A program made the translations under genes and the position numbers. From assembly GCA_027065775.1 (NCBI GenBank), contig JAMONN010000104.1:1-43447 (forward strand): a stretch of 43,447 nt of DNA, given 5' to 3'. Source of the stretch: Flavobacteriaceae bacterium. GTDB lineage: Bacteria; Bacteroidota; Bacteroidia; Flavobacteriales; Flavobacteriaceae. The notes under the pieces are model-generated. The model was given only the letters and a program-made list of their open reading frames with translations, did not search any database and had not been told where the DNA came from. The first letter of the stretch is position 1. Every line of letters starts with the position of its first letter. This document shows, one piece after another, positions 1 to 43,447 of this stretch.

Positions 1-931
1 GTTGAAATAAAATAATTTTAGTTCCTTCTGAATTATCTGGATTATCTAAACTCGACTCAAAAATTAACTTATTATCTAATGATGTAGATGGCGCACCATC
101 ATAACCAATATAATCTGTTAATTTAAACGGATTTCCACCATCAACCGTAATTCTATAAATATTAGACAATTCGGTTTCAAAATCGGAACTGTAAATAATA
201 AATTGTCCATCCGCAGAAAATGAAGCGTCTGTTTTATCGCCTTCACCAGAAGTTAATTGTATATGTTCTTCTCCATCCGAATTCATTAACCAAATATCCC
301 ATTGGCCATTTTTAAATTTTTGATATAATATTTTATCGTTTTCTGGCGACCAATTTGGTTGTCTACAATCTTCTAAATTATCGGTTAATTCTATATATTC
401 CGAGGTGCCATCAATTTTATATTTTGTGATAATTCCGTTATCTTCTTGATCCAAATTGTGTGATTCAAAAACAGTCCACAAACCGTCAGGACTTAATGTT
501 GGTTCGTAAGCAACTTTGTCTTCTCTATCTGTAATTTGTACTTCATCGCCAGTTGAACCAAATTCTGTAATTAAATATATTTCGTCGTGTGGTTCTCTAG
601 AGGAAGAAAATATAATGGCATTAATTTCATCATTCCATGAAGAACCTGGTAAGTTTACGTTGCCACTTCCGTCGGACATCAATAGCGTTAATGTTTCGGT
701 AACTAAATTGTATTTGTACAATTCTGCTGGTTCTTGATTATAACCATTTATAAAACGTGTAAAAAGAATAGTTGCACCATTTGGAGCAAAAGTTGGGTTT
801 TGCAAACTACCACTTAACGGAATATTTAAAACAATACCTTCATCATTTCTTGCGCTTAATAAAATTTCGGTATCATCTTCATTACAAGATGAAATCAAAA
901 AGAATAAAATTAATACTATTAGTTTTTTCAT
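1..931 (-). CDS. TolB/WD40-like beta-propeller lipoprotein (3' end cut by window)
   Basis: Reading the minus strand from the ATG at 929-931 gives an open frame to the window edge (about 310 codons). It starts MKKLIVLILFFLISSC, a lipoprotein signal peptide with an ISSC lipobox (Cys16). The rest is a run of propeller-blade repeats: LQNPTFAPNGATILF, PTLSPDGLWTVF, RQPNWSPENDKILY and DASFSADGQFIIYSS. These 'P-x-[FW]-[SA]-P-[DN]-G' blades are the PD40/TolB type, so the product is probably a six-bladed periplasmic or outer-membrane lipoprotein that binds a partner or ligand. It is divergent from the DUF2490 gene at 1271. The C-terminus is outside the window, so a fused downstream domain cannot be excluded. 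The fold is clear; the function is unknown. Confidence 0.85.
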   Translation of the reverse strand, partial: MKKLIVLILFFLISSCNEDDTEILLSARNDEGIVLNIPLSGSLQNPTFAPNGATILFTRFINGYNQEPAELYKYNLVTETLTLLMSDGSGNVNLPGSSWNDEINAIIFSSSREPHDEIYLITEFGSTGDEVQITDREDKVAYEPTLSPDGLWTVFESHNLDQEDNGIITKYKIDGTSEYIELTDNLEDCRQPNWSPENDKILYQKFKNGQWDIWLMNSDGEEHIQLTSGEGDKTDASFSADGQFIIYSSDFETELSNIYRITVDGGNPFKLTDYIGYDGAPSTSLDNKLIFESSLDNPDNSEGTKIILFQ

Positions 932-1270
932 GTGCTGTTTTTCTGAAGGTTAATTTTAAAGTACTAAATTAAACTATTATAATTAATATCTTAAAAATAA
1001 TAAATTTGCTCGAGTTTACAGATTTTTCTTCCTTTTTTTATTCTACTATAAACTTAATGGAATTAATTTTTAATAGCGATTTTTTTTACATAATAATTAT
1101 AAAGATCTATTACATAATGATTTATTTTATGCTTTTTGGTTACAAAAAAAGTGTATTAATTCGTTTTTAGCATAAAAGGTTTTGATAAGGCAATTAATTT
1201 ATAGGGTATCTTATTTTTAAATCGTTATATGAAGTAGTACAGATTATCAATAATAATTAAAAATAAATCA
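932..1270. other. Divergent intergenic region, no gene seen
   Basis: This AT-rich stretch separates two divergently transcribed genes, so it must hold both promoters. I see no ORF that looks coding, no strong hairpin and no clean TAnnTTTG box close to either start. Confidence 0.5.
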
Positions 1271-2053
1271 ATGAAAAAAACCATTTTAATACTTTGTTTA
1301 CTTACAAGTTTACTTACAAGTATATTTATTAGTGCTCAAATTATAGAAACAGACAAAACCATGTTATGGACTTCGTTTGGTTTAAGTAAAAAATTAAATG
1401 ATAAGTTTAGCATTAGTTACTTTCAATTAAATTCTTTAAGTTTAAAAGATTCTCGCTTTAATTTTATTCAACCAGATTTAAAAATTGGGTATAAATTAAA
1501 TAAAAAATGGGATTTATCAATTAACTATACGCCCACAATTTCTTTAGATACTGTTCAAGGAAATCAATCTATATTTCATAGAGTTTCTTCTAGAATTAGA
1601 GTTAGTACCAAGGTAAGTAAACGTATAAGAATGAAGAATTCTATAACAACAGAATTCCATTTTACACAGCGTTCTAAATTTAAACAGCGTATTTATTATA
1701 GGTTAGATTTGTTTTATAGAGACACCAAATTACCTTGGCGTTTACGACCATTCATATCCCAAAAATTGTATTGGTATTCAGGAGGTAGACTTTTACAATA
1801 TTATGATACAGATGGAGTAAAGACAGATTTAAAGGCTCCAAATGGTTTGCATGCTTACAGAATAAAAACAGGAATAAAACTTTATCCTACAGACAAAGTT
1901 AGTTTTTCGTTATACTATCAAAAACAAAAAGAATTCAATTCTAGCCTTTTTGGCACTCGTGAAATAAATAGCCTTAATCCAAATTCAAATAAAATAAGAA
2001 GATCTTTTTACGATTTTTCTGTAATAGGAGTTTCTTTAAATTACAAACTATAA
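1271..2053 (+). CDS. DUF2490-like outer-membrane beta-barrel protein
   Basis: The 260-residue product has a Sec signal peptide ending near the FISAQ motif (residues 1-23). The mature part has alternating aromatic/hydrophobic strands such as FSISYFQLNSLSL, WDLSINYTPTISL and YRIKTGIKLYPTDKVSFSLYYQKQ, and it ends VIGVSLNYKL, a typical outer-membrane barrel terminus. Bacteroidota proteins of this size and pattern (DUF2490) are predicted to be small barrels of unknown function. It is the first gene of a four-gene operon, with the next gene 11 bp downstream. Its role there may be to provide the outer-membrane step of an export or sensing module, but that is inference. The family assignment rests on pattern, not a search. 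Confidence 0.7.
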   Translation: MKKTILILCLLTSLLTSIFISAQIIETDKTMLWTSFGLSKKLNDKFSISYFQLNSLSLKDSRFNFIQPDLKIGYKLNKKWDLSINYTPTISLDTVQGNQSIFHRVSSRIRVSTKVSKRIRMKNSITTEFHFTQRSKFKQRIYYRLDLFYRDTKLPWRLRPFISQKLYWYSGGRLLQYYDTDGVKTDLKAPNGLHAYRIKTGIKLYPTDKVSFSLYYQKQKEFNSSLFGTREINSLNPNSNKIRRSFYDFSVIGVSLNYKL

Positions 2054-2064
2054 AATTATTCAAT

Positions 2065-3084
2065 ATGAAAATAATTAAAAAAAGTATTATTACTAAAAAT
2101 GTTAACGATTATAAAATTAATCGAAAAATTAAAAAAACGTATGTGCCTAAATCTGGAGATGTTGCTGTTTTTCAAGTATTATCAATAGGAAAGCATAAAG
2201 CAATACAAGGAGAAAATGGTAACAACAGTTATATTTTTCCTGAAGATAAAATACTTGCAACCTTTGGTACACGTTATGCAACTGCACAGTTTGAAGGTTA
2301 TGTGCCTAAAAAATATCATAGAAAATATCAGATTCTTGGTCAAGGTGGTGTTGTAGGTGTTTTAGCTAGTTTACACAGTAAATTTGAAGACATTGGAGCA
2401 ACCGAGGTAAAACTTGTTGGTTATGCCGTTGATGAAAATAATGAAGTAATAAATACAATTTATAATAGTGTTGAAAAATTAACTTTTGATTCTAAAAAAG
2501 AAAGACCATACAAAATGTATCTTTCGGTAGGTGCAAGTATGGATAGTGGTAAAACTACGACAGCAGCATTTTTATCAAGAGGTTTTATGAAACAAAAAAA
2601 GAAAGTAGCGTTTATAAAACTTACAGGTACGGTTTTTGCAAAAGATTGTAGTGTTGTAAGAGATTGTGGAGCAAGAACTGCGGTAGATTTTTCATATTGT
2701 GGTTATCCGTCAACTTTTTTGCTTGAAACTGATGAAATCTTAGACATTTTAGAGACATTATTAAATAGAGTTGAAAGAATTAAACCAGATGTTGTAGTAA
2801 TAGAGATTGCAGATGGTTTAATACAAAGAGAAACTAAGGCTTTGATAAATCATAAACCTTTAATGAATTTAATCGATGGTGTTTTACTATCTTGTGCAGA
2901 TAGTTTATCTGTAAAAAGTGGCGTTGAAATTTTAACTAAATTAGATCATGAACCAATATTAATAACTGGTGTATTTACTGCTAGTCCGTTAATGGTTAGT
3001 GAAGTTAAAAATGAAACCAACATTCCTGTTTTTTCATTAGAAGACTTTATGAATAAAAATAATTTTAATACTGTGTTTTCCTAA
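2065..3084 (+). CDS. DUF1611/DgcN-like P-loop NTPase
   Basis: The 339-residue product has an N-terminal beta-rich domain (about 1-140) and a C-terminal P-loop domain. The Walker A motif GASMDSGKT lies at residues 156-164, a Walker B-like DVVVIEIADG at 242-251, and the segment DFSYCGYPST is near 208-217. This layout matches the DUF1611 family, which includes DgcN. DgcN works with a dipeptide-epimerase partner (DgcA) in D-glutamate use through N-acetyl-D-glutamate. No epimerase gene is present here. No signal peptide is seen, so it is cytosolic. It sits between the DUF2490 gene and a degenerate ABC exporter, 24 bp before the latter, which suggests it supplies or modifies an amino-acid or peptide compound for that exporter. 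The NTPase fold is secure; the reaction is not. Confidence 0.65.
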   Translation: MKIIKKSIITKNVNDYKINRKIKKTYVPKSGDVAVFQVLSIGKHKAIQGENGNNSYIFPEDKILATFGTRYATAQFEGYVPKKYHRKYQILGQGGVVGVLASLHSKFEDIGATEVKLVGYAVDENNEVINTIYNSVEKLTFDSKKERPYKMYLSVGASMDSGKTTTAAFLSRGFMKQKKKVAFIKLTGTVFAKDCSVVRDCGARTAVDFSYCGYPSTFLLETDEILDILETLLNRVERIKPDVVVIEIADGLIQRETKALINHKPLMNLIDGVLLSCADSLSVKSGVEILTKLDHEPILITGVFTASPLMVSEVKNETNIPVFSLEDFMNKNNFNTVFS

Positions 3085-3108
3085 CATTAAAACTTTAATA
3101 AATATAAT

Positions 3109-4710
3109 TTGATTTTTAATTCAGATACTAATTTAATTAAACAGTTTATTCTACAAAGAAAATTTAGAACATTTTGGATTATTCTTTTAGGTATAATTAC
3201 AAATCTGTTTACTATAATTATACCTGTTAGTATTGGTAAATATTATCAATTAGTATTTGATTTTAAATCTTATAGATTAAAGTCTCTTAGTGTTATACCA
3301 TCTAATATTTGGGATACCGTTCCAAAGTTTTTAATTGTTTTTTTTATCTTAATTGTTATAAGGTATTTATTTTATTTTTTACATGAGTATTATTTAAGAG
3401 GCGAAGGAGAGATATTTATAAAAAATATAAAAGACTATTTATTTAAGCATCAGTTACAAATTCATAATGCTGTTTATAAAGAAAAAGGTGTTGGTAAATA
3501 TTTACTAAGGTATTCAGGAGACATTAATAGTTTAAAAAACCTTTATTTAAAAGGTACAGTAAGAGCAATAGTAGATTTTGTAATGATATTATTTGCTTTG
3601 TCTTGGTTGTATACCTTGAATGAAAAAGGAGCCATTGCAATTATAGTATTATCAATGCTATTCTATATAATAATTCGTTTTTTAAACAAAAAAGTTGAAA
3701 CTTATTCTTTTCAAAAAAGGAACAGAACGTCGGGACAATTATCTTTTGTTAGCAGAACATTAAATAGTATCGTTAGTGTTATTTTACATAATAAACAACC
3801 TGTAGAATTAAAAAAATACATGAAAAAATCGGATGCCGTTATGAAATCTGCTTTTGAATTTAATAAATGGTCAGTAATAAATAGAGGTTTTGTTTTCTTT
3901 ATTCAATATGTTATTTTAGGTGTTGTTTTGTATGTTTTTTATTTAGATACTAAATCTAATACTCTAAACCACGAAAGCGAACTAATTAGTTTTATATTAT
4001 TATATATAACAATATTGCCAGTAATAAGAAGGTTGTTTTCATTAGAGAGAGTTTACAAACTTGGTAATATATCATTAAATAAGTTAAATAATATATTAGA
4101 AATAGAAAGTGAAAATATTACTATTGGTGAAAAATTAACAATAAATAAACCTAGAGTTGTTTTTGAAGATGTAAAATTTGATAGATTTGAAACTATTAAT
4201 TTTAAATCTAAAAAAATGGGTTACAGTTCTCTAAAACTACCTATAGGTGTGGAAGAAAGTGATATAATTTCAGCATTGTCAAGACTATATAATGAATATG
4301 AGGGAATTATAAAAATTAACAATTGTGATATAAAAGAATATTCTCCAAAATCTTTACGTAGTTCTATTTCTTTTTGTTCAAAAAAAATACCATTAGTTGG
4401 TAGAACGGTTTATGAGGTAATTACTGAATATAGATCAAATAAAATTAAAGAAGAAGCAAAAAATGTATTGTCTGAAATTCAATCTGTTTTTTATAATATA
4501 CCATCACTAGAACTCGATGAAAGAATAGGAGAAAATGGGTCTCAATTATCTAATGGGCAATATGAAGTTTTATGTCTTGCTAGAGGTATTTTATCAAAAA
4601 ATAAAATAATAATTGTAGGATTTTTCCCTATTTTGTCAAGATATAATTTAGAGGCATTTTTAGACGTATTAAAAATGAATGAAGCTACAATAATTAAAAT
4701 TAAAGCCTAA
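3109..4710 (+). CDS. ABC exporter-type membrane protein with degenerate nucleotide-binding domain
   Basis: The 533-residue product has about six membrane segments (near 20-40, 71-92, 150-172, 175-195, 262-280 and 288-306), followed by an NBD-like domain (340-533), the layout of a type I ABC exporter half-transporter. The NBD is broken at every catalytic site. Where Walker A should be, the sequence is KLPIGVEESDIISALSRLY (about 377-395), with no GxGK. The Q-loop is replaced by FCSKK (422-426). Walker B reads IIIVGFFPILS with no acidic pair, and the H-loop is missing. Only a near-signature LSNGQ (480-484) survives. The frame is intact, so this looks like conserved loss of ATPase activity rather than decay. 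No in-frame ATG lies near the expected start and an in-frame stop is upstream at 3088, so a TTG start is used. The isoaspartyl peptidase gene follows after 5 bp. Confidence 0.75.
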   Translation: MIFNSDTNLIKQFILQRKFRTFWIILLGIITNLFTIIIPVSIGKYYQLVFDFKSYRLKSLSVIPSNIWDTVPKFLIVFFILIVIRYLFYFLHEYYLRGEGEIFIKNIKDYLFKHQLQIHNAVYKEKGVGKYLLRYSGDINSLKNLYLKGTVRAIVDFVMILFALSWLYTLNEKGAIAIIVLSMLFYIIIRFLNKKVETYSFQKRNRTSGQLSFVSRTLNSIVSVILHNKQPVELKKYMKKSDAVMKSAFEFNKWSVINRGFVFFIQYVILGVVLYVFYLDTKSNTLNHESELISFILLYITILPVIRRLFSLERVYKLGNISLNKLNNILEIESENITIGEKLTINKPRVVFEDVKFDRFETINFKSKKMGYSSLKLPIGVEESDIISALSRLYNEYEGIIKINNCDIKEYSPKSLRSSISFCSKKIPLVGRTVYEVITEYRSNKIKEEAKNVLSEIQSVFYNIPSLELDERIGENGSQLSNGQYEVLCLARGILSKNKIIIVGFFPILSRYNLEAFLDVLKMNEATIIKIKA

Positions 4711-4715
4711 AAATA

Positions 4716-5813
4716 ATGATTAAACCAATAACAATAACACTTTTAATATTTTTGATTATTTCTATGGTAGGTATTAAATATTCCAAAGCAAAAAAAAACC
4801 CTTATACTATTGTGATTCATGGTGGTGCAGGTACAATAAAAAAGAGTAAATTAACACCTGAGAAAGAAAAAGAGTACAAGTCTTTATTATCCTTTGCGTT
4901 AAAAAAAGGTAAAGAACATATAGAAAAAGGAGGTACTGCTGTTGAAACCGTAGAAATAGTAATAAAAATTTTAGAAGATTCACCTCTTTTTAATGCAGGA
5001 AAAGGTTCTGTTTATAATAATGTAGGGTTTCAAGAAATGGATGCTTCAATTATGGATGGAATTAATTTAGATTTTGGTGCGGTAGCAGGATTTACAAATC
5101 TAAAAAACCCTATTGAAGGTGCAAGAATAGTAAAAGATAGCACAAAACATGTTTTTTTGTATGGTAAAAGAGGACAAGATTTTTGCATGAGTAAAGGTGC
5201 TGTTTATGCCGATAGTTCTTATTTTTATTCGGAACATCGTTGGAAACAATATCAAAGAGCATTAAAAAAAGACTCTATTGAATTAGATCATAGTAGCGAT
5301 AATAGTAAAGAAGAGAATAATAAAGAAGAGAATAATAAAGAAGAGAATAATAAAGAAGAGAATAATAAAGAAGAGAATAATAAAGAAATTAAAAAATTTG
5401 GTACAGTTGGCTGTGTTGTTTTAGACAAACAAGGTAATCTAGCCGCAGGAACATCAACAGGAGGACTTACCAATAAAAAACATGGTAGAATTGGAGACTC
5501 GCCAATAATTGGTGCAGGAACTTATGCAAGTAATAAATCTTGTGCTGTTTCTTGTACAGGTAGAGGAGAATATTTTTTAAGAGGAACTATTGCTAGAGAT
5601 ATTGCAGCACTAATTGAATATAAGCACTACTCTTTAAAAAAATCTGGTAAAAAAACCATGAAAAAACTTTCTAATATGAAAGGAAAAGGTGGTTTTATTT
5701 CGGTTGATAAAAAAGGTAATTACATTATGATGTTTAATACTAGAGGAATGTATAGAGCTGTTGCAACAGATAAAGGAGAATTTAGAGTTGCAATGTATTC
5801 TAAGGATGAATAA
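4716..5813 (+). CDS. Isoaspartyl peptidase / L-asparaginase (Ntn-hydrolase, exported)
   Basis: The 365-residue product has an N-terminal hydrophobic segment (about 5-24), then VIHGGAGT, the entry motif of plant-type asparaginase/isoaspartyl peptidases. Further family motifs are NAGKGSVYN, EMDASIMDG, GTVGCVVLD, STGGLTNKKHGRIGDSPIIGAG and SCTGRGEYF. The enzyme is made as a precursor that self-cleaves before the Thr of GTVG, here Thr230, which becomes the N-terminal nucleophile. It hydrolyses beta-aspartyl dipeptides and L-asparagine. The loop just before the cleavage point (about 198-222) is a KEENN pentapeptide repeat encoded by a 15-bp tandem repeat. The signal segment places it in the periplasm or outside. 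It is last in the operon with the degenerate ABC exporter. Catalytic motifs are intact. Confidence 0.88.
   Translation: MIKPITITLLIFLIISMVGIKYSKAKKNPYTIVIHGGAGTIKKSKLTPEKEKEYKSLLSFALKKGKEHIEKGGTAVETVEIVIKILEDSPLFNAGKGSVYNNVGFQEMDASIMDGINLDFGAVAGFTNLKNPIEGARIVKDSTKHVFLYGKRGQDFCMSKGAVYADSSYFYSEHRWKQYQRALKKDSIELDHSSDNSKEENNKEENNKEENNKEENNKEENNKEIKKFGTVGCVVLDKQGNLAAGTSTGGLTNKKHGRIGDSPIIGAGTYASNKSCAVSCTGRGEYFLRGTIARDIAALIEYKHYSLKKSGKKTMKKLSNMKGKGGFISVDKKGNYIMMFNTRGMYRAVATDKGEFRVAMYSKDE
5307..5381 (+). repeat. 15-bp tandem repeat (5 perfect units) inside the isoaspartyl peptidase gene
   Basis: The unit aaagaagagaataat occurs five times without a mismatch and is followed by a partial sixth unit. 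It encodes KEENN five times. The unit is a multiple of three, so copy-number change alters loop length but keeps the frame. The loop ends about seven residues before the autocleavage Thr. Confidence 0.97.
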
Positions 5814-5834
5814 AAAATGGACTTTAGCAATTAG

Positions 5835-5861
5835 AAATTGGGTTTGATTTTAAACCAATTT
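5835..5861. terminator. Hairpin between convergent genes
   Basis: The arms AAATTGG and CCAATTT pair, and the stem extends through TTT/AAA past one bulged G, giving about ten base pairs. It sits just after the peptidase stop and before the convergent kptA, so it probably terminates the + strand operon. No long T-run follows. Confidence 0.5.
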
Positions 5862-5962
5862 ATTACTATATTTGAAAAAAGGGTTCGACTAGGATAGTGT
5901 CAAAATTTCATATTTTTTTCTTTGTGAAACTCTATGCTTCTTTTTGAAACTCCGTGAAACAA

Positions 5963-6502
5963 TTATTTAAACTCAATATATTCCGTCGGAACTTCATCTG
6001 TTAACCAAACGCCATTTTCAGAACAATAAAATTTAAATCCATTTTTGTACATTTCTAAAGTACGAATGCTTAAAATAATTGCTTTTCCTCTTCGGCTACC
6101 AACATTTATTGCCGTTTCTCTTTCGTGACTTAAATGTACATGTTGTCTGCTCATTTTTTGTAATCCTGTTTTTTTAATAGATTCCATAAATTTTGCTACA
6201 GTACCATGATATAAAAATTGTGGCGGTTCTAATGCTGTTAATTCTAAATCTATATTTTTTAAGGAATGCCCTTGATTTGCTCTTATTTTGGTTTTGTCAT
6301 CATTAAAACTAAACCTTTTTTTATTGTTTGTTACAACAACTTCTTCTAATTGTGTTAGATTAAAACGGATTTTAGATTTTGAAATCAATTCGTTTACATT
6401 TGCCCAACCATTTTCGTCTAACGTTAGACCTATTTTATCTGGATTATGTCTAAGTATTAAGCTTAGAAATTTACTTATTTGTTTTGTTTGTTTTTCGTTC
6501 AT
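5963..6502 (-). CDS. kptA: RNA 2'-phosphotransferase KptA/Tpt1
   Basis: The 179-residue protein matches KptA/Tpt1 along its full length. The N-terminal winged-helix part has KFLSLILRHNPDKIGLTLDENGW, with the conserved Arg-His pair, and the C-terminal ADP-ribosyltransferase-like part has LYHGT, QHVHLS and IILSI blocks ending NGVWLTDEVPTEYIEF. The family removes an internal 2'-phosphate from RNA by transferring it to NAD+, forming ADP-ribose 1'',2''-cyclic phosphate and nicotinamide. Bacterial substrates are poorly known. It lies 26 bp after a PRPP synthetase gene on the same strand, which is preceded by an NrtR-type NAD regulator. Its NAD+ use fits that context. The gene is cytosolic and intact. 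Confidence 0.92.
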   Translation of the reverse strand: MNEKQTKQISKFLSLILRHNPDKIGLTLDENGWANVNELISKSKIRFNLTQLEEVVVTNNKKRFSFNDDKTKIRANQGHSLKNIDLELTALEPPQFLYHGTVAKFMESIKKTGLQKMSRQHVHLSHERETAINVGSRRGKAIILSIRTLEMYKNGFKFYCSENGVWLTDEVPTEYIEFK

Positions 6503-6528
6503 TATATTTTATTTAATCACAAAATTCA

Positions 6529-7359
6529 CTATAGTTTTAGCGCAATTTGTATTACTTTTTCATCGTCTAGTTTCTTAACAGAATCTGTCGTAAAAATCAT
6601 TTCAAAATAATTGTTCAATTCTTTTAGGCCTTTACTGAAAATTCCGTGACTTACGGCTAAATACAATTTACCAGCATTTTTTGTTTTTAATGCTTTTGCT
6701 AAACCGATAAATGTTTGTCCGCCATCGCAAATATCATCTACAATTAGGCAATCTTTTCCGTTTAAATCTTCATGATATACTTTAAAATCTTTTATTTTTC
6801 CTGTTAGTACATTTCTTGTTTTTGAACATTCAATAACTTCGTATTTTTGAAGGTGTTTTGCCAATGTATATATCTTTTTTAAAGCACCAGCATCTGGAGA
6901 AATTAGTACAATATCTTTATTTATTTTCTGAATCACTTTTTCTATAAATATATGATTATTTAAAGATGTACAATTATTTAATAATGCAGTTGTTACTTCG
7001 GAATGTACATCGAAAACAGTCACTTTATTAAGATTTAAGCCGTTTAAAATATCTGCATATACTTTTACGGAAAGACTTTCGCCTTTTTGCATTAACCGAT
7101 CTTGTCTTGCTGCAGGAAAATATGGAATGAAAACATTAATTTTTTCAATTTTCATTCTTTTTAAAGCATCAATTGCTATTAATAGCAACCCAAAATCATT
7201 AAACGAATTTATTCTATGCGAAACCGTTACTTGTACCACATCTTTTAAATCATCACTTATTTTAATATGTGGTTCGCCACCCGAAAACACAAACGATTCA
7301 AAAGTAATTTGTTTTTTATTAGGAAACGGATTGAAATTTTTATCTAAATTTAATATCAT
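6529..7359 (-). CDS. prs: Ribose-phosphate pyrophosphokinase (short PRPP synthetase)
   Basis: The 276-residue protein has the PRPP-synthetase landmarks: the flexible-loop motif PAARQDR (82-88), FDVHS (116-120), ISPDAGA and the PRPP-binding loop CLIVDDICDGGQT (204-216). It makes PRPP from ribose 5-phosphate and ATP. It is about 40 residues shorter than the housekeeping enzyme, and its position beside nrtR and kptA suggests a specialised copy feeding NAD salvage (PRPP is the co-substrate of nicotinamide and nicotinate phosphoribosyltransferases). No such transferase gene is in the window. The upstream palindrome at 7362-7378, overlapping a -7 box, suggests control by NrtR. It is likely co-transcribed with kptA. 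Confidence 0.85.
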   Translation of the reverse strand: MILNLDKNFNPFPNKKQITFESFVFSGGEPHIKISDDLKDVVQVTVSHRINSFNDFGLLLIAIDALKRMKIEKINVFIPYFPAARQDRLMQKGESLSVKVYADILNGLNLNKVTVFDVHSEVTTALLNNCTSLNNHIFIEKVIQKINKDIVLISPDAGALKKIYTLAKHLQKYEVIECSKTRNVLTGKIKDFKVYHEDLNGKDCLIVDDICDGGQTFIGLAKALKTKNAGKLYLAVSHGIFSKGLKELNNYFEMIFTTDSVKKLDDEKVIQIALKL

Positions 7360-7361
7360 AA

Positions 7362-7378
7362 TGCGTAATTTTAACGCA
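7362..7378 (-). promoter_or_regulatory. Candidate NrtR operator at prs promoter
   Basis: The palindrome TGCGT-N7-ACGCA begins 3 bp upstream of the prs start codon. It has the same spacing and offset as TGTGT-N7-ACACA at the nrtR start, and it overlaps the end of the -7 box TATCTTTG. The shared pattern TGYGT-N7-ACRCA points to one regulator. Binding there would block transcription. Confidence 0.6.
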
Positions 7379-7384
7379 AAGATA
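7377..7384 (-). promoter_or_regulatory. -7 promoter box of prs
   Basis: The minus strand reads TATCTTTG, an exact match to the Bacteroidota TAnnTTTG consensus, 18 bp upstream of the prs ATG. I do not see a clear TTG at the expected -33 position. Confidence 0.6.
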
Positions 7385-7423
7385 TGACGAACATTTCTAA
7401 TAAAAAAGAATTAAGTGTAGTAT

Positions 7424-8116
7424 TTACGCAAACTTAATTTCAAAATGGAATCCTTTTTCTTCTAATTCCTTATATTTACTGTGGTTAAACTGAAATAATT
7501 TTGCAGGTCTACCTGAAGTTTTTTTCTGAATTTGATCCGTTTCTTTTAAAATAGCAAAACTCAGCATCTTTTTTCTGAAATTTCTACGATCAATATCTTG
7601 ATTTAAAATAGTTTTGTAAAGATTTTCAATATCCGAAAACGGAAAATATTTTGGTAATAAATCAAACCCAATTGGTTGATAATGCAACTTTGCTTTTAAT
7701 CGGCTTATTGCTTTTTCAATAATTTTATTGTGGTCAAAACCCAATTTAGGAATTTCGTTTATAGCAAACCAAGCAGCATCTTTTGCATCTGTATCTGCTT
7801 TTAAAACTAGTTTATCTGGATTTACCAATGCAAAATATGCAACAGAAATCACTCTATTTCTAGGATCACGATCTATAGCATCGCCAAAAGTGTATAATTG
7901 TTCTAGATAATTTACGGTAATTCCTGCTTCTTCTTTTAATTCTCTTGTAACAGCATTTGTTAAAGACTCTTCGTTTTTTACCAATCCGCCAGGTAAAACC
8001 CATTTATCTTTAGCAACACCATATTTTTGTTGAATTAATAATGTATAAAGTTGTTTGTTTTGATAACCGAAAACAATAGCATCTACAGCAACTTTTATAT
8101 CTTGAATTTTAGACAT
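7424..8116 (-). CDS. nrtR: Nudix-domain transcriptional regulator, NrtR/AraR family
   Basis: The 230-residue protein has an N-terminal Nudix domain and a C-terminal winged helix (about 160-230, including RRNFRKKMLSF and TSGRPAKLFQF), the NrtR architecture. The Nudix box at 44-66 is complete (G-x5-E-x7-RELKEEAGI), so hydrolase activity may be retained, although many family regulators only bind ligand. NrtR proteins usually repress NAD biosynthesis or salvage genes and respond to ADP-ribose or related molecules; relatives in Bacteroides control arabinose genes. The neighbours prs and kptA both concern NAD-linked metabolism, which favours the NAD role. Matching palindromes at its own promoter and at prs suggest it represses both. 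The domain call is firm; the effector is inferred. Confidence 0.85.
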   Translation of the reverse strand: MSKIQDIKVAVDAIVFGYQNKQLYTLLIQQKYGVAKDKWVLPGGLVKNEESLTNAVTRELKEEAGITVNYLEQLYTFGDAIDRDPRNRVISVAYFALVNPDKLVLKADTDAKDAAWFAINEIPKLGFDHNKIIEKAISRLKAKLHYQPIGFDLLPKYFPFSDIENLYKTILNQDIDRRNFRKKMLSFAILKETDQIQKKTSGRPAKLFQFNHSKYKELEEKGFHFEIKFA

Positions 8117-8138
8117 TTTGTGTTTGTTTTACACAAAA
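8116..8138 (-). promoter_or_regulatory. Candidate NrtR autoregulatory operator
   Basis: A perfect inverted repeat with 8-bp arms (TTTTGTGT and ACACAAAA) and a 7-bp spacer abuts the nrtR start codon. The core TGTGT-N7-ACACA matches the prs site in spacing and in its 3-bp offset from the start codon. It overlaps the -7 box TACTTTTG (8134-8141). Confidence 0.65.
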
Positions 8139-8141
8139 GTA
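8134..8141 (-). promoter_or_regulatory. -7 promoter box of nrtR
   Basis: The minus strand reads TACTTTTG, a TAnnTTTG match 18 bp upstream of the nrtR start, the same distance as in prs. Confidence 0.6.
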
Positions 8142-8184
8142 CGAAAGAAATTAGAACAAAATTAAATCAAAATAGATATTTATG

Positions 8185-8523
8185 TTATTTCACGATATCT
8201 TTAACTCGATCAACTGTATCTAATTTACTTAAAGTTAATCTAACAACACTTTTTTTAATTGCCGTTAAATCATGTAGAATGCCACCTTCTAAAGAAATTA
8301 AATCGCCTTTTATTAAATGGTGCATTTCTTCATTTACACCAAAATCAATTGCACCTTTTACAATTTCTACAGTAATTGGGAATTTTGTTTGATGCTTTTT
8401 CATAAACTGACCTTTTTTGAAAAGAATTCTTATCTCTTTAGTTGTTTCAGTTTCGAATAAAACAGAAATTGCTACTTTTTCTTCGTTGTAATTAAGGTCT
8501 TTTAGTATATTTGTATAGTTCAT
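8185..8523 (-). CDS. Small cupin-domain protein
   Basis: The 112-residue protein is a single cupin: IRILFKKGQFMKKHQTKFPITVEIVKGAIDFGV, then LIKGDLISLEGGILHDLTAIKKSVVRLTL. The G-x5-H-x-H metal motif is incomplete: one His of the first motif is kept (KKHQT) and the second motif has GGILHDL. It probably binds a metal through few ligands. No signal peptide is seen. Its promoter has a -7 box with a dyad centred about 30 bp further upstream, as expected for a Crp/Fnr-type activator. The gene stands alone, divergent from the PNPOx-like lipoprotein. The substrate or ligand is unknown. Confidence 0.75.
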   Translation of the reverse strand: MNYTNILKDLNYNEEKVAISVLFETETTKEIRILFKKGQFMKKHQTKFPITVEIVKGAIDFGVNEEMHHLIKGDLISLEGGILHDLTAIKKSVVRLTLSKLDTVDRVKDIVK

Positions 8524-8546
8524 TTTTTTATTTTTACAATTGAATA

Positions 8547-8554
8547 CAAATTTA
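8547..8554 (-). promoter_or_regulatory. -7 promoter box of the cupin gene
   Basis: The minus strand reads TAAATTTG, an exact TAnnTTTG match, 24 bp upstream of the cupin start. Confidence 0.55.
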
Positions 8555-8572
8555 AAAGATTTAAATGTCTTT

Positions 8573-8589
8573 TAACATGACTAATGTTA
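8573..8589. promoter_or_regulatory. Dyad TAACAT-N5-ATGTTA in the cupin/PNPOx intergenic region
   Basis: A perfect 6-bp inverted repeat with a 5-bp spacer lies about 40 bp upstream of the transcription start expected from the cupin -7 box, which is the position of class II activator sites. It also ends only 4 bp before the divergent gene's ATG. The binding protein is not known; a Crp/Fnr-type regulator is a reasonable guess. Confidence 0.45.
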
Positions 8590-8593
8590 CCTA

Positions 8594-9130
8594 ATGAAAT
8601 ATTTTTATTTTTTTATACTCGTTTCTTTTATTTCTTGTCAATCTAAAATTGATAAAAACAGTTTTCGTAATAATTTTTCGGAAGAAGAAAGTGAAATATT
8701 ACAAACTGCAGACTCCATAATAAAAGCAGCTTATTACACTACTTTAATAACTTTAGATAATAAAAATCAACCAAGAGCAAGAATTGTAGAACCATTTTTA
8801 CCAGAAAAAAATTATGTAATTTGGATGGCAACAAATCCTAAAAGCAGAAAGGTAAATCAACTAAAAAATAATGCGATAACAACTTTACATTACTTTGATA
8901 AATCTAAACTAGCCTACGTTTCGTTAATGGGAAATGCTTTTTTAGTAAATAATGATTCCATTAAAAAGGAAAAATTTAAAGATGGTTGGGAAAAATTTTA
9001 TGCCAACCAAGAAGAAGCATATCTATTGATAAAATTTGTTCCGAAAACACTAGAATTAATTAGTATTTCGGATAATTATTTTGGCGATAAAACAACTTGG
9101 AAACCTCATCAGGTTAATTTATATAATTAA
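8594..9130 (+). CDS. PNPOx-like (pyridoxamine 5'-phosphate oxidase fold) lipoprotein
   Basis: The 178-residue product starts with a lipoprotein signal peptide (lipobox ISC, Cys16). The mature part follows the split-barrel flavin-binding pattern of general-stress PNPOx-like proteins: an acidic helix, YYTTLITLDNKNQPRARIVEPF, YVIWMATNPKSRKVNQLKNN and ITTLHYFDKSKLAYVSLMGNAFLVN, ending in a Trp-x6-Tyr region (GWEKFYANQEEAYLLIKF). Such proteins usually bind FMN, F420 or haem in the cytosol; a lipid-anchored envelope form is less common, so its cofactor is uncertain. It overlaps the convergent ABC ATPase gene by 4 bp at the stop codons. The fold is fairly sure and the role is not. Confidence 0.75.
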   Translation: MKYFYFFILVSFISCQSKIDKNSFRNNFSEEESEILQTADSIIKAAYYTTLITLDNKNQPRARIVEPFLPEKNYVIWMATNPKSRKVNQLKNNAITTLHYFDKSKLAYVSLMGNAFLVNNDSIKKEKFKDGWEKFYANQEEAYLLIKFVPKTLELISISDNYFGDKTTWKPHQVNLYN

Positions 9131-11094
9131 ATACCTTTTGGTATCGCATCGATCAAAGCTTTGGTATATTCTTTTTCGGGATTAGCATAAATTTCATCGG
9201 CATCACCAATTTCTTCAATTTTACCTTGGTTCATAACCACTAATTGATCTGCCATATATTTAACAACAGCTAAATCATGCGAAATAAATATATAAGTAAA
9301 GTTAAAGTGATACTTTAAGATATTTAACAAGTTTAAAACCTGTGCTTGAACCGAAACGTCTAATGCCGAAACCGATTCATCGCAAATAATAAGTTTTGGT
9401 TGTAGAGCAATTGTTCTTGCAATACCAATTCGTTGTCGCTGACCGCCAGAAAACTCATGCGGATAACGATAATAATGCTCTTTTTCAAGTCCAACTTTTT
9501 CTAAAATTTCAAAGACTTTTTCTTTTCGCTCTTTATCCGAATTATACAGTTTATGAACTAACATAGGTTCTAAAATAGCTTCACCAACTAAAATACGCGG
9601 ATTTAAACTAGAAAACGGATCTTGAAAAATGATTTGAATTTCTTTAGATAAGTTTTTTCGTTCTTTATTGATAAGATTTGTAATATCTTTATTTTGGTAT
9701 AGAATAGTTCCTTTTGTGGCTTTTTCTAAACCCATAATTGTACGACCAAGTGTGGTTTTTCCACAACCAGATTCACCTACTAAACCTAAAGTTTCGCCTT
9801 CGTATATTTTTAGAGAAATATCATCTACTGCTTTTACAATATTCTTTTTGGAAGTAAAGTAAGTTGCAAGATTTTTTATTTCTAGAATTGGCGGTTTGGC
9901 GTATAAGAGTTTGTGGTTTTGTTTGCGTTCTTTTGCTGAAATAAATTTTGAATTTTGAATTTTGGATTTTGGATTCTCATTCTTTTTCTCTTCGCATTCT
10001 TCTTTTTTATTTTCTCTGTGTTTCTCTGTGTTTCTCTGTGTTTCTCTGTGCAATAACTCTTCTTTTGACACAGATTCCACAGATTTACACGGATTTGCTT
10101 TTTTATTTTCTTTGTGGATCTTCGTGTTTCTTTGTGAATCTTTGTGTAATAACTCCTCTTTTGACACAGATTCCACAGATTTACACGGATTTGCTTTTTT
10201 ATTTTCTCTGTGAATCTCTGTGTTTCTCTGTGAATCTCTGTGTAATAACTCTTCCTCAAATTTCGTATCTAAAAAATCATCAATAGTAGGCAAAACACGC
10301 AATCTAACATCCAAACTAGGTTTAGACTGTATTAATGCTTTAGTATATTGATGTTGAGGCGATTTAAAAACTTGTTCAGACAAACCTTGTTCCACAATAT
10401 TGCCTTTATACATTACCAAAACACGATTGGCAATTTCGGAAATTAATGCCAAATCATGCGTTATAAAAATCACACTCATTTCGGTTTCTTGTTGCAATTC
10501 TTTCAACAATAAAATAATTTCTTTTTGAACAGTTACATCTAAAGCGGTTGTTGGTTCATCGGCAATTAATATTTTTGGTTTACATGCAATTGCCATAGCA
10601 ATCATGACACGTTGCATTTGTCCGCCAGAAATTTGATGCGGATATTGTGAATAAATCTGTTCTGCTCGCGGCAATTTTACTTGATTAAATAGTTTAATAA
10701 CCTCTACTTTAGCATCTGTTTTTGAGAGTTTTGTATGTTCTAATAATATTTCTAACACTTGATAACCACAAGTTAAACTAGGATTTAAAGAACTCATCGG
10801 TTCTTGAAAAATCATAGCGATTTGATTTCCTCTAATTTTACGGAATTGTTTTTCCGAACAAGTAATTAAATTTTCATTTTCAAACTCAACTTTGCCAGAA
10901 ACTACTGCTTTCTTCTTTGGCAATAAACCTAAAATAGATAATGCAGTAACCGATTTACCTGAACCAGATTCACCAACAATACCTAATATTTCGTTTTTAT
11001 TTAATTGGAAAGATATATTGTGGACTACTTGGTTGGTTTCCGTTTTTGACGGAAAAGCAATGGTAAGGTTTTTTATGTTTAGGATTGGTTTCAA
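9127..11094 (-). CDS. Fused dipeptide/oligopeptide ABC transporter ATPase (DppD-DppF type), repeat-expanded linker
   Basis: The 655-residue protein carries two complete NBDs. NBD1 (about 1-260) has Walker [11 protein letters not shown], signature ISGGQMQRV and Walker [16 protein letters not shown]2 (about 400-650) has [26 protein letters not shown] and [11 protein letters not shown]. Both are of the DppD/DppF/GsiA class that energises peptide or nickel importers. No permease or binding-protein gene is adjacent, so the partners must be elsewhere. The linker (about 277-386) is unusual: it is made of near-identical 32-residue units containing [16 protein letters not shown], then a KIQNSKF segment, all translated from DNA that elsewhere behaves as intergenic repeat. 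The frame stays open through it. A normal fusion linker is much shorter. Confidence 0.88.
9936..10264. repeat. Repeat array forming the ABC ATPase linker
   Basis: Positions 10011-10050 hold four exact copies of the 10-mer tttctctgtg. Two near-identical 96-bp units follow (10051-10146 and 10147-10242), each with 'taataactc', 'gacacagattccacag' and 'atttacacggattt' blocks, and a third unit starts at 10243. A short A/T repeat (aattttgaattttg) lies at 9944-9970. The 96-bp period is a multiple of three, so the host frame survives. Related words occur at 5914-5958, 25484-25558 and 41816-41850. Confidence 0.9.
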
Positions 11095-11095
11095 A

Positions 11096-11611
11096 TTATT
11101 GTATTTGTTTTGTAAAATTAGTTAATTTTAACTTTACTTCGTTTGGAATGTTTCCGTTTTCAATCCAGCAATGAACATCTGCAATATATTTCATACCTAA
11201 ATAATTTGCGGTTTCTATAAATGGCATGTGAAATCCGTTTTTTAATTCTTTGTCGCTTCCAGAACTAATAACTGCCATTTCCATTCCTTTAAGTTTTTTT
11301 CCTAAATCTTTTCTTGTTTCTAAACAATCAGAAAATCGATCAAAAAATGTTTTTAAAATACCACTCATCGCATACCAATAAACAGGTGTTGCAAAAATTA
11401 TAAGTTCAAAATTAGTTACTATTTCTTCCATTAATGGTAAAAAATCATCGTTACTATTTTTAAATTCATAATCAAATTCACCAATATTTTTTGATTTTAA
11501 ATCTACTATTGGATAGTTTGTTTTATCACAAACAAATTTAATCATTTTAGATGTTTCGCCATTACTGTTGGAACTGCCTAAAATTATGATTGCTTTTTTC
11601 ATTTTAGCCAT
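11096..11611 (-). CDS. Flavodoxin-like NAD(P)H-dependent FMN oxidoreductase
   Basis: The 171-residue protein has the flavodoxin fold pattern: strand AIIILGSSNSNGETSKM with the phosphate-binding loop, then LIIFATPVYWYAMSGILKTFFDRF, the hallmark of FMN_red/flavodoxin_2 proteins, and AVISSGSD near the third FMN loop. It probably reduces quinones or other small electron acceptors with FMN. The first ATG (11611) overlaps the stop of the upstream toxin-like gene by 8 bp; a second Met three codons later is also possible. It is thus likely co-transcribed with the toxin-antitoxin pair, which may be chance. No signal peptide is seen. Confidence 0.82.
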   Translation of the reverse strand: MAKMKKAIIILGSSNSNGETSKMIKFVCDKTNYPIVDLKSKNIGEFDYEFKNSNDDFLPLMEEIVTNFELIIFATPVYWYAMSGILKTFFDRFSDCLETRKDLGKKLKGMEMAVISSGSDKELKNGFHMPFIETANYLGMKYIADVHCWIENGNIPNEVKLKLTNFTKQIQ

Positions 11612-11915
11612 TTTGTATTAACTGTATTAATTTTTTAGGATTTTGATAATTATTCCAAAAAAGTAAAATTTCTATAACATTATTTTTAACTTCATAAAAC
11701 AAGGTAATTTGCTTTACAATTATTGCTTTTCTTATGTTTAAATTTTCTTTCCATAACGGGAAAAAGGTTGGGTTATTTTTAATTAAATCTATCGTTTTTT
11801 CTTCTTTATCTAAAAAATTAAGTAAACTTATTTTTGGCCAATTATTTTGTAAATAACTTAAATTTGAGTCTAATGTAAAAACTGCTAGATTAGAATAAAC
11901 AATTTTATAATCCAT
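11604..11915 (-). CDS. RelE/ParE-superfamily toxin-like protein
   Basis: The 103-residue protein is basic and aromatic-rich, with a ParE/RelE-like layout: two N-terminal helices (FTLDSNLSYLQNNWPKISLLNFLDKEEKTIDLI), then strands FFPLWKENLNIRKAIIVKQITLFYEVKNNVIEILLFWNNYQNP. The motif 'LFYEV-x-N-x-IEILLFW' is typical of this superfamily, where it is near the C-terminus. Known members cut mRNA at the ribosome or inhibit gyrase; which of these applies here is not clear. The start overlaps the end of the upstream antitoxin-like gene by 11 bp, as expected for a co-translated toxin-antitoxin pair. No activity is shown by sequence alone. Confidence 0.75.
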   Translation of the reverse strand: MDYKIVYSNLAVFTLDSNLSYLQNNWPKISLLNFLDKEEKTIDLIKNNPTFFPLWKENLNIRKAIIVKQITLFYEVKNNVIEILLFWNNYQNPKKLIQLIQNG

Positions 11916-12231
11916 ATTTTTCTTTCATTTCCTCCATTACTACATTATGTGTTTTATATAAACCATCTTTAATTTGTTGGCTTGAAATTTCTAATAATTT
12001 ATCAATAATTTCCATTTCATAATCATTGTATTCTTCTGGATATAAATACTTAGAAAGTATCTTTACTTCTGCACTTGTAAAACGTTTTTCTTTTAGTTTT
12101 TTGTAGAAAAAACCTCTTTTTAATCCCAACAAATTCATAAAGAATTGTATTTTATAATTACTTTTTTTTATATCATCAGTTAATCGATTTATAATTGCAT
12201 CGTATTCGTTGATAATGCGTACAGTGTTCAT
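11905..12231 (-). CDS. Antitoxin-like protein paired with the RelE/ParE-type toxin
   Basis: The 108-residue protein is upstream of, and overlaps by 11 bp, the toxin-like gene. Its middle part (YKIQFFMNLLGLKRGFFYKKLKEKRFTSAEVKILSKYL) looks like a helix-turn-helix DNA-binding domain, and the C-terminal helix (QQIKDGLYKTHNVVMEEMKEKYGL) would be the toxin-binding tail. This order and charge pattern fits a type II antitoxin that also represses its own operon. A palindrome just upstream (12236-12258) is a candidate site. I do not recognise the specific family. Confidence 0.68.
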   Translation of the reverse strand: MNTVRIINEYDAIINRLTDDIKKSNYKIQFFMNLLGLKRGFFYKKLKEKRFTSAEVKILSKYLYPEEYNDYEMEIIDKLLEISSQQIKDGLYKTHNVVMEEMKEKYGL

Positions 12232-12235
12232 ATTT

Positions 12236-12258
12236 ATAAATATTTTGTTGATATTTAT
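12236..12258. promoter_or_regulatory. Candidate autoregulatory operator of the toxin-antitoxin pair
   Basis: A perfect inverted repeat, ATAAATAT and ATATTTAT with a 7-bp spacer, lies 4 bp upstream of the antitoxin start codon, where antitoxins commonly bind. Confidence 0.5.
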
Positions 12259-12288
12259 GGTAAATATACAATTTTTTTATTAATGTTA

Positions 12289-12296
12289 TAACTTTG
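12289..12296 (+). promoter_or_regulatory. -7 promoter box of uup
   Basis: TAACTTTG matches TAnnTTTG and lies about 50 bp upstream of the uup start. Confidence 0.5.
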
Positions 12297-12345
12297 CAAT
12301 CTTTGATAAAATCTTTGTGTTTCTTTGCATTAAATTAAAAATACA

Positions 12346-14223
12346 ATGAACTATTTATCCGTTGAAAACGTAACCAAATCTTTTGGAGAAAAACCAATCT
12401 TTGAAAATCTTTCTTTTGGTATAAACAAAGACCAAAAAATAGCATTTATAGCCAAAAACGGAACAGGAAAAACATCTTTACTAAACATAATTGCTGGTAA
12501 AGAGAGTTTAGATTCTGGTCGAGTAGTAAAGCGTAAAGGTATAAATATTGTGTATTTGGCGCAAAAAGAGGATTTAAATCCTAAATTAACTATTGAGGAA
12601 ACTATTTTTCAATCGGATAATCCTATTTTAAAAATTGTTGAACAATACGAACATGCTTTATTAAATATGGAAGATGCGGATGCTTATCAAACAGCATTCG
12701 ATTTAATGGAACAGCATCAAGCATGGGATTTTGAAACTAACTACAAACAAATTCTATCCAAATTAAAATTTGATGATTTAGATTTAGTTATCGGAACACT
12801 TTCTGGTGGACAGAAAAAACGATTAACATTAGCCATTAGTTTAATTAACAAACCAGATCTTTTAATATTAGATGAACCAACAAATCATTTAGATTTAGAA
12901 ATGATTGAATGGTTAGAGTCTTACTTTAAGAAAGAGAAGATAACTCTCTTTATGGTAACGCATGACCGTTATTTTTTAGAACGTGTTTGTAATGAAATAA
13001 TGGAACTAGATCAAGGAAAAATTTACAAGTACAAAGGTAATTATTCCTATTATTTAGAGAAAAGAGATGAGCGTTTAGAGGTTGAAAAAACCACTTTAGG
13101 CAAAACAAAACAACTATTTAAAAAAGAATTAGCTTGGATGCGAAAGCAACCAAAAGCAAGAACTACAAAATCGAAATCTAGAATTGATGATTTTCATGAA
13201 ATAAAAGCAAAAGCATCACAACGTAGAAATGATCATGTAATGCAACTCGAAATTAATATGGAGCGTTTAGGTTCTAAAGTGGTTGAATTACATAATATTT
13301 CGAAATCGTTTGATGATTTAAAAATTCTAGACAATTTTGAATATGTTTTTAAGCGTGGCGAACGTATCGGTATAATCGGTAAAAACGGAACAGGAAAATC
13401 CACTTTTTTAAATATGCTTACTAGAGAATTAGAAGTAGATTCTGGTAAAGTTGTGGTTGGTGATACGGTTAAAATTGGCTATTATCGTCAAAGTGGAATT
13501 GTAGTAAAACCAGGTCAAAAAGTAATTGAAGTTATTAAAGAATTTGGTGAATATATTCCGTTAAAAAAAGGACAAAAACTCTCTGCTAGTAATTTGTTAG
13601 AACGTTTTATGTTCGATAGAAAAAAACAATACGATTTTGTCGAAAAATTATCTGGTGGCGAACTAAAACGTTTATTTTTATGTACGGTTTTAATTCAGAA
13701 TCCGAATTTTTTAATTTTAGATGAACCAACAAACGATTTAGATATTATGACACTTAACGTGCTGGAAAACTTCTTATTAGATTACCCAGGTAATTTAATT
13801 GTGGTTTCGCATGATCGTTATTTTATGGATAAAATTGTAGATCACCTATTTGTTTTTAGAGGCGATGGTGTTGTGGAAGACTTTCCAGGAAATTATTCCG
13901 ATTACAGAGCTTACGAAGATTCAAGTTCTTTAAAATCTGCACAAAAAAATATCGTAAAAACTGTTGAAGTTATTATTGAAGAAAAACCAAAAGAAAACGG
14001 TTTGTCTCACAACGAAAGAAAAGAACTCAACAGAGAATTTGGTAGATTAGAAGCAGAAATTGAACGACTAAATAAAAAGAAAAAAGACTTAGAGTCTAAA
14101 TTTGCTAACGATGAAATTGATGCTGACAAAATTGTATCTTCATCTGAGGAATTACAACAATTTATTAGTGATTTAGAAACCAAGGAAGAACGTTGGTTGG
14201 AAGTTTCTATGTTGTTGGAGTAA
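12346..14223 (+). CDS. uup: ABC-F ATPase, Uup-like
   Basis: The 625-residue protein has two NBDs without membrane segments, the ABC-F layout. NBD1 has AKNGTGKT (36-43, with Ala in place of the first Gly), LSGGQKKR and LILDEPTNHLD. NBD2 has GKNGTGKST, LSGGELKR and LILDEPTNDLD. The inter-domain linker (YLEKRDERLEVEKTTLGKTKQLFKKELAWMRKQPKARTTKSKSRIDDF) is of the Uup type, and the C-terminus is a charged coiled coil (LSHNERKELNREFGRLEAEIERLNKKKKDLES). ABC-F proteins act on ribosomes; Uup is linked to ribosome function and to suppression of transposon excision. Single gene with its own promoter, followed by a hairpin-rich spacer. Intact. Confidence 0.9.
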   Translation: MNYLSVENVTKSFGEKPIFENLSFGINKDQKIAFIAKNGTGKTSLLNIIAGKESLDSGRVVKRKGINIVYLAQKEDLNPKLTIEETIFQSDNPILKIVEQYEHALLNMEDADAYQTAFDLMEQHQAWDFETNYKQILSKLKFDDLDLVIGTLSGGQKKRLTLAISLINKPDLLILDEPTNHLDLEMIEWLESYFKKEKITLFMVTHDRYFLERVCNEIMELDQGKIYKYKGNYSYYLEKRDERLEVEKTTLGKTKQLFKKELAWMRKQPKARTTKSKSRIDDFHEIKAKASQRRNDHVMQLEINMERLGSKVVELHNISKSFDDLKILDNFEYVFKRGERIGIIGKNGTGKSTFLNMLTRELEVDSGKVVVGDTVKIGYYRQSGIVVKPGQKVIEVIKEFGEYIPLKKGQKLSASNLLERFMFDRKKQYDFVEKLSGGELKRLFLCTVLIQNPNFLILDEPTNDLDIMTLNVLENFLLDYPGNLIVVSHDRYFMDKIVDHLFVFRGDGVVEDFPGNYSDYRAYEDSSSLKSAQKNIVKTVEVIIEEKPKENGLSHNERKELNREFGRLEAEIERLNKKKKDLESKFANDEIDADKIVSSSEELQQFISDLETKEERWLEVSMLLE

Positions 14224-14269
14224 TATTTTCTTAGATATTCTGTATTGCCAGTGCTTTTATTAAACAGTT

Positions 14270-14384
14270 GGTATATGAAAAGTAGTGCAATAAAAAGCGA
14301 TAATTTTCGGATGAAACTCAAGCTTAATTTTTAAATTTTGGCGACTTTCCGAAATTGCCTAACTTTCACTATTTTTTATATACC
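14270..14384. repeat. 115-bp imperfect inverted-repeat element
   Basis: Ends GGTATATGAAAAGTAGTG (14270-14287) and its counterpart at 14367-14384 match at 16 of 18 positions as inverted repeats. Inner segments around 14303 (ATTTTCGG) and 14349 (CCGAAAT) also pair. The whole spacer could fold into one long stem. It lies between the stops of convergent genes, so it may act as a terminator, a MITE-like remnant or an attC-like structure. Confidence 0.5.
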
Positions 14385-14414
14385 TTGTTGGTAATTTACT
14401 TTAAATTCAATTGT

Positions 14415-16691
14415 CTATTCTTTCAAAATATAGTTCAGTAATGGGTCATCACCGTTTATTATATCAAATAGTTTTAGGTTAATATTTTTATCTGGAATAA
14501 TGCCTTTGTTTAATGGTAATAGAGGAACATTAGTAGACTCTCTTTCTGTACCTATTTGTAAAGCAAGTTTTGTGTTTTTCAAAGACTTTACTCCTCTACC
14601 TGGATGCGTACTGTAAGTACCTCCTGTTTCTTCTCCTACTATGGTTGCTAACTGATTATACTTTATAACCGCCAACATTTGTGTTGTTGCAGATGCGCAA
14701 CGACCATCTGTAAGCATATAAATATTTGCATTACTAATATTATTAGTTATTTTTGGTTTTACGGTATTAAAGTCATTATTCTCATAAAAATTAATTTTTT
14801 TACCAATAATATAGGATAATATATGTTTAGTGCATTCAGGATTTCCTCCTCTATTTCCTCTTAAATCAAACGCCACTTTACTTATATTTTCATCTTTTAT
14901 TTTTTTCATATAAGTATCTATTATCTCCTTAAAAAAATCAATATTTTGTCTACCTCTTGAGAAATAGCTAAAATTCTTAATCTTGATGATAGCGGTTTTA
15001 TTTTCTTTATTAATCTCTATGCCTAATCTTGGTTTATTATTTATTTCTACTTTGTAATTAGGAGCAGGTTCATCAATAAGAAATGATGTTGTAATTATTT
15101 TTTCAGAATTGTAAGGTTTAAACCTTATTTTATATTCAGGTTCAAAACCAAAATAACTGTGGTAGTAATACAGAAAGTTTACATTTAAATCTCCTCTATA
15201 AAAATTTTGATTAAATGCATCAGCAGAAATTGTTGATTTTAATATTTTTAAGATTTCATTTGATGAAATTCCGTTAATTTCTAATATTTCTGAACCTGGA
15301 TTCATTTCAATATTTTCGACAGAATTGTTTGTTGCATACATTTTTTTATTTTCAAACCATACAATTAATGGTAACCAATACTTATATGGTGTTCTGAAAA
15401 AGCGAGTATCGACTATTCGTGTGTGTAAACAGCCTAAACTTGCAACTATTGGTGACGTTATTTGATAAAACTCCATAACAGTCATAGAATCTTTTAATTT
15501 ATTTCGTTGCATCTTTACAAACTTTTCATAAGATACTTTATCAATAAATTCAAACTGTGAAGGATGTTCTTTTAGTGTTTCTAGCAATTGATTAAAATCT
15601 TCGGTTAACTTTTCCTTTCCAATCTGGTTATTGAGATTTTTAAGAATAGAGTCCTGAACTGTTTTATTTGGTAGTGTATGGTATAATTCGGTTTTTAAAA
15701 GTTGCTCTGGATTATCTTTATCATAAATATATTTTACGTTTGTAACTCCTCGACTTTTCAGTATTTTGTTATTTATATCGTAATTACTGCGTTCTATTAA
15801 ATTGCCAATGCTATCAAACTTATATTTTGAATAAGCAATATTATTTCTTTTATCAACTTTATAGTTTCCATCTAAACCAACTTTCGCATATTTTAGACAA
15901 TTCCCATTATCGTCATAGGTTGCAAAACCTCCTGCTGTCCCCATAAATGAACCAATAGTTGGTTTGTTTTCAGCGTTAAGAAACTTAAAATTAATGAGGT
16001 TGTTATTTTTATCATATGCAGCTTTATCTATAGCTATTCCGGTTTCATCATTTATTAATTTCAATCTCTTATCTACATTATTCATAGAAAGTAATAATCC
16101 TTTATCATTAAATTTGTATAGTACGCTATGAAACTTATAATAAGGTCGCATAGTTACATTTACTCCATTTACATCTTTTCTTGTTTCTAATACAGAATTA
16201 TTATTAACGTGTTTCCAAGTATATTCAAAAATATTCCAACTGTTATTGATAGGTTTATCATTTTTATCATAAAATTTTAAACTTACTCTCTTCTCTTTTT
16301 TATTATAGGAATAAACTTCTTTAAACACTCTCATTTCATTAGTGGTTGATTCGTCTTCTACATTAAAAAATGTTCTTACTTCTTCATTACCAATGTATTC
16401 AATTTTTGTTTTTGAAGCCAATGCTCTTTTGCCATCAAGTAAACCGCTTCTATTCAAATCAATAAGATTGTTCTTATATAGATATTCAATAAGAATTAGC
16501 CTATTAGATTTATCATAACTTAATTTAAAGTGATTAGTTTTTTTACTTTCATCTTCGGTTAATTGTATCCTACCTTCAGTTTTAGAATAGGGCGTTTCTC
16601 GAAAAACAAGATGATTGTAATATTTTGTTGTTTGAGCTTCTGTAAACAAACTAAATGATAAAAAAACTATAATTAAAAGGAAATGCTTCAT
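14415..16691 (-). CDS. Exported S41 (C-terminal processing peptidase-like) protease
   Basis: The 758-residue product has a Sec signal peptide (ends TEAQ, about 19). Residues 20-330 carry repeated motifs of the kind '[YF]D[KD][NS]...L' (LSYDKSNRLILIEYLY, VLYKFNDKGLLLSM, ATYDDNGNCLKYA, YKFDSIGNLIERS), like YD-type or MORN-like strands. A PDZ-like part (around 460-520) precedes the S41 core, with SKVAFDLRGNRGGNPE and TDGRCASATTQMLA; the predicted nucleophile is Ser667. The catalytic Lys is not certain. It probably processes proteins in the envelope. Upstream is a 34-bp palindrome; downstream is the 115-bp inverted-repeat element. The domain call is good; the N-terminal region is unassigned. Confidence 0.85.
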   Translation of the reverse strand: MKHFLLIIVFLSFSLFTEAQTTKYYNHLVFRETPYSKTEGRIQLTEDESKKTNHFKLSYDKSNRLILIEYLYKNNLIDLNRSGLLDGKRALASKTKIEYIGNEEVRTFFNVEDESTTNEMRVFKEVYSYNKKEKRVSLKFYDKNDKPINNSWNIFEYTWKHVNNNSVLETRKDVNGVNVTMRPYYKFHSVLYKFNDKGLLLSMNNVDKRLKLINDETGIAIDKAAYDKNNNLINFKFLNAENKPTIGSFMGTAGGFATYDDNGNCLKYAKVGLDGNYKVDKRNNIAYSKYKFDSIGNLIERSNYDINNKILKSRGVTNVKYIYDKDNPEQLLKTELYHTLPNKTVQDSILKNLNNQIGKEKLTEDFNQLLETLKEHPSQFEFIDKVSYEKFVKMQRNKLKDSMTVMEFYQITSPIVASLGCLHTRIVDTRFFRTPYKYWLPLIVWFENKKMYATNNSVENIEMNPGSEILEINGISSNEILKILKSTISADAFNQNFYRGDLNVNFLYYYHSYFGFEPEYKIRFKPYNSEKIITTSFLIDEPAPNYKVEINNKPRLGIEINKENKTAIIKIKNFSYFSRGRQNIDFFKEIIDTYMKKIKDENISKVAFDLRGNRGGNPECTKHILSYIIGKKINFYENNDFNTVKPKITNNISNANIYMLTDGRCASATTQMLAVIKYNQLATIVGEETGGTYSTHPGRGVKSLKNTKLALQIGTERESTNVPLLPLNKGIIPDKNINLKLFDIINGDDPLLNYILKE

Positions 16692-17111
16692 AAAATAAAA
16701 TATTAAGTGAACAACAAATATAACTAAACTTTTAGTTTAAACTAAAAGTTTAGTTGTATTAAATGTAATATTAATTTATCTTGATAATTTTTAATAATTA
16801 CAAATGGTTAATATTTTATTGATGAGAATATTTTGTTCTATTTCCTTTTCTTAATTTTGAGTTCGGAAGTTTCATTAGCTTGTTGCCAACACAAAAGAAA
16901 ATTCAATTTCAATAGAATTTATCATTTGTTTGATTTAGCAAAAGCACCACAAATAAACCACAAAACCAAAAGTTATCTAAACAAGAAATAAAAACTAATT
17001 TCAATAATCACAATTAGTCACAAACAGTTATTTATTATAAATTGTTATAACACCGCATTTTTATTTTGATAATTATTTGTTGGTTTGTACTGAACAAATA
17101 AATTTTTTACA
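16692..17111. other. 420-bp divergent intergenic region
   Basis: The region separates the S41 protease from the serine-hydrolase operon and holds both promoters. Apart from the 34-bp palindrome at 16722-16755 and a short TGTTGCCAACA near-palindrome around 16882, I see no gene or RNA structure. Confidence 0.5.
16722..16755. promoter_or_regulatory. Perfect 34-bp palindrome
   Basis: Both 17-bp arms match exactly around the centre GTTT|AAAC. Each arm contains its own smaller palindrome, ACTAAACTTTTAGT and ACTAAAAGTTTAGT, so the site looks like two operators joined by a third, central one. It lies 31 bp upstream of the S41 protease start, in a divergent region, where a dimeric or tetrameric repressor could act. 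A cruciform or terminator is less likely there. Confidence 0.65.
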
Positions 17112-17924
17112 ATGAAAATAAAAGTAATAATTACCATATTAATAGTTTTTATGTTTAACAACGTAATTGCTCAAATAAAAATAGAAGCAAGAAATCCGTT
17201 AATAATTGGCGAAAAAATTGAAATAAAATCTAAAATACTAAATGAAAATAGATTAATTAATATTTATTTGCCAAATGGTTATGCCAAAGATTCTATAAAA
17301 ACATATCCTGTAATTTATCTATTAGACGGATCAATTAATGAGGATTTTATTCATATTTCTGGTTTGGTGCAGTTTGGTTCTTTCTCATGGATTAATATGT
17401 TACCCGAAACTATTGTTGTTGGTATTTCTAACATCGATAGAAAGCGTGATTTTACTTTTCCTACAAGTATAAAAAAGGATAAAAAGACCTTTCCAACTAC
17501 TGGAGAATCAGATAAATTTATAAATTTTATCGAAAAAGAATTACAACCTTTAATAACTAAAAATTATAATACAAACAGCACAAAAACATTAATTGGTCAA
17601 TCTCTAGGTGGTCTTTTAGCAACCGAAATATTATTTAAAAAACCAGATTTGTTTGATAATTACATTATTGTAAGTCCAAGTATTTGGTGGGATAATGAAT
17701 CTTTATTAAAGATGAAACCTAAAGAATATACTTCAAAAAAAGCCATTTATATTGCTGTAGGAAAAGAAGGGAAAGTAATGGAGCGAACTGCAAAAGAATT
17801 ATACGAAAAACTAAAACTAGATAAAACAAAAAACACACAATTGTTTTTTAAATTTTTAGAAAAACAAAATCATGGAGATGCACTTCATTTATCTGTATAT
17901 AATGCTTTTGAAAAAATATTTTAA
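17112..17924 (+). CDS. Exported alpha/beta-hydrolase esterase (esterase D / IroE-like)
   Basis: The 270-residue product has a signal peptide (ends VIAQ, residue 21) and an alpha/beta-hydrolase fold of the COG2819 type: INIYLPNGYAKDSIKTYPVIYLLDG, then IVVGISNIDRKRDFTFP, the nucleophile elbow GQSLGG (Ser164) and SPSIWWDNES. The C-terminal KQNHGDALHLS supplies the catalytic His. Family members hydrolyse siderophore esters, acyl esters or act on unknown substrates. It is the first gene of a hydrolase operon and ends 2 bp before the next gene. Substrate unknown. Confidence 0.85.
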   Translation: MKIKVIITILIVFMFNNVIAQIKIEARNPLIIGEKIEIKSKILNENRLINIYLPNGYAKDSIKTYPVIYLLDGSINEDFIHISGLVQFGSFSWINMLPETIVVGISNIDRKRDFTFPTSIKKDKKTFPTTGESDKFINFIEKELQPLITKNYNTNSTKTLIGQSLGGLLATEILFKKPDLFDNYIIVSPSIWWDNESLLKMKPKEYTSKKAIYIAVGKEGKVMERTAKELYEKLKLDKTKNTQLFFKFLEKQNHGDALHLSVYNAFEKIF

Positions 17925-17926
17925 TT

Positions 17927-19046
17927 ATGAAAACACTTTATTTTTACCTATCAATCACTTTCTTTTTTATTTTTGATTCCTTGTTTTGTCAGAATATAGA
18001 AATTAAATTTCAAAAAACAATCGATTCCGTTTATCAACAGAATAAAGATGCTGTTGGCTTATTATTTCATATTGAATCTCCTAACAATTCAATTTCTTGG
18101 AGTTCTTCTATAGGTTTTTCAGATAAAAAAACCGAACAAAAATTAGACAAGAATCAACCTGTTTTAGTTGCAAGTAATACAAAAACATTTGTTGCTACTG
18201 CTATTCTTAAATTAGTTGAAAACGGAAAAATAACCTTAAATCAACCAATTAAAAAACTACTTAGTTGTAAAACTAAAACCATTTTAGAACAAGACGATTA
18301 TGAATTAAATAAAATTACCATTAAACATTTATTATCGCATACTTCAGGAATAGATGATTATGTTAATGATGCTTATTTTGACTTTATAAATAATAACAAG
18401 CAACATAAATGGACTAGAAATAAACAGATAAAACTTTCGGTTAAAACAGGTCATTATTTATCTAAACCAGGAGAAAAATTCAAATATGCAGATATAAATT
18501 ACCTTTTACTTACAGAGATTATTGAAAAGATAACAAAGCAACCATTTTATAAATCCATTAGAAATTTAATAGACTATAAAAAACATCATTTAAATAATAC
18601 ATGGTTTGTTGATTTAGAGAAAAAACCCATAAATACAAAACCATTAGCGCATCAATATTATAATAAATATAATTGGGATTCTTATGATTTAAATCCTTCA
18701 TGGGATTTGTTTGGCGGTGGCGGAATTGCATCTACAACAAAAGATATGTCACTATTTTTTCAAGCATTATTTACAGGTAAAATCATCAAAAATAAAAAAT
18801 TTATTAGTCAAAATGCAGACGTATTCTTTACCTAAGGAAGAATCGGGATATTATTGTTTAGGGATTAAAAAAATAATTTTTTCTGACTTAGAAGCTTATT
18901 ATCATGGTGGTTTTTGGGGAACTGATGTTATGTATATTCCATCGTTAAATACAACAATTACTGCTTTTACTTTACAAAAAGAGAAACGAGTATTAAATGC
19001 AACTACGAGTAAATTATTAATTAAAATTTTGAGAAATGAAAAATAA
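17927..19046 (+). pseudogene. Frameshifted serine hydrolase (beta-lactamase/AmpC-like)
   Basis: The first frame (17927-18835, 302 codons) has a signal peptide, the nucleophile motif SNTK (83-86), HLLSHTSGIDDY and YADINYLLL in the place of the YxN motif. It runs into a TAA at 18833-18835. The remaining family sequence continues in another frame (within 18711-19046) with SGYYCLGIKK and YYHGGFWGT, where HGG is the third catalytic motif, ending KILRNEK. The two parts together give about 370 residues, a normal size. A one-base slip in the A/T-rich stretch near 18780-18825 explains this. The first frame alone lacks the third motif and is probably inactive. A sequencing error is possible. The end overlaps the next gene by 11 bp. 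Confidence 0.82.
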
Positions 19047-19953
19047 AACAAGAATATTTACTGTACTAATGTTTAGCATATTGTTATTTAATTGTGAATC
19101 TAAACAGAAACAGAAAACGATTGAAACAACTAATTTAGAAACAGAAAAAGTTCCGTACAACGTTGTGAAAACAAACAATGCAAAATCGTTATTAATTCTT
19201 TTTCCTGGTGGCGGATCAACTTCAAAAGAAACAAAACAAGTCTTTAAGATTACAAAACCTGCTACAGAAAATGGCATTTCTATTTTGTTTATGGACTTTA
19301 ATCGTCATTTATGGTTAGAAAATGAAGATTGCATGCAACTTACAAATCAGATAGAAAATGCCATTAAAAAACACCACCTAAATATAGATAATGTGTTTAT
19401 TGGTGGAATTTCCATTGGTGGAAACGTATCTTTAACACTAACAAATTATTTATTAAAAACGAAACATAAAATTAACCCAAAAGGTGTTTTTGTGGTAGAT
19501 TCACCAATAGATTTATATGCGTTGTATAAAAGTTCTATGAAAGATGTTGCACAAAAAGGTTTTTCGGAAGAAAGACTTGCCGAACCAAAAGGAATTATCG
19601 CTTATTTTGAATCTAGATTTGGCGGAAAAGATTCCCTTTTAACAAATATACAGAAAGTGTCACCTTATACTTTTAAGACGAAAAACAGGTACAATATACA
19701 TCAAATACAAAATATTAAATCAAGAATTTATATAGAACCAGATACGTTGTGGTATAAAGAAGTTAGGCAAACCGATTTTGAAAGTACCAACGCTTATGCT
19801 TTACAAAGAATGTATCAAAATTTAAAAGAAAACAACTGGACTAACATAGAACTTATTACAACAAAAAATAAAGGTTTCCGTTTAAACGGAAAAAGAAATC
19901 CACACAGTTGGTCTATTGTTTCTGTGGAAGAATTAATACAATGGATAAAATAA
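19036..19953 (+). CDS. Alpha/beta-hydrolase lipoprotein
   Basis: The 305-residue product begins with a lipoprotein signal peptide (LFNC, Cys20). The mature part has SLLILFPGGGSTSKE, which resembles an oxyanion-loop strand, then FIGGISIGGN, the nucleophile elbow GISIG with Ser126. The C-terminal NPHSW gives a plausible catalytic His. It starts inside the tail of the frameshifted serine hydrolase (11-bp overlap), so the two were translationally coupled. Together with the esterase at 17112 it forms a set of exported serine hydrolases, possibly for one ester or peptide substrate. Substrate unknown. Confidence 0.8.
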   Translation: MKNKTRIFTVLMFSILLFNCESKQKQKTIETTNLETEKVPYNVVKTNNAKSLLILFPGGGSTSKETKQVFKITKPATENGISILFMDFNRHLWLENEDCMQLTNQIENAIKKHHLNIDNVFIGGISIGGNVSLTLTNYLLKTKHKINPKGVFVVDSPIDLYALYKSSMKDVAQKGFSEERLAEPKGIIAYFESRFGGKDSLLTNIQKVSPYTFKTKNRYNIHQIQNIKSRIYIEPDTLWYKEVRQTDFESTNAYALQRMYQNLKENNWTNIELITTKNKGFRLNGKRNPHSWSIVSVEELIQWIK

Positions 19954-20046
19954 AAGTACTGAAATAATAACACGTGTATCGCAGATGTACGATGTATTTA
20001 TTATTTTAATTCTATCAATAATTCAATAGAATGTTGAAAATTTGTT

Positions 20047-20064
20047 TTCCTGCGAATACAGGAA
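20047..20064. repeat. Small hairpin TTCCTG-N6-CAGGAA
   Basis: A perfect 6-bp inverted repeat lies between the hydrolase operon and the caspase-like gene. Short 'ttcctgcgaa..caggaa' hairpins are common dispersed repeats in bacteria; here it may also end transcription from the operon. Confidence 0.5.
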
Positions 20065-20170
20065 TTTATTTAATGATTATTAACTTTCTATCCTTCGTAA
20101 GAATAATAACTTTTGAAACACTTTAGTTTTAGTTATTAAAATAATTAATTGTTATTATCGTTTTACTTTA

Positions 20171-20935
20171 ATGAAAAACATAAGTCTACTTTTACTTTTT
20201 ATATTAATTTCATTAAAAATAAATGCACAAACTAAAACAATTCATGTTTTTGTAGCGTTATGCGATAATAAATATCAAGGTATTGTGCCAGTTCCTAAAA
20301 AATTAGGCAACGGAAAAGATGCAAGAAATAATTTGTATTATGGTGCGATGTATGGCGTAAAATCATTTTTAAGATACAAAACATCTGTTTGGGTTTTTCA
20401 AAAAAACATACAATCAGCTAACAAAAACATTATTGAAAGTGTTTTATTTAAGCACAAAACTAAAGATGTGTATTTATTAGCAGATGCTTATGATGGCGAA
20501 CAAATAAAAATGGGTACAATAGATTTTTTAAAGGCGGCGAATCATCAAAATTTAAAAAAAATAAAACATAATAGTAAGATAATTAATTTTGGTGGAGAAT
20601 CAGATTTAGTTGCTTATATCGGTCACAATGGTTTAATGGATTTTGATATTAGTGTAAAATATAATGCTACAATTAAGAAAAAGAAAGACGTTATTATTTT
20701 GGCCTGTATTAGTAAAAAATATTTTAAGGAAGAAATTAAAAAAGCAAACGCAAACCCTCTAATTTGGACAACAGGTTTAATGGCGCCAGAAGCATACACT
20801 TTAAAAGCCGCAATCGACGGTTGGTTATTAAACGAACCTAATTCTAAAATTAAAGAAAGAGCAGCACAAGCTTATTATAGATATCAAAAATGTGGTATTA
20901 GAGGAGCGCGAAATTTATTTGCTACAGGATTTTAA
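20171..20935 (+). CDS. Exported protein with caspase-like (clan CD) features
   Basis: The 254-residue product has a Sec signal peptide (ends INAQ, residue 20). I do not recognise a named family, but the layout resembles caspase/legumain-fold peptidases. A first strand with an Asp-Ala segment is seen in VFVALCDNKYQGIVPVP followed by GNGKDARNNLYYG. A hydrophobic block then ends in His (LVAYIGHNGLMD, His152), and a second hydrophobic block ends in Ala-Cys (DVIILACISK, Cys179). The His-Cys spacing of 27 is shorter than usual and the motif is H-N-G, not H-G. If real, it would be a secreted Cys peptidase. Single gene, convergent with rsmI. Confidence 0.6.
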   Translation: MKNISLLLLFILISLKINAQTKTIHVFVALCDNKYQGIVPVPKKLGNGKDARNNLYYGAMYGVKSFLRYKTSVWVFQKNIQSANKNIIESVLFKHKTKDVYLLADAYDGEQIKMGTIDFLKAANHQNLKKIKHNSKIINFGGESDLVAYIGHNGLMDFDISVKYNATIKKKKDVIILACISKKYFKEEIKKANANPLIWTTGLMAPEAYTLKAAIDGWLLNEPNSKIKERAAQAYYRYQKCGIRGARNLFATGF

Positions 20936-20960
20936 AAAAAACATTGAGAAAATTTGAATA

Positions 20961-21626
20961 CTATTTTCCAGCAACCACAATAACAATTTCTCCTTTTACC
21001 GTTTTTTCTTTAAAATAAGCTATCACTTCTGTTACTGTTCCACGTTTCGTTTCTTCGTAAATTTTAGTTAATTCCCTAGAAACGGAAACCAATCTATCTT
21101 CACCAAAATATTCCGAAAATTGCCCTAATGTTTTAAGTAATTTATAAGGCGATTCGTAAAAAATCATGGTTCTTGTTTCTTCAACTAGTAGTTTTAATCT
21201 AGTTTGTCTTCCTTTTTTTGGTGGTAAAAACCCTTCGAAAACAAACTTATCGTTTGGCAAACCACTATTTACTAATGCAGGTACAAATGCTGTTGCGCCT
21301 GGTAAACATTCAATTTCTATATTATTTTGAATACATGCACGAGTTAATAAAAAACCAGGATCTGAAATTGCTGGTGTTCCTGCATCACTAATTAAAGCGA
21401 AAGTTTCGTCATTTTTTAATCTTTCAATAATATGATTTACCGTTTTATGCTCATTATGCATATGGTGGCTTTGCATTGGTGTTTCAATCTCAAAATGTTT
21501 TAATAATTTACCCGAAGTTCTTGTGTCTTCTGCAAGAATTAAATCGACTTCTTTAAGCACTTTTACTGCTCTAAAAGTCATGTCGTTTAAATTACCAATT
21601 GGCGTTGGAACAATGTATAGTTTCAT
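20961..21626 (-). CDS. rsmI: 16S rRNA (cytidine1402-2'-O)-methyltransferase RsmI
   Basis: The 221-residue protein has the signatures of the family: the N-terminal PTPIGNLNDMTFRAVKVLKEVDLILAEDTRTSGKLL, the SAM-site segment ALISDAGTPAISDPGFLL, LPGATAFVPALVNSGLP and FEGFLPPKKGR. RsmI methylates the ribose 2'-oxygen of C1402 in the 30S decoding centre. It is slightly shorter than the E. coli enzyme at the C-terminus, as is usual in Bacteroidota. Single gene, convergent with the caspase-like gene. Confidence 0.93.
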   Translation of the reverse strand: MKLYIVPTPIGNLNDMTFRAVKVLKEVDLILAEDTRTSGKLLKHFEIETPMQSHHMHNEHKTVNHIIERLKNDETFALISDAGTPAISDPGFLLTRACIQNNIEIECLPGATAFVPALVNSGLPNDKFVFEGFLPPKKGRQTRLKLLVEETRTMIFYESPYKLLKTLGQFSEYFGEDRLVSVSRELTKIYEETKRGTVTEVIAYFKEKTVKGEIVIVVAGK

Positions 21627-21713
21627 TGGGACAAATTTATATTAATTTTTTTAAATGCGTTAATTCTATAATAAATTAAATAAAACAGTTTAACAATTTA
21701 ACACTACATAAAT

Positions 21714-23387
21714 TTATATGGTTTTTCTCTTAAGAACTTTAACTTTATAATAAATCGACTTTTCAATTAAAAAATTATTTATCTGAACATCTTTTACCCT
21801 ATAAGTTTGATAATTCAAAGTAGGCATTAATGTAATTAAATTTTCATGATTTTGTAAAGTTATTTTTCCATGTTTAAAAAATAGAATTTCTTCTTTCCAT
21901 TTATAATGTAATTCGCCTTTTTCTTTATCAATTACAACTTGTAAAATTGGTGGTTCTGTTCGATTTAAATACCAATCAAACAATTCAGAATAATCATTTT
22001 CTAAAAGTTTGTTAAATTTATTTATGATTTCTTTAGTAGAAACATTTTGCTGTTTAAAGTCTTTTTGAATAGTATGTAAACTATTAAAAAAAAGACTATC
22101 ATTATTTACAACCATTCGTAACGAATGTACTAACAAAGAACCCTTTTTATAAATATCTTGATCGGCTGAATTTGTCCAACTATTATACAATACATCGCAT
22201 TTTTTATATAAAGGAATTGTATTTTTAATCGATTTAATATCATGAGCAATGTGTTTTTCGTATAACTTTTTGCCAGACAATTTTTCTGAAAATAATGCTT
22301 CGGCATACGTAGCGAAACCTTCGTGAATCCAAATATCACAATAGTCTTTACCAGTAATATTATTTCCCCACCATTCGTGTGCTAATTCGTGTACTAAAGT
22401 TATATTATACGCATCACCATAAGTTGCATAATCGTTTCCCATAGCAATACCAGATTGGTGTTCCATTGCTGTGAAATTTGATTCTATAAATTTACAACCA
22501 TCATTCCACCATGGAAATTCACCAAACATTTTTTCAAATTCATGCATAATTATCGGTACTTGGTCATAAAATTTATTAGCAATATCATAATTATAATCTA
22601 ATACTTGACATTCTATTTCTCTTTCAACTCCGTTAATATCTTTATAAGGTTTTATTATTTTTTTAAAATGCCCTATATTAAAAGATATATTATATATGTT
22701 AATTGGGTTTGTAATTGAATAATTATAAGTTTTAGTGGAATTATTATTATTAATTACCTTTTTAAGTTTTCCATTTGCTACTGCTATTAAATCTTTTGGA
22801 ATGGTAATATTTATATTACATGAGTCCGCTTCAGCATTTAATAGTGCATTACATGGCATTATAAACTGTGGCCCAATTCCTTCCGTAGAAGTCGAAATCC
22901 AAGGTCGTTTATGTTTGTCAAATTTCCATATAATCGGACCTTGACCGAAAACATTCGCTGGTTTACCTTCGTAATTTATAACTAATGAAATACGTGTGTT
23001 TTTAGGTACATTATTTTCAAAAACTAGATACATTAAATCTCGGTTTCGCTTAATTTTTAAATTTTTAACGGAACATGTAAATGAATTAATTTTCATCTTA
23101 TTTTGTAAGTCAAATAAAAATGTATTTTGTTCTGAGTTTGGAGTGAAATAAATTATCATTTTACCTGATATTTTTCTTTTTTCAGGAAATACTTTTACAT
23201 TCCAATCATATTTATTTATATGATAATCTCGTTGTGGATTCGCATTATTACCTGCTATTTTTTCTCTTTTACTAAAATGTTTAAAATCTCTTTTATTAAG
23301 TGTATAAGTAATAAATGGTCTGTAATAACAAGAATTTAATACTATTAATGAAATTCCTAAAATTATTAATTTTAAAATGTGTTTCAT
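21714..23387 (-). CDS. M1-family metallopeptidase lipoprotein
   Basis: The 557-residue product begins with a lipoprotein signal peptide (LNSC, Cys20). Residues 60-260 form the beta-sandwich domain of M1 aminopeptidases. The catalytic domain has the zinc motif HELAH at 333-337 followed by EWWGN, and the third ligand Glu356 in IHEGFATYAE. The substrate motif GAMEN is replaced by TAMEHQSG (306-313), as in many bacterial M1 relatives. A Tyr in the active-site region is likely but was not mapped. It is probably surface- or periplasm-anchored and trims peptides. The 307-bp upstream region contains the palindrome TTCGTTAAACGAA at 23508-23520. Confidence 0.88.
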   Translation of the reverse strand: MKHILKLIILGISLIVLNSCYYRPFITYTLNKRDFKHFSKREKIAGNNANPQRDYHINKYDWNVKVFPEKRKISGKMIIYFTPNSEQNTFLFDLQNKMKINSFTCSVKNLKIKRNRDLMYLVFENNVPKNTRISLVINYEGKPANVFGQGPIIWKFDKHKRPWISTSTEGIGPQFIMPCNALLNAEADSCNINITIPKDLIAVANGKLKKVINNNNSTKTYNYSITNPINIYNISFNIGHFKKIIKPYKDINGVEREIECQVLDYNYDIANKFYDQVPIIMHEFEKMFGEFPWWNDGCKFIESNFTAMEHQSGIAMGNDYATYGDAYNITLVHELAHEWWGNNITGKDYCDIWIHEGFATYAEALFSEKLSGKKLYEKHIAHDIKSIKNTIPLYKKCDVLYNSWTNSADQDIYKKGSLLVHSLRMVVNNDSLFFNSLHTIQKDFKQQNVSTKEIINKFNKLLENDYSELFDWYLNRTEPPILQVVIDKEKGELHYKWKEEILFFKHGKITLQNHENLITLMPTLNYQTYRVKDVQINNFLIEKSIYYKVKVLKRKTI

Positions 23388-23694
23388 AATTGTTAATTTT
23401 ATTTATTCTTTTTGTAATTTCAATTAAATCGTTTTATAAACTATCTGATTTGTATTTTTTTTACGGACAAGTTTTGATTTATTTAAGGTTAAATTCGTAC
23501 TAATTGCTTCGTTAAACGAATTGTCTATTGCGTGATATTTTGTATCAAAAAAAAAATACCAAACCCAGTTTTTGCTCTTAGGTTTTTCTTTTTTAAGAAG
23601 TTAAATTTTATATATGGTATTAACGAAATTACCTTACCAAGTTCTTTCGTATTACCAAAATCACGGTTTCACTTTGCGTAAAACCTCTGAAACA
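23388..23694. other. Intergenic region between the retron RT and the M1 peptidase
   Basis: No gene is seen. It holds an odd-centred palindrome, TTCGTTAAACGAA (23508-23520), about 120 bp upstream of the M1 start, and a 'ctttgcgtaaaacctctgaaac' dispersed-repeat-like tail next to the RT stop. Confidence 0.5.
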
Positions 23695-25194
23695 TTATTT
23701 TTTCTTACCAAATAAAGACCTTAATTTTTTAGAAAAAACGCTTAAAATTCCTTTATTTTCTGGTTTAACATATTTCTTTTTATGTTCTTCTTTATAGTTA
23801 TGACCTGCAAGAATTAAAGCGACACGTTCTTTATACTTTGCTCCTTTTTCTTTATCTATTTGATAAATATAATTAGCAAAGCCATCTATTTGAGCCAAAA
23901 TATTTACATTTTTATTCCAAAATTTATCTTTTATACCATCTTTTTCGATTTGAAACAATAACGCTCTAAAGCGTTTTAAAGATTTTTTCGGAATATTTGT
24001 TTTTTCATTAACTACAACACCTGTAACTTCTTGCCTATTATTACGTTTCATAATACGTAATTTTTCAGGATGTAAATTAAAATTTTCATCCTCAACAATT
24101 AAACGAGAATATTTTAAAATATTTGTGATTTTTGTAAATTGTTTTTGACTTGCCGAAAATGTAATATCATCTACATATCTAGTATAATCAAAACCATATT
24201 TTTTAGCTAAACCATCTAATCTAAAATCTAATTTTCTGCAAATTACATTAGTAATTGCAGGACTACAAGGCGAACCTTGAGGTAAAAACCGAGTGCCTTT
24301 TTGTGCATAATAATCTTTACCAAGTAAAGAAATATCCAAAATTTTAGGTTCTGAACAAATCAATGCAAAAATAGTTGCTACTTGATCGGAATAACCAAAA
24401 GAAGTAAAAACACCTTTTATACGTTTATACGTAATTGTTGGAAAGAAGTTTTTTAAATCTTGGTTGATAACCACATCTTTTTTAATATGTGGTATTGCGT
24501 TAGTTTTAATCGATTTACCAACTACACAACCATTTGCTTTTTCATGCACATTAACTTTATTTAAAATTTCTTCTAAAATCCAAGTTTGTGCTGCTTTTAA
24601 CCTTGGCATTGGCGCAGAAATTAATCGAAATCCGCCAGTTTTTTTAGGGATTTGAAAACGTTTGTAATGACTTATTTTAGCATTTTTTCTTGAGAAAGAT
24701 AAAAAACGTAATTCACCAATAGTAATTTTCATTGCTTTTGCTAAATCTAAAGCTGTATGTAATATTGGTAAATTTTGTTTTTTAAGATTTTCAATATTAG
24801 AGACCTTATTGTTTAATTGATGCGAATAATTTTCGCCTAAATAAATAATATCTTGTTCTTTAGAAACTTTCCATTTTTCTGCTTTTTCTACACGTTCTTT
24901 TTCTCTACGTTCTTTGGTTTCTTTTTGTTTTAATTTGGAAGCAATTTTACGTTCTTTATGTTTTTGGGCAATAAACGCTTCTGGATCTTCTATTATTTTT
25001 TTTTCTTTAAGAAGTTTTTGTAGTTTTTTAGATAATTTACTTTCTTCTTTAAAAAATTTATTAACCGATTCAAAATCAACAGTTTCATCATTCCAAAAAC
25101 CCAAACGTTTCATTTCTGAAAGAATGTATTCTTGTTTTGAAGATCCTTTTATCTTGTCATAAATTTCTTGTCTTCTTTCCGTAGAATTTTCCAT
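23695..25194 (-). CDS. Retron reverse transcriptase with long N-terminal extension
   Basis: The 499-residue protein has the retron RT core at about 160-450: QIPKKTGGFRLISAP (RT1), the retron-specific NAIPH (NAxxH, 232-236), the catalytic Asp246 in NQDLKNFF, LPQGSPCSP (304-312), the active-site YVDD (340-343), and the retron-specific VTG (390-392, EVTGVVVN). These exclude group II introns and DGRs. The core reverse-transcribes the msd part of the upstream RNA into msDNA. The first ~140 residues are a highly charged, probably coiled-coil extension not present in the ~320-residue minimal retron RTs, and the C-terminus is a Lys-rich tail. The start lies 14 bp after the a2 repeat of the ncRNA. Last gene of the retron operon. 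Confidence 0.92.
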   Translation of the reverse strand: MENSTERRQEIYDKIKGSSKQEYILSEMKRLGFWNDETVDFESVNKFFKEESKLSKKLQKLLKEKKIIEDPEAFIAQKHKERKIASKLKQKETKERREKERVEKAEKWKVSKEQDIIYLGENYSHQLNNKVSNIENLKKQNLPILHTALDLAKAMKITIGELRFLSFSRKNAKISHYKRFQIPKKTGGFRLISAPMPRLKAAQTWILEEILNKVNVHEKANGCVVGKSIKTNAIPHIKKDVVINQDLKNFFPTITYKRIKGVFTSFGYSDQVATIFALICSEPKILDISLLGKDYYAQKGTRFLPQGSPCSPAITNVICRKLDFRLDGLAKKYGFDYTRYVDDITFSASQKQFTKITNILKYSRLIVEDENFNLHPEKLRIMKRNNRQEVTGVVVNEKTNIPKKSLKRFRALLFQIEKDGIKDKFWNKNVNILAQIDGFANYIYQIDKEKGAKYKERVALILAGHNYKEEHKKKYVKPENKGILSVFSKKLRSLFGKKK

Positions 25195-25208
25195 AAATTA
25201 TTAAAAAA

Positions 25209-25439
25209 GATAGCAATAAGACGTATTTTGTAATTCCTTCGTACAATTCTAATGACTGAATTAAACAACTCCAGTGAAATAGGTACTATAGTGCTATTTC
25301 ACTTCGTAGAAGTTTAACCGGAAATGGCACTATAGTACCTATTTCACAAGTTAAGTTTAAGTCAGTGATGCGTTCAGTAACTGTGTGCAAGATTGGCGAT
25401 CCACCAATCAGAATGCAAGGTTTTTATCTTATCACTACC
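25209..25439 (-). ncRNA. Retron msr-msd non-coding RNA
   Basis: Read on the minus strand, just upstream of the RT. The 5' a1 repeat (25427-25439, GGTAGTGATAAGA) and the 3' a2 repeat (25209-25221) pair over 13 bp with three G-U pairs. Next comes the msr hairpin GATTGG-loop-CCAATC (25391-25409). The msd is a long hairpin: two perfectly complementary 21-nt arms at 25327-25347 and 25274-25294, then five more pairs past one mismatch, closed by a loop that holds a small ACTTC-GTA-GAAGT hairpin (25301-25313). This arrangement (a1, msr stem, long msd stem, a2, RT) is the standard retron layout. Exact ends and the branching G are not determined. Confidence 0.85.
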
Positions 25440-25483
25440 AAGGTTCAAATATATTATATTTTTATTAATATTCGTTTTATTTT

Positions 25484-25558
25484 CACACGGAACTCACAGA
25501 TTTCATAGATTTTTTATGTAATAACATCGCAGGTTTTAAATCCGTGTTATCCGTGTTT
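25484..25558. repeat. Dispersed 'CACGGA / CCGTG' repeat between SWIM gene and retron ncRNA
   Basis: The segment contains cacacggaactcacagattt and, at its other end, aaatccgtgttatccgtg. The same words occur in the ABC ATPase linker array (9936-10264) and near 41816. It lies inside the retron operon, upstream of the ncRNA, so it would be transcribed with it. Confidence 0.7.
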
Positions 25559-25564
25559 CAAATT

Positions 25565-27193
25565 TTATTTTTTATCAAAAGCAATCCGTAAAGCCAAAAT
25601 ATGTGCACAAGGACCTTTTGTCATTTTATTTGTATAATAGTAATTGCAATTGCATTTACCATCTATTATTTTTAAATCATTATCAATTATAACCGAACTT
25701 TCGTATTGATTACTAACCAATCCGTTAACGATAATTTTGTTATCTGCTGTGTTCGATTTCACTTTTTTAACTTCACCATTTTGCATTAACGAATAGGCTT
25801 CTTTATCCGTTTCACTAGAAAATCGAAGTGACTCAATATCAATGCCATCTCGCTTTAATTCTCTAACTCTGTAAACCTTATTTTTAAGATCGTAAATTAC
25901 TTTTCCTGCTTGTGTAAATGTGGCTAAAGATTGTTTTACCGTATGTACATCTAAATTTAATTTTTTGGCGATTTCAGTTTCGGTATTAAACCAATCTTTT
26001 CGTAATTCTAAATAAATAGTTTGCATAGTGGTTGCTGCAACTTGTCCTCTTGGTGCTAATAAATCTAATTGACTTGCTTGTGTCCAATCATTTGCAGTCC
26101 AACCAGATAATCCTAAAGTAAAATACATTTCATTGGTTAAATGTGCTATGTAAAACGATGGCATTCCGTGACCTAAAAGATGTACTGTAAATTTATTGGT
26201 AATTGGCAGTAAACGTTCTAATAATAAAATTCTGCGTCTTCCCCAAACTTTAATTTCTTCTTCTTTTTCGCCTTTATAAATGGATTGTGTACATTCTACT
26301 TCAATATTCCAAGGTTCAAAAATAGCCACAATTGGTTGTCCTGGTTTTAGGATATATTTAATAGATCTTGGTCCTTTTCTTTCTTTATTTCGTTTTAAAA
26401 CGGAAATAAAATTAGCAATATCAATCGCTTCTAATTCAAACGAAACTTTATTACTTGTCATTGCCGAACTAACTTGTAAAAAACCACGAACCCAACTATC
26501 TGGCAAGTCAATTTTCACCTCTTTGTAATTTTCTTCGCCTGTAGTTTTTACATCAAAACCTGATGGGTCAATCTTAAAATCGGTTTCCTTATAGGTTCTT
26601 ATTTTTTGAAATTCTTGGTATAAATTATCAGAATAATCTATGTTTGTTGTACCACATTTAAATTCGTTTATATCTTTAAAAACGCCATAACCGCAAGATA
26701 ATTTTCCGTAAACGGATTCGTCTTTACTAAAACATTCAAAAAACACTTGATCAGGATGTACTGTAATTACTGGGTCTAAAACATACCAAGCAGCCATATC
26801 GCGTTTGTATAAATAATTAAAGTATTTACGTTGTGCTTTATAATATGGTCTAGTTATTTTTTCTCGTATGCTTCGTAAACCTTGTAATTCGCATTGCATA
26901 TTTTTAATTTCGGATTGTAATTTTGATAATTCTACAGAAGCATCTGCTAACCAAATTTCTTCTTGACTTTTCAACCAAGTTAAATATGCTGTATTATCCT
27001 TTGGTTGAAAATTAAAATCTGCTAAAACCACATAATGCAAAGCCGAAATTGCTTCTCGAAACGGAATTTTTTTATCTAATGTACCAACAAAAAATGTTGG
27101 GTCTCGCAAAACATCTGGTGCAAAATTTACCGAAGTTGAATTTGCTGTATTTTGCACTTTACTGTTTCCACCATATTTATAATTAAACTTCAT
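25565..27193 (-). CDS. Winged-helix-SWIM zinc-finger protein, retron-associated
   Basis: The 542-residue protein has a predicted winged helix at about 395-450 (WFNTETEIAKKLNLDVHTVKQSLATF, then AGKVIYDLKNKVYRV). It ends in a SWIM zinc finger, C514-x-C516-x12-C529-x-H531 (KCNCNYYY...GPCAH). SWIM domains bind DNA or proteins. The N-terminal two-thirds are not recognisable to me. The gene starts 4 bp after the stop of the WGR gene and is directly upstream of the retron ncRNA and RT on the same strand. A winged-helix-SWIM accessory protein is a known marker of one published retron type (I recall type XIII), so it is a likely effector or regulator of the retron. The effector activity is unknown. 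Confidence 0.8.
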   Translation of the reverse strand: MKFNYKYGGNSKVQNTANSTSVNFAPDVLRDPTFFVGTLDKKIPFREAISALHYVVLADFNFQPKDNTAYLTWLKSQEEIWLADASVELSKLQSEIKNMQCELQGLRSIREKITRPYYKAQRKYFNYLYKRDMAAWYVLDPVITVHPDQVFFECFSKDESVYGKLSCGYGVFKDINEFKCGTTNIDYSDNLYQEFQKIRTYKETDFKIDPSGFDVKTTGEENYKEVKIDLPDSWVRGFLQVSSAMTSNKVSFELEAIDIANFISVLKRNKERKGPRSIKYILKPGQPIVAIFEPWNIEVECTQSIYKGEKEEEIKVWGRRRILLLERLLPITNKFTVHLLGHGMPSFYIAHLTNEMYFTLGLSGWTANDWTQASQLDLLAPRGQVAATTMQTIYLELRKDWFNTETEIAKKLNLDVHTVKQSLATFTQAGKVIYDLKNKVYRVRELKRDGIDIESLRFSSETDKEAYSLMQNGEVKKVKSNTADNKIIVNGLVSNQYESSVIIDNDLKIIDGKCNCNYYYTNKMTKGPCAHILALRIAFDKK

Positions 27194-27197
27194 TTGC

Positions 27198-30100
27198 TTA
27201 AACAGTTTTTATGGTTAATGGAACTTCTAAATTTGGATGTGCTTCGTGAATTTCTAATAACAAATCGATATGGTGACTGTTATCTTTTATTGTTTTTGTT
27301 CCTAAAACAGTTTTTATAATTTTAATGGTCATTTCTGCAACTTTTTCATTTTTAATTTCACGTTTTAAAAAAGTATAAATCCTCGTTTTTGTTGCTCTAT
27401 TTGTATTTATATTAAATAAACTTGTCTTGAAAAAAGGTGCTAATTTTAAAATAACTTCTGTATTGTTTGACGCGTAATTATCTAAGTAATTGGTTACAAA
27501 AAACTGCATTTCTTTGGTTGGATGTTCTTGTAATTTTAATAATAAAGGCAAACCTTTGTCTTTACTAAAATGTATGGTAATCATTTTTCTACCAAATGCC
27601 TGTACGTCTTTTTTGGTATGATCAGAAACATATAATAAAAGTTCTAAAGTCCAATTTTCTAGTTTAATATGTGCTTCAAAAAATGTACAAGACCAGTTAA
27701 TTACATCTTGCCATTTGCTATTAAATACTTTTAAAGCATCTTCTAATTCGTAATTAATTCTAGCAATATTATCTTTAAAAAATTGGTGCAAACTTTCGCG
27801 AATTTCTATAACTGCACTTGTAGATAATGCTACCAATTCATCTATGGTAAAATCTTTTAAAACAACACGTTCATTAAATAGTGGTGTTCCTAATTTTTGA
27901 GCAAAATCATAATCTGAAAGTACTAAATTTACAATACCTTTTGTATTAATTGAAGGTAAATTTTTATCGTAATATTTTACTAAAACTGCATAACTATTTT
28001 CGTGAACTCCAGTGTAATCTTCAACTTGAATAATTGTATTTAATAACTGATTTAATAGTTTTTCTTTAAAATTGGCATCTAACTTTATTAAACGTTCAAT
28101 ACTTGGTTGAATGGCACCTCTAACCTCTACGTGTTCTGAAAAACAATACGAACCAATTTTGTGTTTGTGTTCTAACAAAAAAGCATCTGGAAAATGAGCA
28201 AGTATCTCGATTCCTGCTTTTCTAATAATTTTTTCATCGGAATTTATATAACTATCAAAATTGTCTTTAAATAATTGAAATGCAGGTATTTTATTGTGTT
28301 TCGCTAAATTAATTGCAAATAATTTATTAGTTATATTATTGGAAATTGCTAAATTTTTAATCTCTTTTTCGGAAGTTTCGGCAAGTAATTCACCAAAATT
28401 TGTACTGCCAATTAATTGATTAACTAACAATAGGTAATCAAAATTATAATTGCTTTCTTTTTCAAAAAAGGAATTAATTTCCGTAATAGAAAACGGCATA
28501 TTATAAGTAACTTTTACGGTATATAATTTGGTTAAATAATCAATTATAAAAAGTTGTTTTGTTAAAAGTAATTTTGAAATAAATCCTTTTTGTGTAAAAT
28601 AATTTTCTTCGTAAGTAGTTAACCATTCTACTGCAATGTTGTTTGCCCTTTGATTTGTAGATTCTAATAACGCAAATAATATACTTTCTTCGGGTTGTGT
28701 GTTTTTATATTTTTCTTTTAGAATTGGTAAAATAATTTCTAAAACTCGCTCATCATAATGACCAACTAATTTAGTTAGTAAAGCATTAGTTATGTTCTCT
28801 AAAAACTTTGGATTATCTTGTATGATTTTTAATGAAAATTCAATAGCAATATCGCTTTTTGCATTGGCTAAAATAGTTAAAATTTCTTGTGGTTTTGTGT
28901 CCCAAATTGTTGGTAATATTTCTGAACGTTGTTTTGTTGCGTCTTTAAGTTCTTCGGTAAAATAGCGTTTTATTGTGCCTTTTATTTTGTTAGAGTTACC
29001 ATAAACAATATACATTAAGGCTAAAAAATTACTATATTTTGGAAAATAATGTTTTTCGTTTTTGTATTGATCTGCTTCATAATCGTAATCCCAAATATAT
29101 TGTACATCTTCTTTTTGGTTGTCTATTTTATCATCTAACGAACACAATAAATTGGTAGCATATTCTATATAATCATCTGTTGCAGTTTTACTATAATTTA
29201 CAATTAATTTATATGCAGTTTTATCAAAATATGCTTTGGTCTTGCTTGAAAATGCAATTTTTGGATTTCTCTTTGTTTTTTCTTTTGTTGGATTGACCCA
29301 ATTTCCATCAACATAAACATCCCAAGAAGAGGAAGAATAACCAGGATTACTAATTGCAATTCGTTTTGCAAGTAACGTTAAAAACGGAATATCATTAATG
29401 ATTTCTGCTGTTCTATAAATGTAACGAATCGATTTAAACGTATTCACTTTTAAAGGCGTTTTTTGAATGAATTCGAATAATTTTTCTTTTAATTTTTCAT
29501 TTTCAAAAGCCATTAAATAAGTATAGTAAACAATATTTGCATCAATGTTTTTATCACTTAATAAATGTGATGCTATTGAACCAATTACATCATCTGTTAA
29601 AGTAACGCGTTTGTCATTTTTAACCTGTTCTTTAACTGCATTGTAATGCATTGAATTTCCGAATTTCAACAAATAAGAAACTGCAATTCTACCAACTTTA
29701 TTTGTAAATTTATTTTCTTTAAATATCGTAAAAATAGTTTCAATTTCTGTAGTATTCTTAAAATGTGCTAAAACATAAATTGTAGCATATTGTTCAAATT
29801 CATCTTTGGAATTTAGAAACGGTTTTATATAGTCTATTGCATTAGTCATATTTAATGCAATAGTTCGCATAATAATTCTTGAAAGTTTCCAGTTTCTTGT
29901 ATATGTGCCTAAATTCGCTTCTTTTAAATAAGTTAAAATTGTTTCTTCTCTGGCGGTGTTTACTTTTGGTTTAGTTTTTTTAACAGTTGTTTTTACGTTG
30001 TTTTTCCCATTTTCGGAATAACCTTTTTTCTCTTTACTTTCAACTAATTTATTAAAGATTTTTTCGGCTTCTTCAAAAGCAACAGGAAAAACAGTTTTTG

Positions 30101-30245
30101 TACCTTCTCGTAAATTTGCGCCTCTGCGACCATACCTAAAGTTTACAATAAATAAATCTTGCCCAGATTCATAAAGATCTACTTCGTAAACTTTATCTGA
30201 TTTTCCTTCAGAAAAGTATAGTGTCTTTTGTTTTATTAATTTCAA
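27198..30245 (-). CDS. WGR-domain, HEAT-like repeat protein, retron-associated
   Basis: The 1015-residue protein starts with a WGR domain (about 1-75: TLYFSEGKSDKVYEVDLYESG, FIVNFRYGRRG). A low-complexity Lys-rich linker (KKTKPKVNTAR) follows, then about 900 residues of helical, HEAT-like repeats. WGR domains are found in PARPs and in MolR-like proteins and often bind nucleic acid. No nuclease or other catalytic motif was found by eye. It is the first gene of the operon and is 4 bp before the SWIM gene. A -7-like box TACCTTTC (7 of 8) is near 30259-30266. Its place next to a retron and a SWIM protein suggests an effector or sensor in phage defence. Confidence 0.78.
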   Translation of the reverse strand: MKLIKQKTLYFSEGKSDKVYEVDLYESGQDLFIVNFRYGRRGANLREGTKTVFPVAFEEAEKIFNKLVESKEKKGYSENGKNNVKTTVKKTKPKVNTAREETILTYLKEANLGTYTRNWKLSRIIMRTIALNMTNAIDYIKPFLNSKDEFEQYATIYVLAHFKNTTEIETIFTIFKENKFTNKVGRIAVSYLLKFGNSMHYNAVKEQVKNDKRVTLTDDVIGSIASHLLSDKNIDANIVYYTYLMAFENEKLKEKLFEFIQKTPLKVNTFKSIRYIYRTAEIINDIPFLTLLAKRIAISNPGYSSSSWDVYVDGNWVNPTKEKTKRNPKIAFSSKTKAYFDKTAYKLIVNYSKTATDDYIEYATNLLCSLDDKIDNQKEDVQYIWDYDYEADQYKNEKHYFPKYSNFLALMYIVYGNSNKIKGTIKRYFTEELKDATKQRSEILPTIWDTKPQEILTILANAKSDIAIEFSLKIIQDNPKFLENITNALLTKLVGHYDERVLEIILPILKEKYKNTQPEESILFALLESTNQRANNIAVEWLTTYEENYFTQKGFISKLLLTKQLFIIDYLTKLYTVKVTYNMPFSITEINSFFEKESNYNFDYLLLVNQLIGSTNFGELLAETSEKEIKNLAISNNITNKLFAINLAKHNKIPAFQLFKDNFDSYINSDEKIIRKAGIEILAHFPDAFLLEHKHKIGSYCFSEHVEVRGAIQPSIERLIKLDANFKEKLLNQLLNTIIQVEDYTGVHENSYAVLVKYYDKNLPSINTKGIVNLVLSDYDFAQKLGTPLFNERVVLKDFTIDELVALSTSAVIEIRESLHQFFKDNIARINYELEDALKVFNSKWQDVINWSCTFFEAHIKLENWTLELLLYVSDHTKKDVQAFGRKMITIHFSKDKGLPLLLKLQEHPTKEMQFFVTNYLDNYASNNTEVILKLAPFFKTSLFNINTNRATKTRIYTFLKREIKNEKVAEMTIKIIKTVLGTKTIKDNSHHIDLLLEIHEAHPNLEVPLTIKTV

Positions 30246-30339
30246 TGTTTAATTTTTTGAAAGGTAAATATACTGAATTTTAAAAGATGTTTGACGCCTA
30301 CCATTATTTTTAATAAGTAATGGTTTTAATACAACTAGT

Positions 30340-30702
30340 CTATTTTATTTTTTGGATTAACATTTCGATATTTTTTTTTGAATTACCAACAAAAATTTCG
30401 TCATCTACTAAAATAACTGGTCGTTTTAAAAACGTATATTCATCTAATATTAATTGTTTGAAATCTTTTTCGGTAAGTTTATTATCTTTTAACAGTTTGT
30501 AGCGTTTTGCTCTTTTACTAAATAATGCTTCATAACTTTTTGTAAAACTATACATTTCTTCTAATTGAGAAACAGTAATTGGTTCGGTTTTTATTTCTTG
30601 AAAAATGAATGCTTTATATTTCTCATCAGAAATTGATGCTTTTAATTGTTTTAGGATTTGCCTGTTCGTGTCACAGGTTTTTAGATGGTAAACTTTTTTC
30701 AT
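30340..30702 (-). CDS. ArsC/Spx-family thioredoxin-fold protein
   Basis: The 120-residue protein has the ArsC-family start VYHLKTCDTNRQILKQL, with a single Cys10 and no second CxxC Cys. The signature region LKRPVILVDDEIFVG near residues 92-106 includes the Arg-Pro pair of arsenate-reductase relatives. It is a cytosolic thioredoxin-fold protein. Many small ArsC-family members in Bacteroidota are annotated as arsenate reductases without proof, and glutathione-using types need partners not seen here. It is separate from the retron operon by about 95 bp. Function uncertain. Confidence 0.8.
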   Translation of the reverse strand: MKKVYHLKTCDTNRQILKQLKASISDEKYKAFIFQEIKTEPITVSQLEEMYSFTKSYEALFSKRAKRYKLLKDNKLTEKDFKQLILDEYTFLKRPVILVDDEIFVGNSKKNIEMLIQKIK

Positions 30703-30868
30703 TTTGTAAAAATAACTATTTTAAGTGAATTTTTTCATTTTGTCATTTACGGAATTAATTTTATCGAAAAAAAAATATTTACTAGTTTATATGATAATAG
30801 TAAAAAGATCGATTGTAGAACCTTAAAATTGTATTGAAAAAAATTATTAAATCCTAAATTAATATTCG

Positions 30869-30876
30869 TAATTTTG
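30869..30876 (+). promoter_or_regulatory. -7 promoter box of the acyl-CoA dehydrogenase gene
   Basis: TAATTTTG matches TAnnTTTG and lies 24 bp upstream of the ATG at 30900. Confidence 0.55.
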
Positions 30877-30899
30877 AATCCTAATTTAAAACTTAAAAA

Positions 30900-32078
30900 A
30901 TGGCTCAAGATTTATATCAAGCTCCAGATTATTTCAATTTAGACGAATTATTAACTGAAGAACATAAATTAATTCGTGATTCTGCTCGTGAATGGGTAAA
31001 ACGTGATGTTTCGCCAATTATTGAAGAATATTGCCAAAAGGCAGAATTTCCACATCAAATTGTAAAAGGTTTGGCAGAAATTGGTGCTTTTGGTTCTTAT
31101 ATTCCTGAAAAATACGGTGGAATGGGATTAGATCAAATGAGTTATGGTTTAATTATGCAAGAATTAGAACGTGGCGATTCTGGTGTACGATCTACTGCAT
31201 CTGTACAAACTTCTTTAGTGATGTATCCTATTTATAAATACGGAAACGAAGAACAAAGAATGAAATATTTACCAAAATTAGCTTCTGGTGAATTTATTGG
31301 TTCTTTCGGTTTAACCGAACCTGATCATGGTTCTAACCCTGGAGGAATGGTTACTAACATTAAAGATATGGGTGACCATTATTTATTAAATGGTGCGAAA
31401 ATGTGGATTTCTAATGCTCCTTTTGCAGATGTTGCCGTAGTTTGGGCAAAAAATGAAGAAGGAAGAATAAAAGGAATTATTGTTGAAAGAGGAATGGAAG
31501 GTTTTTCGACACCAACAACACATAACAAATGGTCATTAAGAGCAAGTGCTACTGGTGAGTTAATTTTTGATAATGTAAAAGTGCCTAAAGAAAACTTATT
31601 ACCAAATAAAGATGGTTTAGGTGCACCTTTAGGTTGTTTAGATTCTGCTAGATATGGTATTGCTTGGGGCGCAATTGGTGCTGCAATGGATTGTTATGAT
31701 ACTGCTTTACGTTATGCTACGGAAAGAATTCAATTTAAAAAACCAATTGCATCTTATCAATTACAACAAAAAAAATTAGCAGAAATGATTACTGAAATCA
31801 CTAAAGCACAATTATTAACTTGGCGATTAGGTACTTTACGTGATGAAGGGAAAGCAACTACAGCTCAAATATCTATGGCAAAACGTAATAATGTAGATAT
31901 GGCTTTGAAAATAGCTAGAGAAGCAAGACAAGTTTTAGGTGCTATGGGAATTACTGGTGAATATTCTATCATGAGACATATGATGAATTTAGAATCGGTA
32001 ATTACTTACGAAGGTACACATGATATTCATTTACTAATTACTGGTATGGATATTACAGGTATCCCTGCTTTTAAATAG
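30900..32078 (+). CDS. gcdH: Glutaryl-CoA dehydrogenase (acyl-CoA dehydrogenase family)
   Basis: The 392-residue protein matches the acyl-CoA dehydrogenase family throughout, and the glutaryl-CoA dehydrogenase branch in detail: GDSGVRSTASVQTSLVMYPIYKYG, FGLTEPDHGSNPGGM, WISNAPFADVAVVWAK and the catalytic base Glu371 in YEGTHDIHLL. It oxidises and decarboxylates glutaryl-CoA to crotonyl-CoA with FAD, a step of lysine and tryptophan breakdown. It is cytosolic and has its own promoter. The codons are less AT-biased than the neighbours, as expected for a well-expressed gene. Confidence 0.9.
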   Translation: MAQDLYQAPDYFNLDELLTEEHKLIRDSAREWVKRDVSPIIEEYCQKAEFPHQIVKGLAEIGAFGSYIPEKYGGMGLDQMSYGLIMQELERGDSGVRSTASVQTSLVMYPIYKYGNEEQRMKYLPKLASGEFIGSFGLTEPDHGSNPGGMVTNIKDMGDHYLLNGAKMWISNAPFADVAVVWAKNEEGRIKGIIVERGMEGFSTPTTHNKWSLRASATGELIFDNVKVPKENLLPNKDGLGAPLGCLDSARYGIAWGAIGAAMDCYDTALRYATERIQFKKPIASYQLQQKKLAEMITEITKAQLLTWRLGTLRDEGKATTAQISMAKRNNVDMALKIAREARQVLGAMGITGEYSIMRHMMNLESVITYEGTHDIHLLITGMDITGIPAFK

Positions 32079-32098
32079 ATAATAAAAATTTATACAAA

Positions 32099-32134
32099 AA
32101 AAAAATCTTCTGAAAATTTTCAGAAGATTTTTTT
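32099..32134. terminator. Perfect 36-bp terminator palindrome
   Basis: Two 18-bp arms flank the centre AAAA|TTTT, with the stem ATCTTCTG/CAGAAGAT and A/T tracts outside. It ends the gcdH transcript and, read from the other strand, anything coming from the TonB receptor side. Confidence 0.9.
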
Positions 32135-32153
32135 ATGCAATATATTTATTAAA

Positions 32154-32300
32154 TTACTTTACAATAATACGTTTTACCTTACCAAATTTAGAAGTTCCTA
32201 ATCTCACTAGATAAACTCCTGAAGATAAACCATAAGAGTCATTAACTTTAAAGTTTGGGAAATCAGTTTCTTCAGAGACAGTAATTAACCAACTTCTACT
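32154..32300 (-). pseudogene. Orphan T9SS type A sorting-domain remnant
   Basis: On the minus strand, immediately after the TonB receptor stop, about 49 codons read SWLITVSEETDF...PNFKVNDS and then YGLSSGVYLVRLGTSKFGKV...RIIVK, ending in TAA at 32154-32156. 'L-S-S-G-V-Y-L-V-[RK]-[LV]...K-[RK]-I-I-[VI]-K' is the end of the type IX secretion C-terminal domain. There is no start codon, signal peptide or cargo domain, so it is the tail of a gene that was otherwise lost. Confidence 0.8.
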
Positions 32301-32302
32301 AA

Positions 32303-34753
32303 TTAAAAAGTACCAATTAAACTAAAAGAAAAATTTCGACCAGGAGCAGAAATCCCAGAAGCAAACTCTCTATAATGTTGATCAAAAATATTATCTATAC
32401 CAATGAGAAAATCAATATTTTTATGAAATTCATATTTTACATCAAAATTTAAAGTATTCCATGCAGGAGTTCCTGTACCTGTTTCTAATTCATCATCAAA
32501 ATCTGGTGTTTGTTCTATATTATCAATTCCTTCGATTAAATTATAGTCGCTAAATTTCTTTTTGGCATTAAATTTAAAATTGAAACTAAAATCAAATTTA
32601 TTTTTTTCATAACCAACTTGTATTGCTCCAAATAATGGTGGAATTGAAGATAATGGATCGCCAGTATCATAAGCCTTACCTTTTGTGTAAGTTAATTGTG
32701 CTTTACTATAAAATTGTTTTGTGAAATTTCCTTTAAAAGTAAATGTTCCTCCAACAATATAGGCATTTCCTTTATTTACATTTGCAATTATATCGCCTTG
32801 TTCACCATCAAATAAGATAGTAGAACTTCCATTTAGTTCAAAAAATTCTCTAATTATATATTGGTCTAATAGTGTGTAATATGTAGAAAAACCAATATGG
32901 TATTTTCTTGCTTTAAAATATTTTAGAATGCCTATTTCTGCATTATATGCAAACTCAGGTTTTAAATTAATATTTGGTACGGTTACTCTGCCTCTTTTTT
33001 CTCTTACTTTACCAACATCGTCTATGTTTGGTGATCTAAATCCTGAAGAAATCACACTGTTTAATTGCCATTGTTTTGTTGGTTTAAAAACATAACCAAT
33101 AGTTGCAGTAACAGCGGTATTACTTAAGTTAATATTATTATCTGGTAAGGTAATAAATGTTTCATCGTTCCATTTTGCTGAAAGATGGGTGTTTGTTAAT
33201 CGGATACCTGTATTTAACGTTTCTTTTTTATTTAAATCTTGTCTATAATTGGCATAAATTGCAGTACTTGTATAAGAACTTCCGCCATCAGCATATCTTG
33301 TTTGCACCACAAAATCTTCACCAAAACCAGTTATTTCATTTCCGTTTACAAGCAAAGTTTTTCCTTCTGAAGTTGAATTTACATCATTATAAGTAAATTC
33401 GGTTCCATAAGATAATATTCTTGAATTATCGGTTGTTAATGGTACTTCAAAATCTGCATTAAGGCTAAATACATCTACATTTTCGTTTCTATAAGAACGT
33501 TCTAAACTACCAAATCTACGCTGTATTCTTGACTCTTTAACATCTTGATATGCCAAAGTTATAGTACCATCGTTTAACCATTTTTTATTTGGATTAATTT
33601 TTAATTGTGTAGAAAGTAATAATCTTTTTTGTGGTCCATAACGCCATTCTGCAAATCTTAACTCTCCGTTTCTACGTTCGTATAATCTATCAAATCTCGG
33701 AATATCTGAAGATTCGCTATATTGAAAATTTATATTTAAATCTGTTTTTTCCGTTAATGGAATGTGGAGTTTTTGTAAAAAATCGAATTGGTCAAAACCA
33801 ATGTTTTTTTGAATTTCTGGGTTTGAATTTACCACAGAAAATTCATTGTAAAAATTCTCGGTATTATTAGAGTATTCATATTGCAAACCCCATTCATTAA
33901 AACCATGAGAACGTTTCTTACCCATTTTTAAATCGCCAAATTCACTACGTGAAAAACTGGTAAAGGTTGCAAATTTCTTAAATTGTAATTCTACGCCACC
34001 TTGAAAAGTATATTCGTTATTTACCGAACTATATCTAGTTAAGAAGGAAGGTTTAACATTAAAAGTATCATTCGTTTTTGGTTTTTTTGTAATATAATGA
34101 ATAATGCCACCTAAAGCATCCGAACCATAAATGACAGATGAAGGTCCAAAAACTACTTCGGTACGTTCTAACATGTTTGGTGATATAGAAATAGAGTTTT
34201 GTAAATGCCCTTTTCTGTAAATTGCATTATTCATTCTAACGCCATCGACAACTAATAAAATACGATTTGCCTCCATACCTCTTAAAACGGGACTTCCGCC
34301 ACCAAATTGTGATTTTTGAACTTTTATACCAGGTATTTCGGCTAATAAATCTGCTGCGGTTTGTGGTGCTATTTTTTGAATTTCTTCTATAGATATCGAT
34401 GCTAATTCTTGAGCAATACGACTTCGTTTTACTTCTGTTTTACTAGCCGATAAAAATATTTCTTCTAAACTATTAGAATTTTGATCTAAATAAATAATTG
34501 TTTTGTTTGTTAAATCTTTTTTTAAAGTAGTAAACGCTAAATATGAAATATGATTAAAGTAAATTGTTTCATTATCTTTATAATGTGAAATATTTATAAC
34601 CCCATTAATATCAGAAACACAATGCTTTACATTTTTATCATTATGAGCATCTACATTTGCAATTGGTTCTTTCGTTTTTTGATCTAATACAGTTATATTT
34701 TGTGCATATATTGTATTAGCTATTAGTATAAAAAGTAAAAGTGTTTTCTTCAA
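32303..34753 (-). CDS. TonB-dependent receptor, haem/haemoglobin type
   Basis: The 816-residue product has a signal peptide (ends IYAQ, residue 18), a carboxypeptidase-like domain (19-95: VLDQKTKEPIANVDAHND), a plug domain (about 100-220, with TAADLLAEIPGIKVQK and VLRGMEANRILLVVDGVRMNN), and a beta-barrel ending in Phe (FSFSLIGTF). The plug motif RILLVVDGVRMNNAIYRKGH is characteristic of haemoglobin/haem receptors in Bacteroidota. It would bring haem or haem-like compounds across the outer membrane using TonB energy. It lies 12 bp downstream of recO on the same strand, so it shares that operon. The specific ligand is inferred. Confidence 0.87.
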   Translation of the reverse strand: MKKTLLLFILIANTIYAQNITVLDQKTKEPIANVDAHNDKNVKHCVSDINGVINISHYKDNETIYFNHISYLAFTTLKKDLTNKTIIYLDQNSNSLEEIFLSASKTEVKRSRIAQELASISIEEIQKIAPQTAADLLAEIPGIKVQKSQFGGGSPVLRGMEANRILLVVDGVRMNNAIYRKGHLQNSISISPNMLERTEVVFGPSSVIYGSDALGGIIHYITKKPKTNDTFNVKPSFLTRYSSVNNEYTFQGGVELQFKKFATFTSFSRSEFGDLKMGKKRSHGFNEWGLQYEYSNNTENFYNEFSVVNSNPEIQKNIGFDQFDFLQKLHIPLTEKTDLNINFQYSESSDIPRFDRLYERRNGELRFAEWRYGPQKRLLLSTQLKINPNKKWLNDGTITLAYQDVKESRIQRRFGSLERSYRNENVDVFSLNADFEVPLTTDNSRILSYGTEFTYNDVNSTSEGKTLLVNGNEITGFGEDFVVQTRYADGGSSYTSTAIYANYRQDLNKKETLNTGIRLTNTHLSAKWNDETFITLPDNNINLSNTAVTATIGYVFKPTKQWQLNSVISSGFRSPNIDDVGKVREKRGRVTVPNINLKPEFAYNAEIGILKYFKARKYHIGFSTYYTLLDQYIIREFFELNGSSTILFDGEQGDIIANVNKGNAYIVGGTFTFKGNFTKQFYSKAQLTYTKGKAYDTGDPLSSIPPLFGAIQVGYEKNKFDFSFNFKFNAKKKFSDYNLIEGIDNIEQTPDFDDELETGTGTPAWNTLNFDVKYEFHKNIDFLIGIDNIFDQHYREFASGISAPGRNFSFSLIGTF

Positions 34754-34765
34754 AAGGAATTGATT

Positions 34766-35488
34766 TTATTTAAAAACAGTTTGCAATATTGCTAATGATT
34801 TTGGTTTTCTAAATTCGGGCAAATGTAAAGCAAAATAATCAATAATAAATAGTAAAAATGATTGCCTTAAAGTTGCACTAATATTTAATTTTGAAATAGC
34901 ATCAAAATTTATACCAATTATGGCTTTTAGAAGTGTTAAATTTTCAGTATCAATATATTTATCTAAAGGTTTGTTTTTTGAAAATACACCTTTAGATAAA
35001 TTAAAAAATTGGGCATCTTCATAATTTTTTTCAGGGAAAAACCCTAGATATATAGTCAATTTTAATAAAAAAAGTAAATGGAAATTTTTAGTTTCCTTAT
35101 GTGTTTCTAAATATATCAAAGAGGTTTCTAAATAATTAAATAATGCTATATTTTTTTCTTCTTCTTTTAAAACATTCGTTAATATTTCGGCTAAAAAAAT
35201 AACGATAGAACTTTTATAAATGTTTGTGTTTAGAGAATGAAACGGATAATAAACTCGTGCTTCTTTAATATAATTAAGTTTCCCTTTATTATTATGATTT
35301 CCAATAATATCTAATAAAGTAAAGACTTGAAAAAAAGCAATTTTTAACTTTTTAGATTTTGTGTTTTTAGATAGGATTCCTTTTAATAAGTAGGATTTAA
35401 TACCTTCTTTTGTGTAACATTTTACTATTAAACTAGTATCTTGAAATTTTATAGTATTTAAAACAATTGCTTTTGTGGCAACTAACAT
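34766..35488 (-). CDS. recO: DNA repair protein RecO
   Basis: The 240-residue protein starts LVATKAIVLNTIKFQDTSLIVKCYTKEG, the RecO N-terminal OB-fold strand set, followed by the helical C-terminal domain. RecO works with RecR to load RecA at gaps. Its start codon directly follows the PorZ stop with no gap (0 bp), and the TonB receptor starts 12 bp after its stop. The porZ-recO order is common in Flavobacteriia. The zinc-binding Cys cluster seen in some RecO proteins is absent, as is usual for this group. Confidence 0.88.
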   Translation of the reverse strand: MLVATKAIVLNTIKFQDTSLIVKCYTKEGIKSYLLKGILSKNTKSKKLKIAFFQVFTLLDIIGNHNNKGKLNYIKEARVYYPFHSLNTNIYKSSIVIFLAEILTNVLKEEEKNIALFNYLETSLIYLETHKETKNFHLLFLLKLTIYLGFFPEKNYEDAQFFNLSKGVFSKNKPLDKYIDTENLTLLKAIIGINFDAISKLNISATLRQSFLLFIIDYFALHLPEFRKPKSLAILQTVFK

Positions 35489-37804
35489 TTATTTGATTAT
35501 TGCTATTTTAGTAATAGAAGTTTCACTTTTATCGGGTAATGTTAGTAAAACAATATATATTCCTGAGGAGACTTTGCGACCAGAAAGGTTTGTTTTGTCC
35601 CAAATTACTTTTCCACCTTTTATTTCAGTACCTTCTTCAACATTAGTTTCATGTACTAAATAACCTGCACTATCTAATATTTTAACGTTAGTACCTCTTG
35701 GTAAATGTGTACCATGACGTCCATCTATAGTCACAAATTCATTACTGCTTGTTGATGGGTTTGGATATGCATAAGTTTCACCTAATGTATCCCCAAATGG
35801 TACTACATTATTATTAAAAGCAACAATACCTTTTGTTGTTGCAAAATACACTTTGCCTGTAGAATTATCGACTCTAATTTTTAATATTTCATTTGATGGT
35901 AAAGGTGAGTTGGTTGTGTTAAAATTAAATAATTCTTCTCTTCCGCTAGGATTTGTGCCTACAGCAGCGGAATTTGTACCAAACCACTTATTATCAGCTC
36001 CATCAATTGCTATAGTATTTACTTGTTCTATACCTAAAAGAGGTTGCGCTTGTTCTTCACCTGTTCCGCCTTCTAATTGAATTAAAATAGGATTTGCTTC
36101 GTATGTTTCTGCTTCAAAAATACCACCAACATTAGAAAATCTCACCAAACCTTTTTCTGTACCAATCCAAATTCTGTTATTTCGATCAGAAATAATTGCC
36201 TTTACTACATTACTTGGTAGATCACCTAGATCTGCTTGAGCAACTAAACTTTGACTGCGTTCTCCGTTTTCATTAAAAATAATAGCTCCAAAATCACGAG
36301 TTGCCAACCATTTATTACCTAAATTATCTATGCTTATTTCTCCTAAACCATTATTTGAACCTCTAATTATATCCTCAACATTAAAACTTGTCCAATTATT
36401 ATTAGTATCATATCGTTTTATTTTATTAGATGTCCATGCATTTGCAACCCATAAATCACCTTGATTATCAAAGACAGAACTTGAAACTAGTGTCGCTTCA
36501 GGAGCAAATATTGCGGCAGCACTCCAAACTTCTAAACCACTATTAAAAATGTCAAACTTATTAATAATTTCATCGTTAACAACTTCTATTAATCCATTCA
36601 TATTAGAACTAAGAAAAACTCGATTCTCATGATTTGGATCGATCGCTATATCTACAATATCTAAATACTCAACTTCCGTAAAAGGAGTATTAATCCAACT
36701 TTTACCATTAAAATGACTAAACCCTTTTCTTCTACTAATAAAATTATAAGAAGCATTATAGCCACCATAAACAACCCAAAGATTATCGTTACTAACCTCT
36801 ATAGAAAAGACATCATTACCTGATGGTCCTTCTGGATGAATTTCTTCATAATCGACTGATTGTAATGGTCTTGACAAGATTCCGTAATTAAATGTTGCCA
36901 AATAAATACTATTATCAAAGGTAAAAGAATTATGTAATTCAAAATCAAAATCTATTGTAGTGTTCGCAATTTCTATTTCGGTTAAATTTTCATCTAAAAC
37001 AAACGCTTTAGCAATAGTAGTAATAGTTAAAAAATTTGTTGGTGCTGTTAAATTTAAAATTGTATTTGTAACACTTTTTACTGTTTCTAATGAATTTGGT
37101 AAGGTTACTTTTATTAAATTATTATTTTTAGAAACGTAAAGGTTTTCATTAAATTTTTTAATGGCATTAAAATTACCTGTAAAAACACCTTGTGGTTGAG
37201 ACCAGTTATTAAAATCTATTAAAAATGGATCGTTTATATCTGCATAATAAATTCCATTTTCAGTAACGGCAAAAATAGTATCTTCAAATATTTCTGTTTG
37301 ATTTATATTTACATCACTAGAACCAATTCCGATTCTATAAGTATCGCCAAACTCTAAATTCTCTATATCGTATTGAACTATTGCAAAAGGTGTAGAAAAA
37401 TACAATTTATTACCATTTTTTGAAATGTGATTTATTTTTTTGGAACCTGTTATAGAGAGTCTTTTAATATCATCAGCGAATGTTATCGAACCATTTTCAT
37501 TAATAATTTCGACCAAACCTGTTTCGTAACCAATTACTATTCTATTAAAATCTGCATCAAAAAATAGGGCCGAAGTTGTTTCTCCTGAAAGACCATTTAC
37601 AGAGGATATTTTCTTATTTGTTTGTGTATTTAAATCATACACAAAAACTGCATTATCAACAATTGCATATATTTTATCACCCGATTTTACAAAATCTTTT
37701 ACATTATTATAAGAGAAAAAATCTTCCCAATTATCACTAAAATCTTGTTGTGAATAATTTAAAATTGGGATTAAAAATATTAAAAGGAAAATTATTTTTT
37801 TCAT
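35489..37804 (-). CDS. porZ: PorZ-like type IX secretion protein (two-propeller + sorting domain)
   Basis: The Met at 37804 is the better start because MKKIIFLLIFLIPILNYSQQ is a clean signal peptide; the extra ten upstream residues are not signal-like. The roughly 770-residue product has two seven-bladed propeller domains of the two-component-regulator type (FVYDLNTQTNKKISSVNGLSGE, IRGSNNGLGEISIDNLGNKW, SNVVKAIISDRNNRIWIGTEKGLVRF) and a C-terminal sorting domain ending SSGIYIVLLTLPDKSETSITKIAIIK. PorZ is part of the T9SS attachment complex at the cell surface. It is followed directly by recO, as in other Flavobacteriia. The call is by architecture and context. Confidence 0.87.
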   Translation of the reverse strand: MKKIIFLLIFLIPILNYSQQDFSDNWEDFFSYNNVKDFVKSGDKIYAIVDNAVFVYDLNTQTNKKISSVNGLSGETTSALFFDADFNRIVIGYETGLVEIINENGSITFADDIKRLSITGSKKINHISKNGNKLYFSTPFAIVQYDIENLEFGDTYRIGIGSSDVNINQTEIFEDTIFAVTENGIYYADINDPFLIDFNNWSQPQGVFTGNFNAIKKFNENLYVSKNNNLIKVTLPNSLETVKSVTNTILNLTAPTNFLTITTIAKAFVLDENLTEIEIANTTIDFDFELHNSFTFDNSIYLATFNYGILSRPLQSVDYEEIHPEGPSGNDVFSIEVSNDNLWVVYGGYNASYNFISRRKGFSHFNGKSWINTPFTEVEYLDIVDIAIDPNHENRVFLSSNMNGLIEVVNDEIINKFDIFNSGLEVWSAAAIFAPEATLVSSSVFDNQGDLWVANAWTSNKIKRYDTNNNWTSFNVEDIIRGSNNGLGEISIDNLGNKWLATRDFGAIIFNENGERSQSLVAQADLGDLPSNVVKAIISDRNNRIWIGTEKGLVRFSNVGGIFEAETYEANPILIQLEGGTGEEQAQPLLGIEQVNTIAIDGADNKWFGTNSAAVGTNPSGREELFNFNTTNSPLPSNEILKIRVDNSTGKVYFATTKGIVAFNNNVVPFGDTLGETYAYPNPSTSSNEFVTIDGRHGTHLPRGTNVKILDSAGYLVHETNVEEGTEIKGGKVIWDKTNLSGRKVSSGIYIVLLTLPDKSETSITKIAIIK

Positions 37805-37851
37805 GTAAATTATATTCTGTCTAACTAAACGCAATATTAGTATTTTTATTT

Positions 37852-38934
37852 TTATATTTTTTCTAAATATCGTTCTACATATTCCATAATTACTAAATCC
37901 GGTTTTTCTTTTAAAATTAGAGCTTTATCGAATTTATGTGACCAAATAAATGTACTTTCTCCAAAAGTATGATTAATAAATGGTTTTAATGCTCCTGAAA
38001 AAGAATCTCTAAATAGTAAAACTTTGTACTTTTTTGTTTTATTCTTGTGTCTTGATTCGTAAATCGAAACTTGCGAATAATATTTTGGAATATCTAAATC
38101 AATAACATTAGTAGTGAAATTTGGTGTTAAAGTAATTCTCGTTTCTTTACTTTTATAATTCAACATTTTTGAAACGCCACCAATACTTTTAATCGAATCT
38201 ATTTTATAATCTGACAACTTAATATTGTTAATATCAAAATCTTTTTGAATAGTTTTAAAAAGGGTTTGTGCAGCATAAAATGCTCCTAAATCATTCCAAT
38301 GCGAGTCATATTTTCGATATAATCTATTTAGTTTTTTCTTGTTTTTAAATTGCTTTCCTAAATCAATAATTTCAAAATTTATTTCGGACTTTAGATACTC
38401 TAAAAGTTGTTGTTTTCTGGTTTTGATTTCAGGAAATTGAAAAGGTACATTTTCTTTATAAATTACATGTTTATTAGGCGCAACAGCGATATAAAATTTA
38501 ATATTTTGTTGGTTCAACCATTTTTGCCTTGCTATAATATTCGTTTTTATTTGATTTAGTTCTGTTTGTGTAAATAATGCAAACCCTAAACTTTCATTAA
38601 TTACATTACTAAAACTATTTCCTAAAAATAAGAAATCATTTTTACCTTTCACTACTTTGTTTGGTAACGGATTTTCATTTAAAATATCATTTTTAAAAAC
38701 TAAATATTTATTAGAAAGTGTATTTCGCAATCCGAAATTATCTTTATAATAAGATTTAAATTTTCTCAAAAAGTGTAGTGGTTTTTTAATGTTTAATTTT
38801 GGAAAATCCTTTTTTGTTCTATTTTCATTATCAATAATTATATCTTCAAACTTTGTAATTTGAACTATAGTCGGAATAAGCAGCATTAATAAAAATGAAA
38901 TAATTATAATTAGATGTAATTTATTATTTTTCAT
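37852..38934 (-). CDS. AlgJ/AlgX-like SGNH-type O-acetyltransferase
   Basis: The 360-residue protein has an N-terminal membrane anchor or signal segment (IIIISFLLMLLIPTIVQI), then the alginate-acetylation SGNH-like domain: KSYYKDNFGLRN, IKFYIAVAPNKHVIY, RKYDSHWNDLGAFYAAQTLF (Asp-x-His) and FRDSFSGAL, with the catalytic Ser. This group transfers acetyl groups onto extracellular or envelope polysaccharides. The gene overlaps the upstream MBOAT gene by one base (TAATG), so the two work as a pair. No polysaccharide synthesis genes are in the window. Confidence 0.83.
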   Translation of the reverse strand: MKNNKLHLIIIISFLLMLLIPTIVQITKFEDIIIDNENRTKKDFPKLNIKKPLHFLRKFKSYYKDNFGLRNTLSNKYLVFKNDILNENPLPNKVVKGKNDFLFLGNSFSNVINESLGFALFTQTELNQIKTNIIARQKWLNQQNIKFYIAVAPNKHVIYKENVPFQFPEIKTRKQQLLEYLKSEINFEIIDLGKQFKNKKKLNRLYRKYDSHWNDLGAFYAAQTLFKTIQKDFDINNIKLSDYKIDSIKSIGGVSKMLNYKSKETRITLTPNFTTNVIDLDIPKYYSQVSIYESRHKNKTKKYKVLLFRDSFSGALKPFINHTFGESTFIWSHKFDKALILKEKPDLVIMEYVERYLEKI

Positions 38935-40328
38935 TAAAATCTAAAATAGATAAACGGATTATAAGAATCTACTGCAATATACATTATCGAAACTATAAAA
39001 ATTACAATTAACAAAATAGGTTTTAAATAATTAAAATAAGATTTTGATGCTATTTTTTGATAAATAGGTAACGAAAACAAAATAGCCAAACCAAAAGCGA
39101 AAATCACCTCTTTAGTTATATAATAATTTATAAAACTCACCTCTTTAATAATAGTAAAATTAAACATCTTTACTATATAATTAATAGCGTCTGGCAAAGT
39201 ATTCGCTTTAAAAAACACCCAAGTTATTAAAACAATTAATAATGTATATATATGCGAAATTGGTTTCCCTAATTTTAATAAAATTTTATCAAAACCTAAA
39301 CGCTCAATTATTAAGAACAAACCGTGTAACAAACCCCAAATAACAAAATTCCAACTTGCTCCATGCCACAAACCTGTGATAAAAAATACGATGATTAAAT
39401 TAATATAAGTTCGTTTATTTCCTTTGCGATTTCCTCCTAAAGAAATGTATAAATAATCTCGAAACCAAGTGGATAAAGAAATATGCCAACGTCGCCAAAA
39501 TTCACGAATTGATTTTGAGATGTACGGATAATTAAAGTTTTCTAAAAATTCAAAACCAAACATTTTACCAAGACCGATTGCCATATCTGAATACCCTGAA
39601 AAATCATAATAAATCTGAAATGCATATGCTATAATGCCAAGCCAAGCAACTGGTGAAGAAATAAATTGTGTTGGTGTATCAAAAACAGCATCGGCAACTA
39701 AAGCAAGATTGTTCGCAATAATCATTTTTTTTGCTAAACCAATAATAAATCTTTCAACGCCTTCACTAAACTGTTTAACGTTAGGTTTACGATCAACTAA
39801 TTGTTTTTGTATGTCTTTATAACGTACAATTGGTCCTGCAATTAATTGTGGAAATAAGGTTACATACGTTGCGAAATTTATAAAATTTCGGTTTGCTTTC
39901 ACATTTCCACGATAAACATCAATTGTATATGACATGGTTTGAAATGTGTAAAAACTAATACCTAAAGGTAAAATAATCGTTGGTAAATTAATTAAACTAT
40001 CGGTTTCTAATCCTAAATTCTGTAATAAATTATGATAGTTTTCGAAAACAAAAACTGCATACTTAAAATACAATAAAAATGATAAATTAACAACTATAGA
40101 TATTGCAAGACCTAGTTTTTTATAACCTTTTTCAATAATTATTCCTGCTGAAAAATCAACAATGGTAGATGCTAAAATTATTAGTACTAATTCTTTTTCG
40201 CCAAAAGTGTAAAAAGTTAAACTTACTAGTAATAAAAATAGATTTTTTAATTTTTTGGGTATTAAATAGTAACCCATTAAAACTAAAGGTAGAAATACAA
40301 ATAAAAAAATGGCACTACTAAAAAGCAT
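38934..40328 (-). CDS. MBOAT-family O-acyltransferase (AlgI-like)
   Basis: The 464-residue protein has about eleven membrane segments and the MBOAT signatures: IAGPIVRYKDIQKQL, YYDFSGYSDMAIGLGKMFGFEFLENFNYPY, SIREFWRRWHISLSTWFRDYLYI and FFITGLWHGASWNFVIWG, with the catalytic His of GLWHG. It passes an acyl group across the inner membrane to the AlgJ/AlgX-like partner encoded by the overlapping gene. A -7 box (TATTTTTG) lies 26 bp upstream. The pair probably acetylates a cell-surface polysaccharide. Confidence 0.9.
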   Translation of the reverse strand: MLFSSAIFLFVFLPLVLMGYYLIPKKLKNLFLLLVSLTFYTFGEKELVLIILASTIVDFSAGIIIEKGYKKLGLAISIVVNLSFLLYFKYAVFVFENYHNLLQNLGLETDSLINLPTIILPLGISFYTFQTMSYTIDVYRGNVKANRNFINFATYVTLFPQLIAGPIVRYKDIQKQLVDRKPNVKQFSEGVERFIIGLAKKMIIANNLALVADAVFDTPTQFISSPVAWLGIIAYAFQIYYDFSGYSDMAIGLGKMFGFEFLENFNYPYISKSIREFWRRWHISLSTWFRDYLYISLGGNRKGNKRTYINLIIVFFITGLWHGASWNFVIWGLLHGLFLIIERLGFDKILLKLGKPISHIYTLLIVLITWVFFKANTLPDAINYIVKMFNFTIIKEVSFINYYITKEVIFAFGLAILFSLPIYQKIASKSYFNYLKPILLIVIFIVSIMYIAVDSYNPFIYFRF

Positions 40329-40353
40329 ATTCGTACTAAATAAAGTATTTTAG

Positions 40354-40361
40354 CAAAAATA
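40354..40361 (-). promoter_or_regulatory. -7 promoter box of the MBOAT/AlgJ-like operon
   Basis: The minus strand reads TATTTTTG, a TAnnTTTG match. It overlaps an 8-bp inverted repeat, AGTATTTT-N4-AAAATACT (40344-40363), which could serve as an operator for the divergent pair. Confidence 0.5.
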
Positions 40362-40371
40362 CTATTATTAG

Positions 40372-40842
40372 ATGAATACCGAAATAGAACGTAAGTTTTT
40401 AGTGTTAAATAATGATTTTATGAAAAAAAGTTTTCATAAATATGAAATTATTCAAGGTTTTTTAAGTTCTCATAAAAAAAGAACTGTTAGAATACGAATT
40501 ACAAATAATACAGCATTTTTAACGATTAAAGGAAAGTCTAACAAAAAAGGTACTACACGTTTTGAATGGGAAAAAGAAATTGCTATAACAGAAGCAAGAC
40601 AATTACTTAATTTATGTGAAAAAGGAGTAATTAAAAAAACGCGTTATTTAGTAAAATCGGATAAACATACTTTTGAAATTGACGTTTTTAAAGCAAAAAA
40701 CAAAGGATTAATTGTTGCTGAAATTGAATTAAATAAAGAAACTGAAGATTTCACAAAACCTACGTGGTTAGGTAAAGAAGTAACAGGTGAGCTAAAATAT
40801 TACAATTCTGTTTTAAGTAAAGTGCCTTTTTGTGAATGGTGA
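40372..40842 (+). CDS. CYTH-domain protein (triphosphate tunnel metalloenzyme family)
   Basis: The 156-residue protein has the CYTH hallmark EIERKFLV at residues 4-11, then the alternating charged strands VRIRITNNTAFLTIKGKS and FEWEKEI, KKTRYLV, FEIDVF and LIVAEIELN. CYTH proteins line a tunnel with charged residues and hydrolyse or use triphosphate-containing substrates; the bacterial single-domain members are often tripolyphosphatases. It is intact and cytosolic, with its own start close to the divergent MBOAT gene. Confidence 0.88.
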   Translation: MNTEIERKFLVLNNDFMKKSFHKYEIIQGFLSSHKKRTVRIRITNNTAFLTIKGKSNKKGTTRFEWEKEIAITEARQLLNLCEKGVIKKTRYLVKSDKHTFEIDVFKAKNKGLIVAEIELNKETEDFTKPTWLGKEVTGELKYYNSVLSKVPFCEW

Positions 40843-40879
40843 TAAAGATACTAATTTAGATAAAATTAATTTTATCTAT

Positions 40880-41806
40880 TTAAAATCGATAAACCAATTC
40901 TAAACTATAATCTTTAAGTACGGTTTTTACTTTTTCATAATCTTTAGTAAACCCCAAAATATAACCGCCACCGCCAGAACCACAAAGTTTTAAGTAATAA
41001 TCGTTAGTATCAATACCATGTTGCCAAAGTTTATGAAAAGGTTTTGGTATCATTGGTTTAAAGTTAGAAAAAACTAATTTTGATAATTGTTTTACGTTGC
41101 CGAATAATGATTTTACGTTACCATGTAAGAAATCATCAATACAATTATCGGTTATTTTAGCAAAATCTTCGCTAATCATTTTTCTAAAACCTTCGTTTTT
41201 CATTTTATTCATAAAAATGTTGACCATAGGTTCGGTTTCACCAACTTGTTCTGAATCTAACAAGAAAACTGCTCCTTTTCCTTCTTTTTGCATTGGTATG
41301 CCAGTTGCTTCTAAATTGTCTTTAGAATTTATTAAAATCGGAAGACTCAAATAAGAATTTAATGGATCTAAACCAGAACTTTTACCATGAAAAAACGATT
41401 CCATTTCAGAAAAAATAGTTTTTAGTTTTAGTAATTTATCTTTAGTTAGATTTTCTAAAACCGTGATTTTATTATCTGCATACTTATCATAAATTGCAGC
41501 AACTAATGCGCCTGAACTACCAACGCCGTAACCTTGCGGAATACTAGAGTCAAAGTACATTCCGTTGTCGATTTCAGTTTTAAATTCCGTTAAACGGAAA
41601 GTCACTAACTTAGAATTAATTTTAGATAAATAGGCATAAAATTCTTGTAATTTAAGATTAGAATTTTTTGATTTTTCTGTAATATTATCAGATAATTTTA
41701 ATGCACCTTTATAAGAGTTATATGGTATTGCTAAACCTTTAGAATCTTTAATAATTCCGTATTCTCCAAAAAGAAGGATTTTAGCATAAAATAATGGTCC
41801 TTTCAT
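40880..41806 (-). CDS. Mevalonate kinase (GHMP kinase)
   Basis: The 308-residue protein has LLFGEYGIIKDSKGLAIP near the start, the GHMP ATP loop PQGYGVGSSGALVAAIYDKY and the C-terminal CGSGGGGYILGFTK, which places it with mevalonate kinases. It would phosphorylate mevalonate in the isoprenoid pathway. It follows diphosphomevalonate decarboxylase on the same strand after 57 bp, which supports the mevalonate assignment. GHMP kinases of close families are easily confused, so the exact substrate is less certain than the fold. Confidence 0.83.
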   Translation of the reverse strand: MKGPLFYAKILLFGEYGIIKDSKGLAIPYNSYKGALKLSDNITEKSKNSNLKLQEFYAYLSKINSKLVTFRLTEFKTEIDNGMYFDSSIPQGYGVGSSGALVAAIYDKYADNKITVLENLTKDKLLKLKTIFSEMESFFHGKSSGLDPLNSYLSLPILINSKDNLEATGIPMQKEGKGAVFLLDSEQVGETEPMVNIFMNKMKNEGFRKMISEDFAKITDNCIDDFLHGNVKSLFGNVKQLSKLVFSNFKPMIPKPFHKLWQHGIDTNDYYLKLCGSGGGGYILGFTKDYEKVKTVLKDYSLELVYRF

Positions 41807-41815
41807 AGTTTAAAA

Positions 41816-41850
41816 GTTCACGCAGATCTCACAGAATGCGCAGATTTTTT
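41816..41850. repeat. Dispersed 'cacgcagat..cacag' repeat
   Basis: The short segment between the two mevalonate genes reads ttcacgcagatctcacagaa and on to tgcgcagattttt, sharing words with the repeats at 10051 and 25484. Confidence 0.5.
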
Positions 41851-41863
41851 AATTTTACTGATT

Positions 41864-42988
41864 TTATAGAATACTTCTAATTGCATTTGCTCCAAAACCA
41901 ATTCTATCACAAATATACGCTTTATTTTGGCAATATTGAATTAGTTCATTAGTTATGAAATCGTTAATTGTTTTTCTATCTTTTTCAGGAAATAAAATAT
42001 GCACATTTGCACCTGCATCTAAAGTAAAACAAATTGGTAATTTAGTTTCTTTTCTAAAACGCCAAATTTCATTAATTATTTTTAATGTGTTTGGTTTCAT
42101 TAAAATAAAATACGGGTTACTTGTCATCATCATAGCATGTAAAATTAACGCTTCGCTTTCAACTATATTTATAAATTGCTCTAAATTACCATTTTGTAGT
42201 ATTTTAGAAATTTTATTTATATTTTCATTTGCTTGTACAAAACGTTGTTCTGCAAACGGATGATTATTCATTAAATTATGACCAACTGTACTAGAAACTT
42301 GTTTTTCACCTTTGTCGACTAATAAAATAGTATCATGATAATTCTTAAAATTCTCGTGTAATTTAAACGGAAATTTCACACCAAATAAATCAGAACTACC
42401 ATTAATTTTATCATGGCTACCCCAAACAACTACTTCGCCTTCTAAAGATCTACTTGCCGAACCTGAACCTAAGCGTGCTAAAAAAGATGCTTTTTTAACG
42501 AATAATTCGTCATTTAATTTAATGTTAAGTATCTGTGATAATTCTTTTTCTAATTGCATAATACAATGTGCAATAGCAGCAAAACCACTTGCGGAAGATG
42601 CGATACCACTACTATGCGGAAAAGAATTACGCGAGTTTATTTCAATTTTATATTGTTTTAAATACGGACAAAATTTTTCAATTCGTTCTAAAAAAGTGAT
42701 GATTTTTGGTTTAAAATCTTCCTTTTTTTTACCTTCAAAAAAAACCTCAACATTTTTGTAAAAATGTTTTGGCAAAACATCTTCTTCTGAGTTTTTAGTA
42801 AACTTTAAAGTGGTCAACGTAAAACAAGCATTTAAAGTAAAACTTATAGAAGTGTTTTTTGGTATTTGTACTTTTTCTTTACCCCAATATTTAACCAAAG
42901 CAATATTACTTGGTGCTTTAGAAGTAAAACTTACTGTTTTTAGATTTGAAGTATCTAAATTTTCTGAAATAAATTCATTTGTATTCAA
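41864..42988 (-). CDS. mvaD: Diphosphomevalonate decarboxylase
   Basis: The 374-residue protein has the family's N-terminal APSNIALVKYWGKEKVQIPKN (about 25-45), the ATP loop SSGIASSASGFAAIAHCI, GSGSASRSLEGEVVVWG and the catalytic LDAGANVHILFPEKD. It converts mevalonate diphosphate to isopentenyl diphosphate using ATP. It is about 40 residues longer than the usual bacterial enzyme, a feature of the Bacteroidota branch. A -7 box (TATCTTTG at 43003-43010) lies 15 bp upstream. Co-transcribed with the mevalonate kinase gene. Confidence 0.92.
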   Translation of the reverse strand: MNTNEFISENLDTSNLKTVSFTSKAPSNIALVKYWGKEKVQIPKNTSISFTLNACFTLTTLKFTKNSEEDVLPKHFYKNVEVFFEGKKKEDFKPKIITFLERIEKFCPYLKQYKIEINSRNSFPHSSGIASSASGFAAIAHCIMQLEKELSQILNIKLNDELFVKKASFLARLGSGSASRSLEGEVVVWGSHDKINGSSDLFGVKFPFKLHENFKNYHDTILLVDKGEKQVSSTVGHNLMNNHPFAEQRFVQANENINKISKILQNGNLEQFINIVESEALILHAMMMTSNPYFILMKPNTLKIINEIWRFRKETKLPICFTLDAGANVHILFPEKDRKTINDFITNELIQYCQNKAYICDRIGFGANAIRSIL

Positions 42989-43002
42989 CGTAGTTCTTTT
43001 TG

Positions 43003-43010
43003 CAAAGATA
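43003..43010 (-). promoter_or_regulatory. -7 promoter box of mvaD
   Basis: The minus strand reads TATCTTTG, an exact TAnnTTTG match, 15 bp upstream of the mvaD start. Confidence 0.55.
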
Positions 43011-43057
43011 TAACTACTTTTGCTACCTGAAAAGTTTTTAAAACGTACTAAAACAAA

Positions 43058-43294
43058 ATGAGTAGAAAAATTAGATTACTTTGGGATTTTAGAGGTCCAG
43101 ATTCCTTAGAAACAGCAAAACATCATGTAATTCATCTAAAAGAGTTTGCTGAAATTGAAAAATTACCCTTTATTGAAATTTCAATAATAGAGCAAAATAT
43201 ATATTTAAACAGTGCCTTTATTATTATTTTTGAAACGGAATTATCAGTTTACAAAAATGCTTTAAAGCCAGATCGAGGTACTATTGTAGTTTAA
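43058..43294 (+). CDS. Small conserved hypothetical protein
   Basis: The 78-residue product (MSRKIRLLWDFRGPDSLETA...) has no signal peptide, membrane segment or catalytic motif that I can see. The predicted strands and helices (HHVIHLKEFAEIEKLPFIEISI, FIIIFETELSVYKNALKPD) suggest a small alpha/beta fold. It is divergent from mvaD and followed by a terminator hairpin, so it has its own transcript. Codon use and the lack of an overlapping gene support it as real. Confidence 0.7.
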   Translation: MSRKIRLLWDFRGPDSLETAKHHVIHLKEFAEIEKLPFIEISIIEQNIYLNSAFIIIFETELSVYKNALKPDRGTIVV

Positions 43295-43300
43295 AATCTT

Positions 43301-43338
43301 CTAAAAAAAAACTCAAAGAAAATTTTCTTTAAGGTTTT
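43301..43338 (+). terminator. Hairpin terminator after the small hypothetical gene
   Basis: A-tract and CAAAGAAAA pair with TTTTCTTTAAGGTTTTTT over about 17 positions with small mismatches, giving a stem followed by a T-run. It also lies before the partial minus-strand gene, so it may be bidirectional. Confidence 0.65.
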
Positions 43339-43362
43339 TTGATAGTCATTAAATAATTTTTT

Positions 43363-43447
43363 TTATTTGAATAAACCTTTAAATCTATCCCAATTTGTAT
43401 AAATTAAAATAGCATTTAAGACAAAAATTACACCTGCCAAACCAATA
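43363..43447 (-). CDS. C-terminus of a membrane protein (cut by window)
   Basis: The last 28 codons of a minus-strand gene read IGLAGVIFVLNAILIYTNWD and then RFKGLFK before TAA (43363-43365). The hydrophobic stretch is a membrane segment followed by a short basic tail. Most of the gene is outside the window, so its family cannot be told. Confidence 0.6.
   Translation of the reverse strand, partial: IGLAGVIFVLNAILIYTNWDRFKGLFK

Follow-up and report, generated by a model that had tools for sequence, protein, structure and literature searches.

A predicted msr-msd template RNA with covarying stems in a type XIII retron of a Flavobacteriaceae bacterium

The locus and its RNA element

The window, by which we mean the whole stretch of 43,447 nucleotides analyzed here (contig JAMONN010000104.1 of a Flavobacteriaceae bacterium), carries on its minus strand an operon-like set in the order WGR - SWIM - ncRNA - RT, with the RNA element lying between the SWIM_XIII and RT_XIII genes (Table 1). 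The three gene products are all matched by PADLOC profiles (E 1.3e-282 for WGR_XIII), and for the reverse transcriptase (RT) the clade profile RT_XIII scores E 4.2e-179 vs 1.2e-87 for the second-best profile, RT_other. Judged from its sequence, the locus is a type XIII retron, a kind of bacterial immune element, complete with the RT-clade match and both the WGR/HEAT and SWIM partners; the class is said to go back to the classification of Mestre et al. 2020. Its gene content is identical to that of type XIII retrons, and the retron itself is a further member of an already known type, to which we add a refined map of the ncRNA, its anatomy being accompanied by measured covariation. In the literature searched for type XIII retrons no text on this type was found, and NCBIfam gave no above-cut-off model for the RT_XIII, SWIM_XIII or WGR_XIII proteins.

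Table 1. Positions of the retron genes, of the RNA features in the window, and of the ncRNAs at two related loci
Feature	Position	Strand	Basis or remark
RT_XIII reverse transcriptase	23695..25194	-	499 aa; N-terminal extension; PADLOC E 4.2e-179
SWIM_XIII protein	25565..27193	-	542 aa; PADLOC E 6.3e-225
WGR_XIII protein	27198..30245	-	1015 aa; WGR domain, then long HEAT-type helical solenoid
Retron ncRNA, a1 to a2	25209..25439	-	covariation and folding
a1 repeat GGTAGTGATAAGAT	25426..25439	-	pairing with a2
a2 repeat GTCTTATTGCTATC, then T run	25209..25222	-	pairing with a1
Inner helix, 5' side CCTT	25417..25420	-	conservation
Inner helix, 3' side AAGG	25236..25239	-	conservation
Predicted branch guanosine, G of CCTTGC	25416	-	inferred from conservation and the Eco1 branch-site letters
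msr stem-loop	25391..25409	-	helix formed in each of the 18 distinct cores, with hardly any variation
msd stem, 5' arm, 21 nt	25327..25347	-	exact complement of 3' arm
msd stem, 3' arm, 21 nt	25274..25294	-	exact complement of 5' arm
Small hairpin in msd loop	25301..25313	-	folding; pairs without variation in group A
Predicted minimal reverse-transcribed stretch, 107 nt	25241..25347	-	from predicted branch site
Bacteroidota-type -7 promoter element TAnnTTTG (presumed)	25446..25453	-	directly before a1
ncRNA in L031	12604-12822		ahead of effector genes
ncRNA in L032	4423-4641		ahead of effector genes

A sequence-only reading of this DNA had proposed a retron RNA with a 13-bp a1/a2 stem that keeps three G-U pairs; this stem is present, and one more T-G pair makes it 14 bp. 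The same reading had described two 21-nt msd arms as exact complements, a 5-bp hairpin within the msd loop and a spacing of 14 bp between the end of a2 and the RT start, and each of these features was found again (RT start at 25194). Among the perfect inverted repeats of the window (gap up to 60) the 21-bp arm ranks first in length, and the longest in 30 dinucleotide-shuffled windows was 14 bp. Folding of the minus-strand region, likewise proposed by the sequence-only reading, gave -81.4 kcal/mol for 25450-25200, where shuffled versions average -46.5 (z -8.35), and 0 of 200 shuffles folded as well. Rfam 15 gave 0 matches at the gathering score anywhere in the window; the best of 11 matches up to E 10 within 25150-25500, mir-471, reached 35.2 bits vs the 80 required and was set aside as a long-hairpin resemblance. 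Elsewhere in the window, two gap-free perfect inverted repeats with arms of 18 bp (32099-32134) and 17 bp (16722-16755) are perhaps terminators.

Directly before a1 stands the element TAnnTTTG, which we take to be the -7 promoter motif of Bacteroidota type. Within 60 nt of the core in 36 relatives, TAnnTTTG was found in 21 and TAnnTTT[GA] in 35, both as raw counts uncontrolled for A+T-richness.

The RT has a long N-terminal extension. Its motifs NAxxH, YxDD and VTG are invariant in all 16 RTs compared, residues N232, A233 and H236 as well as V390, T391 and G392 showing no variation; NAxxH and VTG are hallmarks of retron RTs.

Related loci and covariation of the RNA

Relatives were collected with the RT protein in whole genomes (E up to 1e-50; 3/99 genomes) and with the RT_XIII profile, at E up to 1e-100 (10/397 and 6/395 genomes) and at E up to 1e-120 (9/299, 9/395, 6/126, 6/88, 2/18, 2/12 and 3/5), the genome sets being overlapping and the centre genome counted within each. 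One GTDB contig (L002) and one Methylobacterium record (L019, without a PADLOC scan of its own) were added, the latter being the sole plasmid record used among 136 that matched the RT, and the only one covered to at least 80%. The total sample consists of 40 distinct loci, at 39 of which a related RNA was identified, at 37 by the motif CCTTGC...CGAAGG and at L031 and L032 by covariance model.

Two groups can be told apart among the loci. Group A comprises 19 loci, the window included, with the RNA between SWIM and RT; the operon order WGR-SWIM-RT was seen in all ten loci taken in full, and the core measures exactly 185 nt in 19/19, the linker from AAGG to a2 varying between 10 and 17 nt. Group B comprises 17 loci with cores of 195-198 nt, and two of them, taken in full, have the order ncRNA-RT-WGR-SWIM. 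Perfect msd stems of just 10-14 bp are found in L044 and L051-L054 of this group; in L051 and L054, with a longest perfect msd part of 10 bp, the RT match contains a stop, that of L054 being truncated as well, and these two retrons look as if they were decaying. The motif core is absent from L030, L031 and L032, where the order is HEAT-SWIM-RT with no room ahead of the RT. In L031 and L032 the RNA, with a perfect msd stem of 26 bp, lies upstream of the HEAT gene, where it was first spotted by eye and then matched by covariance model at E 3.6e-5 (L031) and 0.0043 (L032). The contig of L030 has only 65 bases before its first gene, and no RNA was found there by motif or covariance model.

Between the SWIM gene and a1 the window carries an extra stretch (25455-25565, ACACGGATAACACGGATTT...TCTGTGAGTTCCGTGT) that is absent from nine other group A loci compared and has partial matches at 11 further places in the same genome; it looks like a small dispersed repeat. 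The linker of a two-domain ABC transporter ATPase encoded at 9127-11094 contains three units resembling EELLH(R/K)(D/E)(S/T)QRNT(E/K)(I/K)H(R/K)EN, which look like a dispersed repeat translated within the gene.

Covariation was measured in group A. In the first ten RNAs, 99.6% of the cells pair and double-sided changes occur at 14 of 81 pairs, a count equalled by 0/500 shuffles, and merely 0-2 double-changed pairs are left after sliding of the partners, a control on which the structure had an advantage since it was derived from the same sequences. For the 19 cores (18 distinct), double changes were found at 13 of 67 pairs, again equalled by 0/500 shuffles. The number of further pair types was in no excess over shuffles (49/500 for the ten RNAs; 142/500 for the 19 cores). 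The a1/a2 repeats are paired in all 19 group A RNAs (243 Watson-Crick plus 23 G-U cells), with two Watson-Crick types at 4 of 14 pairs. The sequence-only reading had been made to depend on compensatory changes among homologues, and these are present in both the a1/a2 and the msd stems.

A covariance model, also suggested by that reading, was built from the group A core and finds the RNA in all 17 group B loci. On 25 sources it gave 25 matches up to E 1, comprising the window, L019 (E 1e-17), the 17 group B loci, L031, L032 and four matches on the opposite strand that lie on msd hairpins (one in the window, three in group B). At the same limit no match was obtained in L030, in L033 and L034, or in the Eco1 locus L059. 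Two viral-contig loci, L033 and L034, had been picked up by a conserved 19-base pattern, and were discarded as chance matches after their different sequence, the lack of a hairpin and the lack of a covariance-model match were noted. A second sequence pattern found no match among viral contigs, and none of three RT-protein pattern matches in the viral search was a relative; in addition, nothing among phage records matched the msd hairpin (E up to 1), and nothing among plasmids matched the ncRNA.

As far as comparison of sequences can tell, the outer a1/a2 helix and the long msd stem are kept by selection, and the msr stem-loop is formed. The identification as a retron RNA is thus supported by three PADLOC-matched genes together with an RNA that recurs beside homologous RTs with compensatory changes, and we put at about 0.94 the probability that 25439-25209 on the minus strand is the msr-msd template RNA of a type XIII retron.

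Branch site, extent of the msDNA and pairing in the msd stem

The motif CCTTGC...CGAAGG lies just inside a1/a2. The larger set of RNAs was selected with CCTTGC and CGAAGG, so that invariance of the motif within it is by selection and the fair figure for its occurrence is 37 of 40 loci. CCTTGC and GTACGAAGG show no variation in the ten RNAs from the gap before the RT, whose choice made no use of the CCTTGC or GAAGG motif. Because CCTT and AAGG do not vary, covariation is uninformative on the inner helix between them, which is missing from the minimum-energy fold of the window's own RNA, is present in the alignment fold, and is set off from a1/a2 by an asymmetric internal loop.

In Eco1 (Ec86) the branch guanosine is the G after CCCTTA, the DNA begins opposite GAC, and copying begins close to a2. 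The Eco1 arrangement CCCTTA-G-C with GAC-G-TAAGGG resembles CCTT-G-C with TAC-G-AAGG in the present RNA, and the Eco1 msr hairpin GATGTTGTTTCGGCATC resembles GATGATGTTTCGTCATC of group B. L031 and L032 have a TTAGC site in place of CCTTGC, up to which a1/a2 reaches (by eye, L031), and this site of L031 resembles that of Eco1. The Eco1 retron differs in having another partner protein and in giving no match to the covariance model, and the asymmetric internal loop that sets the inner helix apart from a1/a2 is a feature of the present RNA, unlike Eco1.

According to one study, the priming guanosine in known retrons is conserved and adjacent to the inverted repeats (PMC8989520). For Eco2, another describes rG15 beside IRa1 and an overlap of DNA and RNA of 11 nt at their 3' ends (PMC12405507). 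Eco2 shares with our RNA the branch G by IRa1, one msr stem-loop and one long msd hairpin (PMC12405507). It differs in that its RT carries a fused Toprim effector.

These analogies suggest G25416 as the branch guanosine, and the template probably continues to 25241, which would make the msDNA at least about 107 nt long; an overlap of the DNA 3' end with the msr, such as Eco2 has, would add some bases. The predicted 107-nt cDNA forms a hairpin with a single-stranded 5' tail (DNA fold z -10.9). The sequence-only reading had expected an msDNA of roughly 75 nt, an estimate that corresponds to the hairpin alone (74 nt) and that probably gives way, by the Eco1 analogy, to about 107 nt at least. That the msDNA would indeed be the hairpin only, about 75 nt long, with copying begun at the base of the 21-bp stem or close to it, we regard as quite unlikely. 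The perfectly paired hairpin (25347-25274) does measure 74 nt, and it is in its stem that the group A RNAs are free of G-U, but a priming guanosine adjacent to the inverted repeats, as PMC8989520 has it for known retrons, would here set the start near 25241, and the 33 bases from there to the hairpin form, in group A, a stretch of fixed length with few variable positions.

The pairs of the msd stem differ in kind from those of the helices taken as RNA-only (a1/a2, the msr base, the msr hairpin and the outer stem, a label that is inferred). Over the 26 pairs of the group A msd stem (494 cells) we counted 490 Watson-Crick, 0 G-U and 4 A-C cells, the last in L020, L047 and the pair L045/L046, vs 13 pairs with G-U, 0 A-C and 7 cells of other mismatches in the RNA-only helices; the stretch just under the bulge, where one U-G pair is constant and a single cell is G-A, was excluded from both sides. 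Among pairs changed by transition, G-U occurs at 4/4 in a1/a2 vs 0/10 in the msd stem (Fisher p = 0.001, a guide only, as the sequences are related). Since a G-U pair in RNA becomes an A-C mismatch in the DNA copy and an A-C pair in RNA becomes a G-T wobble, this pattern fits selection on a DNA hairpin, and we read the absence of G-U from the group A msd stem as pointing to selection on its DNA form, a reading to which group B offers exceptions. These exceptions in the stem are a clade with G-U (L044, L052 and L053) and a clade with A-C (L051 and L054); group B has G-U at the foot of the stem and within the loop as well, together with one A-C cell in an outer helix. On these sequences the no-G-U rule is not absolute. 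A positive control was sought in Eco1, the copied region of which is known. Its ncRNA matched 48 of 5426 E. coli genomes at no less than 99% and four more E. coli records at 60-80%, with no match in phages or plasmids; these 52 E. coli matches are too little varied to serve as one.

The perfect stem might instead be a genomic palindrome homogenised by gene conversion from arm to arm, a process that would account for msd arms which nearly always change jointly and stay almost perfect, as repair within a palindrome likewise yields no G-U. We hold this to be very unlikely, because the a1/a2 repeats, about 200 nt apart, carry G-U as selection on RNA predicts, and repair alone explains neither why the loop is conserved and the core constant in length nor why the element goes with an RT. 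It is hardly credible that the element acts on the RT gene as an intrinsic terminator or attenuator and is no RT template, since its roughly 185 nt of conserved msr/msd anatomy far exceed a terminator, for all that a T run of at least 5 follows within 12 nt past a2 at 18 of 19 group A loci and a separate terminator-like stem is seen by eye downstream in group B. Termination of the ncRNA transcript may well be a second function of the element and is compatible with a role as template.

Every one of the 36 msd arms of groups A and B contains a GTAC or GCAC box, with GGTACTA in 28; this conservation may be due to descent alone. Two-fold symmetry (GGTACTATAGTACC and similar) is unusual (reached by 39 or fewer of 500 shuffles) in 10 of the 22 distinct arms of the two groups and not in the other 12, and against shuffled arms neither L031 nor L032 is unusual. 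A two-fold symmetric protein site in the arm was considered and is not claimed, because the excess, though above chance for unrelated arms, comes from arms that are related.

Partner proteins and proposed mode of action

The WGR domain is present in all 12 WGR_XIII members. Identity within group A is 44-56% for WGR, 73-82% for SWIM and 67-75% for RT, WGR being the least conserved. No relative of WGR_XIII was found among PDB sequence profiles up to E 0.01, and its fold matches were generic helical solenoids with low TM-scores.

For SWIM_XIII a single AlphaFold model was made, from 15 sequences, with a mean pLDDT of 69.8 and ten-residue means of 39-85 over its first half (41-240) and 66-96 over a confident second half (241-360). 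All of the 50 Foldseek matches listed (of 475, E up to 0.001) are PCNA or PCNA-complex entries, the best at E 2.7e-8. A DALI-like alignment with PCNA 3p87_A gave Z 18.9 and an rmsd of 2.9 over 235 residues, residues 34-366 of the model spanning PCNA 1-255, that is the whole two-domain clamp chain. The predicted fold resembles that of PCNA sliding clamps at 8% identity, and SWIM_XIII differs from PCNA by a helical insertion and a further C-terminal part with the SWIM finger. A profile search of PDB sequences gave 6 matches up to E 0.1, with no clamp among them; a weak match over 380-479 was to the adhesin competence repressor (E 0.08), and the secondary structure of about 387-443 would, by eye, fit a winged helix. 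The zinc ligands of the SWIM finger (C514, C516, C529 and H531) are invariant, and the Pfam SWIM model matches at E 0.024, under the family cut-off. From the model, SWIM_XIII probably contains a PCNA-like clamp fold; no such statement was found in the literature searched, which covered few of the subscription journals.

In the mechanism that we propose, the RT would prime at the 2'-OH of G25416 and copy the stretch that begins at about 25241, includes the msd stem and ends at about 25347, and host RNase H would strip the copied RNA. The product, an msDNA attached to the msr, would consist of a 33-nt 5' DNA tail and a hairpin whose stem is 21 bp long. Going by the retrons studied so far, the RT-msDNA complex would hold the WGR-HEAT and SWIM proteins inactive until a phage disturbs it, upon which the released partners would stop the infected cell. 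Given the probable clamp-like fold of SWIM_XIII, DNA replication may be the target of the damage step.

This leads to a bolder and, in our estimate, unlikely proposal, in which SWIM_XIII would be a PCNA-like clamp, with winged helix and SWIM finger, that is occupied by msDNA, freed by phage, and then jams replication. The msDNA, a hairpin duplex with a single-stranded 5' tail, would mimic a replication junction, and its occupancy would let the RT-msDNA complex keep SWIM_XIII and the WGR-HEAT protein off chromosomal DNA; destruction or modification of the msDNA by phage would allow the clamp to load on DNA and jam replication. The replication clamp as target is speculation built on the fold match. 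If true, it would mean retron killing through a clamp, with replication as the target for type XIII.

For type XIII retrons as a family, the present analysis supplies a template map with a predicted branch G, a predicted start of copying and a predicted msDNA length. In addition, it suggests the rule that helices pairing as DNA avoid G-U and helices pairing only as RNA use it, a rule by which the part that is copied might be recognised in other retron RNAs by sequence alone.
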